A model generated the notes under the pieces. The model had not been told where the DNA came from. It saw only the letters and a list, made by a program, of their open reading frames with translations, and did not search any database. Both the position numbers and the translations under genes were made by a program. From Granulosicoccus antarcticus IMCC3135 (GTDB lineage: Bacteria; Pseudomonadota; Gammaproteobacteria; Granulosicoccales; Granulosicoccaceae): a DNA stretch of 64,000 bases. Of the stretch, positions 1 through 64,000 are shown piece by piece (position 1 is the first letter of the stretch; each line of letters begins with the position of its first letter). The stretch lies in the NCBI RefSeq assembly GCF_002215215.1, contig NZ_CP018632.1:7312501-7376500 (forward strand), read 5' to 3'.

Positions 1-597
1 GGCATCAGTAATGGCCCGAGTCAGTGCCAGATCAAAACCGATCTTCGTACCATCGCGATCCATACTGGTCAACAATAGCTCCCCAGCACCGTACTCAGCC
101 ATCCTGATAGCCCACTCGATGGCGTCAAGCCCTGTACTGGTTCGGCCACCGTGTGTAAAAATTTCCCATCGCGGTGCCTCGCCTGGCTTCGAGACAGATT
201 TGGCGTCCAAGGCGACAACGATGCATTGCGAGCCGACCTTGTCGGTGGCTTCACGCACCAGATCCGGACGGTTAACAGCAGCAGTATTGATACCCACCTT
301 GTCTGCCCCGGCGTTCAGCAACCGACGCACGTCTTCAACCGAGCGGATTCCGCCTCCCACGGTCAGAGGAATGAAAACCTCTGAAGCAACCTCTTCCACG
401 ACATGCAGAATCGTATCTCGGTTATCGGAGCTTGCGGTGATGTCCAGAAAGGTGATTTCATCGGCACCGGCTTCGTTGTACCCGCGCGCAACACTGACGG
501 GGTCACCCGCGTCGCGGATCTCCAGAAACTTGACACCTTTCACCACACGACCGCCGTCCACATCAAGACACGGAATGATTCGTTTTGCCAAGCCCAT
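1..597 (-). CDS. hisF: Imidazole glycerol phosphate synthase, cyclase subunit HisF (3' end cut off)
   Basis: HisF is the cyclase half of the HisH-HisF synthase. It uses ammonia delivered by HisH to convert PRFAR into imidazole glycerol phosphate and AICAR in histidine synthesis. Read on the minus strand from ATG at 597, 199 codons are in the window; the family is about 255 residues, so roughly 55 C-terminal residues lie beyond the left edge. Visible landmarks are the N-terminal [18 protein letters not shown] strand with catalytic Asp12, [11 protein letters not shown], and VALDAKS with the second catalytic Asp131, all in a (beta/alpha)8 barrel. It starts 11 bp after the hisA stop, so it is the next gene of the his operon. 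Confidence 0.97.
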
Positions 598-608
598 GAT
601 CAGATCCC

Positions 609-1352
609 CTAGGCGTTATCGGTGTAGCTATCAGCCAACGCCTGAGCTTGCGCCAGGTCGATGGTTTTCTCATACAGTGCCCGGCCCACTATTGCACCCG
701 CGATGCCGCGATGCCGCTGTTTACCCAGCGCATCGATGTCGTCAATATTGGTGACTCCGCCAGAGGCAATGATGGGAATATTGACCGCGTCCGCCAGTGC
801 GGCCGTCGCTTCCGTGTTAACACCTTGCATCATACCGTCCCGACTTATGTCGGTGTACACGATGGCACTGACACCAACATCCTCGAATCGCTTCGCCAGT
901 GACACAGCGGTAACACTCGACGCTTCAGCCCAGCCTTCCGTTGCCACAAAACCTTCATTGGCATCAAGACCAACAATGACGTGACCGGGAAAGCGTTGGC
1001 AGAGTTCATCCACGAATTCTGGCTGCTTGACCGCCAATGTGCCGATGATCAGGTACTGGACACCTGCATTGATATAGGCAGTGGCCGTCTCTATCGAGCG
1101 AATTCCACCACCGATCTGCACAGGCACATCACCACAAGCCTTGCAAATCTCACTGACAACGGCCGCATTACGCGGTTCGCCAGCAAAAGCCCCGTCAAGG
1201 TCGACCAGATGGATGCGTCGAGCTCCCTCTTTCAACCAACGCCTGGCCACATCAACCGGGTTGTCATCAAACACGGTGTCATCGTCCATACGCCCCTGGC
1301 GCAGACGTACACATTTTCCATCTTTCAGATCTATGGCTGGAATTATCAGCAT
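609..1352 (-). CDS. hisA: ProFAR isomerase HisA
   Basis: HisA opens the ribose ring of 5'-ProFAR to give PRFAR, the substrate of HisHF. The 247-residue (beta/alpha)8-barrel protein begins [20 protein letters not shown], with Asp8 as one catalytic acid; VGLDANEG carries the second, and QIGGGIRS and ASGGV are the phosphate-binding loops. The frame is open upstream to 1406, but homology begins at ATG 1352, which has only a weak GGAA ribosome site. A short upstream frame starting near 1435 ends in TGATG overlapping this ATG, so translation may be coupled. It lies between hisH and hisF in the operon. Confidence 0.96.
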
Positions 1353-1518
1353 CAAATCGATTCCGTTTTCTTGAACGAGAAAGGGGACATTCCAGCAGCA
1401 CTGCAAAATGCGCTAGCCAGGAATAAGACACCCATAAAGTGACAGGCTTTCTGAAAGCAACAGAAGACACCCATAATTCTAACGGATGCCGTCTGACTCC
1501 CGATCTTCTGGACACCCA

Positions 1519-2160
1519 TTAACTCAGACCATCCCAATACGCAAAATTGCGAAGTAGCTGCAGTCCATCAGCAGCACTTTTTTCAGGATGAAACTGACAG
1601 GCAAACAGATTGGGAGCCGCAACGGATACCGCGATGTCGTGCCCGTAATGACAAGAGCCGGTTACAACCGATTCGTCATCAGGCACACAGTAATAACTAT
1701 GGGCAAAGTAGAAACGGCTGTTATCGTCAATGCCCGCCCACATCGGATGCTTTCGCACCTGGCGCACCTGACTCCACCCCATGTGCGGTACTTTCAAGCG
1801 CACACCATCGTCCAGCAGCGGATCATCAAATCTGACGACCTTGCCTGGCACCACATTCAGGCACTCGATGCCATTGTTTTCATCGCTGGCACTCAGTAAA
1901 ACCTGATAGCCCATGCAGATGCCCAGAAATGGTCGGGTTCCAGCAATGCGGGTAATCGTTTGCGCCAGACCACTTTGTTGCAACGCAGCCATGCAGTCCG
2001 CTGCAGCCCCCTGACCTGGGCACACGACACGATCGGCAGATTCGATGACGCTGGCATCGGCACTGACAACCACTTCCATATTTTCAGTGACGTGCTCAAT
2101 AGCCTTGGAAACCGAGCGAAGGTTACCCATGCCGTAGTCAATGACAGCAATTCTCTGCAT
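1519..2160 (-). CDS. hisH: Imidazole glycerol phosphate synthase, glutamine amidotransferase subunit HisH
   Basis: HisH is the class I glutaminase that makes ammonia for HisF. The 213-aa protein begins MQRIAVIDYGMGNLRSV, has the nucleophile Cys in GICMGYQ (many homologues read GICLGMQ) and the His-Glu pair in QFHPEKS near the C terminus. PGQGAAADCM is the oxyanion-strand region. The stop codon TAA lies inside one copy of the GACACCCAT repeat. The 166-bp gap to hisA is long for an operon and carries three copies of that repeat. Confidence 0.96.
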   Translation of the reverse strand: MQRIAVIDYGMGNLRSVSKAIEHVTENMEVVVSADASVIESADRVVCPGQGAAADCMAALQQSGLAQTITRIAGTRPFLGICMGYQVLLSASDENNGIECLNVVPGKVVRFDDPLLDDGVRLKVPHMGWSQVRQVRKHPMWAGIDDNSRFYFAHSYYCVPDDESVVTGSCHYGHDIAVSVAAPNLFACQFHPEKSAADGLQLLRNFAYWDGLS

Positions 2161-2234
2161 GATGTTGCTCTGTAATAAATGTCCCCCGCCAATCGCGGGA
2201 AGTTGTCACAAACGATCAGTCGACCTGTAAGGAG

Positions 2235-2828
2235 CTACAAGACGCCTTTGGTTGACGGCATGGCATTAGCTGCTCTGTCGTCAATGGAACAGGCAACTCT
2301 CAGCGCACGACCAAATGCCTTGAACAGAGTTTCGATCTTGTGATGATCGTTGACACCTCGTAGCACATCCATATGAATAGTGGCTCTGGCGTTGTTTGCA
2401 AAGCCCTGAAAGAACTCAGAAGTCAGATCAACATCGAAATTACCAACGCGAGCACGCTTGAAGTCGGCATTAAAATGCAGGCCTGGACGACCCGAAAAAT
2501 CGATGACAACTCGCGACAATGATTCGTCTAGTGGAACATAGGCATGTCCGTAACGCACTATGCCCTTGCGATCGCCAAGTGCCTGAGAGAAAGCTTCGCC
2601 CATAGCGATACCAATATCCTCGACAGTATGATGATCATCTATATGAGTGTCGCCATTGCACACAACATTCAGATCAAAAAGACCATGTCGAGAAATCTGA
2701 TCGAGCATGTGCTCCAGAAATGGCACACCAGTCTGAAAATTACTGTTGCCGTGCCCATCCAGCACAAGCTCTACCGCGATACTCGTTTCCAGAGTTTTTC
2801 GCTCTACCTTCGCCGTACGACTAGACAC
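2235..2828 (-). CDS. hisB: Imidazoleglycerol-phosphate dehydratase HisB
   Basis: HisB dehydrates imidazole glycerol phosphate to imidazole acetol phosphate. It is the monofunctional dehydratase (197 aa), without the phosphatase domain of enteric HisB. Metal-binding motifs are visible: [32 protein letters not shown], and [22 protein letters not shown] chose GTG at 2828 because a consensus GGAGG lies seven bases upstream (2836-2840) and the family homology starts just after ([16 protein letters not shown]). The frame is open further up to 2945 and contains an in-frame ATGGGTGTC at 2888, an alternative start without homology support. Confidence 0.94.
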
Positions 2829-3097
2829 TAAAAAACCTCCAGGAAATGTGCGGGAGCATACACCGTCCAACCACTCCTTGACACCCATAAACGTGCAAGA
2901 TCCAACCAGCAAGCCCCCACCTCGAGAATTGAAGCAGTTGAGCACAACCAGACACCCATAAAGATTTGAAGTGCCACCGAAGACTTCAAATCACCAAAGC
3001 CAGGCTCTTGCAACTTCCCCATGCATCTCATGCTTGCTTGGAATTAGTGTGAAATCATATATTTATCAGAAACTTGAAAGACTACTTCAGTAGAAAC

Positions 3098-3547
3098 CTA
3101 ATCAGACTGCCGAGTTTGCAACCAGAAAGTCACGGGACCGTCGTTAACGAGGCTGACTTTCATATCTGCGCCGAACGTGCCTTGCCCCACGGGAAGGCTC
3201 TCGGTAGAGACCACTGAAACAAGAGCCGAAAACAGCTCACAGGCCTGTGCAGGAGGCGCCGCGGAGGAAAATCCGGGACGGCGACCTTTATGGGTGTCTG
3301 CTACCAAGGTGAACTGGGGCACCAAAAGCACGCCTCCACCCGACGCACGCACGTCCAGATTCATCTTCCCCTGCTCGTCGGAGAACAGTCGATAGCTGAG
3401 AATTCTCTCTGCCAGCTCCGCGACATTTTTATGGGTGTCTGATTTCTCGATGCCGATAAGCGTCAACATACCGGCACCTATATAGGCGCTGATTTGACCT
3501 TCGATAGTCACGGAGGCTTCGGTTACGCGCTGTATCAATGCAATCAT
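3098..3547 (-). CDS. dtd: D-aminoacyl-tRNA deacylase
   Basis: Dtd hydrolyses D-aminoacyl-tRNAs (and Gly-tRNA-Ala), protecting translation from D-amino acids. The 149-aa length is standard. The protein begins MIALIQRVTEASVTIEGQ, has the SQ-type adenosine pocket region as LLVPQFTLVADTHKGRRPGF (many homologues have SQFTL; here PQFTL), and ends with the cross-subunit Gly-cisPro loop region seen as VNDGPVTFWLQTR. Two copies of the GACACCCATAAA 12-mer lie inside this gene on its sense strand, both encoding Asp-Thr-His-Lys. No clear ribosome binding site precedes the ATG at 3547. Confidence 0.95.
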   Translation of the reverse strand: MIALIQRVTEASVTIEGQISAYIGAGMLTLIGIEKSDTHKNVAELAERILSYRLFSDEQGKMNLDVRASGGGVLLVPQFTLVADTHKGRRPGFSSAAPPAQACELFSALVSVVSTESLPVGQGTFGADMKVSLVNDGPVTFWLQTRQSD

Positions 3548-3905
3548 AAAAGATCAAATAAAAGCAACATAATGCATATTTTAGTGAAAGTAGGAAAATT
3601 CCTACAACAAAATCAGTCATTTCCTACGCAAATACGAGGAATTTCCGATGGCAGTTCATCCTCGATATGCCGATAATATGCCGTGTGGTCAGGGAACTAC
3701 CACAAACAAGGATGTCACACGGACGATACAAGTAAACAAGGAAGTTCAGCTCATGATGAGCTGCAGTTTTGATGACCACGTCAACCTGAGGGGCCAATGG
3801 ATGGCTCAGCCCGGCCAACGGATGGCCGGGTTTTTGGTGGTTGAGCATCCTATGCTCCCCCAATGCCCTGTCAGGCGACCCTTCACTCCCAGCCAGACCT
3901 ACCGC
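3548..3905. other. Intergenic region with inverted repeat and orphan terminator
   Basis: This 358-bp gap separates dtd from the rhodanese gene. It holds a 7-bp inverted repeat at 3590-3605 (GTAGGAA, two bases, TTCCTAC), a further TTCCTAC at 3619-3625, and a strong plus-strand intrinsic terminator at 3810-3835. Both flanking genes are on the minus strand, so the terminator serves no annotated gene. A plus-strand small RNA of about 150-250 nt ending at 3835 is possible. The frame starting at 3648 runs through the terminator and shows no recognisable protein. Confidence 0.5.
3810..3835 (+). terminator. Rho-independent terminator
   Basis: CCCGGCCA and TGGCCGGG form a perfect 8-bp GC-rich stem around the loop ACGGA and are followed directly by five T residues on the plus strand. 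No plus-strand gene ends here, so it may close an unannotated small RNA. On the minus strand there is no T-run after the hairpin. Confidence 0.8.
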
Positions 3906-4337
3906 CTAGCATTGCTCCCATGGCAAGTCCTCGAAACGCCAGCCAGCCACCGTATTGCGGTGATGAGCGTCATCCAGCGGCCCTTCAAAGCCTCCTTCAA
4001 TGACGCTGATATCACTCAGGCCATCACTAGCCAGAGCCTCTGCGGCATCCAGAGAACGGTTGCCGCTCCTGCAAATAAGGAAAACCGGTGAAGAACGGCG
4101 CCCTTTTGCAGACACCCGCCCCAATAAGGCTTTTCTGACATTCGCAACGAAGTTGACGTTGACGACCCAGTCAGGTGCATCAATCCACGGAACATTGACC
4201 GCGCCCCGCGGATGTCCGATCATCAGAAATTCCATATCCGAGCGAACATCAATCAGAGTCACTCCAGGCTCCGATTGCATGATTGCCCAGGCATCGGTTG
4301 GTGAAATGGACTCAATCGCCACAGCGCTGTCGCTCAT
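3906..4337 (-). CDS. Rhodanese-like domain protein
   Basis: A single rhodanese domain of 143 aa, probably cytoplasmic since no signal peptide is visible. Family members transfer sulfane sulfur through a persulfide on an active-site cysteine. The domain starts ISPTDAWAIMQSEPGVTLIDVRSDMEFLMIGHPRGAVNVPW, and the active-site loop is LICRSGNRS with the catalytic Cys. Substrate and pathway cannot be told from sequence. It is divergently transcribed from the LpxL-like gene. The 108 bp between the two preferred starts would hold both promoters. Confidence 0.88.
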   Translation of the reverse strand: MSDSAVAIESISPTDAWAIMQSEPGVTLIDVRSDMEFLMIGHPRGAVNVPWIDAPDWVVNVNFVANVRKALLGRVSAKGRRSSPVFLICRSGNRSLDAAEALASDGLSDISVIEGGFEGPLDDAHHRNTVAGWRFEDLPWEQC

Positions 4338-4445
4338 GCAGTACTCCGTTAAACAATGGATTCACTAGTCGAACCAGATTCTAACGACAAGTCACCCTCA
4401 TTTGCACCAGCTAAACTATTGCTTCGTCTCACACAGGTTTCTCAG

Positions 4446-5327
4446 ATGTCCGTACTGCTCATCCGCACCTTGAGCCGGGCGCTCAGCTGGCTACCCTTCC
4501 ATGCCAACCAGTCGCTGGGAGCGACACTTGGCCGCCTTGCCTGGCGACTAAACGGCAAACTGCGAAGAATAACCGAGATAAACATCGACCTGTGCTACTC
4601 GCAACTGCCCGAACACGAGCGCCGCGAACTGGTGCGTAACAGCCTGATCGAGACCGGCCGTCAGTTAACTGAAAGCGCTTGGATCTGGCATCGCCCTATC
4701 GAACAGAGTGACGAAAAAATCGTCGAAATACGAGGCCAGAACTGGCTGGATGAAGCGCAGCAATCCGGCAAAGGCTGCCTCATGGTGTCCCCACACCTGG
4801 GAAATTGGGAACTGTGCTCCTTGCCACTGTCCCGCCAGGAGCCGTTCACCTATTTCTACAGAAAACCCCGTCAAGCAGGTATGGACAAGGTTCTGCTGCG
4901 TTGGCGAGCTCACCTGCGAGGCCAACCGGCGACTCTCGATGTCTCAGGCATCAAGCAAGGCCTGAAAATTCTGAAGGCGGGAGGACTGGTAGGAATTCTT
5001 CCCGACCAGGAACCAGACCGAAACAACGGACACTTCGCCCCCTTTTTCAACAAGCGAACACTGACCATGACTTTGCTGTCACGGCTAGCCAATCGCAGTG
5101 GCGCTGTGGTGCTTTTCTGTGTCGTAGAGAGGTTGCCGCGCGGCAAGGGCTGGATTTTTCACATCATTCCGGCTGACAAGGCTGTCGCCAGCCGTGATAT
5201 CGATGAAGCCACGATAGCCCTGAACCGGGGCGTCGAACGCTGCATTGAGCTCTGTCCTGCGCAATATCTGTGGAGCTACAAGCGCTTCAATACCCCTGAG
5301 GATGGCGCGCGCAGCCCCTATCGCTAA
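4446..5327 (+). CDS. LpxL/HtrB-family lipid A biosynthesis acyltransferase
   Basis: Members of this family transfer an acyl chain from acyl-ACP to lipid A or a related lipid at the inner membrane. The 293-aa protein begins MSVLLIRTLSRALSWLPF, a typical membrane-associated N terminus, and carries the catalytic HX4(D/E) motif as SPHLGNWE (His117, Glu122), followed by FYRKPRQAGMDK and GILPDQEPDRNNG. The frame is open from ATG 4356, but that start would lie 18 bp from the divergent rhodanese start; ATG 4446 fits the family N terminus and leaves room for promoters. It may be a late acyltransferase or an aminolipid acyltransferase; which one cannot be decided here. Confidence 0.88.
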   Translation: MSVLLIRTLSRALSWLPFHANQSLGATLGRLAWRLNGKLRRITEINIDLCYSQLPEHERRELVRNSLIETGRQLTESAWIWHRPIEQSDEKIVEIRGQNWLDEAQQSGKGCLMVSPHLGNWELCSLPLSRQEPFTYFYRKPRQAGMDKVLLRWRAHLRGQPATLDVSGIKQGLKILKAGGLVGILPDQEPDRNNGHFAPFFNKRTLTMTLLSRLANRSGAVVLFCVVERLPRGKGWIFHIIPADKAVASRDIDEATIALNRGVERCIELCPAQYLWSYKRFNTPEDGARSPYR

Positions 5328-5415
5328 AACAACACACGCAGTCCGCCCTCTTGCAAGCAGATCGAACATGCCGCACACTTGCACCCGCGACAACACTGTC
5401 GCCATAACCATGATG

Positions 5416-5508
5416 ACTCAACGGGGTGCCGCAAGGCTGAGAGTCCGGCAGATTAAAGCCGGCACAACCCGCAGAACCTGAACCGGCTAGCACCGGCGTA
5501 GGGATTGA
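5416..5508 (+). promoter_or_regulatory. TPP riboswitch (THI element)
   Basis: The conserved THI-box core is present in order: GGGGTGCC, GGCTGAGAGT, a variable hairpin (CCGGCAGATTAAAGCCGG), ACCCGCAGAACCTGAACCGG, and CACCGGCGTAGGGA. These are the pyrimidine- and pyrophosphate-sensing arms of the thiamine pyrophosphate riboswitch. It ends about 40 bp upstream of the thiB start and should switch off the thiBPQ mRNA when TPP is plentiful. The in-frame TTG at 5505 lies inside the aptamer and is not a credible start codon. Confidence 0.95.
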
Positions 5509-5549
5509 GTTGCAGTGCCTTCGTCAGGTCATCATTCACAGATTCAACG

Positions 5550-6623
5550 ATGATTATGACAAGCCTGCTTTCTGCGACTTTTTCCAATCCATTCGCCTTC
5601 TCGCGTACCGCGCTCGCATCAATGCTGGCTGCAAGCTGTATCGGCATGATGACTCTGCCAACCAGTGCCACGGCAGCCGAACGCACCTTGACCGTCTACA
5701 CCTACGAATCCTTCACCTCTGAATGGGGTCCTGGCCCAGCCATCAAAGCAGGATTCGAAGAACAATGCGGTGACTGCTCCATCGATTTTGTGGCGCTGGA
5801 TAGCTCGGCAGGCATTCTTAATCGAGTGCAACTGGAAGGCGATTCAAGTCGTGCCGATGTCGTTCTCGGCCTGGATACCAACCTGATGGCTATCGCAGAA
5901 GACAGCGGGCTACTGGCCGACTCTGAGGTGGACACCAGTTCACTCACATTACCCGTCAAATGGGAGTCCGATATTTTCGTCCCGTTCGACTATGGCTATT
6001 TCGCCTTCGTCTACGACACCGAAGCACTGGCAACACCACCTACCAGCTTTGAAGAACTGATCAACGCACCGGATGAGGTCAAGATCATCATTCAGGACCC
6101 TCGCACCAGCACACCGGGCCTGGGTCTGCTGATGTGGATGAAATCTGTCTACGGCGACAAGGCTGCTGAAAAATGGCAAGCGCTGCAACCACGCATTCTG
6201 ACGGTCACCAAAGGCTGGAGTGAGTCCTACTTCTCCCTCTTTCTCAATGGCGAAGCCCCTATGGTGCTCAGCTACAGCACCTCGCCCGGCTATCACATGG
6301 AAATAGACAAGACGGAACGCTACCAGGCTGCCTCATTCAGCGACGGCCATTACCTTCAAATAGAAGTCGCCGCCTTGCTCAAACGATCTGAAAACCTTGA
6401 GCTGGGTCGTGAATTTCTGAGCTACCTGACCAGTAAAGAGGCACAGACAAGCATTCCGCTGGGCAACGTCATGTACCCGGTAGTTGACCTGGGCGATCAG
6501 CTACCTGCCTCTTTTGACAAGCTGATCGAGCCTGTCAAAACTCTGCAATTCTCGCCATTGGAAGTCAAAGACAATCGCAAGCAATGGATCAATGAATGGC
6601 TGGAGGCATCCACCGCAGGCTGA
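5550..6623 (+). CDS. thiB: Thiamine ABC transporter, periplasmic binding protein ThiB
   Basis: ThiB captures thiamine, TMP or TPP in the periplasm and hands it to ThiP. The mature protein begins after an N-terminal signal region ending TSATA, with AERTLTVYTYESFTSEWGPGPAIKAGFE, the typical ThiB N terminus. FVPFDYGYFAFVYD, QDPRTSTPGLGLL and APMVLSYSTSPGYH are ligand-site regions of this family. The length (357 aa from ATG 5550, or start at ATG 5556) is slightly above the usual 330 because of the long leader. It is the first gene downstream of the TPP riboswitch and its stop is 3 bp before thiP. Confidence 0.95.
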   Translation: MIMTSLLSATFSNPFAFSRTALASMLAASCIGMMTLPTSATAAERTLTVYTYESFTSEWGPGPAIKAGFEEQCGDCSIDFVALDSSAGILNRVQLEGDSSRADVVLGLDTNLMAIAEDSGLLADSEVDTSSLTLPVKWESDIFVPFDYGYFAFVYDTEALATPPTSFEELINAPDEVKIIIQDPRTSTPGLGLLMWMKSVYGDKAAEKWQALQPRILTVTKGWSESYFSLFLNGEAPMVLSYSTSPGYHMEIDKTERYQAASFSDGHYLQIEVAALLKRSENLELGREFLSYLTSKEAQTSIPLGNVMYPVVDLGDQLPASFDKLIEPVKTLQFSPLEVKDNRKQWINEWLEASTAG

Positions 6624-6626
6624 CCG

Positions 6627-8267
6627 ATGTCTATTCGCTGGCCTTGGTGGTCAAGTGGTGCCATTGCATTACTGCTGATTGCCGGCCTTACGCTGCTGCC
6701 CATGGCCGCCATGTTTCTGGAGGCCGGCAGCATTGAATGGCGCAGCATTTTCGCTAATAGCTACCTGCAAAGCGTCGTCCGGTTCAGTGTATCTCAGGCA
6801 ATCCTGTCGACGCTATTGGCCTTGTTGACGGCAATTCCAGTCGCGTTGGCCTTGTCACACAAACCGGCATTTACAGGCCGCTCTCTGATCATCTCGGTGT
6901 TCAGCCTGTCTCTGGTCATACCGACCATCGTAGCGATCTACGGCATTGTTGCGGTATTTGGCCGCAGCGGCTGGTTAAATGAGTTGCTTGCATTTCTCTC
7001 AATCCAGCCCGTAGGACTCTACGGCTTGCCTGGCATTCTGATAGCGCATGTATTCTTCAACATGCCGCTGGCTACTCGCATTTTTCTAAACAGCCTGGAG
7101 ACCATTCCAGAGGATAACTGGCGTTTGTGCAAACAGTTGGGCATGAGCCCCTGGGCCATATTCCGATTTGTTGAATGGGACCGCTTGCGCAATCAACTGC
7201 CCGGATTGGCGCTACTGATATTTACTCTGTGCTTCACCAGCTTTGCCATCATCATGACTCTGGGCGGTGGACCTCGCTCAACCACTATCGAAGTCGCCAT
7301 CTACCAGGCACTGCGTTTCGAATTCGATATTACTCAAGCAGTGGCTCTGGCAAGCATCCAATTGGTAATCTGCCTTGCATTAATGGCGTTGAGTACAGTA
7401 CTGCGCCACAACAGCAGCATGGACTTTCATGCCTACATACCACTGCGTGAGAAGAAATCCGCGTCACAGGTGTACGCGGTAAAGCAAGGATTGTGGCGAG
7501 GCACTGCCTGGAACCTCATCCACTGGGGCGTCATCATCACAGCCAGTTCATTCGTTTTTCTGCCATTACTTGCCCTGACACTGTCTGCGCTCAATGGCAA
7601 GACCCTCAGCGTGTTAACCGATGCCTCGACCCTGCAGGCCATGAGCAATACCATTATCGTTTCACTATGCGCTGCCGGGCTTTCTGTGTCCCTTGCCCTG
7701 AGCCTGCTGGTCAGTACTCGTCACATGCGTATTCGACTCCATCAGGAGCGGCGTGGCCAGTGGCTGCAACTGACTGGCAACATCATCCTCGTGCTACCAC
7801 CCCTGGTTCTCGGCACTGGTCTCTTTCTACTACTGCGTCCCTTTGCCGATGTCTTCTCCATCGCCCTGGTGCTTGTGGTCATCATCAACAGCCTGATGGC
7901 CTTGCCCTTCGTGCTTCGCATACTCGATGGCCCCATGATGAGCGCAGCCAGCCAGCAGGACAGGCTTCTGCAATCTCTGGGTATACACGGCCTGAATCGC
8001 TGGCGTTTCATTGACTGGGTACAACTACGCAAACCACTGGCCTTATCACTGGCACTGGCAACGACACTCTCTGCCGGCGATCTGAGCGCTATCGCCCTGT
8101 TCGGATCTGAGCGTGTTCGGACTCTACCTTTGCTACTTTATCAACGCATGGGAAGCTATCGACTGGAAGAGGCTGCAGTGACTGCAGGGCTGCTCCTACT
8201 ACTATGCCTGACCCTGTTTGCAATAATCCAACGACTACTGGGAGGAGGCAATCATGCTGCAGCTTGA
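6627..8267 (+). CDS. thiP: Thiamine ABC transporter permease ThiP
   Basis: ThiP is the inner-membrane channel of the thiamine importer. The 546-aa protein is the usual tandem fusion of two permease modules with about a dozen hydrophobic segments. Each half has an EAA-type coupling loop: LCKQLGMSPWAIFRFVEWDRLR near residue 170 and LLQSLGIHGLNRWRFIDWVQ near residue 450. It starts 3 bp after thiB and overlaps thiQ by 14 bp, so the three are one transcription unit under the TPP riboswitch. Confidence 0.95.
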   Translation: MSIRWPWWSSGAIALLLIAGLTLLPMAAMFLEAGSIEWRSIFANSYLQSVVRFSVSQAILSTLLALLTAIPVALALSHKPAFTGRSLIISVFSLSLVIPTIVAIYGIVAVFGRSGWLNELLAFLSIQPVGLYGLPGILIAHVFFNMPLATRIFLNSLETIPEDNWRLCKQLGMSPWAIFRFVEWDRLRNQLPGLALLIFTLCFTSFAIIMTLGGGPRSTTIEVAIYQALRFEFDITQAVALASIQLVICLALMALSTVLRHNSSMDFHAYIPLREKKSASQVYAVKQGLWRGTAWNLIHWGVIITASSFVFLPLLALTLSALNGKTLSVLTDASTLQAMSNTIIVSLCAAGLSVSLALSLLVSTRHMRIRLHQERRGQWLQLTGNIILVLPPLVLGTGLFLLLRPFADVFSIALVLVVIINSLMALPFVLRILDGPMMSAASQQDRLLQSLGIHGLNRWRFIDWVQLRKPLALSLALATTLSAGDLSAIALFGSERVRTLPLLLYQRMGSYRLEEAAVTAGLLLLLCLTLFAIIQRLLGGGNHAAA

Positions 8268-8895
8268 CCACACAGGCATCGCCTTTGCAGAGCGCGAATG
8301 GGAATTCGATCTGACGCTTGCAACGCACGGGGTGCACGCCTTGCTCGGCCGCAGTGGCTCAGGCAAGAGCACCTTGCTGAATCTGATTGCAGGATTCATG
8401 CGACCCGATTCAGGTGACATTCGCTGGCAAGGCCAGTCGCTGTTGCCGATGCAGCCCTCTCTCAGGCCAGTAACATCGCTATTTCAACAACAGAACCTGT
8501 TCTCCCACCTCACCGTCCGTCAGAATACAGGACTGGGCATAGACCCGGGACTCAAACTCTCCGCAGCCCAGATTCAGTCAATTCAGTCCGTACTTATTGA
8601 CGTCGGGCTTGAGGGCATGGAACACAAGCTGCCCGGCATGCTCTCCGGCGGCGAGCAACAACGGGTTGCATTGGCCCGATGCCTGCTCAGACGCCGCCCC
8701 CTGTTGCTACTGGATGAGCCATTCAGCGCACTCGATGCCACAACGCGTCAGGAAATGATTACGCTGACGCGAACTGTCATTGCTCAATACAAGCCGTGCG
8801 TCATCATGGTCACTCACGATGAAGAAGATGCCGTCGCCATGCAGGCCAGCATTCTGCGCATACAGGATGGACGGATCAACCATGAGGCTGGCTGA
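8254..8895 (+). CDS. thiQ: Thiamine ABC transporter ATPase ThiQ
   Basis: ThiQ drives thiamine import by ATP hydrolysis. The 213-aa nucleotide-binding domain has Walker A GRSGSGKST (residues 32-40), a Q-loop at LFQQQNLFSHLT, the ABC signature LSGGEQQRVALAR, Walker B LLLLDEPFSALD and the switch His in MVTHDEEDA. It has no extra regulatory C-terminal domain. It overlaps the end of thiP by 14 bp and is the last gene of the riboswitch-controlled operon. Confidence 0.95.
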   Translation: MLQLDHTGIAFAEREWEFDLTLATHGVHALLGRSGSGKSTLLNLIAGFMRPDSGDIRWQGQSLLPMQPSLRPVTSLFQQQNLFSHLTVRQNTGLGIDPGLKLSAAQIQSIQSVLIDVGLEGMEHKLPGMLSGGEQQRVALARCLLRRRPLLLLDEPFSALDATTRQEMITLTRTVIAQYKPCVIMVTHDEEDAVAMQASILRIQDGRINHEAG

Positions 8896-9075
8896 AGATT
8901 TCAATCAAAATCATCAACCAGTCCGAGTCATCGCGACAAGGCTATATCCACCGAACTGACACACTCCAGATGCCGGGGACTTTACCTCTTATCAAAATTC
9001 ACTTGGCACATCTCAAGATTCACTTAACGCACCGCAGCGCAGCGATGCCAGAAGCGAATCAAGTGCGTTGAATTC

Positions 9076-9504
9076 TCAGTGCGCGAAGAGCTGCGAATCA
9101 TCTGCGAATGCCTTGAACTCAAGCGCGTTCCCAGACGGGTCAAGTAGAAACATGGTGTGCTGCTCACCCACTTCACCAGCAAAACGTACACGAGGCTTGA
9201 TCACCCACCGTGTATCGGCATTAGCTTCCAGGCGCGTACGTAAATCGGCAAATTGCTCAACGGTCAACACCACACCAAAGTGCGGCACTGGCACCGCATC
9301 ACCATCGACGGCATTGTTGATGGCAGCACTGGCAGCCTGAGATTCATCCAGGTGTGCCACGATCTGGTGACCGAAGAAGTCGTAGTCAATCCAGTGCGAA
9401 TCTTCACGCCCCTGCGGACAGGCCAGCACCTGCCCATAAAAGGTACGCGCAGCTTCAAGATCATGAACGGGGAACGCTAAGTGAAAGGGTCTGAGTGCAG
9501 TCAT
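9076..9504 (-). CDS. VOC (glyoxalase/bleomycin resistance/dioxygenase) superfamily protein
   Basis: A 142-aa protein with the two beta-alpha-beta-beta-beta modules of the vicinal oxygen chelate fold. The first module begins PFHLAFPVHDLEAARTFYGQVLACPQGR, with a likely metal His; the second begins PHFGVVLTVEQFADLRTRL and ends QHTMFLLDPSGNALEFKAF, with the C-terminal Glu that usually binds metal. The close resemblance is to small VOC proteins of unassigned function rather than glyoxalase I. It lies 68 bp downstream of ltaE on the same strand, so the two may share a transcript. Confidence 0.85.
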   Translation of the reverse strand: MTALRPFHLAFPVHDLEAARTFYGQVLACPQGREDSHWIDYDFFGHQIVAHLDESQAASAAINNAVDGDAVPVPHFGVVLTVEQFADLRTRLEANADTRWVIKPRVRFAGEVGEQHTMFLLDPSGNALEFKAFADDSQLFAH

Positions 9505-9572
9505 GGTGATACCTGGGCTGGAAATCGATAGGATATTAAGTCTTCGGGCAATCCAACGAATCAGGCGGTTTT

Positions 9573-10607
9573 TCAGACCTGTGAATCATCCTCGAAGAAG
9601 TCGCTTATGACACTGATCACACGCTCCAGTTCTCCCCTGCCAACATCACAATGGGTAACCAGCCTGCATGTGTTTCCGTAAGCCGACAACAATATATTGC
9701 ACTCTTTCGCTTTGGCTGACAATGCGGCACCGCAGTCCTGTTCGAAGTCCAGCCAGACCATGTTCGTCTGGGTCCAGCCAGAACGGACAACAAGCCCTTT
9801 CACAGAAGCAAGCTGTGTCGCCAGATAATCGGCATTCTGATGATCCTCGTGCAATCTTGCAACACCATCCGTCAGTGCGATTTTACCCGCCGCCGCCAGT
9901 ATTCCGGCTTGCCGCATGCCGCCGCCTGTCATCTTGCGCCAACGCAAGGCCTGGGCGATAAAAGCCTTGTCGCCGAACAGCAAAGAACCGACTGGCGCCC
10001 CTAGCCCCTTCGACAGGCACAGAGACACGCTGTCAAAATGCTGTGCAATGTCCTTCAATGACACACCCAGCTTAACCGCCGCATTCGCCATACGAGCACC
10101 ATCCAGATGCAGTTGCAAGCCGTGTTGCTGTGTAAAGGTTCTAGCCGACAGCATGCTTGAAACTGGCTGTACTCGGCCATGTTGCGAATTCTCAAGGCAC
10201 AACAGGCGACTTCTGGCAAAGTGCACATCATCCTCTTTCAATACCGACTTCACGTCAGCCAGATCAATATTGCCATCGACACCAAACGGCACCGTCTGCG
10301 GCTGAATACCACCCAGCGCCGCAGCGCCTCCACCCTCATACTTGTAGGTATGGGCATCAGCACCCACGATATATTCGTCCCCACGCTGACAATGCGTCAG
10401 CAGAGCCACCAGATTCGACTGCGTCCCGGTAGGCATGAACAGACAGGCTTCGTGCCCAAGCAGATCCGCTGCAAACTCCTGTAACTCGTTAACCGTTGGA
10501 TCATCTCCGTAGACGTCATCGCCCACTTCAGCGCCCGCCATGGCCGCCCGCATCTTATCGCTGGGGCGGGTCACCGTATCACTGCGCATATCGATTATCG
10601 TACTCAT
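9573..10607 (-). CDS. ltaE: Low-specificity L-threonine aldolase
   Basis: A fold-type I PLP enzyme cleaving L-threonine or L-allo-threonine to glycine and acetaldehyde. The 344-aa protein begins MSTIIDMRSDTVTRPSDKMR, with the family signature VGDDVYGDDPTVNELQ, then HLDGARMANAAV (residues 167-178) for PLP contact, and SLCLSKGLGAPVGS with the Schiff-base lysine at residue 200. Length and motifs are normal. Its upstream side is occupied by two blocks of short tandem repeats, which may overlap its promoter. Confidence 0.94.
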   Translation of the reverse strand: MSTIIDMRSDTVTRPSDKMRAAMAGAEVGDDVYGDDPTVNELQEFAADLLGHEACLFMPTGTQSNLVALLTHCQRGDEYIVGADAHTYKYEGGGAAALGGIQPQTVPFGVDGNIDLADVKSVLKEDDVHFARSRLLCLENSQHGRVQPVSSMLSARTFTQQHGLQLHLDGARMANAAVKLGVSLKDIAQHFDSVSLCLSKGLGAPVGSLLFGDKAFIAQALRWRKMTGGGMRQAGILAAAGKIALTDGVARLHEDHQNADYLATQLASVKGLVVRSGWTQTNMVWLDFEQDCGAALSAKAKECNILLSAYGNTCRLVTHCDVGRGELERVISVISDFFEDDSQV

Positions 10608-10695
10608 TCCAACTCCACTGTTCAGGCTTGCAGGATCGAGGTCCGGCAGCAGACACGTTGATAGATTAATAATTCAGGGGCACTCGACCAGCACC

Positions 10696-10785
10696 GCAGA
10701 AAACGCAGAAAACGCAGAAAACGCAGAAAACGCAGAAAACGCAGAAAACGCAGAAAACGCAGAAAACGCAGAAAACGCAGAAAAC
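10696..10785. repeat. Tandem repeat (GCAGAAAAC)x10
   Basis: Ten perfect head-to-tail copies of a 9-bp unit occupy 90 bp between the start of ltaE and the end of thiN. Perfect identity between copies suggests recent expansion and length variability. It lies about 90 bp upstream of ltaE, where its promoter should be, so copy number could affect transcription. Confidence 0.95.
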
Positions 10786-10790
10786 TGCAG

Positions 10791-10819
10791 GCAATCAGGC
10801 AATCAGGCAATCAGGCAAT
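10791..10819. repeat. Tandem repeat GCAATCAG, three and a half copies
   Basis: Three full copies of GCAATCAG plus GCAAT run from 10791 into the stop codon of thiN. The 8-bp period is not a multiple of three, so expansion toward the gene would alter the last codons of thiN. It adjoins the ten-copy 9-bp repeat. Confidence 0.85.
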
Positions 10820-11464
10820 TTTATTCACAAGTACCAGCAGCGTACCACTGCCCTGGCGAACGCAAACCTGCTTGTCTTCAGTCACATTACTCAGACCTAA
10901 CGTACTACCCACTTCAAGCGTTGCATCCTGTAACGGGTATTGTAGTCCGGACGTGGTGACACCGGTGGAGCCTGTCGGGGCCAGCAAACTGATCGTCTGC
11001 CCCGGCCTGACCGATATGACACAGCTAGCACTACCCTGCAGAACGTGGCATTGCGTCGTACCATCAATGAGCATCAAAGTGAATGGCCACGCTCGCAGTG
11101 CCGGCAGCATCCAGTTGAACAGCATGTGATCTGTGCGCCCACCGGACACACCCAGAATGACGACACTCTCTGGCGGGTCATCTGCCAGAACCTGCAGGGC
11201 AAGCTCCAGATCGCTAGCAGCCTTTTTGGCCGGATAAACAGACCGAGGCACTGCCGATAATGACTCTTGCGCCAATACCTCCTCGCTGGCACTGTCGAAA
11301 TCACCAATCAGTAGCGTCGGCATCAGTCCGGCGGCCAGGCAATGTTCAATGCCGCGATCAACGCAGATAAACTGATCTCCTGCCCTCACCTCATCAAACG
11401 GCACATGGTCTGTAGAGAATTCGCCACCGGCAAATACCCAGGCCCTACCCCCCGTCGTCGTCAT
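10811..11464 (-). CDS. thiN: Thiamine pyrophosphokinase
   Basis: This enzyme makes TPP directly from thiamine and ATP, the salvage step after import by ThiBPQ. The 217-aa protein has the diagnostic motifs GDFDSAS (residues 54-60), KKAASDLELAL near residue 85 and GGRTDHMLFN at about 108-117, followed by the C-terminal thiamine-binding beta-sandwich (ISLLAPTGSTGVTTSGLQYPL). The motif string identifies the COG1564 type, distinct from ThiL, which phosphorylates TMP. No riboswitch was seen upstream of it. Confidence 0.93.
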   Translation of the reverse strand: MTTTGGRAWVFAGGEFSTDHVPFDEVRAGDQFICVDRGIEHCLAAGLMPTLLIGDFDSASEEVLAQESLSAVPRSVYPAKKAASDLELALQVLADDPPESVVILGVSGGRTDHMLFNWMLPALRAWPFTLMLIDGTTQCHVLQGSASCVISVRPGQTISLLAPTGSTGVTTSGLQYPLQDATLEVGSTLGLSNVTEDKQVCVRQGSGTLLVLVNKIA

Positions 11465-11549
11465 GCTTATCAGGCTCGACCAGAGTTGAACAGTTCAGAT
11501 ATGCATTCTGCACAGCCATTCCACCCACCGTTGACGCTCATGCGACAGC

Positions 11550-12812
11550 TCACGAACTACCGTCGCGGATAAAACCATCAGCAAAGGCCATCGCCTTGGT
11601 CAACCCAATGAGAGTACCGGTATAACGCTCTCCGGCATCATCATCTACAGAGGCCAGAACTTCCAGAGAAAAGGCAGTTCCTCGTACCAACTTCGGCAAG
11701 ATTTCCGCGGCAAGATAACCACTGGCAGGTACCAATTGTCGCGTACCGCTCTGATCGACCCGAATCTCGGAACCAACGATATCGCCAAACAACGATGAAT
11801 CCACCTGCCAGAGAATGCGTGAGGGGGAATCTATTTCACGACCGTCAAACGTCACCTCAAGCGACGTTCTCTGAGCTTTCTCGCGCACTATCGTCATCGC
11901 CGCCTTTGGTGCCTGTAGCGGTCCGACCATACGCACATTCAGCTCACAGTTACGGCCAGCGCTCGTTTGAGTGCAATCCACCAACCAGGCTCCGAAGTAG
12001 GCCGTCAACTGTTCTTCTGGAAACTCAGCCGAATCAGGATCCGGTGCCACTGGTGAATCTGTGCTGGCGACAGTCGTCGGTGCACTGATTGCCGGCGCAG
12101 TGAAGGCCGTTGAAGCAGTTTCCCCGGGCAAACGACAATCGGACTCAGTAGGCACTCGCAACTCGATAATCGCGGCAAGATCAAAGACACCCTGATGACC
12201 CTGGGGCGCTTGCGCTTCTGCGTCAACGGTACCGGCAAAAGCCCCGTACAGCACCTGTAGATCACTACTTACTATGTTCAGGTACTGCTGCTGAGCCTGC
12301 CCGACCAGCGACGCTTCACCCTCTAGCCAGTAGCGTTCGTCAGAACCGCAGAGCTGAAATGAATTTCGTTCGGCGCCGTACACGTAAAACCCTCGAAGCA
12401 CCTGCCCTGTGGTGTCCTCTGTCCTGGCCAGTGACTGAAGCTCCTGTAATCGTTGCTGAGACATATGAGCCAGGCAATTCTTGGCTATTTGCTCAGCCTC
12501 TTGACGAGGCGAGGAAAAATTCAGATACCAGAGACAATTCTGCCGCCGATAATCCTTGAAAGCCTGCTGTGAGCTCCCCAGCCCCCCCAGAGCTTCACCT
12601 GACAACGATTCGGCCAGAAACTCGGTAATGCGCGACATACTGTCATCCATGAGATCAAGGTAGTTATCCATACAGATATGGATATCATCAATCTCGGCAG
12701 ATAACGCGGTACATTCGACCAGCGCATCGTAACTTTGAGCCTGTGCATTGCCGCTATTAACCAGTAGCAACACAAACACGACCAGGGTCACCAGTAATCC
12801 TCTGCCAGCCAT
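11550..12812 (-). CDS. Exported mosaic protein: LprI-like N-terminal and IalB-like C-terminal regions
   Basis: A 420-aa exported protein (signal peptide ending about residue 25, GNAQA). Residues 30-120 have the cysteine pattern of LprI/DUF1311 lysozyme-inhibitor domains (CTALSAEIDDIHICMDNYLDLMDD, then YRRQNCLWYL and NCLAHM). A middle part (GFYVYGAERNSFQLCGSDERYW) resembles the small beta-fold seen in NlpE/COG3650-like proteins. The C-terminal 150 residues (YFGAWLVDCTQ...RNCELNVRMVGP) resemble invasion-associated locus B proteins. These assignments are by eye. It is divergent from the BON-OmpA gene, and a role in envelope protection is inference. Confidence 0.65.
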   Translation of the reverse strand: MAGRGLLVTLVVFVLLLVNSGNAQAQSYDALVECTALSAEIDDIHICMDNYLDLMDDSMSRITEFLAESLSGEALGGLGSSQQAFKDYRRQNCLWYLNFSSPRQEAEQIAKNCLAHMSQQRLQELQSLARTEDTTGQVLRGFYVYGAERNSFQLCGSDERYWLEGEASLVGQAQQQYLNIVSSDLQVLYGAFAGTVDAEAQAPQGHQGVFDLAAIIELRVPTESDCRLPGETASTAFTAPAISAPTTVASTDSPVAPDPDSAEFPEEQLTAYFGAWLVDCTQTSAGRNCELNVRMVGPLQAPKAAMTIVREKAQRTSLEVTFDGREIDSPSRILWQVDSSLFGDIVGSEIRVDQSGTRQLVPASGYLAAEILPKLVRGTAFSLEVLASVDDDAGERYTGTLIGLTKAMAFADGFIRDGSS

Positions 12813-12926
12813 GCAAGTCTCTTGAAATCCCGTTGAAGTACTGATCCTACAGAATCACAGCACGAATTGCCTCGCAAGCTGTGGACAGTGACTGAAATCA
12901 AGCCCCGTTCGACAAGTTGCAGTCTG

Positions 12927-12932
12927 TATAAT
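12927..12932 (+). promoter_or_regulatory. Candidate -10 box upstream of the BON-OmpA gene
   Basis: A perfect TATAAT stands 48 bp upstream of the GTG at 12981. No good -35 lies 16-18 bp before it, so the call is tentative. It supports starting the downstream protein at 12981, because a start at 12867 would place this promoter inside the gene. Confidence 0.35.
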
Positions 12933-12980
12933 CAGAATTCGATTTATAGCCAGTATCCCTTAAGGATCAGCCTTGAACAC

Positions 12981-14480
12981 GTGAGCACTCGGATATCTCA
13001 ATTACCACGTAACGGTTCAGCAATCGTCTGGATATTGGTGTGGCTGACAGGTATGGCCATTGTCGTGTGGGGCGGCACGCTATACGCAATCCCCCGTTTC
13101 GAGCAAAAATTACAAAACAATGTTGAGAGTTCGATCGACAATCCCGCGATTGGCGTCGTAGTACAAGGACTCGCAGTCACCCTCACAGGACTAGTGTCCG
13201 ATGACCAGAACAGGGAAGATTTACTGACAACCGCTCGTAATACACTTGGGGTCCGAACCGTTCATGACCAACTGACCCTCAACGGAGAAACCGATATAAC
13301 CGACGCCATCGTGTCGGACAACGGCTCAAGCCGGACAGTAGAAGACGAGAAGGCTGCCACACTACCTGAGTCCACACTGCCGCCTGAAGACCTGGGTGAC
13401 GAACCGGACTCCATTGCCACCGCACGCAACGATCTGCCTGCCGAAAATGAGACGAGCGAACCAGACACAATGCCTGCGGGCAGACTGACTATCTCCGACC
13501 CTGGCGCAATTCCACCAGAAACGCAGGCGACTGAATTGCCATCCCTGTCTTTACGGGTTTTAGGAGATGTTCTCGCCCTGGAAGGCAGAATGTCACCCGA
13601 TGACAACGCCGCCAAGCTCATTCGCGAAACCATGAGCATCTTCAAGCTGGACGTCGTCAGCAATGGCATTGAATTCAATGATGAAGTCATGAAAGCCGAA
13701 TGGCTGGACTCCCTGCAACACGTACTACCGACCATGCAATCGTTAGAGAAACCACAAATTGATGTACAGGAAAGACAGATTACGCTGTCCGGCCTGGCAG
13801 AAAATCTGGAATCTCAAGGTGCTATTGTTGATGAGGCGCTTGCCTCGTTGGGCGAATTCTCACTGATAGAGCGAATCGGCGTCCGCAAAGAGGCCACTCC
13901 CGCCCCTACAGCCGTCTCACCGCCTGAGCCTGCTGCACCGCCTGAGCCTGCTGCACCGCCTGAGCCTGCTGCACCGCCTGAGCCTGCTGCACCGCCTGAG
14001 CCTGCTGCACCGCCTGAGCCTGCTGCACCGCCTGAGCCTGCTGCACCGCCTGAGCCTGCTGCACCGCCTGAGCCTGCTGCACCGCCTGAGCCTGCTGCAC
14101 CGCCTGAGCTGATCTCCGGTCAGTCGGATGCGCTGGCACAGGCGCTGGCAGAACTCCCCAGCCTGCGCATACTATTCGAGGCGAAAGATAACGTACTCAC
14201 TTCAGAAAACCTGAACATTCTGGACCAGATTGCCGCAGTCCTTCTCCGCTTTCCGGATAGCAAGGTTGCCATAGAAGGACACACGGATTGGACCGGTGAC
14301 ATTGAGAACAACCTTCAGCTCAGCCTCTTGCGCGCCACCACCGTGCGGGACTACCTGACAGGTAAAGGTGTTTCCGTTTATAACCTGCGCGCGCTGGGGT
14401 ATGGTGAAGGCAAGCCTATCGCCGACAATGCGACAGCCGAAGGCCGGGCGGCCAATCGTCGAATTGAGTTTACATTTTGA
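12981..14480 (+). CDS. BON-OmpA envelope protein with (PPEPAA)10 linker
   Basis: An inner-membrane-anchored, periplasmic peptidoglycan-binding protein of about 499 aa. One membrane segment near the N terminus (IVWILVWLTGMAIVVWGG) is followed by a BON domain (VVQGLAVTLTGLVSDDQNRED), an acidic Ser/Thr/Glu-rich stretch, two further BON-like repeats, a linker of ten PPEPAA hexapeptides, and a C-terminal OmpA domain with the peptidoglycan signature GHTDWTGDIENNLQLSLLRA and ANRRIEF. The architecture recalls mycobacterial ArfA (BON plus OmpA). The frame is open from ATG 12867, but GTG 12981 sits directly before the membrane helix. It overlaps the next gene by one base (TGATG). Confidence 0.85.
   Translation: MSTRISQLPRNGSAIVWILVWLTGMAIVVWGGTLYAIPRFEQKLQNNVESSIDNPAIGVVVQGLAVTLTGLVSDDQNREDLLTTARNTLGVRTVHDQLTLNGETDITDAIVSDNGSSRTVEDEKAATLPESTLPPEDLGDEPDSIATARNDLPAENETSEPDTMPAGRLTISDPGAIPPETQATELPSLSLRVLGDVLALEGRMSPDDNAAKLIRETMSIFKLDVVSNGIEFNDEVMKAEWLDSLQHVLPTMQSLEKPQIDVQERQITLSGLAENLESQGAIVDEALASLGEFSLIERIGVRKEATPAPTAVSPPEPAAPPEPAAPPEPAAPPEPAAPPEPAAPPEPAAPPEPAAPPEPAAPPEPAAPPEPAAPPELISGQSDALAQALAELPSLRILFEAKDNVLTSENLNILDQIAAVLLRFPDSKVAIEGHTDWTGDIENNLQLSLLRATTVRDYLTGKGVSVYNLRALGYGEGKPIADNATAEGRAANRRIEFTF
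13921..14110 (+). repeat. 18-bp in-frame tandem repeat encoding PPEPAA, ten copies
   Basis: Ten perfect copies of CGCCTGAGCCTGCTGCAC plus a partial one form the proline/glutamate-rich spacer between the BON-like and OmpA domains. The 18-bp period preserves the frame, so copy-number change would only lengthen or shorten the periplasmic linker. Perfect copies imply recent expansion or homogenisation. Confidence 0.95.
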
Positions 14481-15244
14481 TGCAACAGATTTCGATCTAC
14501 ATGAATCAGATAACCCCATTGCTCAGCTTGTATTCTGAAATCATCGCCTGTCTGATTATCGTCAGTCTGCTGAGCCTGATTGTCGGCTGGATGCTGCGCA
14601 GATCAAGAGCAAAAAGACAGATGAACGCATTAACGCAGTTCTGGGAAAAGCGCTACAACGCTCTGGAGGACATGTCGCGTCTGGACATCGAAAATCTGGA
14701 AGAGCAATTGCAGGGCATGGCCAATGAAACCAAAATCATTCAGGCCACTAACCGGCTTCAAAGCGATTCATTGAAGGCAAATGACAGCAGCGCACAGAAA
14801 TACCGTGCTGAGGCCATCGAACTGAATCGTCAGCATGCAGAAGCGCAGGAACGTCTGCAGCGCATCATCCAGCAGAAAGACCGAGACATTGTGGAACTGG
14901 GCAACCAGCTCAGCCGCTCCAGATCAACGGCAAGCAAGGCAGGATCGGTTGCCATGAGATCATTCTCCAGCGCTGCAGATGACACCGATGCTCTGGGTGA
15001 TGGCGAATTGACCTATGCTGATACCGTGGCTATCGGCTCCGCCGACTTGCTCGATTCAACTATCCAGATGTCTCCTCAGGAACTAAGAGTGCGTCGTACT
15101 GACAAACAGACGGATGATGAACTCGAATCAACCGTTGTGATCAACCACTCCGACGTGATCGATATGGAAGAGGCAACGGTTGCGCTGGATGAAGAGTCGC
15201 TGGCTTTTGCACGACGCTCTTCCAAATCGAACCGCAAAAATTAA
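14480..15244 (+). CDS. Single-pass membrane protein with cytoplasmic coiled coil
   Basis: About 254 aa, not assigned to a known family. A membrane helix (IIACLIIVSLLSLIVGWML) is followed by basic residues RRSRAKRQ, then a long charged region with heptad-like patterning between residues 55 and 150 (LEDMSRLDIENLEEQLQGM, QKYRAEAIELNRQHAEAQERLQ) and an acidic Asp/Glu/Ser/Thr-rich tail ending in SSKSNRKN. The positive-inside rule puts the coiled coil in the cytoplasm. The TGATG overlap with the BON-OmpA gene implies coupled translation, so the two may form an envelope-spanning pair. Confidence 0.8.
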   Translation: MQQISIYMNQITPLLSLYSEIIACLIIVSLLSLIVGWMLRRSRAKRQMNALTQFWEKRYNALEDMSRLDIENLEEQLQGMANETKIIQATNRLQSDSLKANDSSAQKYRAEAIELNRQHAEAQERLQRIIQQKDRDIVELGNQLSRSRSTASKAGSVAMRSFSSAADDTDALGDGELTYADTVAIGSADLLDSTIQMSPQELRVRRTDKQTDDELESTVVINHSDVIDMEEATVALDEESLAFARRSSKSNRKN

Positions 15245-15268
15245 AGTACCAGGCAGGAACTCCTTACA

Positions 15269-15895
15269 ATGAACAACACACTCTTCCATATACATGACCC
15301 CATGTGCAGCTGGTGCTGGGGGTTCAAACCCACTTTGGAAGAACTACTGGAAAGCCTGCCCGCAACTGTTACCGTAAAAAACATTCTGGGAGGCCTGGCT
15401 CCGGATAGTGACGCTCCCATGCCTGAAGCGACGCGGCAAATGCTGCAGCAGACATGGCGCGCTATTCAGACATCCATACCCGGCACTGAATTCAACTTCG
15501 ACTTCTGGACGAAGAACCAGCCAAAGCGATCAACCTGGCCTTCATGTAGGGCCGTACTGGCTGCCGCCCAGCAAAATCCGGAGCTGGAAGTACCCATGAT
15601 TACGGCTATTCAGAAGGCGTATTATCTGAATGCTCAAAACCCGTCAGAAACTGCCACATTGATAGAACTGGCAGAATCGATAGGATGCGACGCCACACAA
15701 TTTGCCGATTACCTTCACAGTGCTGCAGCTCATGCTGAGCTTGAGACCCATCGACATGCAGCACATCAACTGGGTGCTCAGGGATTCCCCAGTCTGGTTT
15801 TTGTCAATTCACGCAGTGAGGCTCAACCGATTGCCATTGATTACAATAATTCAAGCTCAATGCTTGAACAAATCGAAAGAGCAAACGTAGGCTGA
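15269..15895 (+). CDS. DsbA-family (FrnE-like) thioredoxin-fold protein
   Basis: A 208-aa cytoplasmic protein with a CxxC redox motif at residues 13-16 in IHDPMCSWCWGFKPTLEEL, an alpha-helical insertion, and the cis-Pro loop GFPSLVF near residue 175. This matches DsbA-like oxidoreductases of the FrnE / 2-hydroxychromene-2-carboxylate isomerase group. There is no signal peptide, so it is unlikely to be a periplasmic disulfide donor; thiol-stress or quinone chemistry is more likely. It starts 24 bp after the coiled-coil membrane gene and is probably in the same transcript. Confidence 0.88.
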   Translation: MNNTLFHIHDPMCSWCWGFKPTLEELLESLPATVTVKNILGGLAPDSDAPMPEATRQMLQQTWRAIQTSIPGTEFNFDFWTKNQPKRSTWPSCRAVLAAAQQNPELEVPMITAIQKAYYLNAQNPSETATLIELAESIGCDATQFADYLHSAAAHAELETHRHAAHQLGAQGFPSLVFVNSRSEAQPIAIDYNNSSSMLEQIERANVG

Positions 15896-16004
15896 TTCAC
15901 ACCTTGCAGCAAGCTTCGCCAACCGCTTCACAGCACATCAAAAGTAAATTCTGATTTATATCGTTCTGCCGTTACATGCCTCGTAGAGGTTGTAGATCAC
16001 GAGC

Positions 16005-17681
16005 ATGACGATAATAAAAAGAACAATAAGTCTTGCAGGATTACTGTGCGTCCTGACCGGATGTGGAGGTGGCGGTGATGGAGCCGTCGCCTTGCAAACA
16101 CGGGAACCTGCCAGTGCGCCGGCGCTACCCGCCACCGAGGTTGCCAACGCAGCCCCGGACACGCCCCTGTCTGACCAGGAAGCCTATCGCTTACTCGAGC
16201 AGGGCACATTTGGCCCTCGTATCGAGGATATACAACTGGCCAGTGGTCAAAGCCCCGAATCCTGGATCAACCAGCAAATGCAGCTGCCCGCCATTTATCT
16301 GAGCGACGGGTTGCACAATGCCGATAGCGAACGCTGGAACGAATACGTCAATGTCTGGTGGCGGCAAGCCATTCAGGCCGATGATCAGTTACGCCAACGC
16401 GTCGCTTTTGCACTAAGCCAGATTCTGGTTGTCTCCGCTCATGATGGCCTGGGTGATGAGCAATTCGGCCTGGCAAATTATTACGACATACTGCTGCGCA
16501 ACGCATTTGGCAATTATCGCGACTTGCTCAGTGAGGTCACTCGAAACCCTCTCATGGGGGAATACCTCAGCATGAAAGGCAATCGCAAGCCAGATCTTGC
16601 CGAGAATATCCAGCCAGACGAGAACTATGCACGAGAGATCCTGCAACTCTTCAGTATCGGCCAGGTATTGCTCAATGAGGACGGCACTCCACAAACCGAT
16701 GCCGAAGGAGTTCCGCTGCCAGCTTACGATCAGACAACCATCGAGAATTTTGCACGGGTATTTACTGGTTGGCATTTCGCAAACGCAGAAGACTTCCGCT
16801 GGCCTAAAAACAAGGACTACCTGTCCCCCATGGAGCCCTGGTCCGAGTATCACGACACCGATGCCAAGACTCTGCTGGGCGGAGTCGAATTAGCAGCGGG
16901 ACAGAGTGCCGAGGCTGATCTGAACGCGGCACTGGACAACATCTTCAATCATCCCAATGTAGGTCCGTTCATATCAAAGCAGTTGATTCAACGTCTGGTC
17001 ACAAGCAATCCCAGCGATGGCTATGTCCGTGATGTCACCGCGGTGTTCAATCAGAATGCAATCGGGGAACGCGGCTCTCTGGGCAGCGTCATCAAGGCCA
17101 TTCTCATGCACACAGAAGCGCGACAGGGACACCTGCAAGAGCCTGACACCTTTGGAAAGATGAAGGAGCCGCTGATACGCATGACTCAGCTATGGCGTGC
17201 ATTTGAACCCGAGACCATTCACTACAACTTCAATTATGGCTGGGCAGGTCATGAGCTGAGGCAAGCCCCTTTGGGGTCTCCGTCTGTTTTCAATTTCTTT
17301 CGACCCGACTTCAGTCAACCGGGTGAGATCCGCAGCAATGGTCTCGTATCTCCTGAATTTGAAATACTCGATGAGTCCTCAGTCATAACCATCACCAGTC
17401 GTCTGTTGGCCAGCATCCTCTGGTCCCATAACTTCAAGAACGATGCAGACTCCGAACGGATGATTATCGATATCTCCCGTGAGATGGACCTGGAGCCGGA
17501 CATCGATGCCCTGCTGGATCATCTTGACCTGTTGTTGCTGGGAGGGCGAATGTCCTTCGAACTACGCGCGGAAGTGGAATATCTGATGAGTGAGCGCAGT
17601 TACGACGGAGCGGCTTCACAGCGTGTTGTCGAGGCTATCTTTCTGATAGCGACATCGCCAGAAGCAGCCGTCCAGCGTTGA
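16005..17681 (+). CDS. DUF1800 family lipoprotein
   Basis: A 558-aa exported lipoprotein (lipobox LCVLTGC, Cys20, followed by a glycine-rich linker). Family landmarks are present: YRLLEQGTFGPRIEDI, the long helical body, MKGNRKPDLAENIQPDENYAREILQLFSIG, and FARVFTGWHF. DUF1800 proteins are nearly always found next to a DUF1501 partner, as here; their function is unproven, though the pair is often linked to exported polymer or surface functions. The DUF1501 gene starts 77 bp downstream. Confidence 0.92.
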   Translation: MTIIKRTISLAGLLCVLTGCGGGGDGAVALQTREPASAPALPATEVANAAPDTPLSDQEAYRLLEQGTFGPRIEDIQLASGQSPESWINQQMQLPAIYLSDGLHNADSERWNEYVNVWWRQAIQADDQLRQRVAFALSQILVVSAHDGLGDEQFGLANYYDILLRNAFGNYRDLLSEVTRNPLMGEYLSMKGNRKPDLAENIQPDENYAREILQLFSIGQVLLNEDGTPQTDAEGVPLPAYDQTTIENFARVFTGWHFANAEDFRWPKNKDYLSPMEPWSEYHDTDAKTLLGGVELAAGQSAEADLNAALDNIFNHPNVGPFISKQLIQRLVTSNPSDGYVRDVTAVFNQNAIGERGSLGSVIKAILMHTEARQGHLQEPDTFGKMKEPLIRMTQLWRAFEPETIHYNFNYGWAGHELRQAPLGSPSVFNFFRPDFSQPGEIRSNGLVSPEFEILDESSVITITSRLLASILWSHNFKNDADSERMIIDISREMDLEPDIDALLDHLDLLLLGGRMSFELRAEVEYLMSERSYDGAASQRVVEAIFLIATSPEAAVQR

Positions 17682-17758
17682 CTGGCAGCAGCTTCGCCAG
17701 CCGCTGAACACAAAGCAATCGGCATTCGCCTCATAACAAATATAAACCGCGAGCCATC

Positions 17759-19120
17759 ATGAACAATTTTTCCCGCCGCAGATTTCTTGACCTGGGTACA
17801 CGCACCATCGCCGGCGCCGGACTTGCACTCGGTGTCAACCCGGCCCTGACTCTGGCCCGAGCCGCTGATTCGGCGACCAGCCAGAGCAGTGACTATCGGG
17901 CGCTTGTCTGCGTCTACCTGGAAGGTGGTTGTGACGGGTTCAGCCTGATGGTGCCTACAGGCTCCTATGAACATGCAGAACTTGCACAGGCACGAGGCGA
18001 GCTGGCCATTCCACAACACCAGCTTATCTCCCTTCAAGGAGGCAATAGTCCTCTTGGTCTGCATCCCAACGCCGCCTCTCTGCAACCCCTCTTTGACGAC
18101 GGGCATCTGGCAATGATTGCCAATATCGGAACACTCATCGAGCCGACGACTCAAGAGCAGTATCTCAACAATACCGTCGCCCTGCCCGCCCAGCTGTTCT
18201 CTCACAGCGATCAATCCATCCAGTGGCAACAACTACAAGGTCGCGACCGTGCGCAGGAAGGCTGGGGCGCAAGAGCTGCCGATTATCTATCGGATTTTCA
18301 GGAACGTGACTACCTGACATCAATATCACTTGCAGGCTCCAACTACTGGCAATCCGGATCGGGCCAGAGACCATTCTCACTGACAGGATCTGGCGTTCTT
18401 GAATATCAGGGGCTCGATGGCAACAATAACTGGCAGAGCCCACGCAGGGAGGCCTTCGAACGGGTATTGAACCTGCCCAGAGATCATGTGTTCACCACAG
18501 CCTACGCTGACCTGCAAAAACGGGCAATTTCTATAACCAGTGAATTAGGTCAGGTTCTGGAAAGCAACGCCAGCTTGTTCACCGATCAGCCAGAAGATAA
18601 TAGCTTGGCGCAAAAGCTGAACATGGTAGCCCAGTTGATCGCCGCCCAGGAGCAGCTCGGCCTTCAACGCCAGATCTACTATGTCAGCATGAGCGGCTTT
18701 GATGTGCACGATAACCAGAGCCTTGAACTGCCCGAGCTGTTCAAGGAACTTACCGAGGCTTTGGCCTTTTTCCAGAACAAGATCGATATGCTGGGCAAGT
18801 CTGCCAATGTAACGACATTTACTGCATCGGATTTCGGTCGCTCACTGCTGTCAAACGGCGATGGAACCGATCATGGCTGGGGCAACCATCTGATGGCCAT
18901 GGGTGGGGCTGTCATGGGTGGCAGCATCTACGGAGAACTTCCCAGCTTCGCCCTCGATGGTCCGGACTCGGTCCACCGCGGGCGGATTCTGCCGACAACC
19001 TCGGCATCCCAATATGCATCCACTTTACTGCGCTGGGTAGGCCTTGATGAGGCAGCCGTGTCAGAAGTGCTACCTGATATCGGGAATTTTCAAACCCGGG
19101 ATCTGGGCTTCATGATCTGA
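17759..19120 (+). CDS. DUF1501 family protein with Tat signal
   Basis: A 453-aa protein with a twin-arginine leader (SRRRFLDLGTRTIAGAGLALG), so it is folded before export. The alkaline-phosphatase-like DUF1501 fold is indicated by VCVYLEGGCDGFSLMVPT, SGFDVHDNQ, TFTASDFGRSLLSNGDGTDHGWGNHLMAMGGAVMGG and GRILPTTSASQYASTLLRW. It is paired with the upstream DUF1800 gene, the invariable partner of this family. Substrate unknown. Confidence 0.92.
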   Translation: MNNFSRRRFLDLGTRTIAGAGLALGVNPALTLARAADSATSQSSDYRALVCVYLEGGCDGFSLMVPTGSYEHAELAQARGELAIPQHQLISLQGGNSPLGLHPNAASLQPLFDDGHLAMIANIGTLIEPTTQEQYLNNTVALPAQLFSHSDQSIQWQQLQGRDRAQEGWGARAADYLSDFQERDYLTSISLAGSNYWQSGSGQRPFSLTGSGVLEYQGLDGNNNWQSPRREAFERVLNLPRDHVFTTAYADLQKRAISITSELGQVLESNASLFTDQPEDNSLAQKLNMVAQLIAAQEQLGLQRQIYYVSMSGFDVHDNQSLELPELFKELTEALAFFQNKIDMLGKSANVTTFTASDFGRSLLSNGDGTDHGWGNHLMAMGGAVMGGSIYGELPSFALDGPDSVHRGRILPTTSASQYASTLLRWVGLDEAAVSEVLPDIGNFQTRDLGFMI

Positions 19121-19710
19121 TTCAATTCAGACAGGCGGCATGCCTGCGGCGGGTAGGAATGAGGCGTGTAAAGAAGTGGTAATGCACTTTTGAGTCAGCA
19201 CTACCATCTTGAAATACAATCAGTTGTTTCGAATAAACTGGCTCGGCTGGGTATACTGCCATGCCTCGACATTACCGCACCCAGCACAGAGCCTTGGCCC
19301 TTTTGCATCACGGGCCTATCCGTATAGCCATACTGATAAGATGAAAGGCTCCATTTGAGCTGATGATGAACAGTAGCCTTGGCCCACCAGGTTTTGAGAC
19401 AGGAGATACACATCCTTCTGCTTTACGTATGAGGAATAGACGTAACATATTTGCCATGAACATTCCTTATCTCATTAGCAAGCAGCGGTTACTCTGTGAA
19501 CTTGGTGCTATCGACGCTGTCGCATATTGAGATGTACTGCACCTTGAGCCCAGCAGTGACATCAGACCTGTCACTTGACTGGATTCAATACATTGAGGTC
19601 ACCTGATTTTCCGTCCGGTCAGATTGTCGCTGTTGCCTCATCATTTAAAATTGCGTCATCGGTTATTGCAACACCCGTCGCTCACCCATTGATTTCTGAA
19701 AAAAGAAAGC
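19121..19710. other. Intergenic region without recognisable gene
   Basis: This 590-bp stretch lies between the DUF1501 gene and the next exported protein. A weak hairpin (CAGGC / GCCTG) follows the DUF1501 stop near 19132-19146, without a T-run. A minus-strand frame at 19201-19413 and other short frames have no recognisable domain or good ribosome binding site. I see no tRNA or known RNA motif. Confidence 0.5.
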
Positions 19711-20532
19711 ATGACTTCTGAAACCCAGCTTCATTTCGCAAGAACTCGACGACAAGCCTGTCGGCTGGCCACAAGAATCGGGTTCGCCCTGCTCATGCTC
19801 CTACCAACACTTTCGCATGCACTTGAGTTCCAGTGTGAATTCAATGGAGATGTCAGGCAGCTACGCGTCGACATGCCTGGCAAGACACATTTGTGCGAAG
19901 TCACGGTCGAATACGAAAGCACAGGTGAAAGTAAAGTCATGTGGCATGCAGACAATGACTCCCTGTTCTGCTCTGCCAAGGCCTATGAATTGGTTGGAAA
20001 ATACGAAAACAACTGGAATTTCACCTGTTCAAAATGGCCTGACAGAGATGGAATCGATCAGCTTTCAGACACGCAGCGAGGCATTCTGGACCTGCAACTC
20101 AAAGAACGCGTAGCCACTAGCGAGACAGCCTTGGAACCCGTCGAGATCCTCTCCGTCAAAACGGCAGCCAGCACACCACTGGATCATGAGCCGGGGGCAC
20201 TTGCATTTCAGTATTTTCTATCAGACGGCAGCGATCATACAGAGATCATCGTCGACAACAATTCCTCCTGGTACGTGTTTGCCACCATTGATAATCTGGC
20301 AAGCCGAATCACTGGCGACTCCCCTGTTGATACCGCATTGATTTCAACCATCAGCGACAGTGGCGCCCTGGAGATAGTGACGACAATGACGGAAGAGGCC
20401 GGTGCACGTGAATGCCACGGCATGCAGGTGCTCGCAGTTGATGAAAACGCTAAAATCAGTGCACGTACGCCGCACCGGGTGATTTGCCAATCGAATGCAC
20501 GGCTCGATTCTGCGACAAGTCCCGACCAATAA
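19711..20532 (+). CDS. Exported protein of unknown function
   Basis: 273 aa. The N terminus is basic, then hydrophobic (IGFALLMLLPTLSHA), giving a likely signal peptide cleaved near residue 37. The mature part begins LEFQCEFNGDVRQLRVD and has about six cysteines, consistent with periplasmic disulfides (FQCEF, HLCEV, LFCSAK, FTCSKW, ECHGM, VICQSN). No known domain is recognised. It ends 14 bp before the convergent csaA-like gene. The translation start and export are reasonably supported; function is not. Confidence 0.75.
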   Translation: MTSETQLHFARTRRQACRLATRIGFALLMLLPTLSHALEFQCEFNGDVRQLRVDMPGKTHLCEVTVEYESTGESKVMWHADNDSLFCSAKAYELVGKYENNWNFTCSKWPDRDGIDQLSDTQRGILDLQLKERVATSETALEPVEILSVKTAASTPLDHEPGALAFQYFLSDGSDHTEIIVDNNSSWYVFATIDNLASRITGDSPVDTALISTISDSGALEIVTTMTEEAGARECHGMQVLAVDENAKISARTPHRVICQSNARLDSATSPDQ

Positions 20533-20546
20533 CAGCAATTACCGGT

Positions 20547-20885
20547 TCAGACCAGGCGAGTGCCGTTTGGAACGGGCTCCATGGGTGCCACCAGAACTAT
20601 GCTTCCGTCGTCACGTGGCATCCCCGTCACCAGACATTCAGACATAAAAGGCCCAATCTGCTTCTTCGGAAAGTTCACTACGGCCATCACCTGACGCCCC
20701 ACGAGCATGTCCCGGGAATACAAGTCAGTGATCTGCGCACTGGAACGACGCGTGCCGATTTCCGGACCAAAATCGATTGTCAGCTTCCATGCAGGGCGTC
20801 TGGCCTCCGGAAACTCCTCCACTTCGATGACAGTGCCAGCGCATAGCTGCACCCGTTCAAAATCAGCCCACTCAATGTATTCCAT
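20547..20885 (-). CDS. csaA: CsaA-like tRNA-binding protein
   Basis: A stand-alone OB-fold tRNA-binding domain, 112 aa. It matches the CsaA type: FERVQLCAGTVIEVEEFPEARRPAWKLTIDFGPEIGTRRSSAQIT, then VGRQVMAVVNFPKKQIGPFMSECLVTG and VPNGTRLV at the C terminus. CsaA proteins bind tRNA as dimers and were proposed to have chaperone or export-related roles. Length is normal. It is convergent with the exported hypothetical gene. Confidence 0.93.
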   Translation of the reverse strand: MEYIEWADFERVQLCAGTVIEVEEFPEARRPAWKLTIDFGPEIGTRRSSAQITDLYSRDMLVGRQVMAVVNFPKKQIGPFMSECLVTGMPRDDGSIVLVAPMEPVPNGTRLV

Positions 20886-21195
20886 CGCTCTTCAGTAATC
20901 TGTTGCGTGCCAAGGCACATCACAGGCTGAATGATAGCAAGTGCACACAAGTCAGGCGCGAAGTGAAGATTGGCTCATGTTTCGCGTAACCCCTGTGTTG
21001 CTTCGCCTCCAAATGCTGCCCCGGATGCCGACAATCATCTTATACAGCAGAGATCTGCTCAATTCACGAATACATGAATTCATCCGTGCGATAGCCCGCG
21101 CGACTGCCAGTGCACACACTGCACGGGATGGATTCAGGAACTGGCAACACCTTGCCAGCAATTGACATTTCCCATCAGAAGCAAACAACGAGAAC
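20886..21195. other. Divergent intergenic region
   Basis: About 310 bp between the divergent csaA-like and OmpA-lipoprotein genes. An imperfect dyad stands near 21066-21089 (CACGAATAC ... ATTCATCCGTG). A TTGACA at about 21163 could be a -35 for the lipoprotein, but no clear -10 follows. No coding sequence is credible here. Confidence 0.35.
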
Positions 21196-21888
21196 ATGAT
21201 CATGAAAGCACTCAACGTGTCACTGATAGCGGCCACCGCCACACTACTACTGGTTACTGGTTGCGCTACTGATGACCCGAACCGTCGCGCCAAAACAGGC
21301 GCCGCTATCGGCGTTGTAGCCGGCGGTGTCATCGGGCATCAGATCAATGACAAGAACGGCCGATATGCCGGTGCCGTGGTCGGTGCTCTGACAGGGGCCG
21401 CTGTTGGCAACTATATGGATAAACAACAACGCCAACTGGAGCAGAGCCTGGCGGAAGAGTTGCAAAACAACCAGATTAAAGTCACCCGTATCGATGATGA
21501 GACTCTCAAACTGGAAGTACGAAGCGAGGCATCTTTCGACATCAACAGTGCTCGCGTCAATGATGATTTTCGCGGCAGCCTGAAAAGCCTGGCCAAGGTT
21601 ATCGGCGAATATGACAAGACAGCCGTACACGTCATCGGGCACACCGATAGCACAGGTTCAGATAGCTACAACCAGTCACTCTCTGAAAAGCGTGCTACCT
21701 CAGTCACCCGTTATTTCAGTGCCAATGGTGTCGAGCGTTCACGCATGCGTTTCTCGGGGCGTGGCGAGTCCATGCCAATTGACGCCAATACTACAAGCTC
21801 AGGTCGCAGCCATAATCGTCGGGTAGAGGTCTTCCTGAAACCGATCGTAGAAGGTCGTGAAGACGATGCCTATATCTCGCCTGTATGA
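21196..21888 (+). CDS. Glycine-zipper OmpA-family lipoprotein (YiaD-like)
   Basis: A 230-aa outer-membrane lipoprotein. The lipobox LLVTGC gives lipidated Cys23; a glycine-zipper segment follows (TGAAIGVVAGGVIGHQINDK, GAVVGALTGAAVGNYMDKQ), then a C-terminal OmpA peptidoglycan-binding domain with VIGHTDSTGSDSYNQSLSEKRATSV and SHNRRVEVFL. This order is that of YiaD and related lipoproteins. ATG at 21202 is an alternative start. Its 3' end faces the SLC13 permease gene, with a strong hairpin between them. Confidence 0.92.
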   Translation: MIMKALNVSLIAATATLLLVTGCATDDPNRRAKTGAAIGVVAGGVIGHQINDKNGRYAGAVVGALTGAAVGNYMDKQQRQLEQSLAEELQNNQIKVTRIDDETLKLEVRSEASFDINSARVNDDFRGSLKSLAKVIGEYDKTAVHVIGHTDSTGSDSYNQSLSEKRATSVTRYFSANGVERSRMRFSGRGESMPIDANTTSSGRSHNRRVEVFLKPIVEGREDDAYISPV

Positions 21889-21990
21889 TCCTGCTTTCAG
21901 CCTGCAGGATACCCAGAGCACACCCTGGTGTCTGTGGCAGGCTGACATGATTCAGCACGAAAAAGTAGACAGCTAGTGGCGCCTGCCTTC

Positions 21991-22021
21991 CCTGGCCATT
22001 GTTATCCCGACAATGGCCAGG
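21991..22021. terminator. Perfect 12-bp hairpin at the convergent gene junction
   Basis: CCTGGCCATTGT and ACAATGGCCAGG form a perfect 12-bp stem with a 7-base loop. The stop codon of the minus-strand permease is inside it (22002-22004). No T-run follows on either strand, so it may be a Rho-linked or mRNA-stabilising 3' hairpin rather than a classic intrinsic terminator. Confidence 0.55.
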
Positions 22022-23786
22022 CCCATAGAATGGTGGGCACACTGATAATCGTGATCAGTATTTCCAGCGGCAAACCCATACGCCAGTAATCGCTGAACTT
22101 GTACCCACCTGGCCCCATGACCAGTGTGTTGCACTGATGTCCGATCGGCGTCAGAAAAGCACAGGATGCCCCCACGGCAACGGCCATCAGAAAAGGGTCA
22201 ACACTGACTCCCAGAGAATGGGCCATGGCTATTCCCAAAGGCGCCATGACAAGGGCTGTAGCTGCATTGTTTATCACATCTGACAGCAACATGGTCACGA
22301 CCAGCAGCAATGTCAGAATCATGGGAATTGATAAACCCTGCGTCGCCTGAATCAGGCTATCTGCCACCAGCTGCGTGGTACCCGAGGTTGTCAGTGCGTT
22401 GCCAACCGGAATCATAGCGGCTAGCAGCACGATAACAGGCCAGTCGATGTCATCGTATATTTCACGGGTAGAGAGAATGCCGGTGAGAACATAAGCGCCA
22501 ACAGCCAGAATGAAGGCGATTGGCAGTGTCACAACACCTGCGATACCCAACACGATTGCCAGTGCGAAAATGCCACTGGCCAGCGCGATCTTGCGAGTTC
22601 GATTCAGATTGATCTGTCGTCGCATCAAGGGCCACAAGCCCAGCGCTCCGAACTGTTGATCAACCGACTCACTATCGCCGTGCAGTAGCAAAACATCGCC
22701 AGCGCGAAAAACCTGTTGGCGCAGCCGCTGAGTCACGGGCCGTCCTTGCCTGGCCAGACCAACAAGAGCCAGGGTCCGACCGGTTTGGCGGCGTATGAAC
22801 TCCACACCTCGTCCGATCAAGGGCGAATCGTTCCTGACGATCCCTTCGGCCATGACCTCGTTATCAGGGCTTGGCTGAATAAAAGTGGGGGTCGCCGTAC
22901 TACGCAGCTCCAGACCGTGCCTGTCCAGAAACGATTTCAGATCATCCGAGCGGGCTCGCAGGATAAGAATGTCTTCCTCGGCTATCTGGTATTCCGCACG
23001 CACCGCACGGGCAAATCGTCGCTTTCCAGCGACCCCGATAACCTCAACGCTATCCTCATCCAGGCCATCGATCTCGCCCAGCGTCTTGCCGACCAGGCTT
23101 GAAGTGGCGGGCACCAGTGCTTCGGTCAGATAGACTCCGGCCGCCAGCAAACTGGCGTCCTCCTTGAATTCCAATCGGGCTCTGGGTATCAATCGCCAAC
23201 CGATCAAAGTGACAAAGGCAAAACCTACAATCGCAATCGGCAAACCCACCGGCATGAAATCGAACATACCGAACGGCTCACCCGACTCTTTCGCGCGAAT
23301 GCTGGCAATAATGATATTGGGTGGTGTACCAATCAGAGTCATCATGCCGCCAAGCAGACTACCAAACGCCAACGGCATCAGAATAAGGCTCGGAGAGCGT
23401 TTGCGCTCTTGTGCGGTCGACATGGCAATTGGCAGCATCAGCGCCAGCGCGCCGACATTGTTCATGAAGGCTGAGGCCACCGTCACCACTGCGGTCAATG
23501 CTGCAATATGCAACAGGGGAGTTTCTGTCAGGTGACTGATACGGCTGGCCACTTCATCCACCACTCCGGCATTCCTGAGTGCGCTGCTGATGATCAGTAC
23601 GGCGGCGACCGTTATGACGGCCGGGTGGCCAAAACCTTCGAACGCCTGATTGGGTTCAACGATTCCGGCTAGCACCGAGCTGACCAGTGCGAACATGGCC
23701 ACCAGGTCGTAGCGCCACCGCCCCCAGACGAACGCCAGCAGCGTCATGAGCAGTATGCCGCTGATCAATATTTGTTGGGTGGTCAT
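22002..23786 (-). CDS. SLC13-family (DASS/CitM) permease with two TrkA-C domains
   Basis: A 594-aa inner-membrane transporter. Two hydrophobic halves with SLC13-type hairpin motifs (SAFMNNVGALALMLPIA and TLIGTPPNIIIAS; DVINNAATALVMAPLGIAMA and LTPIGHQCNTLVMGPGGYKF) flank two cytoplasmic TrkA-C/RCK-C domains at about 205-290 and 300-385 (EVIGVAGKRRFA; TLALVGLARQGR). These proteins move dicarboxylates, sulfate or similar anions with sodium; the ligand cannot be predicted. It is divergent from the DoeB-like gene, with about 107 bp between starts. Confidence 0.93.
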   Translation of the reverse strand: MTTQQILISGILLMTLLAFVWGRWRYDLVAMFALVSSVLAGIVEPNQAFEGFGHPAVITVAAVLIISSALRNAGVVDEVASRISHLTETPLLHIAALTAVVTVASAFMNNVGALALMLPIAMSTAQERKRSPSLILMPLAFGSLLGGMMTLIGTPPNIIIASIRAKESGEPFGMFDFMPVGLPIAIVGFAFVTLIGWRLIPRARLEFKEDASLLAAGVYLTEALVPATSSLVGKTLGEIDGLDEDSVEVIGVAGKRRFARAVRAEYQIAEEDILILRARSDDLKSFLDRHGLELRSTATPTFIQPSPDNEVMAEGIVRNDSPLIGRGVEFIRRQTGRTLALVGLARQGRPVTQRLRQQVFRAGDVLLLHGDSESVDQQFGALGLWPLMRRQINLNRTRKIALASGIFALAIVLGIAGVVTLPIAFILAVGAYVLTGILSTREIYDDIDWPVIVLLAAMIPVGNALTTSGTTQLVADSLIQATQGLSIPMILTLLLVVTMLLSDVINNAATALVMAPLGIAMAHSLGVSVDPFLMAVAVGASCAFLTPIGHQCNTLVMGPGGYKFSDYWRMGLPLEILITIISVPTILWAWPLSG

Positions 23787-23893
23787 GGGCCGAGATTATC
23801 AATGATGGTGCGAATTGCACAGCAATTGCATTATTCACGAATCGAACCGTTCGCATACGATTTCCTCCCTATGGTAAATCAACAGCCGCCCTC

Positions 23894-24988
23894 ATGACCC
23901 AGCCACAAACCCCCTCTCCCACAAACGGGCTCGATCTGGACCTTTCAGACACCCATGAACCCTACGCTCCAAGCTTGCTCGGTGCACAGGACACTCATAT
24001 GACTCTTGACCCGGCCATGCCGGGCAAGCAGCACGGCCACCTGATATTGCCTTACACCAATCATGCGGGCGCCGCTCAGCTACGCGTTCCCGTGTGCTCC
24101 ATCAGGGGCCAGCAGCCAGGGCCGACTGTGGTTCTGATCGCTGGCATACACGGAGATGAATACGAAGGACCATTGACCTTGCACCGTATGGCGCAGGAAC
24201 TGACAGCCGAGATGGTTCATGGGTGTCTGCTGATTGTGCCTGCTGCCAATGGTCCGGGATTAAAGACCGGGCGGCGCTGTTTGCCTGACGGCACACAGGA
24301 TCTGGATCAATGTTTTCCAGGCTCGGCAACGGGCTCTCTGGGTGATCGTTTGGCCTATGAATTGTTCGAACGGTTGATTCGAGCGGCTGATCTGGTGTTG
24401 GACCTGAGATCCGGAGGTCAGAAACTACAATTCAGTCCTCTGGCTGCCGTGCGCTTTATGGGTGTCTCATTGCACCGGAGCCAGGAACGGCAGCAAGCCA
24501 GTGAGGCGGCAATGATTGCGTTCGGAGCCCCTAACAGTGTTCGTTTTCAAGCTAGCCGTGCAGGTAGTTGCCTGCAAGCGGCGGTGGAGGCTGCTGGCAA
24601 GGCATACGTTCAGAGCGAGCTGGGCGGCGGGGCTGGCTGCAGTGTCGGAACTCTGCAAGTGGCTGAAATCGGGTGTCTGAACGTGCTGAGCTCTATGGGT
24701 GTCTTGAAGCGGGAAGTGGAATTGAGGGCGACGCGGATGCTGGAGGTTCCGGATAGTTCGTTTTATGTCTACGCCGACAGGCACGGAATGCTGGAGCCGC
24801 AGGCTCGATTGGGACAGGAAGTCTGGCAGGGCGACGTGCTGCTCAGACTGGTGGAGCTGGAGAACAGCGGCTCCCAAGCCCATGAGGTTGCAGTGCCCCG
24901 TAATAGCATCCTGCTGGCCCTGCACCATGGCGGCATGGTCCGACCGGGTGATCTGCTGGCCATTCTGGCAGACGAGGTGCAGCGCTAA
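23894..24988 (+). CDS. DoeB-like succinylglutamate desuccinylase/aspartoacylase-family protein with altered active site
   Basis: A 364-aa member of the zinc-dependent M14-like aspartoacylase family, closest by eye to N-alpha-acetyl-diaminobutyrate deacetylase DoeB of ectoine breakdown. The first zinc motif is intact (IAGIHGDEYEGP), as is the catalytic-Glu region (VQSELGGGAG). The third zinc ligand, normally His in D-L/I-H-x-G-G, is Arg here (VLDLRSGGQ), and the usual NLNR-type Arg is Gln (DLDQCFPG). It may be inactive or act on a different substrate. No other doe/eut genes are near. Three copies of ATGGGTGTC and one of GACACCCAT fall within it. Confidence 0.8.
   Translation: MTQPQTPSPTNGLDLDLSDTHEPYAPSLLGAQDTHMTLDPAMPGKQHGHLILPYTNHAGAAQLRVPVCSIRGQQPGPTVVLIAGIHGDEYEGPLTLHRMAQELTAEMVHGCLLIVPAANGPGLKTGRRCLPDGTQDLDQCFPGSATGSLGDRLAYELFERLIRAADLVLDLRSGGQKLQFSPLAAVRFMGVSLHRSQERQQASEAAMIAFGAPNSVRFQASRAGSCLQAAVEAAGKAYVQSELGGGAGCSVGTLQVAEIGCLNVLSSMGVLKREVELRATRMLEVPDSSFYVYADRHGMLEPQARLGQEVWQGDVLLRLVELENSGSQAHEVAVPRNSILLALHHGGMVRPGDLLAILADEVQR
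23947..24701. repeat. Second cluster of the GACACCCAT / ATGGGTGTC word
   Basis: Within the DoeB-like gene, the core of the his/dtd repeat occurs as GACACCCAT near 23948 and as ATGGGTGTC-type words near 24219, 24458 and 24693; a GGGTGTCTG lies near 24669. They are read in different frames (DTH, HGC, MGV, MGV), so protein conservation alone does not explain the word. I did not find exact copies elsewhere between the two clusters or to the right. Confidence 0.65.
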
Positions 24989-25124
24989 GCCCCCCTTGCT
25001 CTGATTGACAGAGGCTCTCACAGCGCCTTTGTCTTGTCCCGAACTTGAGGCAGGTGCAGCAAATACCGGTGCAGAGCATTACACTGCTCTCCCGGCAGCG
25101 CTGCTGCCCCCAATACCAGAGTCC

Positions 25125-25979
25125 ATGGGTTCAACTGCCTCCTACACCGTATCCGTCATCATTCCTGCATATGACCGCCTGGAACGGCTACCAACGGCAA
25201 TCGATTCTGTACAGTCTCAGAGCTACGCGGCCCATGAACTGATCGTTGTGGATGACGGCTCCACGGATGGCACGGCAGACTGGTTAGCCGAACATCACCC
25301 GGAAATCACCTTGATACGCCAGAATAATCACGGCGTCTCTCATGCCCGCAACCGTGCCATCGAACACGCCAGCGGCAACTGGATCGCACTGCTCGACTCT
25401 GATGATCGCTGGTATGAAAACAAACTCGCCGAACAGGTAAACGCCCTGCAGCAGGCCCCGCAGATGCGCCTCTGTCACTGTGATGAACATTGGCTGCGCA
25501 ATGGCAAGCGTGTCAATCCGCGCCACAAGCACCGTAAATACGGTGGTGACATATTCACCCATTGCCTGCCACTGTGCTGTATCTCACCCTCCGCAGTATT
25601 GATCCATCGGACACTGCTGGATGAGGTCGGTCTGTTCGACGAATCTCTGCCTGCCTGTGAAGACTATGATCTGTGGCTACGCATCTGTTCTAGAGAAGAG
25701 GTCCTGTACCTCGACCAGGCGCTTCTGGAGAAAACCGGCGGCCACGAAGATCAACTCTCTCAACGATACCCCGCCATGGACCAGTTCCGCCTCCAGGCGC
25801 TTGCCAAACTTCTGCGCAGTCACACCCTGACGGTTTCCCAGACACAGCAGGCAAGCGAGCTGTTCATCGAGAAGCTGGTCATCTTCTGTAATGGTGCAAG
25901 GAAACGCCACCGTCACGATGCTGTCGACACTCTACAAAGTGAATACCGGGACTTGATCGATCCAACCCTTATACTTTAG
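25125..25979 (+). CDS. GT2-family glycosyltransferase
   Basis: A soluble or peripheral family 2 (GT-A fold) glycosyltransferase, about 284 aa. It begins YTVSVIIPAYDRLERLPTAIDSV, with nucleotide-sugar motif VVDDGSTDGTADWL, the metal-binding LLDSDDRW, a conserved CEDYDLWLR (catalytic-base region) and a short C-terminal helical part without membrane helices. The frame is open from a TTG at 25005, but ATG 25125 sits right before the domain. Donor and acceptor are unknown; the sequence type is often found in surface-polysaccharide assembly. No other polysaccharide genes are adjacent. Confidence 0.9.
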   Translation: MGSTASYTVSVIIPAYDRLERLPTAIDSVQSQSYAAHELIVVDDGSTDGTADWLAEHHPEITLIRQNNHGVSHARNRAIEHASGNWIALLDSDDRWYENKLAEQVNALQQAPQMRLCHCDEHWLRNGKRVNPRHKHRKYGGDIFTHCLPLCCISPSAVLIHRTLLDEVGLFDESLPACEDYDLWLRICSREEVLYLDQALLEKTGGHEDQLSQRYPAMDQFRLQALAKLLRSHTLTVSQTQQASELFIEKLVIFCNGARKRHRHDAVDTLQSEYRDLIDPTLIL

Positions 25980-26027
25980 CGACCCCCTTGGAGCGAACCA
26001 GCGCTCCGGCTACCAGATTCTGACACC

Positions 26028-26402
26028 ATGTCCGCACTTGTTTTTCGTTTACGTAATGTTCCTCAGGATGAAGCCGCCGATGTGCGTGCGCTGCTCGATG
26101 AGCATGAGATTGAATGGTACGAGACAACCGCTGGCAACTGGGGTGTGGCCATGCCGGGCATCTGGGCCAGCCATGAAGAAGACCTGCCAAAGGCTCGCAA
26201 TCTGATCAACGACTATCAGAGCAAACGGGGCGAAAATCAACGTCAGCAATACGCAGAGAACCTGCGTAGCGGAGACACTCCGACGCTGCTGCAGCGTATC
26301 CGCACCCAGCCATTGCAGATGGGCGGAATCATCGTTTTCTGTCTCTTTATTCTGTACATCATGATCAACCCGTTTCTGCAACTGATCGGGCACGCGTCCT
26401 GA
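26028..26402 (+). CDS. DUF6164-like small membrane protein
   Basis: 124 aa. The N-terminal half (LVFRLRNVPQDEAADVRALLDEHEIEWYET, then NWGVAMPGIW) is a small ferredoxin-like fold of the type found in DUF2007/DUF6164 proteins. A single C-terminal membrane helix follows (GGIIVFCLFILYIMINPFL). The family is common in gammaproteobacteria without an assigned role. Start ATG follows the GT2 gene by 48 bp, so co-transcription is possible. Confidence 0.8.
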   Translation: MSALVFRLRNVPQDEAADVRALLDEHEIEWYETTAGNWGVAMPGIWASHEEDLPKARNLINDYQSKRGENQRQQYAENLRSGDTPTLLQRIRTQPLQMGGIIVFCLFILYIMINPFLQLIGHAS

Positions 26403-26809
26403 ACGATATTTTCAAGCCCCTGATAGCCTCTGCAACAAGTCCCTTTCGGGTCTGTAATGGAACTACTTGAGGGCAACGCCTGTGCATTTGCACATGTTCA
26501 ATCAAGCGCAGAAGATCAACGATTTAACCCCAGCCACAAGTCGTTTTCAGCCGTATATGCGATTCGACAAACCGGTCTGAAACAAGTCGGAAATCCAGGG
26601 CTGGCTAAAAATTCAGTTTCATTTCAGGTTCAATAACTAATCTGACCCCCGTCTTGACCGACTCGTGCATGAAGTTGCATGCATCAGCAGTCGAGAATTT
26701 TACGGGCCCGTCGGGACGTCTTGACGAGAAACGATTCTGAAGATGACTGCTCGGCACCTGTTTGTGTGGGCGCGGTTGTTCCTATCAATCTGACACCACA
26801 AGAGCGCAC
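26403..26809. other. Intergenic region upstream of the GH16 gene
   Basis: About 407 bp. A 14-bp dyad, TGTGCA-TT-TGCACA at 26481-26494, resembles a regulator operator, but lies over 300 bp before the GH16 start. A frame continuous with the GH16 gene opens at TTG 26762 but lacks a ribosome site and precedes the signal peptide. No RNA gene was recognised. Confidence 0.4.
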
Positions 26810-28273
26810 ATGCGAATTACGTTGACAGCTTTGCTCCTTCTTGGTCTGGGCAGCGCGAATGTGCATGCCGACAACCAACGACCATCCACGGTCACCAATG
26901 TTCAGGCCAGCACTGTGTCTTCCAGTGCCATCCGAATCAACTGGAGCCAACCCTGGGATGATGTCGGTGTAGACGGCTACAACATCTACCGCAACGGCTC
27001 TTACTACAAGACGGTATTCAATACTACGAACTATATTGATGAGGGCGTTAGCGCGAACTCCAGCTACGAATACTCTCTTGTTGCTTTCGACCGTGCCAGA
27101 AACTATTCCTCTCAGTCTTCAAGTTCGGCCGCCAGCACCGGTGGCTCAAGTAGCAGCTCAGACAGTAGCTTCTCAGCCCAACCTGCAGCTCAGGCACGCG
27201 ATGGCAGCCCTGGTGCGCCTTCCGGATTACGTGCACAGGGTGAAGGCTCGGACAAGATTCATCTGTATTGGACAGCACCTTCTGGCACTGTGACTGGCTA
27301 CAACATTTACCGCGACGGTGGCTATTACTCCACCATCAAGGGCCGCACCGATTACACCGCCTCTTCCTTGAGCTCAGGCCGCGACTATCGCTGGCAGGTG
27401 GTCGCTTTCAACGGTAGTCAATACTCCACCAAATCCAGTGAAGTCGTGGCCCGCACGGACAGCTCTTCCTCTAGCAATGCCGTAGCCGTAGTGGCCGCAG
27501 CAGCCCCACCGCCACAACAGACTAGTGTCTCAGGCCATGTCCCGAGCGGCTACCACCAGGTCTTCAACGAAGAGTTTCAGTCGAGCAGCCTGAACGGCTC
27601 AAAATGGCAAAGCCGCTATCGCTGGGGGCCACACTGGACTATCAACAACGAACAACAGTTCTATGTTGACAACATCAATGATCCCAACTTCGGTCATTCT
27701 CCTTTCGAATTTGATGGTGAGAACATGACCATCACGGCAACACGCACGCCGGATCATTTGCGCAGCAAGGCGAACAACAAGGATTACCTCTCTGGCACTC
27801 TGACTACCTATGGCAAATTCAAGATGCGCTATGGCTACGTGGAAATGCGTGCACGCATGCCCAAGGGTAAAGGCCTGTGGCCTGCCTTCTGGTTACTGCA
27901 CAATCAGGAAAATGACAAGCGACCTGAGATCGATGTTGTGGAAATGCTGGGCGACACCAGCAACAAGGTTTACCAGACCTACCACTATTTTGAAAACTGG
28001 AATTTGCGCTCAACACCCAGCTATGAATATTGGGGTTCCGACTTTTCACAGGATTTCCATACTTTTGGCATGAAGTGGGAGCCAGGGCGTATCACCTGGT
28101 ATGTTGATGGCAACGCCACCAACTCACACTCCAGCGGCAACGTCGCTTCAGAAGAGATGTACCTGCTGGTCAACCTGGCGGTCGGCGGCTCCTGGCCTGG
28201 CAACCCTGACGGCAGCACCTCTTTTCCTGCACGATTCACGATCGACTATATTCGAGCTTATAGCCCTGACTGA
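26810..28273 (+). CDS. Secreted GH16 glycoside hydrolase with two FN3 domains
   Basis: A secreted beta-glucanase-type enzyme, 487 aa. The signal peptide ends NVHA at residue 20. Two fibronectin type III domains (about 25-105 and 135-215) share the phrase GYNIYR and are joined by Ser-rich linkers; an Ala/Pro linker leads to the GH16 domain from about residue 245. The catalytic ExDxxE is PEIDVVEMLG (Glu373, Asp375, Glu378), preceded by the GYVEMRARMPKGKGLWPAFWLL strand. Laminarin, agar or carrageenan-type glycans are possible substrates. A 163-bp palindromic element lies between its stop and a plausible terminator. Confidence 0.93.
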   Translation: MRITLTALLLLGLGSANVHADNQRPSTVTNVQASTVSSSAIRINWSQPWDDVGVDGYNIYRNGSYYKTVFNTTNYIDEGVSANSSYEYSLVAFDRARNYSSQSSSSAASTGGSSSSSDSSFSAQPAAQARDGSPGAPSGLRAQGEGSDKIHLYWTAPSGTVTGYNIYRDGGYYSTIKGRTDYTASSLSSGRDYRWQVVAFNGSQYSTKSSEVVARTDSSSSSNAVAVVAAAAPPPQQTSVSGHVPSGYHQVFNEEFQSSSLNGSKWQSRYRWGPHWTINNEQQFYVDNINDPNFGHSPFEFDGENMTITATRTPDHLRSKANNKDYLSGTLTTYGKFKMRYGYVEMRARMPKGKGLWPAFWLLHNQENDKRPEIDVVEMLGDTSNKVYQTYHYFENWNLRSTPSYEYWGSDFSQDFHTFGMKWEPGRITWYVDGNATNSHSSGNVASEEMYLLVNLAVGGSWPGNPDGSTSFPARFTIDYIRAYSPD

Positions 28274-28287
28274 ACTGTAGCTGCAAG

Positions 28288-28450
28288 TTAGGGGTCGTGA
28301 AATAATTAACTATACTTTTCGGTTGGTCCTGCGCCTGCCCGGCAAGGCGTGAGGAGGGCGAATAGCGGGCTATTCAACCGACAAACAACGCAGAAGGGCA
28401 GGATGCAGGGGCGACTGAAAAGTATAGTTTATTGTTTCACGATCCCTTAG
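28288..28450. mobile_element. MITE-like palindromic repeat element, full copy
   Basis: About 163 bp with long imperfect terminal inverted repeats. The left end reads TTAGGGGTCGTGAAATAA and the right end, reverse complemented, CTAAGGGATCGTGAAACAA; both continue through AACTATACTTTTC, with more inner homology (CCTGC, TGCCC). A nested 7-bp hairpin (GAATAGC-GG-GCTATTC) lies inside. There is no open reading frame. Its size, palindromic ends and lack of coding sequence suggest a miniature inverted-repeat element mobilised in trans. It begins 15 bp after the GH16 stop. Two shorter relatives lie near 43.96 and 49.35 kb. Confidence 0.8.
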
Positions 28451-28464
28451 CTTATGATTTACCA

Positions 28465-28485
28465 AGCGGCCTACGGGCCGCTTTT
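28465..28485 (+). terminator. Rho-independent terminator downstream of the GH16 gene
   Basis: AGCGGCC and GGCCGCT form a 7-bp stem with loop TACG followed by TTTT. The palindromic element separates it from the GH16 stop codon, consistent with insertion of that element into the original 3' untranslated region. Confidence 0.7.
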
Positions 28486-28626
28486 CAGTTGCCTTCAGAA
28501 AACCAACGCCACTTTGTCCAAACACTGCTCAAAGCTCGACTAAAGGCTTGTATTAGACAGGTTTGTGACTTCCATTCGGCTCTTGAGGTACGGTGACGTT
28601 ACACTGCAAAGAAAAAGACTTTCAAC

Positions 28627-30246
28627 ATGCCGTTGCTGCCTTTGCCACTTTCGCACAAACTGCCGGTTTTATCGGTCAACGGTGCACCTGCCCTGCCGGC
28701 TCGTCGCACGCCAGACAGAGCCCTGCGCGCTGCTCTGGGACTCTGTGCGCTGCTGCTTCTGACAAGCTGTCAAGCGACCCGCCCTCCTGCTGCCAATGAT
28801 GCTCGCGTACCAGCGCAGAACACAGCGGCTACATTCGATTCAGAATCTGTTGACCCGAGCTCCATCGATTCGAGAGTCACACAGCAAGGTGCTACTGAGC
28901 GAGCCAGAATAACGGGCTTCCCGTTAGCGCATGACAACCTCAAGTCAGTGCCGAAAATTGTCATTGACGACCGTCCATGGCTCGAAAGCATTCATCCACT
29001 CTATATCCATGCCCGATCACTGGTTGAGCAGGAACTGAACGCCGATCTGCGAGACATCCGACTACTGCTGGTCGCCGACACCCCGATCAATTCGGAAGTC
29101 AATCATGAGACCCGTCGTTTGGTGAACGAGCAGTTTGGCACTTCCGAATTCGCCGACCAATTTCTCGGCCGTGTCATGAAAACCCAATCTGGCACCTACG
29201 CAGCTCTGTTCACATCGCGCTTGAAAGCCGTCATGGTCAGTCGCAGCATGCTGGCAAATTATGAACAGTCATTGCCCGCGAACCCGGAAATCCGTACCGC
29301 CGCCCTGCTGACCCTGTTGATCCATGAGCTGGTGCACGCAGCTGATGATCAGCGATATCATATACATGAAAATCGGGCGCTCAATTTTCGCGCCTCTTTC
29401 GCACAATCGGCAACCTTTGAAGGGCATGCTCAATGGGTGACTCGCCGCATTTGTGCATACAGTCATTGCAGCATCGGTCTGGACGCTCTCGACAACTTCA
29501 TGTTCAGCCCTGCCGAACAAAGCAACCACCTGACACAACCGGTCGAGGCGATCAGCCGCAATGTGCTCGAATACTCCTATGTTGAAGGTGAACGTTTCAT
29601 CGCATCTCTGGCTAAACGCCCTGGTGGCTCAAAACTCATCGATGACTTGCTGAGCAGCCCACCCTTTGACCCGATCCAGATCCTGTCGCCTGACAACTAT
29701 CCTGACCTTAAGCGCGAGCATCTCAACCAGCGGCTGATTCGAGCCAGCCTGGACATTGATCACCCCTGGGTGCGTGACCAGTGGATTGGCGTTGAGACCT
29801 CACCACTCAAGGGCGTTAACCTACGCGCTGATCCCGCACGACGACAGGCTGCCGTAGACGGGTTCACACGTCTCATTGAAAGCATGGTTGCCATGCAACT
29901 ATATAACCGTGCCAGTCCTGATGCAGGTCCTGTCGAGGTGACGCTATTGCAAGCGGAGTCCGCCACGACTGCCAGTCTGTTCGCCCGAACATTGCATCAA
30001 AATACGCTGACTGCCGATACTTACACCGATGAGGAACCCTTGCGCATAGATACAGGTGCAGGCAATTCACAATCGGGAATGAGCATGCATATGTACCGTA
30101 CATCTCAGGATAACGACACTTCATTTCGCACCGCCATCGGAGTTTCTGGCATCTATGTCGTGCAGATAGCAGGGGTCAGCCCCAATTCCGTACTGCTCGA
30201 CGATTACGCCATTCGAGTCCTGCTCAACCTGCAATTACCCCTGTAG
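28627..30246 (+). CDS. Lipoprotein with zincin (HExxH...E) metalloprotease motif
   Basis: A 539-aa exported lipoprotein (LLLLTSC, Cys48; the leader is long, so a later start is possible). Residues 233-237 are HELVH in LLIHELVHAADDQ, and Glu265 in TFEGHAQWV is well placed as the third zinc ligand of a gluzincin-type protease. The rest has no family I recognise. Catalytic residues are seen; proteolytic function is inference. It is convergent with the HNH gene. Confidence 0.75.
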   Translation: MPLLPLPLSHKLPVLSVNGAPALPARRTPDRALRAALGLCALLLLTSCQATRPPAANDARVPAQNTAATFDSESVDPSSIDSRVTQQGATERARITGFPLAHDNLKSVPKIVIDDRPWLESIHPLYIHARSLVEQELNADLRDIRLLLVADTPINSEVNHETRRLVNEQFGTSEFADQFLGRVMKTQSGTYAALFTSRLKAVMVSRSMLANYEQSLPANPEIRTAALLTLLIHELVHAADDQRYHIHENRALNFRASFAQSATFEGHAQWVTRRICAYSHCSIGLDALDNFMFSPAEQSNHLTQPVEAISRNVLEYSYVEGERFIASLAKRPGGSKLIDDLLSSPPFDPIQILSPDNYPDLKREHLNQRLIRASLDIDHPWVRDQWIGVETSPLKGVNLRADPARRQAAVDGFTRLIESMVAMQLYNRASPDAGPVEVTLLQAESATTASLFARTLHQNTLTADTYTDEEPLRIDTGAGNSQSGMSMHMYRTSQDNDTSFRTAIGVSGIYVVQIAGVSPNSVLLDDYAIRVLLNLQLPL

Positions 30247-30349
30247 CAGCCATGATTTCTGCAGGAGCCCTTGGCTGGCTGTCAGCCTGATTCAGGAGCC
30301 TGCGCGACAGAAAACTTATCGCCTGCGAGAATTTCTACCGCGCAGGCCC

Positions 30350-30904
30350 CTAGGCGAACACACTGCCATTGGGTGAAAAACGCGCTTTCAAAAATTCCAT
30401 CTGATCTGCCAGCACATCACGATTGGACAGATAGAAGAACTCATATCGATTGGGGGCGAACGGAACCGCAAGCAATTGCATATTTGCCAGCTCAGGCGTC
30501 CGATCACTCTTGCGATTATTACAACGCCGGCAGGCTGTAACACAGTTGGTCCACCGATCCTGGCCGCCTTTGGAAGTGGGGATGACATGATCCCTCGAAA
30601 GCTCCTTGACCGGGAATTCAAGACCGCAATACATACACATTTGCTGGTCGCGCGCAAACAGCAGACCGTTGCTCAGAGCCGGGGTAAAGGCATGATTATC
30701 CACCTTTCCATCGCAAGCAATAATGCTGGGCAAATCAAGACTTGATCGCCTACCTGTCTTGCTATATCCCCCCTTGACCGTATAAATCGTGTCCCCGATA
30801 CTCCAGATAACCAGATCCTTGACGAGCAAGGTGGTTGTCTCCTGCCAACTGAGCCAGGCAATGGGAGTACCGGCCTTGTTCAGGCGCAGTACTTTGCTGT
30901 TCAT
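30350..30904 (-). CDS. HNH endonuclease domain protein
   Basis: 184 aa with a C-terminal HNH nuclease domain: zinc-knuckle CMYC at 90-93, the DH pair at 105-106 (LSRDHVIPTSKGGQDRWTNCV), Asn120, and CRRCNNRKS at 125-133. The N-terminal 80 residues (MNSKVLRLNKAGTPIAWLSWQE) are shared with a widespread family of chromosomal HNH proteins of unknown role. No terminase, restriction or toxin partner is beside it. Confidence 0.88.
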   Translation of the reverse strand: MNSKVLRLNKAGTPIAWLSWQETTTLLVKDLVIWSIGDTIYTVKGGYSKTGRRSSLDLPSIIACDGKVDNHAFTPALSNGLLFARDQQMCMYCGLEFPVKELSRDHVIPTSKGGQDRWTNCVTACRRCNNRKSDRTPELANMQLLAVPFAPNRYEFFYLSNRDVLADQMEFLKARFSPNGSVFA

Positions 30905-31453
30905 GTCGCGTTCTATAGTGGTTGTCCATTCCTCCGTTCATCTTTGTATAACACAATCGTTGTGAACTGGCGATGACCATATTTCGATCAAATAGAGAAA
31001 ATTCACCCTTCAATACAGCTGAACAGGCCTACTGGAACGAGCTCTGAGTAACTCTGGACTGGCTCTGGAGGCTCTGTCGCAAATCCTGAAACGAGCTCTG
31101 GGACAGATCGAGTCCCTGAATCAATCGTACTGAGAACGCCACGGGCGTTGAGAGTCGTTACACAGATCCGAACAAACCTGCTTGCAATCAGAGATAACCG
31201 ATCAAACATTAGGTTACTTGAGACTATTCAAATGACAATGACTTGACATCAATGCGCCGATAATTCCGATTCAGAGGTGATTCACTTCCAAACGTCGATA
31301 AATATCATGCTTTTCCCACACGTTTAGTCGTTCTTCGCTCATCTCTTGTGCCTGTGTCTAGTATGCTAGGGCATTGGTTTCAGGTATCTGCTTGACCTTC
31401 ATGCTGCATTCCTGATAAAAACAAGCAACTGTGAATTGTAAGCACAAATAAGT
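30905..31453. other. Divergent intergenic region, no gene seen
   Basis: About 549 bp between the HNH and LysR genes. It has small dyads: CACAA-TCG-TTGTG near 30952-30964, and CTAG-TATG-CTAG near 31358-31369, the latter about 85 bp before the LysR start in a place where autoregulation could act. The longest frames are short and have no recognisable domain. Confidence 0.4.
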
Positions 31454-32368
31454 ATGGATAAATACACTGAAATGTTGGTGTTCTCGAAAGCTGCCGATAT
31501 GGGTAGCTTTTCTGCTGCGGCACGAGAACTTGACCTGACTCCTTCTGCGGTCAGCAAACTGATCACTCGGCTTGAAGATCGTCTGGGCGCACGACTATTC
31601 CAGCGAACAACCCGCAAATTGAGCATGACGGCTGAGGGACACGCCTTCAATGATCGTTGCGGCGCGATTCTGGACGAAATCAAACAAGCAGAAGATGCCG
31701 TCATGGCACTGCATGACAAAGTCAGCGGTACTTTGCGCATCACTACCGTTTCCGCATTTGCACGACTGCAGATGATCAAGATGATGCCAGAATTCATGGC
31801 CACTTATCCAGATCTGCGAGTCGAGCTGGAACTCACTGAACGTGAAGTCGATCTGGTTGGTGAAGGTGTGGACGTTGCACTGGTACTCAGTGACGGCCTG
31901 ACCGACGAGTCCCTGGTTGCACGACGTCTCACCGTCAACAAGCGAATCATTTGTGCATCACCAGAATATCTCGCCAAGCATGGTACTCCGCAAACGCCAG
32001 AAGACTTGCTCAATCACAATTGCCTGACTCACTCGGCCATTCATCACTTCAATGACTGGGAATTCTCCAGTGCTGAAGGGGTACGTGTTCAGCGAGTCAA
32101 AGGGAATTTTCATACCAACAGCGCCTCGGCTCTGCATGAAGCGGTAAAAGCCGGTATCGGTATTGCGCGTCTGGCTTCTTATGTCGTTCAGTCGTCAATA
32201 GAAAAAGGTGTTGTCGTACCACTGCTGCAAGAGCATACCGTTGATAATTCAACGATTCAGCTGGTCTATCCGCATCGTCGTCATTTGAGCAACAAGGTTC
32301 GCGTCTTCACAGACTTCATGGTTGGCAAGTTCACACCCAATCCACCCTGGGAACGTAAGGCCAGCTAA
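31454..32368 (+). CDS. LysR-family transcriptional regulator
   Basis: A 304-aa LysR regulator. The winged helix-turn-helix occupies residues 1-60 (FSKAADMGSFSAAARELDLTPSAVSKLITRLEDRLGARLFQRTTRKL), followed by a linker helix and a type 2 periplasmic-binding-like effector domain from about residue 90 (SGTLRITTVSAFARLQMIKMMPEF). It belongs to the large CrgA/AaeR-like group. It is divergent from HNH and convergent with glnB, so its target is not evident from context. Confidence 0.92.
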   Translation: MDKYTEMLVFSKAADMGSFSAAARELDLTPSAVSKLITRLEDRLGARLFQRTTRKLSMTAEGHAFNDRCGAILDEIKQAEDAVMALHDKVSGTLRITTVSAFARLQMIKMMPEFMATYPDLRVELELTEREVDLVGEGVDVALVLSDGLTDESLVARRLTVNKRIICASPEYLAKHGTPQTPEDLLNHNCLTHSAIHHFNDWEFSSAEGVRVQRVKGNFHTNSASALHEAVKAGIGIARLASYVVQSSIEKGVVVPLLQEHTVDNSTIQLVYPHRRHLSNKVRVFTDFMVGKFTPNPPWERKAS

Positions 32369-32429
32369 GAGCCCTTGAAACAAGCATCCCGTATTCTTCA
32401 TACAGGAACAGATTTCCAGCTCAAATCAA

Positions 32430-32462
32430 GCCCCCGCAGCAACAAGGATGGCAGCAGGGGGC
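32430..32462 (-). terminator. Candidate terminator of glnB
   Basis: On the minus strand, GCCCCC followed by a partly paired TGCTGC pairs with GCTGC-GGGGGC, giving a bulged GC-rich hairpin 25 bp after the glnB stop. The downstream sequence TTGATTTGA is only weakly T-rich. Confidence 0.45.
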
Positions 32463-32486
32463 CTTGGTAAAACGTTTAGCCGCTCT

Positions 32487-32873
<387 letters not shown>

Positions 32874-32892
32874 CTATTACCGGCATAAAGAA

Positions 32893-34143
32893 TCACTGAG
32901 GATTCGGAGACGAGCCCTGACTTTTACGGGTCAGAATCGCACGCTCCAGAGTGTGCAACAGACTGACCAGACGATCGATTTGACTATCAAAATCGGCGAG
33001 GTGTTGATCCAGTGTACCGGTCGACTTGCCCTGTTCCAACTGTTGCAGGAATTCCAGTCCACTCGCATGAACCAGTCGCAACGGTTGTTCGATTTCCCGG
33101 AACGCCTCAAAGCCTGCAAGTCGTTGTCCAATACCGAAGTACCAGACACCCAGACGCGACAGTGCAACATCGGGTTGCATACCCGGATCAGCAACCGATT
33201 GCAGCGCCACTCCGCCACCAAAACGACTGCAAAATGCCGCATCAAGTAGAGCTTTGCGAAAACGCAGCAAGTTCAGACTTGCCTGGTGTACCCGACCGAT
33301 CTGGGAGCCTTCAAAATCATGCTCCGCGCAGACAAACCCCTTGAAATCGTGAAGCGACATCGGTCGCCCGAGAAAATACCCCTGCCCCTCTTCACAACCA
33401 TGGGCAATCAGAAAATTATAGACCGATTCGGTCTCGATACCTTCCGCCACCGATGTCATGCCTAACTCACGGGCCATGGAAATTGCCGATCGCACGACAT
33501 CCAGATTCTGGCGTGACGTTGCCATGCGTTTGACCACGCCCTGATCCAGCTTCAATGAATCAAAGGGCAATTGACTCAGTCGATCAATGGAAGAATATCC
33601 TGTGCCGAAGTCGTCCATGAGAATCTTGATTCCCATATTCTTGAGGCGCACCAGATCGTCATAAACTCGATCCACATTACCCATCACCGCACTTTCGGTG
33701 ATTTCAATCTGCAACTCCGGAGCGCTGATGGTGCCGGCCTGCAACAGCGCGTGAATTTGATTACTGATAGTGCGTGATGCCAGATCATCAGGCGCCACGT
33801 TTATTGACAACGCCAGCGAGCGACGATTTTCAAGAGCACCGGGCAAGTGGGCAACCGCCCCCGCCTGAGTGGCGGCAGGCGCGGTATCGCGTAGTGTCAC
33901 AATCGCTGCCACCAACTGATCGAGCAGTTGCAGAGTCAGGTCATGCAGCAGACCACTACTTTCAACCAACGGCAGAAACTCATCGGGCGACAGCACCACA
34001 TTACTATTGTCGGTCCAACGAACCAGTGCCTCGGCACCCAGTACATCGCCCGTGAGCAGACAGACCTTCGGTTGATAGAAAAGCACCAACTCGTCATTGC
34101 GCATGGCCTGCTCAAGCGCCTCACGCGTAACCTGCCTGCTCAT
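32893..34143 (-). CDS. EAL-domain c-di-GMP phosphodiesterase with degenerate CZB-like C-terminal domain
   Basis: A 416-aa soluble protein. Residues 1-270 form an EAL domain with the catalytic set intact: AEALVRW (EAL 38-40), Asn115, Glu147 (IEITES), Asp177-Asp178 (DDFGTGYSS), Lys198 and Glu234 (AEGIET), so it should hydrolyse c-di-GMP. Residues 285-405 resemble the zinc-binding CZB sensor domain (VHQASLNLLRFRKALL, SRLGVWYFGIGQRL, LRLVHASG), but the usual Cys before L-G-x-W is Ser and the second C-terminal His is missing, so zinc sensing is doubtful. No GGDEF or membrane segment is present. The DUF349 gene lies 58 bp upstream on the same strand. Confidence 0.9.
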   Translation of the reverse strand: MSRQVTREALEQAMRNDELVLFYQPKVCLLTGDVLGAEALVRWTDNSNVVLSPDEFLPLVESSGLLHDLTLQLLDQLVAAIVTLRDTAPAATQAGAVAHLPGALENRRSLALSINVAPDDLASRTISNQIHALLQAGTISAPELQIEITESAVMGNVDRVYDDLVRLKNMGIKILMDDFGTGYSSIDRLSQLPFDSLKLDQGVVKRMATSRQNLDVVRSAISMARELGMTSVAEGIETESVYNFLIAHGCEEGQGYFLGRPMSLHDFKGFVCAEHDFEGSQIGRVHQASLNLLRFRKALLDAAFCSRFGGGVALQSVADPGMQPDVALSRLGVWYFGIGQRLAGFEAFREIEQPLRLVHASGLEFLQQLEQGKSTGTLDQHLADFDSQIDRLVSLLHTLERAILTRKSQGSSPNPQ

Positions 34144-34201
34144 GCCTGAGCGAGCTGTGCGATCGTCGCCACCAGACTCACCAGGCTGATCGCCCTCCTC
34201 A

Positions 34202-37180
34202 CTACCGTCGGTACGCCTTCAAAAATCTGGACTGCAACGCATCGTGAATGGCATTCGCAACGGGCCCCGTAGACAGCCATTCCCGTTCCAGCTGTTCAAG
34301 CACCTGTCGACTGTCATCCAGTCCCGATGACTGCATACCCTGCTGAAGGTTCTGCAGCTGATATTGCATGCGTCGCGCCTTATCCTCAGCAGGCGTTTCA
34401 ACACCGGCTGCCACTTCCATCTTGATCAGCAGATTCCGACGAAGCGTCTCATTGGTGGAATAGTCTGGTGTTGTCTTGTTATTCAAGTGCGCCAGAGCTG
34501 CATCACGCCGCTTGTCCAGCAGAGCTGCAATTTCCGGAGACACACGCGCATCACTGCTATCCCAGGCATGAGTGACATCATCAACCAATGTGTCACCAGC
34601 AGCATCCGGCTGCTCAACAGCACGTTCCAACTGCTCGCACAACGCCAGCAGGCGCAAGCGCTCTTCAACCTCAGCTTGCGCACGTCGACGAGACGCGTTG
34701 TCCTGAACCCGTGAACAGGCGTCCAGTGCCTGACGAAAATCGCGCAGCAGAAATTTCTTGTCGCGTTCCGGAAACTCAGCCAGCGCCTGGAATTCCAGAG
34801 TCAGCCCCTGTACCTCGGCTTCATCCAGCGAGTCACCCTTGGCCAGCTGCTTGAGGCGCTTGATGATGTCCTTGGCACGGAAAACATGCTCAAGTCCAGC
34901 GCGCTGCTTCTCTCGTTCGACCTGATGCTGATGCTTGAAGATAGTACCCAGATGGCCATTGAAGACTTCCCAAAGGGCCTGGTCTTCCTTGCGGCGCATG
35001 ATGCCGATCAACTTCCAGGCACTGAGCAGACTCTTGGCCTGATTGGCAGTGTGCTGTGTTATTTCACCTTCTGCCAGCGCAGCTACTTTCTCGACCAGCT
35101 CCTGCTTTTCCTTGACGTTCTGGTCGTACTGCTCCGCCAGTGATTTTTCAAACGGCTTCAGTGCAGCAGAAAATCGAGCTTCCAGCGCCTTGTCAGGCTT
35201 TCTATCAGGAACTCGGTTACGCGACCAGTCACGCTTGGCATTGTTAACCTGGCGTACGATAGCTTTCCAGTCTGGCTCGGCATCGGGTTCTGCGGCTGCA
35301 AGCTCAGCTTGTGTTGCCTCCAGCCCTTCGCACAGCAATGCCTTGGCATCAAGCTTCTCTTGTCGTTCCTGCTGCCGACTGTCGAACCACTCTTTGCAGG
35401 GCTCGTAGGCAGAATCGCCAGCCGTCTTGAAACGCGTCCACAAATCGTTGGAGGCACGACTGACCCCCATGCCTTTCCAGGCACTTTGCAGCTCACGAAC
35501 TTCTTTGGCCAATGCTTCAGGGGAAAGCTCTTTGGTAATCAGTGCTTCCATGGATTCGCACAACGCTTCCAGCTTGGGCCGTGCCGCAAAATCCTGCCAG
35601 TCAGCCATTTCAGCCAGTTGCTGTTCGGCACGAGCAAGCTTGTCGTCCAGACTGACACGCTCTTCAGCTTCCATCACGCCCAGCTTTTTCTGGAGTCGGC
35701 GCATCATGCTATTCGCCGGACCCCACTTGCCTTCCTTGATGATTCCGGACAGTGCTGCAAACTGCCGATGCGTAGCCTTGATTCGGTCACTGGATTCCTG
35801 TCGAGCCTTGGCCATGCGATCATTCAGCACATCCAGATGCGCCTGCAACTCACTGACGTAGGCGTGATCGGACAAATCGATGCCTGGTAGTAACTTCGTG
35901 ATGTCCAGCAACGCCGATACGCGTTTGATCCGGCTTTGCAGTGCACCGGGACGAGCCTTGTTCACCTCATAAGGCGGATCGAACAGAACCGCAACCGACT
36001 GACCATGAGCCAATACGCTCTTGACATGGGTCGAGGCGGACAGCTTTTCATCAGCAGCCACCATCGTCTGTGCACTTTCCAGAACGGCTGGAAGCTCGGC
36101 GATGGTTGCTGGAGCCAGCACGCTCTGAACTGGAGGCAGGGCTGGGTCTTCAACCTTGGGAATTTCAACGACAACCTCGGCAACAACTTCTTCCGCCGGT
36201 ACCGCTACATCGTCCTTGTCGGCAGCCTTGTCCGTATCACCACTGGCATGAGCAGTTTCATCAGTTGCCGCCGGAGCGGCAGCAGGCGCCTCATCGGCAG
36301 CGACTGGCGCTTCCTGTGCCTTGGTGTAATCAGCCAAGCGTTGCTCGGCGGCGGTCATGGCTGTCGCAAAAGCAGACTCGTATGAGCTACGTTCACCAGC
36401 ATCCAGACTCGCCCAGCGTTCACGTGCAGCCTGCAATCGACCACCATCCTGAGGTGTCCAGACACCCTCATTGAGGCTCTCGACCTGTTTGAGCGTAGTA
36501 GTGACCGCGTGGCGTCTGGCAATCAGAGCCGCCTCTTCGGCAGCCGCTGTATCCAGCTTCTGCTGAAGCTGTTTGGCAACCAGCTTGTCCCGCGAACGAA
36601 CAGCAGTCAGTGCTGCGCGCATGGAATCGTGCTGCGACAGGCGCATGGCAGCAGCCAGACGAGCATCATGGAGACGTGATTGCTGCACGACTGTCACCAG
36701 CGTGGCTTCATCGTCTATTGCCTGAAGCGCCATTTCTCGCTGTTCGCTGACGGTACTGTGCGCCGCAATTGGCAGAGCGAGCCGTGCTCCGTGACTGGCG
36801 AGCAGGCCGCGCACCGCATCATCAGTGACCGTGCCGCTGCTGAATCTTTCGATTAGCCTGGATTCTGCTGCAGAGCTGATGGCACCGGCATCGTCGCCGT
36901 TGGCATCAAGTAGCTCTCGAAGCGTGTCCAAGTCGTTCAACTTGCCGATTGCTGCGACACGCACGGCCAGATCAACGTCATTCTTGGCCAATTCCGTCAG
37001 CGTTTTTTGCGCCTCCGGAGTCTCTGCATTCACATCGTTGATGAACCCCAGCCGTACTTGAGGGTCTTTATGCTGGTGAGTAGCTGATTTCAGGAAATTT
37101 TTCACACTGGATATACGCAAAAAACGAACAAAGCCGGTTGGCAAGCACCAGTATACCAATTGCCTCACCCAATCCAGCAT
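34202..37180 (-). CDS. DUF349-repeat protein
   Basis: A 992-aa, mostly helical cytoplasmic protein with repeated DUF349 units in the C-terminal two thirds (ELQSAWKGMGVSRASNDLWTRFKTAGDSAYEPCKEWFDSRQQ; KSLLSAWKLIGIMRRKEDQALWEVF). The N-terminal part starts with helical-repeat-like sequence (QHKDPQVRLGFIND), and residues about 300-340 form an Ala/Glu-rich linker. Gammaproteobacterial homologues start near VKNFLKS, so GTG 37105 is an alternative; ATG 37180 has the better AGGA site. Function unknown in the family. Confidence 0.88.
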   Translation of the reverse strand: MLDWVRQLVYWCLPTGFVRFLRISSVKNFLKSATHQHKDPQVRLGFINDVNAETPEAQKTLTELAKNDVDLAVRVAAIGKLNDLDTLRELLDANGDDAGAISSAAESRLIERFSSGTVTDDAVRGLLASHGARLALPIAAHSTVSEQREMALQAIDDEATLVTVVQQSRLHDARLAAAMRLSQHDSMRAALTAVRSRDKLVAKQLQQKLDTAAAEEAALIARRHAVTTTLKQVESLNEGVWTPQDGGRLQAARERWASLDAGERSSYESAFATAMTAAEQRLADYTKAQEAPVAADEAPAAAPAATDETAHASGDTDKAADKDDVAVPAEEVVAEVVVEIPKVEDPALPPVQSVLAPATIAELPAVLESAQTMVAADEKLSASTHVKSVLAHGQSVAVLFDPPYEVNKARPGALQSRIKRVSALLDITKLLPGIDLSDHAYVSELQAHLDVLNDRMAKARQESSDRIKATHRQFAALSGIIKEGKWGPANSMMRRLQKKLGVMEAEERVSLDDKLARAEQQLAEMADWQDFAARPKLEALCESMEALITKELSPEALAKEVRELQSAWKGMGVSRASNDLWTRFKTAGDSAYEPCKEWFDSRQQERQEKLDAKALLCEGLEATQAELAAAEPDAEPDWKAIVRQVNNAKRDWSRNRVPDRKPDKALEARFSAALKPFEKSLAEQYDQNVKEKQELVEKVAALAEGEITQHTANQAKSLLSAWKLIGIMRRKEDQALWEVFNGHLGTIFKHQHQVEREKQRAGLEHVFRAKDIIKRLKQLAKGDSLDEAEVQGLTLEFQALAEFPERDKKFLLRDFRQALDACSRVQDNASRRRAQAEVEERLRLLALCEQLERAVEQPDAAGDTLVDDVTHAWDSSDARVSPEIAALLDKRRDAALAHLNNKTTPDYSTNETLRRNLLIKMEVAAGVETPAEDKARRMQYQLQNLQQGMQSSGLDDSRQVLEQLEREWLSTGPVANAIHDALQSRFLKAYRR

Positions 37181-37409
37181 CTGGTATGTCCTGTCGGCAA
37201 TACATATTGATATTTATACCTCTGACGGGCATTTTTATTCGAATTCGCGCAGTTGACCACTCCAATAACGAGATTATTTGTCCCAATCGAGGACTTTTCT
37301 CAAGAATTACATCTCAACAACACAAACTGTACGACAGGATTGCCCCCCTGAAACACAGGCTTGGCGCACATCGGCCGATATGCACCATTCACAGACTGCA
37401 TCAAGCAAT

Positions 37410-38375
37410 ATGAACCAGACAGCCACTGCCAACTCGATCGGACAGATCAGAGCCGACGTCACCTCGCTGGATCGACCCGTCAAAGCCGAACTGGACGAAG
37501 TGCTGGCTCAGCTGGAACGTATCCTGATGGGCAAACGGGAACAGACCACGCTGGCTCTGGCCTGCCTTCTGGCTCGTGGTCACCTGCTGATCGAAGATGT
37601 GCCTGGTGTTGGCAAGACGACCCTGGCGCAGGCACTGGGCGCCTCACTGGGGCTGGACTGGACGCGAGTTCAATTCACCAGTGATTTACTGCCCGCCGAT
37701 GTGGTCGGTGTCTCCGTCTTCAACAGTCATGAGCAACGGTTCGACTTCAAACCCGGCCCGGTTTTCACAGCCATCCTGTTGGCAGACGAGATCAACCGGG
37801 CACCACCAAAGGCTCAGAGTGCTCTACTGGAAGCCATGGAAGAGCGTCAGGTGACCGTTGATGGTGTTACATATGCCCTGGATGAGGATTTTTTTGTCAT
37901 CGCCACCCAGAACCCGACAGATCAGCTCGGTGCATTCCCGTTACCAGAGTCACAACTGGACCGTTTTCTGGTGGGCATGCAAATCGGTTACCCCGATGCA
38001 GCCACCGAACGGGCGTTGCTGGAGCATGGTGACAAACGCGCAGAAATTGCTACTTTGCGCACCTTGCTCGATAAACAGCAGTTGCACGCCTGGCGCGAAC
38101 AGTGTGATGCAATTCACATTGGTGCTCCGGTATTCGATTATATCCAGGCCCTGCTGCTGGCGACTCGCAACACCGGCACGGGTCTCAGTCCCAGAGCAGG
38201 CCTGAGCCTGGTGCGACTGTGTCGCGCTTACGCCTTCACCCAGAAACGACAACATGTACTGCCGGACGATGTGCGTCATGTCTTTCCGGCACTGGCAGGG
38301 CATCGGTTAACCGGCCATGTCGGTAGCGGCCAACAGCGAGCTCGCGAATTATTGCAACAGGTTGTCATGCCCTGA
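37410..38375 (+). CDS. MoxR-family AAA+ ATPase
   Basis: MoxR ATPases act as chaperones, usually together with DUF58 proteins, in maturation of envelope or metalloenzyme complexes. Walker A is EDVPGVGKTTLAQ, Walker B LLADEINRAPPKAQSALLEAMEE, sensor 1 FFVIATQNP; the C-terminal lid includes GLSPRAGLSLVRLCRAYAF. The frame is open from 37278, but ATG 37410 (321 aa) or 37380 fits the family N terminus better. It heads the cluster MoxR-DUF58-transglutaminase; the DUF58 gene starts 78 bp downstream. Confidence 0.93.
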   Translation: MNQTATANSIGQIRADVTSLDRPVKAELDEVLAQLERILMGKREQTTLALACLLARGHLLIEDVPGVGKTTLAQALGASLGLDWTRVQFTSDLLPADVVGVSVFNSHEQRFDFKPGPVFTAILLADEINRAPPKAQSALLEAMEERQVTVDGVTYALDEDFFVIATQNPTDQLGAFPLPESQLDRFLVGMQIGYPDAATERALLEHGDKRAEIATLRTLLDKQQLHAWREQCDAIHIGAPVFDYIQALLLATRNTGTGLSPRAGLSLVRLCRAYAFTQKRQHVLPDDVRHVFPALAGHRLTGHVGSGQQRARELLQQVVMP

Positions 38376-38453
38376 CCGAGTGCTCGAGAAAATGGCAACC
38401 ACCGCTGCGACTGAGACACACCCTGAACATGCGCCCATGAACCCGGAGCGCTC

Positions 38454-39422
38454 GTGAACCTGTCTGGCAACGCCATCCGTCAACGGATCTTTCGCACCCG
38501 TGCCGAAGACAAGCTGCCCCACGGCATCACCCACCAACGGATCTACATTGTTCCGACCCGGCGAGGCCTGGCTTTTCTGATGGCCTTGCTGATCATGCTG
38601 CTGGCTTCGGTCAACTATTCACTATCACTGGGATACGCCCTGAGCTTTCTGTTGACCGGCCTGTTTGCGGCAACCTTGCTGCACACTTATCGCAATGTGG
38701 CAGGACTGCAAGTACTGCACGCCAGCGGCGATACCTGCTTTGCTGGTCAGCTGCTGGACTTCAACATTCAACTAGGCAATCCAGGTACACAAGTTCGCCA
38801 CGGAATCTGTATTCACACCCGCAGCATTCGTGGCAACGGCAAACGTCTGGAGGCCGAACAGGACAGCACCTTCACAGTACAGCTGCCGACTCACGAACGC
38901 GGCATGCTCGAGCTGGGCAGATTGACAGTACAGAGTGACTGGCCGCTGGGCTTGTGGACGTGCTGGAGCTACCTGCATGTACCGTTACGAGGCCTGGTTT
39001 TCCCACGGCCCGAGAGTGATCCCCCTCCCGTACCAGCCAGTGGCGAAGGCGTAGCGGGCAACCAGCAGAAAACATCCCAACAGGGCGATGTGTCCGGGCT
39101 TCGCGCCTATGTTCCAGGAGACTCCATTGGCAGCATTGCCTGGAAAAGTGCCGCTCGCGGACAGGGTCTTCAAGTACGTACTTTCGATACGCAAACAGCG
39201 CCCGCACAGGCCCTGCTCAACTTACAGCAAACCGGCATTCACTCGCTGGAGGAGCAACTATCGCGTCTGTGCGCCTGGGTGCTGGCGGCTGAACAACAAC
39301 AGGTCGACTATGCCTTGCAACTTCCCGGCGAACAGCTGGCCGCAGGACAAGGCTCTGACCAGCGTAAACAGGCCTTGACAGCCCTGGCCTTACACGGTCA
39401 ACCGAGCATTCCAGCAGCATGA
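38454..39422 (+). CDS. DUF58 domain membrane protein
   Basis: A 322-aa partner of MoxR. Two adjacent membrane helices (residues 36-75) are followed by a cytoplasmic beta-rich region and the DUF58 signature GLRAYVPGDSIGSIAWKSAARGQGLQVRTFD near residues 215-245. It starts with GTG and its stop overlaps the next start codon by four bases (ATGA), so translation with the transglutaminase is coupled. Confidence 0.92.
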   Translation: MNLSGNAIRQRIFRTRAEDKLPHGITHQRIYIVPTRRGLAFLMALLIMLLASVNYSLSLGYALSFLLTGLFAATLLHTYRNVAGLQVLHASGDTCFAGQLLDFNIQLGNPGTQVRHGICIHTRSIRGNGKRLEAEQDSTFTVQLPTHERGMLELGRLTVQSDWPLGLWTCWSYLHVPLRGLVFPRPESDPPPVPASGEGVAGNQQKTSQQGDVSGLRAYVPGDSIGSIAWKSAARGQGLQVRTFDTQTAPAQALLNLQQTGIHSLEEQLSRLCAWVLAAEQQQVDYALQLPGEQLAAGQGSDQRKQALTALALHGQPSIPAA

Positions 39423-41548
39423 ACCTGACACTGCATCGATTTGGTCGCTGGCTCCCCGAGCTGGGACAAACGCCACAGCGCAGCATGGATGGCAGAACTC
39501 TCTACGCCCTGGCTGTATTGCTGGTGTTGGTGCAATTGCCTCACCTGCTACATTTGCCCGTCTGGGTCAGTCTCTACGGCATAGCACTGGTAGCTCTGCG
39601 CTTGACCTTGCTACGTTCCCCGGACAAACGCTGGCTGAAAATTCTTTGCTCGCCAGTCAGCGTAACCTTGTTGGCAGCTGTCAGCACCTTGCTGATCAAG
39701 CTTGACTACGGCTACTTTATCGGTCGAGATCCCTGCGTTGCCTTCCTCTTCATTCTTGTCGCCGCCAAATTTGCAGAAGTCCGACGCCCGGGTGATGCCA
39801 CTCTATTATTATGTCTGGCCGCATTTCTGCTCCTGACTCAGTATTTCTATTCTCAAACCATACTGGCCGCCCTGGTAACCTTGCCAGCAGTTCTGGCACT
39901 AGCCCATTGCCTGGCCATACTCAGAGACCCTGCCAACCCCGCACCGGCCGCCGAACAATGGAAGCTGGTAAGCACCCTGCTACTACAAGGTATACCCCTC
40001 GCCGCAGTGCTTTTTCTGATATTTCCGCGCCTGCCCGGCCCTCTCTGGTCCTTACCAGAGGATTCGATGGCACGCACCGGCCTATCGGACTCCATGTCCC
40101 CGGGCGATATCGGTCAGCTATCCCAATCCGACGCTGTCGCTTTTCGAGTCGAGTTTGACGACCATATACCGATTCCTTCCGAACGTTACTGGCGTGGCCC
40201 GGTGCTGAACGAATTTGATGGCCGTGAATGGACTGCCGGACCATTGAGATCAGAGGCCAGCCCTCTGTATCAGGGCGAAGCCGAACACGTCGTCAATTAC
40301 ATCGTGACCCTGCAACCGCACCGTCAACGCTGGATGTTCGCGCTGGACGCCGCCATCTCACTACCGCTACCTGCGCATGCCGATAGCGCATCTGCGGCTC
40401 TATCAGCCGCCGCACTCGAACCCGGCAATGTGAACCCCACAGGCAATGTACAAAGTTCCTCGCGCCCACTCGGGCGCTTGATGAGTGATGGTCAGATGAT
40501 TGCCAACAGCCCGGTCAACCAGGTGCTTCGCTACCGACAAAGTTCTGTTTTACTCGACACTATTCCAGCAGCCCGTCAACCGACTGATAACACTCTATTC
40601 CTGCCAGGCACCAACAGTCGGACCATTGCCTTCGCCAATCAACTACGGCAATCGGTCGACAGTCATCTGGACTATGCTAATGCAGTCCTGCAACATTTCA
40701 ACCGGCAAGCCTACTTCTATACCTTGCAGCCCCAATTACTGGGTGATGCACCAGTGGATGAATTCCTGTTTGATACACGAGCAGGCTTTTGTGAACACTA
40801 TGCCGCTGCATTTGTGGTTTTGATGCGTGGCGCAGGCATACCGGCACGCGTGGTCACCGGTTATCTGGGTGGGGAGATGAACGAGGACTACATGATAGTT
40901 CGCCAGTCCGACGCCCACGCCTGGGCCGAGGCGTTCATCGATGGCGCCTGGCGACGCTACGACCCGACCGGCGCCGTGGCACCCTCACGAGTCGAACAGG
41001 GTCTCGCTGCAGCCTTGCCAAATGAATCCTCGGTCCCCCGACTGGCACGCCTGAGTGGCGGCTGGTTACGAAGCACGCAGTTACGCTGGGATGCGCTGAA
41101 CCACCACTGGCAACGACTTGTCGTGGATTACGGTCAGGATTCTCAGGAGAAGCTTTGGGACAGACTCGGCCTGCCCCGGCCCGACCTGTTGAAAGTAACC
41201 CTCATTGTCCTTTTTCTGGCAGCTCTGTGGTGCGCAGCTGTTCTCGGCCTGCCTCGCTTCAATCGCAGTCGATTGCCGCCCACAGAACAACTCTGGCGAC
41301 GCCTGTGCCACTCACTGAACAAGCGAAACCTGCATCGAGCTCCCGCCGAAACACCCTCCGAATACCTGCAACGAGCCCGTCTTCTCTGGCCGACACAGGC
41401 TGCCCGCCTTACCGACTTGCAAGAGCAGTTCGAACAGCTGCGTTTCCAAAGCCTGCCGGATCAGGAGCATCGTGTTCGCCAACGCATCGTTCGCAAGGAA
41501 CTGTGGCAACTCGAATGGGCACTGCTGCTGCGCCGTGGCACCTCGTGA
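39419..41548 (+). CDS. TgpA-like membrane transglutaminase
   Basis: A 709-aa protein with about six N-terminal membrane helices, a periplasmic transglutaminase-like domain and one C-terminal helix before a cytoplasmic tail. The catalytic triad is visible: Cys in AGFCEHYAAAFVVLMRGAGIPARVV, His in SDAHAWAEAFIDG and Asp in WRRYDPTGAV. TgpA proteins with MoxR and DUF58 partners are found widely in gammaproteobacteria, where Pseudomonas TgpA is reported as essential. The gene overlaps the DUF58 gene by 4 bp. Confidence 0.93.
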   Translation: MNLTLHRFGRWLPELGQTPQRSMDGRTLYALAVLLVLVQLPHLLHLPVWVSLYGIALVALRLTLLRSPDKRWLKILCSPVSVTLLAAVSTLLIKLDYGYFIGRDPCVAFLFILVAAKFAEVRRPGDATLLLCLAAFLLLTQYFYSQTILAALVTLPAVLALAHCLAILRDPANPAPAAEQWKLVSTLLLQGIPLAAVLFLIFPRLPGPLWSLPEDSMARTGLSDSMSPGDIGQLSQSDAVAFRVEFDDHIPIPSERYWRGPVLNEFDGREWTAGPLRSEASPLYQGEAEHVVNYIVTLQPHRQRWMFALDAAISLPLPAHADSASAALSAAALEPGNVNPTGNVQSSSRPLGRLMSDGQMIANSPVNQVLRYRQSSVLLDTIPAARQPTDNTLFLPGTNSRTIAFANQLRQSVDSHLDYANAVLQHFNRQAYFYTLQPQLLGDAPVDEFLFDTRAGFCEHYAAAFVVLMRGAGIPARVVTGYLGGEMNEDYMIVRQSDAHAWAEAFIDGAWRRYDPTGAVAPSRVEQGLAAALPNESSVPRLARLSGGWLRSTQLRWDALNHHWQRLVVDYGQDSQEKLWDRLGLPRPDLLKVTLIVLFLAALWCAAVLGLPRFNRSRLPPTEQLWRRLCHSLNKRNLHRAPAETPSEYLQRARLLWPTQAARLTDLQEQFEQLRFQSLPDQEHRVRQRIVRKELWQLEWALLLRRGTS

Positions 41549-41694
41549 GCCCGGCTAATCGGCTAACTATATTTCTGCTATTCCGGGTTCTGTTAACAGC
41601 AAGGCTGTTTAGCAGGTTAATTGCGTTCAGATCTCCACATTTCTTCCACATTGGGCACACACAATACCCGCTGACCTTCCTGTGAGAATTCAGC

Positions 41695-42807
41695 GTGAAA
41701 ACCAACAACAAGAAAACCTTAGCAACGATACCGGCACCACGAAAGTTGCTGCCAATACTTAGCCTTGCAATGCTGGCAGCGCTGAGCGCTTGTTCTGATT
41801 CCGATACAGATTCGGACACTGATACAGATAACGACACCACAGACAGTGAAACAGTCACCGACACTGAGACCGTCACGGATACTGAAACAATCACGGGCAG
41901 TGTCACAGCCACAGAAGGTGTCAATTGCGATTATGTTATCTCCAGCTACAACGATTCGCCTTCCGTACAGGCTGAAAGCAATTCTGAGTGGAGCTGTTCT
42001 GATACCGAACGCCTGCTAACTGCCAACGGCATTCCCGAGCATGCAACAGGTACGTTCCCCAATGAAGGCAATCCCAACACCATCTCTGAACAAAGCGTTT
42101 CTGCAAGCTTTACGTTGTTGCCAACGACCACCGATACGGCCACAGAACTGGGCGGCCCTCGTGGTTCCACTGGCTACGTTCTCAATGGTGTAAAAATCGA
42201 TGCCAGCACCGCCGGCTCTTGTGACGACAGTGCGACCAGCTGCAGCCTGATTGATAACTCCGGCAGTTGGAGTATCGAAGCTTTGGGTCAGACCAGCTTC
42301 GATTTCGGCACCGATGACAACAATGCACATGTGCAACCCGATGGTGCTTATCACTATCACGGCATGCCCGAAGGTTTCATAACAACCGCCGAAGGCAACA
42401 GCAGCACCATGACCATGATCGGTTGGGCGGCAGATGGCTTTCCTATCTACGCACGCTACGGCTACACCGATGCGATGGATGCCAGCTCCGAGCTGAAAGA
42501 CATGACAGGCAGCTACCAGCTGTATAGCGACGTTCCCTCCAATCGCCCTTCCACTGACACCTACGCTCTGGGCACTTTCCGTCAGGATTGGGAATTCGTG
42601 GCAGACTCCGGCGATCTGGATGAATGCAATGGCCGGACTGGTGTGACGCCCGAATTCCCCGCCGGCATCTATCACTACTTCGCTACTGACTCCTACCCTT
42701 ACTTCCAACGTTGCGTAAAAGGTGAAGTAGAAGCCGGCGGCGATCTGCCCCCAGAAGGTGAGCTGGTTGAGACCCCTTATGACATCACTGCACAATTGAT
42801 GTACTGA
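41695..42807 (+). CDS. YHYH-domain lipoprotein
   Basis: A 370-aa exported lipoprotein starting at GTG. The lipobox LAALSAC gives Cys33, followed by a low-complexity Ser/Asp/Thr stretch with TVTDTE repeats (residues 34-70). The YHYH signature occurs as GAYHYHGMPEG with downstream GWAADGFPIYARYGY and GIYHYFATDSYPYFQR, typical of this family of unknown, probably metal-related, function. Its stop codon overlaps the ATG of the HupE-like transporter by one base, which suggests that the two work together. Confidence 0.92.
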   Translation: MKTNNKKTLATIPAPRKLLPILSLAMLAALSACSDSDTDSDTDTDNDTTDSETVTDTETVTDTETITGSVTATEGVNCDYVISSYNDSPSVQAESNSEWSCSDTERLLTANGIPEHATGTFPNEGNPNTISEQSVSASFTLLPTTTDTATELGGPRGSTGYVLNGVKIDASTAGSCDDSATSCSLIDNSGSWSIEALGQTSFDFGTDDNNAHVQPDGAYHYHGMPEGFITTAEGNSSTMTMIGWAADGFPIYARYGYTDAMDASSELKDMTGSYQLYSDVPSNRPSTDTYALGTFRQDWEFVADSGDLDECNGRTGVTPEFPAGIYHYFATDSYPYFQRCVKGEVEAGGDLPPEGELVETPYDITAQLMY

Positions 42808-43916
42808 TGCCTCTACTAAGCTCCAGTGCGGTAACACGCGCCGCTTTCGCCTTGCTGCTCATTCTGAGCAGCATAGGCTCTGCCAATGCACATCTCATGG
42901 TGGCCCAGCAGGGTACCTTGAATATTGTGGAAGGTGGTGCGTTCATGGTCTTGTCATTGCCGACATCTGCATTCAGCAAATTTGATGATAACGGCGATAA
43001 CAAACTGTCCAGAGAGGAATTCAGCACCCACCAGGCAAGTCTGAACAGTGCTGTAGAAGACGGCATTAACCTGCGTCAAGGTGGTCAGTCAAAAGAGCTG
43101 CAAGGCCTGATGCTGACTCCCGTATTCGATGAACAGAAGCCTCAGGAACCTGCTAGCCAGATGATCGCGATGGGACGATTTGTCCTCTCAGAGACCGCAG
43201 CCCCGCTGGAATTTGACCTACAGATTTTCGGCACAGGCAGTACCGAAAGCACACAGCAGGTTACGGTCAGTCGCCCTGCGGATGGCCGCAGACAATTACT
43301 GGTCTTTTCTGCCAAGAGCCCAACTCATGCACTGATGGCTTCGGGTTGGTCGACCTTTACCGACTACGTGACTCTGGGTGCCGAGCATATCGTGTTCGGT
43401 TTCGACCATCTGCTATTCCTTCTCGTGGTCCTGGTCACTGGCTGGGGTTGGCGTCATATCCTGCTTGCACTGAGTATATTTACACTCGGTCACGCATTGA
43501 CACTGACAATCACCAGCTTCTACAACCTCTCACTGAACCCGGCCTTGATCGAACCTGCCATTGCGGCAACGATAGTCGGTATGGCGGCCCTTGATCTGTT
43601 CAATCGTCATCGAAATCGCAAGGCATCAGCCTGGATTCGACTCTCCGCAGTTTTCATCTGTGCCTTGATACACGGACTGGGCCTGGCCTCAGCGCTGAGC
43701 GATCGCGGCCTGAATAGTGAGTATCTGCTGAGCAGCCTGGCAGGCTTCAACCTGGGCATAGAAGCCGGACAGCTTATGGTTGCATCACTTCTGGCGCTTG
43801 TTGCCGTTGCCATTGTGCGACTGCGTGGCAATGCCGGACTTGAACTGGCACGCCATTCCGCATCCTTACTGGCGATCGTCATGGGTAGTTTCTGGTTTGT
43901 ACAACGGGTGATCTGA
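42807..43916 (+). CDS. HupE/UreJ-family transporter with periplasmic EF-hand domain
   Basis: A 369-aa membrane protein. After a signal-like helix ending NAHLMVAQ, a periplasmic region carries an EF-hand loop (FDDNGDNKLSREEF, about residues 52-65). The C-terminal 180 residues hold six to seven helices with the HupE/UreJ motif GAEHIVFGFDHLLFLLVVLV and conserved His-rich LGHALTLT and ALIHGLGLA. HupE proteins import nickel or cobalt in some bacteria; other members have unknown metals. Coupled to the YHYH gene by TGATG. Confidence 0.9.
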   Translation: MPLLSSSAVTRAAFALLLILSSIGSANAHLMVAQQGTLNIVEGGAFMVLSLPTSAFSKFDDNGDNKLSREEFSTHQASLNSAVEDGINLRQGGQSKELQGLMLTPVFDEQKPQEPASQMIAMGRFVLSETAAPLEFDLQIFGTGSTESTQQVTVSRPADGRRQLLVFSAKSPTHALMASGWSTFTDYVTLGAEHIVFGFDHLLFLLVVLVTGWGWRHILLALSIFTLGHALTLTITSFYNLSLNPALIEPAIAATIVGMAALDLFNRHRNRKASAWIRLSAVFICALIHGLGLASALSDRGLNSEYLLSSLAGFNLGIEAGQLMVASLLALVAVAIVRLRGNAGLELARHSASLLAIVMGSFWFVQRVI

Positions 43917-43954
43917 AGCCGCTCCAGCGATGTTCTTGCTCAAACCGATCAGCC

Positions 43955-43994
43955 ACAGGGCTCGTGAAATCAGCAATTGATTCACGAGCCCTCA
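43955..43994. mobile_element. Minimal copy of the palindromic element, doubling as a terminator hairpin
   Basis: A perfect 12-bp stem, AGGGCTCGTGAA (43957-43968) with TTCACGAGCCCT (43981-43992), has a 12-base loop. The arms match both ends of the 28.3-kb element (AGGGGTCGTGAAAT; ATTGTTTCACGATCCCT) with one or two changes each, so it looks like an internal deletion derivative keeping only the tips. It sits between the convergent HupE-like and DUF1513 genes, 41 and 5 bp from their stops, and could block read-through from both sides. Confidence 0.65.
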
Positions 43995-43998
43995 GCCA

Positions 43999-45183
43999 TT
44001 AAATTGGGTAGACGTGATTATCCCATTGCAGAGTGTGCATCGCCAGACTGGTCATGCCTTCAGCATCCAGTCGCACAATCTCACCGGTACCGCTGGTAAC
44101 CAGTGCACCATCAAGCCCCGATACCAATCGAGGTGTTACCCCACTACAATCTCTGATCGATATGGTTTCATCGATCTGCGAGGTTCGCCGGTTCACCTGA
44201 AAAACCACACCGCCTTTGGATGAAGTAAACAGCGCATAGTCTCCGGCAACCGCCACCGATGAGACGTAGTGGGTCATACGCGCCTGCAAAGCTGCCGGCA
44301 CCTCCACCAGTGTCAGCCCCTTGCCAGACACGCCAGCGTGAAAACTCTGCATGCTCTGTTCAATCGAGATGGATCCAGCCAGGCCGGCAATAGCCACCTC
44401 CTCACCCTCGTACTGAGCTGCAAACCACACCACGCCATCATCGGCACAGGCCAGATGCCGAATCGAGACCTGGTGTAATTCGGCAGGCAAAACATGACGA
44501 GCCAGCAGCTTGCCATCACGAGAGTCGATGAGTGCCAGGTTAGGCTCCATGGTCTCGATATTCAGCTTGTCCCGGCCACTGTCCGGATGCGTGTGAATGC
44601 CGCCATTGGCCACCAGCAATAGTGAGGTGCCGGGCACACGAAGTACCTCATGCGGCCCCACCCCTGCAGTATCAAGTTCGCCGATACGCTCGTAATGCCG
44701 ACTGGCATCATAGATCCCCAGCACCCCACGCATGCCATCAAAGTCGTTTTCTGTGGCAAAAAGCAATTTGCCATTTTGCGAGTAGGCACCATGGCCGTAA
44801 AAGTGGCGACCACCGACAGGCTCTGTCACCGCATGCACTCCCGGAGTACGACGGTCGAAAGTATTCATGAACATACCCGGACGTCGTGCAAACAGACAGG
44901 CTCGCTGACTTTGCAGATGACTGGCGGCACCATGTGCGCGAGCGCCGATAGGTACTGACGCAACAATTTTCGCTTGATCATCAAACACTACAGCCACGTA
45001 CTCATCAACACCACTGCGTGCGCCACTGCGTGCGCCACTGATAAAGAGCGAGGCTGGTTCGGCTAATCTGGCAGGTTCAATTGAAACCGGCTCACTGGAT
45101 AATGCAAGTGCTGGCACTGGCAACAAACTTGCCAGTGCAGCTTGCAGCAGAGCACGTCGTGAAAATACAGGCTCACGCGGCAT
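43999..45183 (-). CDS. DUF1513 family exported protein
   Basis: About 394 aa with a Tat-like leader (SRRALLQAALASLLPVPALA). The rest is a beta-propeller-like DUF1513 domain with GRHFYGHGAYSQNGKLLFATEND, VGPHEVLRVPGTSLLLVANGGIHTHPDSGRDKLN and SVAVAGDYALFTSSKGG. DUF1513 genes accompany imelysin and di-haem oxidoreductase genes in iron-linked operons, as here. I start it at ATG 45183, two bases after the imelysin stop; TTG 45189 is also in frame. A 12-bp duplication encodes GARSGARSG near residue 55. Confidence 0.9.
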   Translation of the reverse strand: MPREPVFSRRALLQAALASLLPVPALALSSEPVSIEPARLAEPASLFISGARSGARSGVDEYVAVVFDDQAKIVASVPIGARAHGAASHLQSQRACLFARRPGMFMNTFDRRTPGVHAVTEPVGGRHFYGHGAYSQNGKLLFATENDFDGMRGVLGIYDASRHYERIGELDTAGVGPHEVLRVPGTSLLLVANGGIHTHPDSGRDKLNIETMEPNLALIDSRDGKLLARHVLPAELHQVSIRHLACADDGVVWFAAQYEGEEVAIAGLAGSISIEQSMQSFHAGVSGKGLTLVEVPAALQARMTHYVSSVAVAGDYALFTSSKGGVVFQVNRRTSQIDETISIRDCSGVTPRLVSGLDGALVTSGTGEIVRLDAEGMTSLAMHTLQWDNHVYPI

Positions 45184-45185
45184 TC

Positions 45186-46340
45186 TCAATCGCCATCTTC
45201 ACTATTGAAACCGGCTGTAATACCCAACGCGGCCGTAAAGCGATCATTCAAGGTGTATTTGATACCACCAACCACCGCGCTTAATGAACGCAGTAGTGAT
45301 TCAGCAGGTTCGGTCAATTTGCCCTGATCCGTACTCAGGCTGGGTAAATCCTGCAGTTTCTGCAGCATTTTGTCGGCACTGCGAAATTCAAATGCCAGCT
45401 CATTGTCCAGCTCGCCAACACCGGCCAGCCCTGTATCCACACTCAAGGCTCGCACAGAATCCAGGTTGGCTCGAATCATGGACAGCGTCTGCCCACTACG
45501 CCACAACGGAGCTAGCCGCAGCTGACTCTCCTCATCTGTCAATGCCGCTATCTTGCGATCCAGCACAATATCTACAGCCACGATAATCTGAGTCACAAGA
45601 CTGCGCAATACCTCATCACCCGTACGGAAGTAGTCAGAATTCGGCTCGGGCAAAAGCATGCTTTTCACCAGAGCAGACTCTGCTTGCCACCCCTCATTCA
45701 GGGCAAGAGCCATGTTGTGAATATTGTCGACGATCGCCACGACTACCTGACAATCAGGTGTATCACTGACAGCACCCAGATGTTGCTCTGAGTTTTTCGA
45801 ATACAACAGTCGCTCCAGTGTTGGCAAACCCTGCAGGGCGACGCTCTTGCCAGCGACATCAGCCGCCGTTAACGTCGGTGCAGTGGCATCTGCCAATAGC
45901 TCACGTAATTGCCGCTCTCCAACACGCCGCTTGTCCGGCCAGTAGAACAATCGGTTCTGCCGGTTATCTTCCAGCATGGGACCTATCCGGTAGAGCTCTA
46001 CTGCGGAAAAAGCCACCACTGTCGCAGCAAAACCGTCTCTCAACTCAGCCAGAGATCCAGACGAAGGACTTTGGCAAGCACGTTCTGCATCCGCGACAAA
46101 TTGCTCGCTGGCCTGCAAAAATTGCTGAAAGCCGGGTTGATAAACCGCCTCTACCGCCTGACTGGCAAATACAGTCTCATCCGGCTCGGCGGCTCGCGCA
46201 TCATGGCCCGACGCAACAACAGTCAACGACAACACCACTGCCACACTGGCCAGTGTCTTTGCACCCAGCTGCTTACTCTGCATCAACATAAATAGTCTAC
46301 TTCGCTTGACGAACATCTGGCTGACTGACTTCCTGAACAT
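45186..46340 (-). CDS. Imelysin-family periplasmic protein (second copy)
   Basis: About 384 aa, with a long basic and then hydrophobic leader ending ARAAEPDE, indicating export. The imelysin/peptidase M75 fold is suggested by the all-helical sequence, FSAVELYRIGPMLEDNRQNRLFYWPDKR and ALQGLPTLERLLYS, the degenerate counterpart of the GxHAxExxLWG motif. It is unlikely to be a peptidase and more likely an iron-uptake accessory. ATG 46340 has GGAAG upstream; GTG 46364, right after the preceding stop, is possible. It is the third gene of the Fur-box operon. Confidence 0.88.
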   Translation of the reverse strand: MFRKSVSQMFVKRSRLFMLMQSKQLGAKTLASVAVVLSLTVVASGHDARAAEPDETVFASQAVEAVYQPGFQQFLQASEQFVADAERACQSPSSGSLAELRDGFAATVVAFSAVELYRIGPMLEDNRQNRLFYWPDKRRVGERQLRELLADATAPTLTAADVAGKSVALQGLPTLERLLYSKNSEQHLGAVSDTPDCQVVVAIVDNIHNMALALNEGWQAESALVKSMLLPEPNSDYFRTGDEVLRSLVTQIIVAVDIVLDRKIAALTDEESQLRLAPLWRSGQTLSMIRANLDSVRALSVDTGLAGVGELDNELAFEFRSADKMLQKLQDLPSLSTDQGKLTEPAESLLRSLSAVVGGIKYTLNDRFTAALGITAGFNSEDGD

Positions 46341-46364
46341 GAACGTATCTTCCGAATGGAACAC

Positions 46365-47906
46365 CTAGAGTGACTCCAGAAAACTGACCAGCGCATCGCG
46401 CTCTGTCTTGCTCATTTCCAGCACCTTATCCAACGAAGACTGTGCTTCGCCACCGTGCCACAACACAGCATCCAGAACTGTCTTGGCACGACCATCATGC
46501 AAAAAGCTGGTATTCGGATTGACCGCCTGAGCCAAACCGATCCCCCACAAAGGTGCCGTTCGCCATTCGCGACCATCAGCGTCACCTTCGCTGGCATCAT
46601 CAGCCAGCTCTTCACCCATGTCATGCAGCAGTAAATCGGTGTAAGGCCAGATCAACTGAAACTGCAGCTCTTCTTGTACCGTATCTCTGGAGGTCACATG
46701 TTTGGGCACATGACAGCCACTGCAACCACTGTCATAAAACAACTGTTTACCTTGCAGAACATCAGGCTCTGACACATCGCGTCGTGCAGGAACGGCCAGA
46801 TTGTGGGTATAGAAGGTAATCAGATCCACGACGTCATCTGTCGCCTCGCCTTTACCCAAACGTAACTGCTCACCGTGCGCCAGCGTTTCGCACACGCTTT
46901 GGAAAACGGTACAGTCACCCTGTGGATTACTCAATGAGGCTCCGGCACTGGACAAACCCATGTCGTTGAACATGGCGTGCACGTTCTGTTCTCGAATGCT
47001 CGACATGGCAGCCTTGTGAGCAAAGCGCCCCAGAACACGCTGGCCATCATCCAGCACTTGCCAGTTCGGGCGCCCCGAAATACCGTCTCCGTCTTTGTCC
47101 TCTGGATCAGCATAGGCCAGAATGTCGCTGGCATCGATCGCCTCCAGCAAGCCTAATCCCGGCATGGAAGGCGCCAGGCGGGGTGAAATTTTTGTATCAG
47201 CATGCATATCCCCATAAGCCAGATCTTCAATCGTATAGATCGGTTTTTGCAGAACGTGCTTGCTGCCATCGTTGAATGTGCGGGTCACCGACTCTGTCGT
47301 GATACGCACTTGCCCTTCTGCCTCAACACCCGGTACGGCAAAGGCGTGTAACTGCCCCCCATACACCGGATCCGGCCCTCTTTTACCATCCAGCTCGTTC
47401 TTCAACAGCAGCAGGAAGGAGGAGGTTTTTTCGCCGGCAACCGGCAGCTGTCCACGACCGTCCTTGATATGGCAGGACTGACAGGCGCGTGCGTTGTAGA
47501 AGGGCCCCAGGCCATCAGAGGCCTGTGTCGAAGAGGGTGATGACACCCAGAGTTTGTTGAACAGTGCATTACCCAGCTTGAAGGTCTGCAGGTTCTTGAA
47601 ACTCAGCGTGCCCGTCTCTTGCGAATAGGCGTTGCGGCCGATGTTAGTGCTTTGAGTACCAGCACCACCCTGCATCACCTCGAACGACTCAGCCTTGCTG
47701 AAATCGCTCGTCGGTTGCAATACCTTGCGTACTCTCTCATTACCTGCCCACACCTGGGAGGGTAGTTGGGGGCTAGAAATGTCGCTGGTCGCTGCCACTG
47801 AGAGCTGCATGACCATCACCCCAATACTGGCGATGGACAGACAGGCAAGCAGCAGTGGCTTTGCAACCAAGCGGATTACATCGATATTCAGGTACTGCTT
47901 TGTCAT
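46365..47906 (-). CDS. Di-haem oxidoreductase (DUF1111), putative thiol oxidoreductase of the imelysin operon
   Basis: A 513-aa exported di-haem c-type cytochrome. The two haem motifs are CQSCH (in NARACQSCHIKDGRGQLP) and CSGCH (in YDSGCSGCHVPKHVT). Family landmarks are DGLGPFYNA and the C-terminal GIGLAQAVNPNTSFLHDGRAKTVLDAVLWHGGEA. Proteins of this family sit between imelysin genes in iron-regulated operons and may oxidise iron or its complexes during uptake; that role is not proven. The ATG directly follows the TAA of the upstream imelysin gene, so translation is probably coupled. Confidence 0.93.
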   Translation of the reverse strand: MTKQYLNIDVIRLVAKPLLLACLSIASIGVMVMQLSVAATSDISSPQLPSQVWAGNERVRKVLQPTSDFSKAESFEVMQGGAGTQSTNIGRNAYSQETGTLSFKNLQTFKLGNALFNKLWVSSPSSTQASDGLGPFYNARACQSCHIKDGRGQLPVAGEKTSSFLLLLKNELDGKRGPDPVYGGQLHAFAVPGVEAEGQVRITTESVTRTFNDGSKHVLQKPIYTIEDLAYGDMHADTKISPRLAPSMPGLGLLEAIDASDILAYADPEDKDGDGISGRPNWQVLDDGQRVLGRFAHKAAMSSIREQNVHAMFNDMGLSSAGASLSNPQGDCTVFQSVCETLAHGEQLRLGKGEATDDVVDLITFYTHNLAVPARRDVSEPDVLQGKQLFYDSGCSGCHVPKHVTSRDTVQEELQFQLIWPYTDLLLHDMGEELADDASEGDADGREWRTAPLWGIGLAQAVNPNTSFLHDGRAKTVLDAVLWHGGEAQSSLDKVLEMSKTERDALVSFLESL

Positions 47907-49175
47907 TTACTGAAACACTGAATTAGGATTGTCCAGACTATCAGAACCTTCAAATTCAATACCACTCACACCCAAAGCCGTTACAGCACGATTGATGTTA
48001 CTGGTTTGATCAACCAGCGCATCGATAGCCACTTGCACCAAGGCATTACCTTCAGCATTGCCTTCTGAAATCAGCTGATCATAAGCCTGGCCTTCGTTCT
48101 GACTGACAACCAGCACCTGCAGCGCATCAACACTGGCTTGCAGGTCAGTAGCGAGCTCCTTGGCCAGAGCCGCATCCTTGGCAGCAACCAGTTCCATCAG
48201 AGACGGCCCCGTCACTAACTCACCATTCAGATCCTTGTACTGGCCGGTGTAGACGTTCTGGATTCCCAGACCATCATAGTAATGAGAGACTGACGTGTTA
48301 TCTGAAAAGCAGTCATGCTCCTCTTCAGGGTCATGCAGCATCAGGCCCAGTTGCATGCGCTCACCGCCCAATTCACCGTAGCTCAGAGAACCCATACCGG
48401 TCAGCATGGCCGTCACAGCACCTTCTTCTCCCATAGCTTCCAGTGCCATACGAGCATCACCACCGGTTTCCCAGGCAGCGGCCATATAACCCAGATCGGT
48501 AACCAGCAACTCGCTGACAGCCTTCAGGTAGTCGGCACGTCGATCGCAATTGCCATTAGTGCAATTTTCCAGATCGTAGTCGGTATAGGCGCGAGTACCG
48601 GCGCCAGCCTCACCACCGTTCAGATCCTGCCCCCATAACAGGAACTCGATGGCGTGATAACCGATCGCCACGTTGGATTCGATACCACCGGCTTCATGCA
48701 GCTCTTCGCCGAGCAGCTCCGGAGTAATGGTGCTGGCGTCGATCGTCTGGCCGTTTATTGCAATACTTGGACTACCCACGATATTGGCGGTGTAGAACTC
48801 ATTCGCCTCCGACTCGTTGCCATAGCTGGCATCCACGTAGTCGATCAGGCCCTCATCCAGAGGCCAGGCATTGACTCGCCCTTCCCAGTCATCAACGATC
48901 GGATTGCCAAAGCGATAAACCTCTGTCTGCTGGTAGGGAACACGGGCGGCATGCCAGGCCTCACGAGCATTGTTCAATGCCTGCTCAGAAGGCGCTTCTG
49001 TCAGCTGCACAACCGAGTCGTGCAACTTCATGGCCGTGGTCAGTGCATCGGTATAACCAGCCTGGGCGATATTGCCGTAGGTCTCGATTACAGAAGATGG
49101 GCTGACCGAATCTGCCTGGGCCACGCTTGCCGCAGCCAGCAAAAATCCGGGAACGATCTGTCTGGAGAAAGACAT
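47907..49175 (-). CDS. Imelysin-family periplasmic protein (EfeO/IrpA-like), first gene of the operon
   Basis: A 422-aa protein with a signal peptide ending SVAQA. It has the imelysin motif GYHAIEFLLWGQDLN with metal-coordinating His and Glu, and the preceding PYQQTEVYRFGNPIVDDWEGRVNAWPLDEGLIDY. This is the ICMP-type imelysin related to IrpA and AlgP7, thought to handle iron in the periplasm. A strong AAGGAA site lies 8-13 bases before ATG 49175. A Fur-box-like palindrome stands 27-47 bp upstream of the start, so iron repression is expected. Confidence 0.94.
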   Translation of the reverse strand: MSFSRQIVPGFLLAAASVAQADSVSPSSVIETYGNIAQAGYTDALTTAMKLHDSVVQLTEAPSEQALNNAREAWHAARVPYQQTEVYRFGNPIVDDWEGRVNAWPLDEGLIDYVDASYGNESEANEFYTANIVGSPSIAINGQTIDASTITPELLGEELHEAGGIESNVAIGYHAIEFLLWGQDLNGGEAGAGTRAYTDYDLENCTNGNCDRRADYLKAVSELLVTDLGYMAAAWETGGDARMALEAMGEEGAVTAMLTGMGSLSYGELGGERMQLGLMLHDPEEEHDCFSDNTSVSHYYDGLGIQNVYTGQYKDLNGELVTGPSLMELVAAKDAALAKELATDLQASVDALQVLVVSQNEGQAYDQLISEGNAEGNALVQVAIDALVDQTSNINRAVTALGVSGIEFEGSDSLDNPNSVFQ

Positions 49176-49201
49176 AGGCTAATTCCTTACAACTTGAGTG
49201 G

Positions 49202-49222
49202 TAATAAGAATGATTCGTATTA
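49202..49222 (-). promoter_or_regulatory. Fur-box-like operator of the imelysin operon
   Basis: TAATAAGAAT-G-ATTCGTATTA is a 21-bp palindrome with nine of ten arm positions matching, and it resembles the GATAATGATAATCATTATC Fur consensus in spacing and AT/ATTC content. It lies directly upstream of the imelysin gene, whose operon type is iron-repressed in other bacteria. Binding has not been shown. Confidence 0.8.
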
Positions 49223-49349
49223 CGATATGTTATCAGACTTTGACATACCTTTAAACCTGTGGGCTGCGCTAATTTGGCCTGATCCTGACGCACGTCAAAG
49301 AAGACGCAGCAAGAAAGCTGCTTCAACCCTGACTTGCTGAACAGACCGT

Positions 49350-49393
49350 AAGAGGTCGTGAAACAATCAAGTATCCATTTCAGTCGCCCCTTA
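49350..49393. mobile_element. Solitary end of the palindromic element
   Basis: About 44 bp, TAAGAGGTCGTGAAACAATC continuing to TTTCAGTCGCCCC, matches the right terminal segment of the 28.3-kb element (reverse complemented) at most positions. The other end is absent. It starts 18 bp after the stop of the threonine dehydratase gene (minus strand), another 3' flank location like the two other copies. Confidence 0.65.
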
Positions 49394-49410
49394 GACGATT
49401 TACCCCAAAA

Positions 49411-50412
49411 TCAAGGCGCAAATGTAGCGGCCGCAGCACTGATAAGCTGCGGATCAACATTGCCTCCCGTTACCACACAGATAACCGCATCACCTTCCAC
49501 ATTGCAGGGCTCCAGTGCGGCTGCCAACGCCACAGCACCACCAGGCTCAACCACCAGTTTGAGGCGCATCAGGGCCTGCCCCATGGCAATCAGCACAGCC
49601 TGATCCTCTACCCGCAGGCCAGGACCTGCCAATTGCTGCAAAACCGGAAACGTCAGCTCACCGGGCATCGGCGTCACGATTGCATCGCAGAAAGAATCCG
49701 GATTACCCTCATTGGACAGCCGTTTGCCTGCAATCAGCGAACGACAGGTGTCATCGGCAACTGCAGGCTCAACCGGACGCACCCGCAGTCCTGGCGCCAC
49801 CGAATGCAAGGCAATCGCGACACCGGATGTCAGACCGCCACCACCACAACACACCAGAACGTCTGCCTCTGACACACCTGCAGCCTTGGCCTGTTCAGCA
49901 ATCTCCAGCCCCACGGTTCCCTGACCGGCCATGACCATAGGTTCATCATAAGGACGTATCAACGTCAGTCCGCGCTCTGCTGCCAGCGCTTCACCTACCG
50001 CTTCGCGAGATTCACCACCGGCCCGATCGTAGGTCACCACACTGGCCCCCAGCGCACGTGTGTTGGCAAGCTTCAACGCTGGTGAGTCTTCCGGCATGAC
50101 AATGATCGAAGGCACCCCGAAGAGACTGGCAGCGTGCGCGATGCCCTGTGCATGGTTACCCGATGAATAGGCAATGACACCCCGCGCCCGCACCTTTTCG
50201 TCCAGAGCACTGATGGCCGTCCAGGCCCCTCGGAATTTGAAAGAGCCCGTACGCTGCAGCACTTCAGCCTTGACCAGCACACGCCGCCCTGCAATCTCAT
50301 TCAGATAGGGGCTTTCCAGCAACGGTGTACGTACCGCCACCGGTGCAAGATATTCAGCGGCTTTACGAATATCGGTAATGCTAATGGGAAAATCTGGAGT
50401 ATCGCTAATCAT
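49411..50412 (-). CDS. Threonine/serine dehydratase-like PLP enzyme
   Basis: A fold-type II PLP enzyme of 333 aa, similar to catabolic threonine ammonia-lyases. The PLP lysine is in RTGSFKFRGAW, the substrate loop SSGNHAQG, and the phosphate-binding CCGGGGLTSGVA; the C terminus has VVTGGNVDP. There is no ACT regulatory domain, so it is not biosynthetic IlvA. Substrate choice among threonine, serine and hydroxyaspartate is uncertain. ATG 50412 was chosen; the frame is open to 50454. The Dabb gene is divergent. Confidence 0.9.
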   Translation of the reverse strand: MISDTPDFPISITDIRKAAEYLAPVAVRTPLLESPYLNEIAGRRVLVKAEVLQRTGSFKFRGAWTAISALDEKVRARGVIAYSSGNHAQGIAHAASLFGVPSIIVMPEDSPALKLANTRALGASVVTYDRAGGESREAVGEALAAERGLTLIRPYDEPMVMAGQGTVGLEIAEQAKAAGVSEADVLVCCGGGGLTSGVAIALHSVAPGLRVRPVEPAVADDTCRSLIAGKRLSNEGNPDSFCDAIVTPMPGELTFPVLQQLAGPGLRVEDQAVLIAMGQALMRLKLVVEPGGAVALAAALEPCNVEGDAVICVVTGGNVDPQLISAAAATFAP

Positions 50413-50515
50413 TGGATGGAAACTCTGTACCTGTAATTGATGGCCGTGCCACACAGCCGGGCTTTAGCTGAACGATGTACCATGCAGAAATACAGACTCA
50501 CACAACCAGACCATC

Positions 50516-50839
50516 ATGATCAGGCACATAGTGCTATTCACTGCACGCGAAAAACAACACAGACAAACAATACTCGAAGGTTTGTCACTGCTGAAGAATA
50601 TACCCGACTGCCTGCACCTGGAGATCGGAGTGAATACCCGCCATGATCCCGTCTCCGAGATAACTCCTGATTTTGTTGTCTACGGAGAATTCGAATCAGA
50701 TGAACAACTGGCAGCATTCAAACTTCATGACTTGTATCAGAGGTCTATCGATATTGTCCGTCCACTTCGAGACAAGCGTATCGCGGCTGATTTTGATTCA
50801 CCCACGGACCCTACTGACATCGCGTTAGAAGAACACTGA
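50516..50839 (+). CDS. Dabb (stress-responsive A/B barrel) domain protein
   Basis: A 107-aa ferredoxin-like dimeric A/B barrel protein: MIRHIVLFTAREKQHRQTI, then HLEIGVNTRHDPVSEITPDFVVYGEFESDEQLAAFKLHDLYQRSIDIVRPL. The HPxH-type site seen in some homologues is L-H-D-L here. Function unknown. It starts 104 bp from the divergent threonine dehydratase and ends 17 bp before the DUF599 gene, so it is probably co-transcribed with that gene. Confidence 0.88.
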   Translation: MIRHIVLFTAREKQHRQTILEGLSLLKNIPDCLHLEIGVNTRHDPVSEITPDFVVYGEFESDEQLAAFKLHDLYQRSIDIVRPLRDKRIAADFDSPTDPTDIALEEH

Positions 50840-50856
50840 GATTCATCGATAACACC

Positions 50857-51567
50857 ATGCTTAACCTATCCGAATTTTCGATTCTTGACATTGTGGCACT
50901 GGCCTTGTTCTTTGTCGTCTGGATAGGTCACTTTTATATCGTCAATCATTCTCGCTTTCGCCATCACACGATCACCGCCGCCATGGTCACCATGCGTGAG
51001 CGCTGGATGCTCAATATGGTCAAGCGCGATCGCTCACCATTTGATGCCCTTATTCAGAATGGATTGCAACAAGGCGTGCTGTTCTTTGGCTCCACCAGTG
51101 TGCTGCTGATCGGCGGCCTGGTAGCAGGGCTAGGTGCTGGCGATCAAGCCGTTGCCGTTCTAAAGGAATTGCCACTTTCCACAACACGCTCCAGCTTTCA
51201 GTGGGAGATCAAGATCCTGTTGATGATCTTCATATTCGTCTTTGCGTTTTTCAAATTCGCCTGGAGCTACCGGCTCTACAACTACATACTGATCATGATT
51301 GGCGCCGCACCTCATCAGGATGAAGAGGAAGAAGTACTGAAGCAATATGCAAAGAAGCTCTCACTGCTGCACGCCCTCGCAGCCATGCATTTTACAACGG
51401 GCTTGAATTCCTATTTTTTTGCATTGTCAGCATTCACCTGGTTTCTCAATGCCTGGCTTTTCATTGTCTCGACATTATGGGTCGCCCTGGTGCTTTACCG
51501 CCGTGCATTCCGTTCAAATTTTCTGGTAATTTTCAAAACCAAAGTGCATCCACTCAGCCCCGATTGA
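50857..51567 (+). CDS. DUF599 membrane protein
   Basis: A 236-aa protein with four to five membrane helices. Family markers are VWIGHFYIVNHSR, RERWMLNMVKRDRSPFDALIQNGLQQGVLFFGSTSVLLIGGLVA, and FKFAWSYRLYNYILIMIGAAP. DUF599 proteins are widespread in proteobacteria and of unknown function. It follows the Dabb gene by 17 bp. Confidence 0.92.
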   Translation: MLNLSEFSILDIVALALFFVVWIGHFYIVNHSRFRHHTITAAMVTMRERWMLNMVKRDRSPFDALIQNGLQQGVLFFGSTSVLLIGGLVAGLGAGDQAVAVLKELPLSTTRSSFQWEIKILLMIFIFVFAFFKFAWSYRLYNYILIMIGAAPHQDEEEEVLKQYAKKLSLLHALAAMHFTTGLNSYFFALSAFTWFLNAWLFIVSTLWVALVLYRRAFRSNFLVIFKTKVHPLSPD

Positions 51568-51652
51568 CGGTCTGTTCCTCGTTATCAACACCTCGTCAAT
51601 AATCTAACCTTCCATCCGTCAGGTTGCAGGAGTAGCTGTCGATAGAGGTTAC

Positions 51653-53506
51653 ATGACAGCTGCTTCCCATACAGAATCCCCGATTCGCGCAGGCCCGACC
51701 TTCGATCTTGAGTTATTCAAATCGCAGCAAGCCAAATTGCGTCACCACGCAAAGTTGAACTGGATCCACTGGTTTATCCTCGGTTTGTCGCTGGCAATTA
51801 CTGTATTTGCCTGGAAAACGTCAGAATCAGCATTGATCAAGCGAGATCAGATCCGCTTCGAGCGCGAAGCTGAGCGCGCCGTCAGCATGATGCAAGAACG
51901 TATCCGACACTACGAAGATGCCTTGTTGTCGGGGGTGGCTGCCATGCAGACTCACGATGGTGTCATGACTCGTGAAGAGTGGCGCAATTACAGCGAATTC
52001 CTGCAACTGAATGAACGCTACCCGGGCATCAACGGTATCGGTGTGATTCATTACGTCGACACTCAGGAGCTGCCGCGATTTATTGCCCGAATCAGGAAAA
52101 CTGTGCCTGACTTCACGATATTCCCGGAGCACGAATTTGATCTTTCGATGCCCATCACCTTCGTCGAACCAGAGGCTACCAACAAATCAGCCCTCGGTCT
52201 GGACGTGGCGTTCGAACTGAACCGGCGTACTGCGGCCTTGAAAGCTCGATTAACCGGCACGACTCAGATCAGTGGCCCCATCACTCTGGTGCAGGATCAG
52301 ACCAAAACCGCCGGCTTTCTGTTCTATGCACCTTACTACGAAGGCAATGCCACTGAATCCCGGGCATGGAATGCGTTGGAACGAGAAGAGCATTTTAGAG
52401 GACTTATTTACGCCCCTCTGATTGTGCGCAACCTGGTGCAAGGCGTATTGAAAACAGAAGATCCGCTCGTCAATATCATTTTGTACGATCAGGAAACGGT
52501 CCTTTATAACGACGAGACACTCGCCCGAACCGATAAACCGACTTTCACGATGGAAGAAGAGGTGCGGATGAATGGCCGGATATGGACGTTCAACATCACC
52601 AGCACCCCCGCCTTCGAGCTGGGCTCAGTTACAGACCAGCCGGTGCTGGTTCTGCTCAGTGGCTTATGTCTGGACATCATGCTGCTGGGACTGTTCCTGG
52701 TCATGAGCAGGTCCAACAGACATGTTCTTGTACTGGCAGAAGAGATGACCGACAATCTTTCCAATCAGACTCGGCAACTTCAGGAAAACAACCGGGATCT
52801 GGAAAGCTTTGCCCATATTGTGTCACACGACCTGAAAACACCTATACGCAATATCTACAGCCTGACTCAGATACTCGAAGATGACCTCTCCGAGTACATA
52901 GCCAGCAATGATAGCAACACCGATATAAGGCATCGGCTTGACAGTCTGAGAGATCAGGCCACACGCAGTCAGAGCCTCATCACCGGCATTTTGGAATATT
53001 CGGTTCTGGATAACCAGGAGGCACCTTCGGCACTGGTGAATACGCGAGAGATGGTCACCACAATCGGCACGCAACTGAGTCTGGGCGACCATCAGTTCAC
53101 CCTCCAGGGTGACTTCCCGACGCTACATACAAACGGAATTTTGCTCGAACAGGTACTCACCAATCTGGTTGACAATGCTGTCAAGTACAACAATACGCAA
53201 AACACGCCAACCGTGGAAATATCGATCACTGAGAACGACGACTTCTATCAGTTTTCAGTAAGCGATAACGGACCGGGGATAGCAGAACGCTTCCACCAAC
53301 GAATATTCAAACCTTTCACAACGCTGGAATCCATTACCGATATCCACAGTAGCGGTATTGGACTATCCATCGTTCAACGTGCAGTTGAACGACAGGGCGG
53401 GCAGATAGAAGTCATATCACCCGATAATTCAGGTAGCACTTTTCGATTTACATGGCCTAAAACCGATGACGCAGCAAACTCAAACCACGGCAGGCGATAT
53501 GCCTAA
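51653..53506 (+). CDS. CHASE-domain sensor histidine kinase (A)
   Basis: A 617-aa membrane sensor kinase. The first membrane helix (WIHWFILGLSLAITVFAW) leads to a periplasmic CHASE domain (residues about 65-310; YPGINGIGVIHYVDTQELPRF, SALGLDVAFELNRRTA, TAGFLFYAPYYEG), the second helix (VLLSGLCLDIMLLGLFLVM), a short coiled coil, HisKA with the phospho-His in FAHIVSHDLKTPIRN, and HATPase (EQVLTNLVDNAVKYNN, DNGPGI, SSGIGLSIVQRAV). Its end overlaps the response regulator gene. It is paralogous to the kinase at 55.4 kb and probably signals through that regulator. Confidence 0.94.
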   Translation: MTAASHTESPIRAGPTFDLELFKSQQAKLRHHAKLNWIHWFILGLSLAITVFAWKTSESALIKRDQIRFEREAERAVSMMQERIRHYEDALLSGVAAMQTHDGVMTREEWRNYSEFLQLNERYPGINGIGVIHYVDTQELPRFIARIRKTVPDFTIFPEHEFDLSMPITFVEPEATNKSALGLDVAFELNRRTAALKARLTGTTQISGPITLVQDQTKTAGFLFYAPYYEGNATESRAWNALEREEHFRGLIYAPLIVRNLVQGVLKTEDPLVNIILYDQETVLYNDETLARTDKPTFTMEEEVRMNGRIWTFNITSTPAFELGSVTDQPVLVLLSGLCLDIMLLGLFLVMSRSNRHVLVLAEEMTDNLSNQTRQLQENNRDLESFAHIVSHDLKTPIRNIYSLTQILEDDLSEYIASNDSNTDIRHRLDSLRDQATRSQSLITGILEYSVLDNQEAPSALVNTREMVTTIGTQLSLGDHQFTLQGDFPTLHTNGILLEQVLTNLVDNAVKYNNTQNTPTVEISITENDDFYQFSVSDNGPGIAERFHQRIFKPFTTLESITDIHSSGIGLSIVQRAVERQGGQIEVISPDNSGSTFRFTWPKTDDAANSNHGRRYA

Positions 53507-53930
53507 TCCGAATCTGAAACTTTTACTGGTCGAAGACAACGACCTTGATGTGTTCATGGTGCAACGCCTGATGCGGCGTCTGAATCTTGATTTCCCGATC
53601 ATTCATGCAAAAAATGGTGAAGAAGCGCTGGCGATTCTACGCCCCGATCCGAATGCCTGCACTCTGGTGCCCCCATTCGTCATGATTCTGGATATCAACA
53701 TGCCTCGCATGAATGGTTTCGAGCTGCTGGACGAGCTGGGCGATGACCCCATGCTGGCCCAGATCCCGATCTATATCGTGTCGACATCTACACGCCAGAA
53801 AGACAAGGACAAGGCCATGACGTACAGCATACGCGGGTATGTCGTCAAGCCGGTTACCCAAACAGTCTTGCTGGAAATACTGGATAGTACAGACGAGATG
53901 ACAGACACACCAATTTCCCGGCAAGGTTAG
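53499..53930 (+). CDS. Single-domain response regulator (Rcp1-like)
   Basis: A stand-alone CheY-fold receiver of about 143 aa. Acidic pocket residues are E12-D13 (LLVEDNDLD), the phospho-Asp is D65 in MILDINMPRMNGFELL, then Thr/Ser in IVSTS and Lys in YVVKPV. The insertion around PDPNACTLVPPF is typical of Rcp-type partners of CHASE and phytochrome kinases. ATG 53499 has an AGG site eight bases upstream; ATG 53466 is also possible. Either start overlaps the kinase gene, so the two are coupled. There is no output domain. Confidence 0.93.
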   Translation: MPNPNLKLLLVEDNDLDVFMVQRLMRRLNLDFPIIHAKNGEEALAILRPDPNACTLVPPFVMILDINMPRMNGFELLDELGDDPMLAQIPIYIVSTSTRQKDKDKAMTYSIRGYVVKPVTQTVLLEILDSTDEMTDTPISRQG

Positions 53931-54093
53931 GAATCGCTGATTATCTCACGAGACATTACTCAGACACTGACCTGCCCGGTCGTCAAAGAGGGTGCAGAAT
54001 GCCCGGCATTCACACCGACAAATGGATGATGAGCTGCAACACCTGCTTGCGACACAGTAGAATGCACAAAACCTGACACTCAAGGAAATCTCA

Positions 54094-55200
54094 GTGACGT
54101 TCATTCTATCCGTGCTGGCGCTGCTCCTGATTCTAGCGACCGCTTTGCCGCTCTCCATCCGTCGGGAATGGTGGATTCGGGCCCTGGATTTCCCCCGCCT
54201 CCAGATTGCAATTCTGGCAGCGCTGTGGCTAGTGAGCTGGTGGGTGATTATGCCCCATGAGGGCACTTGGCTGAATATTCTCGCACTGGCAGTGGCGATC
54301 GTCACGCTCTACCAGTTCAAGTGGATCTACCCGAATACCGAGATGCACCGTCAGGAGGTTGAACGTTACGATTCGTCCGTGGATGGCAACTGTCCACACT
54401 TCAAGATGATTACCAGCAACGTGCTGATGACTAATCGCGATAGTGCTCCCCTGCTTTCCCTGATCAAAAAACACCAGCCGGATATACTCGTTACGCTGGA
54501 ATCGGACCAGTGGTGGCAGGATAAACTGGACACTCTCCAGAGCTATGAATATCGTATGGCCTGCCCACTGGACAACCTCTATGGTATGCATGTGTACTCT
54601 CGGCTACCCTTGAGTAATACGCAAACCAGCTATCTGGTGGAAGACGACAAGCCTTCCATGAACGCAACTGTTCAAATCAGCCCAGGTGTGGACATTCGAC
54701 TGCATATCGTGCACCCCGCGCCACCGGCACCGGGCGAAAATGATGAATCCACCGAGCGTGACGTCGAACTGTTACTGCTGGCCAATGCCATCGCTGAGAA
54801 GCGCGACGGCGCACGCGACGGCGCACGCGACGGCGAACGCATTGTCGTGGCAGGAGATCTTAACGATGTCGCCTGGTCCGCTACCACTCGCCTGTTTCGC
54901 CAGCTGAGCGGATTGCTCGACCCTCGCATAGGACGCGGATTATTCAACACCTTCAGTGCTGAGCATTGGTACGCCCGCTGGCCACTGGACCATGTCTTTG
55001 TATCCAGACACTTCAAAGTGACAAATATCCAGCGCCTGCCCAACATTGGCTCGGACCATTTTCCCCTTATGGTAGAACTGGCCATTACCGATAGCGCACA
55101 GCAGAGTAGCGAGATGGAAGACGAGGAGGTCGATGAAGAGCGACTGGACAGCATAATGAATTCTACCGCTGCACAAAATGCACAGATGCCAGTGATCTGA
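54094..55200 (+). CDS. Membrane-anchored endonuclease/exonuclease/phosphatase-family protein
   Basis: A 368-aa protein with two to three N-terminal membrane helices and a C-terminal DNase I-like EEP domain: MITSNVLM, ILVTLESDQWW, VVAGDLNDVAWS, PLDHVFVS and GSDHFPLMVEL, with the metal and catalytic Asp/His/Asn in place. It could be a phosphodiesterase for a lipid or a nucleic acid; the substrate is unknown. It starts with GTG. A 12-bp tandem repeat gives RDGARDGARDGE near residue 240. It sits between the two CHASE kinase genes. Confidence 0.9.
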   Translation: MTFILSVLALLLILATALPLSIRREWWIRALDFPRLQIAILAALWLVSWWVIMPHEGTWLNILALAVAIVTLYQFKWIYPNTEMHRQEVERYDSSVDGNCPHFKMITSNVLMTNRDSAPLLSLIKKHQPDILVTLESDQWWQDKLDTLQSYEYRMACPLDNLYGMHVYSRLPLSNTQTSYLVEDDKPSMNATVQISPGVDIRLHIVHPAPPAPGENDESTERDVELLLLANAIAEKRDGARDGARDGERIVVAGDLNDVAWSATTRLFRQLSGLLDPRIGRGLFNTFSAEHWYARWPLDHVFVSRHFKVTNIQRLPNIGSDHFPLMVELAITDSAQQSSEMEDEEVDEERLDSIMNSTAAQNAQMPVI

Positions 55201-55208
55201 CACTGGCA
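55187..55208 (+). terminator. Hairpin spanning the stop codon of the EEP gene
   Basis: TGCCAGTG and CACTGGCA form an 8-bp stem around the loop ATCTGA, which contains the TGA stop (55198-55200). No clear T-run follows (GAAAGATGGTTTG). It could be a terminator or an RNA-stabilising end. Confidence 0.35.
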
Positions 55209-55374
55209 GAAAGATGGTTTGTTCACTACCCGTCCGGGCTGCGGCACAGAAATGTAACGTATCGTCAAATATGGATTTTCCGATTTCAGTGATCCTTGAG
55301 GTGGCCGATAACGCTTTTAACTGACTGACCCTTTTGCGTACCCAAGGTACCCCCTAACTGATCGGGCCCTAACT

Positions 55375-57234
55375 GTGGCAAACCTGCCGAACTCAAGCAC
55401 CGAGCATCCGCCACAGAGTCAGGGCGGGCGTATCCAGCCAATTACGCCACTCCATTGGGTTGTCTTGGCCATCTCCCTGCTCGCCACTCTGGCGGCCTGG
55501 CAGATGTCGCTCACCGGAGTGAAAGACCGCACCAGTATCCAGTTCGATCGCCAGGCCGATTACGCCATCAATCTATTCGAAGAACAGATGCGTCGCTACG
55601 CCGATGTGTTGCACGCAAGCCTGGGCTTCATCGCCGGCAGTGAGGACATAGGGCCCGATGACTGGCTCGAATTCGCCGAAAAGATAAAGCTGGAAGAACG
55701 GCATCCCGCCATCAGTGGACTGGGCATCCTCCGGCGCCTGGGCCCGGATGACTTGGCCTCCTTTACACAGGAGCAACGCAAACTGCGCCCCGAGTTTGCA
55801 ATCAAACCCGCGGTACACCCGCAACCTGGCAAGACCCAACCCTACTATCTACCCGTAACGCATATCGCCCCACAGCGACTTGAAAATGTCTTGTTGGGAC
55901 TGGATGTTGCCCGCGAATCTCGCCGTCGTGATGCGATTGAGCACGCGGTAGAATCCGCAGATGTACAGATCACCGCACCGATAGAGCTCGGCAATGCAGA
56001 GGCCGCAGGCTTCCTGCTGATTGCGCCGATATACAACTCCGTCACTCTAAACACTAAGAACGAACGGCAAGCGGCATTCAGTGGTGCCGTCGTAGCCTCC
56101 GTTATCACCAAAAACCTTGCACAAAGCACTCTGGAGAATGAACTACGTCAGGTCGCAATCAAGGTCTCCGATGGTGGCAAGGTGATATACAACGAACAGC
56201 TGCCTGAATATGACAATATTGACCCTCTGCCCTTGCTGGCTCGATCTCAGGTGGTGTCCTTCTTCGGGCGCGTCTGGAAATTCGAAATTCAGAGTACTCA
56301 GGCTTTCCGTACGGCGCAATACAGTCTCGAACCAAACCTGGTCCTGTTCGGTGGATTAACTATCAACCTCTTGCTGCTCTACCTGTTCAGTCAGATGACA
56401 ACAGCCAACCGAAGAGCGATCGCGTACGGAAAAAAAATATCCGACAAATACAATCAGCAATCAGAAGAGCTGCTCCAGATCAATACCGTTCTGGAGGAGC
56501 GCAATGAAGAACTGCAGTCATTCTCGTATGTAGTATCACATGATCTCAAATCCCCTCTGAAAGGTATCGAGATGCTTGCCGAGTGTCTCGAAGAAGATCT
56601 TGTCGAACAGTTAACCGACCTGGAACTACGCACTGAATTCACCACCAATCTCAGACTGATAAAAAAACAGGTGACACTCTCTCAAGGCCTGATCAAGGGT
56701 GTTCTGGAATATTCCGGCCTCAGCTCAGATATAGAGATCGCAGAAACTGTTGATGTTCGCGAACTACTGAACAGCATCCAGATCATGCTGGCCGTAGAAG
56801 AAGAGCAACTGCAACTACCCGAAGAGCTTCCGATACTTGAAACCTATCAAACACAGCTATTTCAAGTGTTCATGAACTTGATTAGCAATGGTTACAAGTA
56901 CCATGAAGGTGAGCAAACCGCAGTGGTCACAATCAGAGTCGGTACAAGTCCGCTATCAGGCTTCCACCGTTTTGAGGTGGCCGACAACGGACCGGGAATC
57001 GACCCCAGGTACCACCAGAAGATATTCGACGTGTTCTCCACCCTGCAGCCTAAAGATCACTCCATGAGCTCAGGTGTCGGTCTTGCGATCGTCAAGAAGC
57101 TGGTTTGCCAGCACAATGGACATATTCTGATTGAGTCCGAGCCTGGTCAAGGTTCAACGTTCCTGTTCGACTGGCCCTGTGAGACTGAACAATTGAAGCT
57201 CAGCGGCACAGAAGAGCAAGACAAAGCAGCCTGA
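55375..57234 (+). CDS. CHASE-domain sensor histidine kinase (B)
   Basis: A 619-aa paralogue of the 51.6-kb kinase with the same order: helix (WVVLAISLLATLAAWQMSL), CHASE domain (residues about 50-310; EERHPAISGLGILRRLGPDDL, LLGLDVARESRRRDAIEHAV, AAGFLLIAPIYNS), second helix, HisKA with phospho-His in FSYVVSHDLKSPLKG, and HATPase (QVFMNLISNGYKYHEG, DNGPGI, SSGVGLAIVKKL). GTG start. The receiver gene upstream may serve both kinases. The CHASE ligands could be small organic molecules; none can be predicted. Confidence 0.93.
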   Translation: MANLPNSSTEHPPQSQGGRIQPITPLHWVVLAISLLATLAAWQMSLTGVKDRTSIQFDRQADYAINLFEEQMRRYADVLHASLGFIAGSEDIGPDDWLEFAEKIKLEERHPAISGLGILRRLGPDDLASFTQEQRKLRPEFAIKPAVHPQPGKTQPYYLPVTHIAPQRLENVLLGLDVARESRRRDAIEHAVESADVQITAPIELGNAEAAGFLLIAPIYNSVTLNTKNERQAAFSGAVVASVITKNLAQSTLENELRQVAIKVSDGGKVIYNEQLPEYDNIDPLPLLARSQVVSFFGRVWKFEIQSTQAFRTAQYSLEPNLVLFGGLTINLLLLYLFSQMTTANRRAIAYGKKISDKYNQQSEELLQINTVLEERNEELQSFSYVVSHDLKSPLKGIEMLAECLEEDLVEQLTDLELRTEFTTNLRLIKKQVTLSQGLIKGVLEYSGLSSDIEIAETVDVRELLNSIQIMLAVEEEQLQLPEELPILETYQTQLFQVFMNLISNGYKYHEGEQTAVVTIRVGTSPLSGFHRFEVADNGPGIDPRYHQKIFDVFSTLQPKDHSMSSGVGLAIVKKLVCQHNGHILIESEPGQGSTFLFDWPCETEQLKLSGTEEQDKAA

Positions 57235-57320
57235 ACGACGCCGATGGCTGATTAGAAGTCATGCCCGTATAGGCTCCAACTATCCAGACATTAAATAACG
57301 TACATACTTATGCTTTGCAA

Positions 57321-57348
57321 TTGATATCTTTTGTATATACACTATGCT
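57321..57348 (+). promoter_or_regulatory. Candidate sigma-70 promoter of the histone-like gene
   Basis: TTGATA at 57321-57326 and TATGCT at 57343-57348, 16 bp apart, in an AT-rich stretch. The transcription start would be near 57355 and the ATG at 57385, a normal leader length. Confidence 0.55.
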
Positions 57349-57384
57349 CTGTATTCCGACTAACCACATAGAGAAAAACAGAAC

Positions 57385-57582
57385 ATGTCTAAGTTATCCA
57401 GCAAAAAAGCCAAGGCCATCGCCACTAAACTTGCACGTAAAGCTGTCAAGCGTGCAGGTGTGAACTCAAAGAAAAAGAAAGTTGTTAAAAAAGCAGCCAA
57501 AGCAGCTCTGAAGCCTATTAAAAAGGGCAAGAAAGGCAAAGCTCGCAAAGCGGCCCGCAAGGTTGCAAAGAAAGCGGCTTGA
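57385..57582 (+). CDS. Small Lys/Ala-rich histone H1-like protein
   Basis: 65 aa, about half of them Lys, Arg or Ala, with repeats KKAA, KKKVVKKAAKAA, KKGKKGKARKAARKVAKKAA. This composition resembles the C-terminal tails of eukaryotic histone H1 and bacterial H1-like proteins (AlgP, Hc1), which bind and compact DNA. No acidic residue is present. It has its own likely promoter and stands alone, followed 85 bp later by a perfect dyad. DNA or RNA binding is inferred from composition alone. Confidence 0.85.
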   Translation: MSKLSSKKAKAIATKLARKAVKRAGVNSKKKKVVKKAAKAALKPIKKGKKGKARKAARKVAKKAA

Positions 57583-57667
57583 GCTCAGCCTCTGTTAGAT
57601 AGATCTGACAGAATTACGAGTAGAGAGGCCTGAAAACTTCTTCAGAAGATCTATCAGGTCGATCAGA

Positions 57668-57697
57668 ACCGATTCGGTGTTCCGACACCGAATCGGT
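57668..57697. promoter_or_regulatory. Perfect 13-bp dyad (possible operator or 3' hairpin)
   Basis: ACCGATTCGGTGT-TCCG-ACACCGAATCGGT is a perfect inverted repeat with a 4-base loop, between the H1-like gene and the RHH gene. No T-run follows on either strand, so it is not a classic terminator. Ribbon-helix-helix proteins bind short inverted repeats, and the RHH gene starts 66 bp downstream, so an autoregulatory site is plausible. Confidence 0.6.
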
Positions 57698-57762
57698 AGC
57701 CTCACATCCCGTACACTATCAAGTCCCACCCTCTCCACACTCGCAAGACCCGAGATAAAACC

Positions 57763-57951
57763 ATGCCCGACGAGTCGAAAGACAAGAAACGTAAGGGCAA
57801 GAAGGAAGCCCAACTGGTCATCCGGCTGGACAAGGACTTGCGGGACAGCTTCGTAGCCGCTTGCCAGGACGTGGACACCTCAGCTTCCCGCGAAATCCGG
57901 CGTTTCATGAAGCAGTTTCTGGTTCGCTATGAGAAAGGCGAAATCGAATAA
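57763..57951 (+). CDS. Ribbon-helix-helix DNA-binding protein
   Basis: A 62-aa protein. A lysine-rich N terminus (MPDESKDKKRKGKKEA) precedes an Arc/MetJ-type RHH fold: beta strand QLVIRLDKDLRDSFVAAC, then two helices around DVDTSASREIRRFMKQFLVRYEKG. RHH proteins act as dimers, often as repressors or antitoxins. No toxin gene overlaps or follows it, and the upstream dyad at 57668-57697 is a likely target. RHH is supported by pattern only. Confidence 0.8.
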   Translation: MPDESKDKKRKGKKEAQLVIRLDKDLRDSFVAACQDVDTSASREIRRFMKQFLVRYEKGEIE

Positions 57952-58215
57952 CTGTATATCCAGTGGGTCAGTTCACATGCGCAACGATGCATAAAGGACC
58001 ACCAGAGCCGCCCTCGATCTTCATCGGCAAGGCAATGATCGCACTTCCTGTGGCCGGAAGCTCAGACATAACGGAAAAGGAATTGATGCTCCATCAAAAA
58101 CAATGGATTTCTTGTTACTGTGTTTCGCAGGAATCTCCACAGTGCCATTGAGATCATCAGAGTAATCAACATCGTCAAGTTCTATTTGCCAATTGTCGCG
58201 TAACGAAATTTGATA

Positions 58216-59055
58216 TCAATTATCGAACAAGCGACCACGGTTAACCGTCAACACATCAACAACGTCATCCAGCATAACGTCGTCCGCATCGGCGTTAGCC
58301 ACGACTACCGCATCCATACAGATCGTTTTGAGTTCGGTGTCGAACACCAGCCCCTTGGCAACGTCCGGCTTTTCAAATCGGTAGATGGCACGGCCCAGCT
58401 CAGGATGTTTGTCATTCAGATCCCAATCCGTGATGTCGACCAGTTTCAGATTATCGTTCTCCAGCACTGTCTTGAGGTAGCGCTGATCCAGATTGCCAGG
58501 ATCACTCACCCATAAAAAGGCATTGAGTTCGCCATCAGGGTTATTGGCAATCTCGTTCAGCAGCTGTAAGCCACCTTTGAAAAAGGTATTACCCTTGGCG
58601 AACTCTGGCTCCAGATCCTGCATATAGGACCAGCTGACCGCCGAGCCGGAATCACGATTCTGCACTGCCACATTCGCATTGCTGCTCTGCAGATCACCCT
58701 CGTCACCAATAGCCCCCTTCTTGTTGACCGCCACGTATACGCACTCCGTATAGAGATTGCCCAGCACTTTCAGATTAGCGGCGCCATCCGGATTCCGATC
58801 CATCCACCAGGCCAGGGCATCAAGCTGAGTAAATCCGAGCGTTGCCTCTCCCGTTGCCACACGTTCAATATTCTCGATGGAACCATTACTTTTCAAAGTC
58901 TTTGCAGGGTAATCGTACTCCGCCAGAATTTCACCCAGCTTTTCACCCGTGCTGAAATAGGATCCACCACGGCCACCGGTGCTGATGACAACCTCCTCTG
59001 CCAGCACAGGCAAGGAGATGGCAGAGATAACGAATGCGGCGATCAGTTTTTTCAT
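58216..59055 (-). CDS. TAXI-family solute-binding protein
   Basis: A 279-aa periplasmic binding protein with a signal peptide ending SLPVLA. The mature part begins EEVVISTGGRGGSYFSTGEKLGEILAEYDYPAKTLKSNGSIENIERVATGEATLGFTQLDAL, the TAXI (TRAP-associated extracytoplasmic) pattern. Its C terminus is shorter than in usual ~320-aa members. No TRAP DctQM membrane gene is present in the window, so its partner is elsewhere or it serves a sensor. AAGGAAGGA lies upstream of ATG 59055. Confidence 0.88.
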   Translation of the reverse strand: MKKLIAAFVISAISLPVLAEEVVISTGGRGGSYFSTGEKLGEILAEYDYPAKTLKSNGSIENIERVATGEATLGFTQLDALAWWMDRNPDGAANLKVLGNLYTECVYVAVNKKGAIGDEGDLQSSNANVAVQNRDSGSAVSWSYMQDLEPEFAKGNTFFKGGLQLLNEIANNPDGELNAFLWVSDPGNLDQRYLKTVLENDNLKLVDITDWDLNDKHPELGRAIYRFEKPDVAKGLVFDTELKTICMDAVVVANADADDVMLDDVVDVLTVNRGRLFDN

Positions 59056-59358
59056 GGAGCTAGTCCTTCCTTTCACGTTGGATTCTTCCAATAGTTTGCA
59101 CTCTCATGAGGTGCGAGTGGGGAGATTTTCCGTGTTTGGATTACGACTCAAAACAATCACTATGTTGCGGATTTTCCAGCAAATCTGTAAATATCAGGAG
59201 GGCCCCTTTTCTCAAGCTGGCTCATCGTTGCGCTCAGGCTGAGCACTTCTGACATCTGACTTGCAGACAGAGACGCTACTTGCGCATCAACAGATTCGGC
59301 GCGCATGCCACTCCTTGTGTACCATCAATCCCTAGAGAAATGGTGACATATCAATTTT
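59056..59358. other. Divergent intergenic region, no gene seen
   Basis: About 303 bp between the TAXI and VF530 genes. I see no known RNA motif, strong hairpin or credible coding frame; promoters for both genes should lie here. Confidence 0.4.
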
Positions 59359-59577
59359 ATGAGTAAAGAGCAATCGAAAGATCCACTACACGGCGTGACG
59401 CTTGCCACAATTGTTACCGACCTGGTGGATCACTATGGCTGGGATGGACTGGCTGAGAGAATCAATATCAATTGCTTCAAGAGTGACCCATCGGTCAAAT
59501 CGTCATTGAAGTATTTGCGCAAAACGCAGTGGGCCAGAGATAAGGTAGAGGCGCTTTATATTTCAACAAAAAGGTGA
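59359..59577 (+). CDS. VF530 (DUF2132) family protein
   Basis: 72 aa. The sequence [62 protein letters not shown] matches almost the entire family consensus. VF530 is a small helical protein proposed to bind DNA by structural likeness; function is unproven. The gene is monocistronic and followed by a hairpin. Confidence 0.93.
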
Positions 59578-59581
59578 GCAA

Positions 59582-59609
59582 AGGCAGCTCAAATGTCTGT
59601 GAGCTGCCT
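59582..59609 (+). terminator. Hairpin after the VF530 gene
   Basis: AGGCAGCTCA and TGAGCTGCCT form a perfect 10-bp stem with an 8-base loop five bases after the stop. The downstream CTGATCTG is not T-rich, so this is a weak intrinsic terminator or an RNA-stabilising end. Confidence 0.55.
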
Positions 59610-59636
59610 CTGATCTGAGCTATTCGCTCAACAACT

Positions 59637-60992
59637 TCAAACCAGACCATTCTCAGCGTTATACCTTACACGCCGCCACTTGTAGCCTGCCAGCAATAGC
59701 AGCAGAAAAACACCGGCCGAACCGCCTTCGCTATCACTATCAAACGGAAACAATGACGAATCATCATCATCAGGATTGAATGTCGAGGATCCGTCATCAT
59801 CTTCGGGAGCGGACACAGCGATCGAAAAGCTGGAATCTTCGTAGCCGAAAATCGCGGCAAACAGTCGCTCACCAGTCTGCCCGACGGAACAGCTATCCAA
59901 TTCGCTCACTTCTTGAGAGATGCAAATCACGTCATCTTCAGTAAATGTGGTGCCTTTGAAAACAAATAGATCAGCATCGCCCGACAAGGTTGTCAGCTCA
60001 ACTCTGACATTACCGGTAACCTCATACAGTCTCACTTCACCACTCAACAATGAGTCCAGGCGCTCGTCTGCTGGAGTACTGTTTGTCAACAAAGGTATGT
60101 CTATATTGCCGGTCTCGCCACCTGTTTCACCCGAATCAGTTTCAGAAGTTATGACAACAGCATCGCTCACTATCCCTGTGATCCAATTTGTATAGTTTGT
60201 AACACGGGCATAGGCGCCGGGGATACCAGGCCTTGCGCAGCCTTGCCCGAAGCTGACAACGCCAGCCTGGACATAAAGACCATCGCGAACCACGAACAAC
60301 GGCCCACCACTATCTCCCTGACAGGAATCACTACCGCCTGTTGCTCCGCCGCCAGCACAGACATTGGAATCAATATCAAGATTGCTGGGATAATAGGGTA
60401 GACACTGGACGTGAGACAATATGGGTAACGAGACTTCCAGCAAAACCGGCGACTGATCCCCTCCCTCACTGGTCAAGCCCCAACCCGCGACAACAGCGGT
60501 TTCATCTACGAGCGGTACAGTACTTTGTGAAGAAGGTAGTGCGATCACACTTCCTGGTGCGGTGCTAGACAATTCAATCAGAGCGACATCCGAAGTAAGT
60601 GTCGTAGGGTTGTACTCTGGGTGGACAAAAATATTACGCGACAGGATGAGCTCTTTAGCGTCTGACCTTAAATCATTGACACCGATAATCACTCCGACCG
60701 TAGATGGGGCTTTGACGACACCTGAATTAGCGTCATAGACACAGTGTGCCGCTGTCAGTACCCAGCGATCTGCAATCAGGGAACCACCGCAACGAGGGTC
60801 ATAATTGCCATCACCGTTGGAATCAAAATAGAGCGATGCCATAAATGGGTACCGTCCTTCAGCTACCAACGTACCACCGACGATACGTGTCGTGATATTG
60901 AGCTCTGCTGAACTGGCATTGGTAAAAAACAAAGCCGACAGTATCAAGACTGCAAGTTGAATAGTGCTGAATTTCGAGATGCTAATTTTCAT
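59637..60992 (-). CDS. Trypsin-like serine protease with PPC-like domain and GlyGly-CTERM-type tail
   Basis: A secreted S1 protease of 451 aa. The signal peptide ends NASSA. The zymogen cleavage site is RIVGGTLVAEG; the catalytic triad is His83 (LTAAHC), Asp135 (SDVALIEL) and Ser228 (GDSGGP), and Asp222 at the base of the S1 pocket predicts cleavage after Arg/Lys. Residues about 320-400 resemble a pre-peptidase C-terminal domain (RLYEVTGNVRVELTTLSGDADLFVF). The end, acidic then SEGGSAGVFLLLLLAGYKWRR, fits the GlyGly-CTERM signal processed by rhombosortase. ATG 60992 has AAGGA upstream. Confidence 0.93.
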   Translation of the reverse strand: MKISISKFSTIQLAVLILSALFFTNASSAELNITTRIVGGTLVAEGRYPFMASLYFDSNGDGNYDPRCGGSLIADRWVLTAAHCVYDANSGVVKAPSTVGVIIGVNDLRSDAKELILSRNIFVHPEYNPTTLTSDVALIELSSTAPGSVIALPSSQSTVPLVDETAVVAGWGLTSEGGDQSPVLLEVSLPILSHVQCLPYYPSNLDIDSNVCAGGGATGGSDSCQGDSGGPLFVVRDGLYVQAGVVSFGQGCARPGIPGAYARVTNYTNWITGIVSDAVVITSETDSGETGGETGNIDIPLLTNSTPADERLDSLLSGEVRLYEVTGNVRVELTTLSGDADLFVFKGTTFTEDDVICISQEVSELDSCSVGQTGERLFAAIFGYEDSSFSIAVSAPEDDDGSSTFNPDDDDSSLFPFDSDSEGGSAGVFLLLLLAGYKWRRVRYNAENGLV

Positions 60993-61026
60993 TTGGAGTC
61001 CTTGTTTCCATGATTTTATTTCTGCG

Positions 61027-61545
61027 TTATTGAGTCGGTTTTTTTGGCATAACAACCCGTACATCACTATTTTTTACCTTCAAGGCAGGATTCATGAATT
61101 CCAGATCAGCTTCATTACATTCCAGGGGTTTTTCCCACGCAATCGAAACTTCAATACTTTCTGGAACCTTGCGGCACATGTCCTGCCTATCACGCACAAT
61201 GGTAATTTGACAGATATTATCTTTTACTATGTGCTCGATATGGAAATCCTTGTCCATAGTGCATCCCGTGCTCATGACGCGAGCTGAAATCAAGCCATCG
61301 CTGTAACTCATGTCACTCGCAGGCTCCAGCGCATCAGCTCCATCACTCGGCTTACCGGCGACAGTCAGGTCGTTTTTCGTTGTATTGTCTTCCATAATCT
61401 TGATCACCTTGTCTTGTGGCTCTTGCATGTCCTGCTGACAATCATCAGTCACGCATTCGTTATAAGAGCAGCTGCTCAGTAAGGTAATTGCGCCGACCAT
61501 CAGAAAGCACCGGAGTGGCGAAATTCCTTTAACAGATCCCTTCAC
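61027..61545 (-). CDS. Small lipoprotein of unknown function
   Basis: About 172 aa. GTG 61545, with AAGGAA nine bases upstream, gives a leader ending LLSSC with lipidated Cys26. The frame extends to 61707, but without homology or a good start. The mature region is polar with scattered Cys (YNECVTDDCQQDMQ, STGCTMDKDFHIEHIVKDNICQITI, DMCRKVPESIEVSI) and ends VVMPKKPTQ. It is 34 bp from the protease start, same strand, so probably co-transcribed; an inhibitor or partner role is speculation. Confidence 0.75.
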   Translation of the reverse strand: MKGSVKGISPLRCFLMVGAITLLSSCSYNECVTDDCQQDMQEPQDKVIKIMEDNTTKNDLTVAGKPSDGADALEPASDMSYSDGLISARVMSTGCTMDKDFHIEHIVKDNICQITIVRDRQDMCRKVPESIEVSIAWEKPLECNEADLEFMNPALKVKNSDVRVVMPKKPTQ

Positions 61546-61847
61546 GTGTAAAATTTCCTTTTTATTTGACAGGGTGGTAGCGAAATTGCGATTGCACGAT
61601 ACAACAGTTCTCACGGTTGCCGGAAAGGCAGGGCTAAATAATTGATGTAAAAGCATGACAATCAGGCTCAGACACAAACTTTTGTCTGACAAAAATATGC
61701 TAACCAAACACCGAAGTGACTAGAACCGCCTTTCCCTGCTCAACACACAACAGCGACAAAACAAGGGCGACTTTGCTGCCCTTATATTGCCCTGGCATTA
61801 TCAAGCGAATTGGCAGGGATCAGAACAGGCAGCTCCCGCCCCTGATT

Positions 61848-62825
61848 TCAGTAGGAACGCAGTTCCTCGGTCAGTCGGGTTCTTGCAGCATTGAACTCAC
61901 GGGCCAGACGATCGACCAGTTCGGCCGTTGTCACCACACTGTCGACGGCACCGATACCTTGGCCAGAGCCCCAGATCTCTTTCCAGCTTTTTGGTTTTTC
62001 ACGATTTTCCGCGAAATTCATTTTGGTCGAATCCGAATGTTCGAGCTCATCCGGATCAAGCCCTGCCGCTCTGATTGATGACTTTAAATAATTGCCATGC
62101 ACACCAGAGAAGAGGTTGGTGTATACGATGTCATCCGCGCCACTGTCAGCGATCATGCGTTTATAGCTTGCCTCAGCGTTGGCCTCTTCGGTGGCAATAA
62201 AAGCGGACCCTGCATACCCACCGTCAGCGCCCATGGCCATCGCTGCAAGAATAGAATCTCCGCGTGCAATGGCACCCGACAGGAACAGCGGTCCATCAAA
62301 CCAGCTTCTGATTTCCTGAACAAGCGCCAGCGGCGACAAAGTTCCTGCATGGCCACCGGCACCTGCGGCAACAGCCACTAATCCATCAGCACCTTTTTCA
62401 ATAGCCTTGTGCGCAAAGCGATTGTTGATGACATCGTGCAAAACCACACCATTGCTAGCATGTGCAGCCTCGTAGACCTCTTCGCGCGCACCCAGGGAGG
62501 TGATCCAGATCGGAACCTCATGACGTGCGCAAATCTCTACATCACGCTCAAGCCGTGTATTGGAACGATGCACAATCTGATTCACCGCATAAGGTGCAGC
62601 TGGTTTGTCCGGATTCGATTGGTTGTATCGATCGAGTTCCTCTTTGATTTGCGTGAGCCATGCGTCAAGGCTCTCTCCATCCTTCTCCCGGGCATTGAGT
62701 GCCGGAAAGGAACCAACAATCCCCGCCTTGCATTGTGCGATCACCAGTTCAGGACGCGATATGATAAACATGGGGCTGCCTATCAATGGCAGGCGCAAGC
62801 CCTGAAGTATTGCAGGTAGTGTCAT
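61848..62825 (-). CDS. Nitronate monooxygenase (2-nitropropane dioxygenase family)
   Basis: An FMN-dependent TIM-barrel enzyme of 325 aa that oxidises nitronates such as propionate-3-nitronate. It begins MTLPAILQGLRLPLIGSPMFIISRPELVIAQCKAGIVGSFPALNA, and has the FMN phosphate-site motifs VAVAAGAGGHAGTLSPLALVQ and FLSGAIARGDSILAAMAMGADGGYAGSAFIATEEA. Class I or II assignment is uncertain. ATG 62825 has GAGAAAG upstream; the frame opens to 62975 but without homology. Confidence 0.92.
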   Translation of the reverse strand: MTLPAILQGLRLPLIGSPMFIISRPELVIAQCKAGIVGSFPALNAREKDGESLDAWLTQIKEELDRYNQSNPDKPAAPYAVNQIVHRSNTRLERDVEICARHEVPIWITSLGAREEVYEAAHASNGVVLHDVINNRFAHKAIEKGADGLVAVAAGAGGHAGTLSPLALVQEIRSWFDGPLFLSGAIARGDSILAAMAMGADGGYAGSAFIATEEANAEASYKRMIADSGADDIVYTNLFSGVHGNYLKSSIRAAGLDPDELEHSDSTKMNFAENREKPKSWKEIWGSGQGIGAVDSVVTTAELVDRLAREFNAARTRLTEELRSY

Positions 62826-63143
62826 CGTGCTTTCTCCGATTCTTTTCTCATGTCGCCAACTACGGCCTCTGCTCAAACAAGCCTTGAACCCAGCAGCGCA
62901 CACACCAAGGCACACTGCCGTCCAGCTTGCTCGTGCCGCACGCACTTTACCACTACCCAGCCGCCCACAAGCCATCGGTGAACGTCATTGACATAGCGAT
63001 GCCCTCACAAGCGATGCTTGATATGTAATTGTGTGGCTCACTGGCTTAACCAGCGCTGAACATACGCTGCAACCTTACACGACAAAGTGCCGAGCACAGG
63101 CCGGAGCTTTACCCCTCACTAACCAGATAGGGCAATCGGATCA
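62826..63143. other. Intergenic region, no gene seen
   Basis: About 318 bp between the nitronate monooxygenase start and the end of the next lipoprotein gene. I see no strong hairpin, RNA motif or credible frame beyond the 5' extension of the monooxygenase. Confidence 0.35.
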
Positions 63144-63563
63144 CTAGATACCAACACCTTTGAACAGGCACCTTTGATCGAGTTCCTGATGCTTGTTTGG
63201 CTGATCGTAAAATCCATCTACCGCAGAGTGGAAGTCACCACTAATCGACCTTTTGCGGATCTTCCTGGACTCAATCAATTCGTTACCGGCATCATTGGAA
63301 AACTTGTTGCCGTAGATGACCGGACCACCACGGGTCATCGATACCTTGAGCTCGTAAATTTTTCTCTTCTTCTGAGTGAATACAATCAGGTCCTGCTGAT
63401 CTCGAAGCTCAGCCCTCTTGGTCCGAACTTCTGAAGAAAACGCTCCACATTCATTTCGAATGAGACTCCCCTCATTCTCATACGTTTTACTGTCAGGCGC
63501 CACGCAGGAACTGATCAGCAGAACAGTTGTCAACATTGCGACAGCTAACGTAAATTTATTCAT
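63144..63563 (-). CDS. Small lipoprotein of unknown function
   Basis: 139 aa with a lipoprotein leader ending LLISSC (Cys20). The mature part is charged (SLIRNECGAFSSEVRTKRAELRDQQDLIVFTQKKRKIYELKVSMTRGGP), with no known domain. An AGGA-type ribosome site precedes ATG 63563. The small Cys-containing frame upstream may be in the same transcript. Confidence 0.65.
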   Translation of the reverse strand: MNKFTLAVAMLTTVLLISSCVAPDSKTYENEGSLIRNECGAFSSEVRTKRAELRDQQDLIVFTQKKRKIYELKVSMTRGGPVIYGNKFSNDAGNELIESRKIRKRSISGDFHSAVDGFYDQPNKHQELDQRCLFKGVGI

Positions 63564-63581
63564 TGAGGTGTCCTGACTTTT

Positions 63582-63773
63582 CTATCTCGGTAATTCGCAC
63601 TGCTTCCGGCAATACTTCACGACTCGGCATTTGTTGCCATTCTCAGCTTCCATACACATCTTTTGATTGGTTTCGTCAAGCTCGGCTATCGCCAGTTCGG
63701 ATTTAGTATCAAGGCCATGCACGGCAGCCGGATTGCCAGTAGCCAATGTAAATGTAACGCGGCTACGCCTCAA
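63582..63773 (-). pseudogene. Short Cys-containing frame, possible gene remnant
   Basis: A 63-codon frame beginning at TTG 63773 or GTG 63713 region, ending KMCMEAENGNKCRVVKYCRKQCELPR. It lacks an ATG, a ribosome site and a signal peptide, yet the C-terminal Cys pattern (C-x9-C-x5-C-x3-C) and its adjacency to the lipoprotein gene suggest the end of a small secreted protein whose start has been lost or frameshifted. Could also be chance. Confidence 0.3.
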
Positions 63774-64000
63774 AAGTAAGGGATTTTTCCACTAAACAGA
63801 TTTTTGCAGTGCCAGTGCCAACACCAAAACCCGCCCCGTATTTCAGGCAGCCTGGTAATTCAAAAGCGTATATTGGGCTGGCAGATATCCGCATGAAAGC
63901 AAGACCAGTCACAAGTAAAGCTTGATGAATGACTGAACACACCAAGTGTCTATAAAAACCCATCTGAAAATATAAACGTTTCAGATTGAGAGGCCAACTA

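Follow-up and report, generated by a model that had tools for sequence, protein, structure and literature searches.

Small dispersed repeats of cyanobacteria, about 20-27 bp long and thought to be mobile, were reportedly described by Elhai in 2008. Bacterial MITEs (e.g., MITEAba12 and the Coxiella MITEs) are also short and non-coding. Among the described systems, REPINs are known miniature mobile DNA (PMC3116915), and the insertion sequence (IS) family ISAzo13 makes 3-bp duplications (PMC10045372). The element considered here stands in a window of 64,000 nucleotides, which is the whole stretch of DNA analysed. Very probably it is a non-autonomous MITE of the ISAzo13 type that would be moved in trans by an ISAzo13-type transposase, because it exists in many copies with TWA duplications, because ISAzo13 transposases lie between similar ends in the same genome, and because its ends match a signature built from foreign ISs of this family.

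The palindrome at 28288-28450 was confirmed, with arms of 43 nt at 28290-28332 and 28405-28447 that are 84% complementary and are parted by a 72-nt spacer. For example, AACTATACTTTTC at 28308-28320 returns as a reversed copy at 28417-28429. The internal hairpin, GAATAGC-GG-GCTATTC, is kept in other copies with changes, mostly at two central bases. As DNA, the segment 28270-28470 folds at -49 kcal/mol, compared with -24.5 (sd 3.0) in 200 shuffles, none of which was as good (z -8.2). The exact limits were set by aligning the flanks of the copies, which places the element at 28291-28446 (156 bp) between two TTA trinucleotides. It has no coding capacity, no ORF being listed inside it at the listing threshold of at least 100 aa. 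A sequence-only reading of this DNA had proposed the imperfect terminal inverted repeats, the 7-bp hairpin and the lack of coding capacity, and these features are indeed present. The same reading placed the insertion 15 bp after the stop codon of a GH16 gene; the element does adjoin this gene, and the distance from its TGA stop (28271-28273) is 17 nt. The features in the window are as follows.

28291-28446, + strand: putative ISAzo13-type MITE of group A, non-coding (27 genome copies, flank alignment, arms, fold z -8.2)
28288-28290, + strand: left TTA target-site duplication (identical TWA on both sides in 27/27 copies)
28447-28449, + strand: right TTA target-site duplication (flank alignment of copies)
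28291-28313, + strand: left end (T-end), 23 nt, GGGGTCGTGAAATAATTAACTAT (19/23 identical to the left end of the L204 IS; best interior position of three ISs 15/23)
28424-28446, - strand: right end (C-end), reading inward GGGATCGTGAAACAATAAACTAT in the window copy (copy limits; C-type end in 17/18 of the 19-bp units)
28360-28375, no strand: central hairpin GAATAGC-GG-GCTATTC (hairpin search; copies)
26762-28273, + strand: neighbouring GH16 glycoside hydrolase gene, ending 17 nt upstream (Pfam Glyco_hydro_16 PF00722, E 7e-27)
28465-28486, + strand: GC-rich hairpin AGCGGCC-TACG-GGCCGCT followed by TTTC, parted from the GH16 stop by the element (by eye; scan silent)
43958-43991, no strand: 34-bp palindromic relative GGGCTCGTGAA...TTCACGAGCCC, with flanks ACA/TCA, which form no perfect duplication (end-match loci)
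49352-49390, + strand: 39-bp one-sided remnant in which the element end runs straight into CCCC-TTA, with TAA before it and TTA after it, not a direct duplication (end-match loci)

The element had also been said to separate the GH16 gene from a terminator. It does stand between the stop codon and the hairpin 3' of it, which is terminator-like by eye; the terminator scan reported nothing at 28465-28486. Two derivatives had been mentioned without their places, and two related short pieces are found in the window, at 43958-43991 and 49352-49390. The latter may have arisen by an internal deletion between runs of CCCC. At about 53,930-53,960 a pair of TTA trinucleotides encloses GGAATCGCTGATTATCTCACGAGACA, a further candidate that is weak and degenerate.

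The 7.78-Mb single-contig genome holds 27 full-length copies, ten at 98-100% identity to the window copy and 17 at 80-93%. For this count 40 of 85 candidates were scored, and inspection of the end-pattern list by eye gave no further end pair at MITE distance. The family proposed by the sequence-only reading is therefore real, and the single copy without relatives that it had named as the contrary outcome did not occur. The target duplications that it suggested looking for are likewise present at every copy: identical TWA trinucleotides (TTA/TTA or TAA/TAA) flank 27/27 (p 1.5e-8 for a direct match if the middle base is free). Because these repeats are direct and not inverted, they are target duplications and not an extension of the palindrome. 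The target extends over five bases and is exactly CTWAG in ten copies; 16 copies deviate from this at one outer base and one copy at both. With inverted repeats, dispersed copies, a target duplication at each copy and no transposase gene, the element has the make-up of a MITE.

By eye the copies fall into group A (GGGGTCG ends, L001-L011) and group B (GGGATCG ends, L012-L027). Close to one end, the four copies L024-L027 are longer by a block of 14 bp that reads GGGGACGCCCAGTC or similar. The near identity of ten copies points to recent activity of the MITE. Some copies are close neighbours; a group A and a group B MITE, both full, lie about 170 bp apart at L003/L012 (G000 3,354,573-3,355,067), and at L005 (G000 ~342,433-342,631) a full MITE adjoins a 37-bp palindrome with a TAA common to both, i.e., two side-by-side insertions.

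In a profile search, PF07592 had eight matches in the home genome (best E 1.4e-136) and none in 26 other genomes of the genus. Three representative transposases score 551-560 bits with the NCBIfam model transpos_ISAzo13 (NF033519; cut-off 200), and their similarity to the IS630 model is below its cut-off. The home ISAzo13 ISs are 1,307-1,329 bp long, and GGGCTTGTGAATTAATTAACTAG is an example of their ends. Of the seven full-length transposase genes, six (L198-L201, L203, and L204) lie between inverted ends with direct TAA/TTA duplications, so that the MITE has the same TWA duplication as these ISs. The seventh, L202, has both IS ends, but its flanks differ (TAA left, TTA right) and so form no direct duplication; no ends were recovered at the partial transposase locus L205. 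L198-L202 are five copies of one 1,329-bp IS. Since their ends are identical and their profile scores nearly equal, this IS has probably been active recently.

A transposase with matching ends had been suggested as a further check, and the ISAzo13 transposases of this genome do lie between similar ends. The MITE ends share up to 19/23 positions with the left IS ends at L203 and L204 and 12-14/23 with the ends of the five-copy IS, and the maximum at 7,392 interior positions of three ISs was 15/23. An IS with exactly the ends of the MITE was not found among the home ISs or among 38 end pairs from 80 foreign loci, the best being 19/23. Outside its ends, the MITE had no match better than E 0.07 to three home ISs, so that none of these gave rise to it by simple internal deletion. 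From the likeness of the ends we infer that home ISAzo13 transposases would move the MITE, those of the L203 and L204 type having the most similar ends.

Paired ends and a 3-bp duplication were recovered at 38 of the 80 foreign ISAzo13 loci, the duplication being TWA in 34 of the 38. Note that at least 12/18 identities and a 3-bp duplication were conditions for these pairs and TWA was not, that L276, L278, and L288 are in doubtful register, and that two sets, L276/L278 and L291/L292, repeat each other. The MITE ends agree with the signature GGNNNYGTNAANAAATAA, and none of 5,000 shuffles was as good. This signature was built from 23 of the 38 pairs and is somewhat idealised, since 15 were omitted by hand: those not starting with GG, those with a non-TWA duplication, the repeat L292, L332 at a contig edge, and L269, L330, L333, and L337, which have GG and TWA.

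An IS partner was also sought through 13 places with solo end matches. The readable ones were short palindromes, 19-mers or fragments, except for L042/L204 (G000 ~6,877,364-6,878,731). There a complete 1,307-bp ISAzo13 IS with a TAA duplication adjoins the right half of an old MITE, whose left half was not recognised; it looks as if the IS had inserted into an old MITE copy. Another IS of about 1,582 bp (L061-L064) has a 460-aa frame with a DDE_Tnp_1 match, ends CCTGAATATTTCA and 4-bp CTAG/CTAA/TTAG duplications, and at L063 it adjoins one short palindrome.

Outside the home genome, full-length copies are found in one of the 26 other genus genomes, G026, which has three at 85-86% identity and one fragment. 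The element has no match in phage and plasmid collections, and a search of viral contigs with the element end and the 19-mer described below gave nothing. The similar palindromes in other gammaproteobacteria that the sequence-only reading mentioned are so far not supported by the 26 genus genomes and these collections. A short palindromic pattern has 41 matches in the home genome against none in a reversed control, and in the genomes that carry the foreign ISAzo13 loci, covered for 46 of the 80, it has five matches (in four genomes) against 11 in the control. For this reason the abundance of short forms appears, as far as tested and within these genomes, to be peculiar to this lineage. A similar palindrome, 38 bp long and flanked by a TGA duplication, is present in the relative G025 (L191), and therefore short forms also occur outside the home genome. 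In the three relatives used for the empty-site comparison below, the exact end TNAGGGNTCGTGAAA was counted 0, 1 and 3 times, never as a 19-mer.

The ends of the MITE (GGGNTCGTGAAAYAATTAACTAT or near, inward from both sides) are of the kind seen on ISAzo13-family ISs, and DDE transposases encoded in the same genome may cut it out or copy it. Insertion into CTWAG-like sites would lead to duplication of the middle TWA. Many such sites would be harmless, because CTWAG contains the stops TAA and TAG and an insertion at such a stop codon would regenerate it. Over time the palindromic copies would lose their middle, the commonest short product being a 19-bp sequence.

Short forms are numerous in this genome. 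TWAGGGNTCGTGAAA with at most one mismatch occurs at least 133 times, compared with four in a control, and a full MITE can count twice. Some short units of about 32-38 bp consist of two ends set directly against each other (e.g., L033, L034, L035, and L090), and there are single units of 26 bp (L116), 22 bp (G000 5,835,616-5,835,637), and 18 bp (L127). The 19-bp class, GGGATCGTGAAACAATCCC, has 18 members (13 exact, five with one mismatch; control 0); each of the remaining short classes found is represented by one or two copies. The 19-mer joins positions 1-16 of one end to the final three nucleotides (CCC) of the other, with a shared AT usable at the join. Its flanks are perfect direct TWA duplications in 14/18 cases, an inverted TWA in one, and mismatched in three; among the 15 with TWA on both sides, 14 are direct repeats (p 0.001). 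The C-type end is used in 17/18, even though a MITE has one C-end and one T-end (p 1.4e-4 if equal use is assumed). Among the five variants, two are the same as end variants already known from MITEs, namely L175 (T-end) and L176 (GGGG, without duplication). Short forms with at least 13 nt of the end of the five-copy home IS were not found in the genome.

Eight of the 18 19-mers are exactly at a stop codon, the gene lying to the right of the 19-mer in six and to the left in two when oriented to it, and nine of the 18 lie between convergent genes, as judged with a crude longest-ORF caller. The excess at stop codons over the MITEs (8/18 vs 5/27) does not reach significance (p 0.09). The window contains 12 CTWAG, two at stops, seven inside genes and three between genes. 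The placement of the 19-mers can follow from this target, since insertions at stops would regenerate the stop and those inside genes would be harmful. Empty sites were sought with joined flanks for the eight stop-codon sites in three of the 26 relatives. Of 25 matches, 22 were aligned (the weak L258-L260 were omitted), and the 19-mer is absent from all 22 orthologous gene ends, in up to three relatives per site. L165 is the one site with a clean alignment over the junction in each of the three relatives; at the other sites the sequence beyond the gene has diverged, so that only absence can be stated.

The reading preferred here, which takes about half of our confidence, is that the 19-mers are excision or deletion scars at sites that once held the full element. 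They could be formed by a transposase cut followed by repair at the 2-base AT overlap, which predicts an 8-bp member TWAGGGATCCCTWA, or by palindrome-driven slippage. In agreement with scars, the ISAzo13 end profile gives the far side of the 19-mer a score of -0.5, far below the 16.2 of a MITE end, and other one-sided remnants exist (the 26-bp L116 and the one at 49352-49390), the joins of which can be explained by overlaps of CCCC and ATC. That L175 and L176 equal known MITE end variants suggests more than one origin of the 19-mers. It is also conceivable, though somewhat less probable, that GGGATCGTGAAACAATCCC is itself mobile and is inserted by an enzyme such as the ISAzo13 transposase, in which case the 156-bp element would be no more than its source. 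Mobility would account for its copy number, its direct duplications, its absence from orthologous gene ends at eight sites and the rarity of the other short classes. It would explain better than scars the 17:1 preference for the C-type end, which looks like a single founder, the excess of a favoured join with a 2-base overlap over joins with longer overlaps, and the missing scars of the five-copy IS. Moreover, the outer eight bases of the far side, GGGATTGT, fit the outer eight positions of the signature and so resemble an outer ISAzo13 end; 13 of 5,000 shuffles of the same letters were as good. However, two transposase-bound ends in a DDE transpososome need more than 19 bp, a length that has no room for them, and the far side is without the inner AAATAA part. 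The variants that resemble separate origins and the four copies with inverted or mismatched flanks also speak against a mobile unit. The rest of the probability goes to other routes of origin.

For the full element, three further explanations were weighed. A MITE moved by a transposase of the IS5/PIF-Harbinger type would suit the three-base duplication, since PIF/Harbinger typically duplicates TWA and the IS1031 group TNA. DDE_Tnp_1 (PF01609) has 43 matches in the home genome; 30 loci were examined, of which 24 were represented by their best three end pairs each and six gave none, and no listed pair resembled GGGNTCGTGAAA or was otherwise a fitting partner. The ISAzo13 ISs fit both end and duplication, and an IS5-type origin is accordingly held to be very improbable. 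About as improbable is a selected 3'-end signal, i.e., an RNA hairpin or terminator and not a mobile element. The strong fold and the frequent position of 19-mers at stop codons and between convergent genes would agree with such a role. Against it are the target duplications and the lineage-restricted copies, the absence at eight aligned orthologous 3' ends, a siting that can follow from the target, and an Rfam result in which the sole match (26 bits) is below its gathering score (74 bits). Least probable of all is a REP/REPIN-type palindrome spread by a RAYT (IS200-like) tyrosine transposase. REPs and REPINs are also short, palindromic, mostly intergenic and present in many copies. Single-strand IS200-like transposition makes no 3-bp direct duplication, which every full copy here has, and the GGG...CCC ends resemble those of DDE ISAzo13 elements. 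REPs are said to be marked by a GTAG or CGTC tag at one end; neither tag is present at the ends of the element, which are GGGG...TCCC.

MITEs and ISAzo13 are both already known, and the element looks like a new ISAzo13-type MITE family. No link between ISAzo13 and a MITE was found in the parts of the open literature searched, where a single paper mentions both without connecting them, and the family seems to be undescribed there. The unusual part is the 19-bp class with target duplications. Here a near-minimal sequence with target duplications occurs in a genome that also encodes a named transposase family, which makes the spread of small repeats, by movement or as scars, testable. If the 19-mers are scars, they record past insertions and show how ISAzo13 elements leave DNA. 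If they are mobile, an ISAzo13 (DDE) transposase, or host repair together with it, would disperse one recognition end plus the tip of the other, which would provide a way for very small repeats to disperse. To our knowledge, a mobile unit of 19 bp would rank among the smallest transposable units described.

Compared with known systems, the element is closest to the ISAzo13 ISs (PF07592; NF033519), with which it shares the end signature GG-NNN-YGT-N-AA-N-AAATAA and the 3-bp TWA duplication. Unlike them it has no transposase gene, is 156 bp long instead of about 1,300 bp, agrees with their ends at no more than 19/23 positions, and has a middle without a significant match to three home ISs. REPINs and REPs are short palindromic repeats as well (PMC3116915), but they are linked to RAYT, while here 3-bp duplications and DDE-type ends are found. 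Like MITEAba12 and the Coxiella MITEs, the element is short, non-coding and multicopy with inverted ends; it differs in its ISAzo13-type end and in the ladder of forms down to 19 bp. Finally, the cyanobacterial small dispersed repeats are of similar size to the short forms and are likewise thought mobile, whereas here a transposase family and target duplications can be linked to the short sequence.
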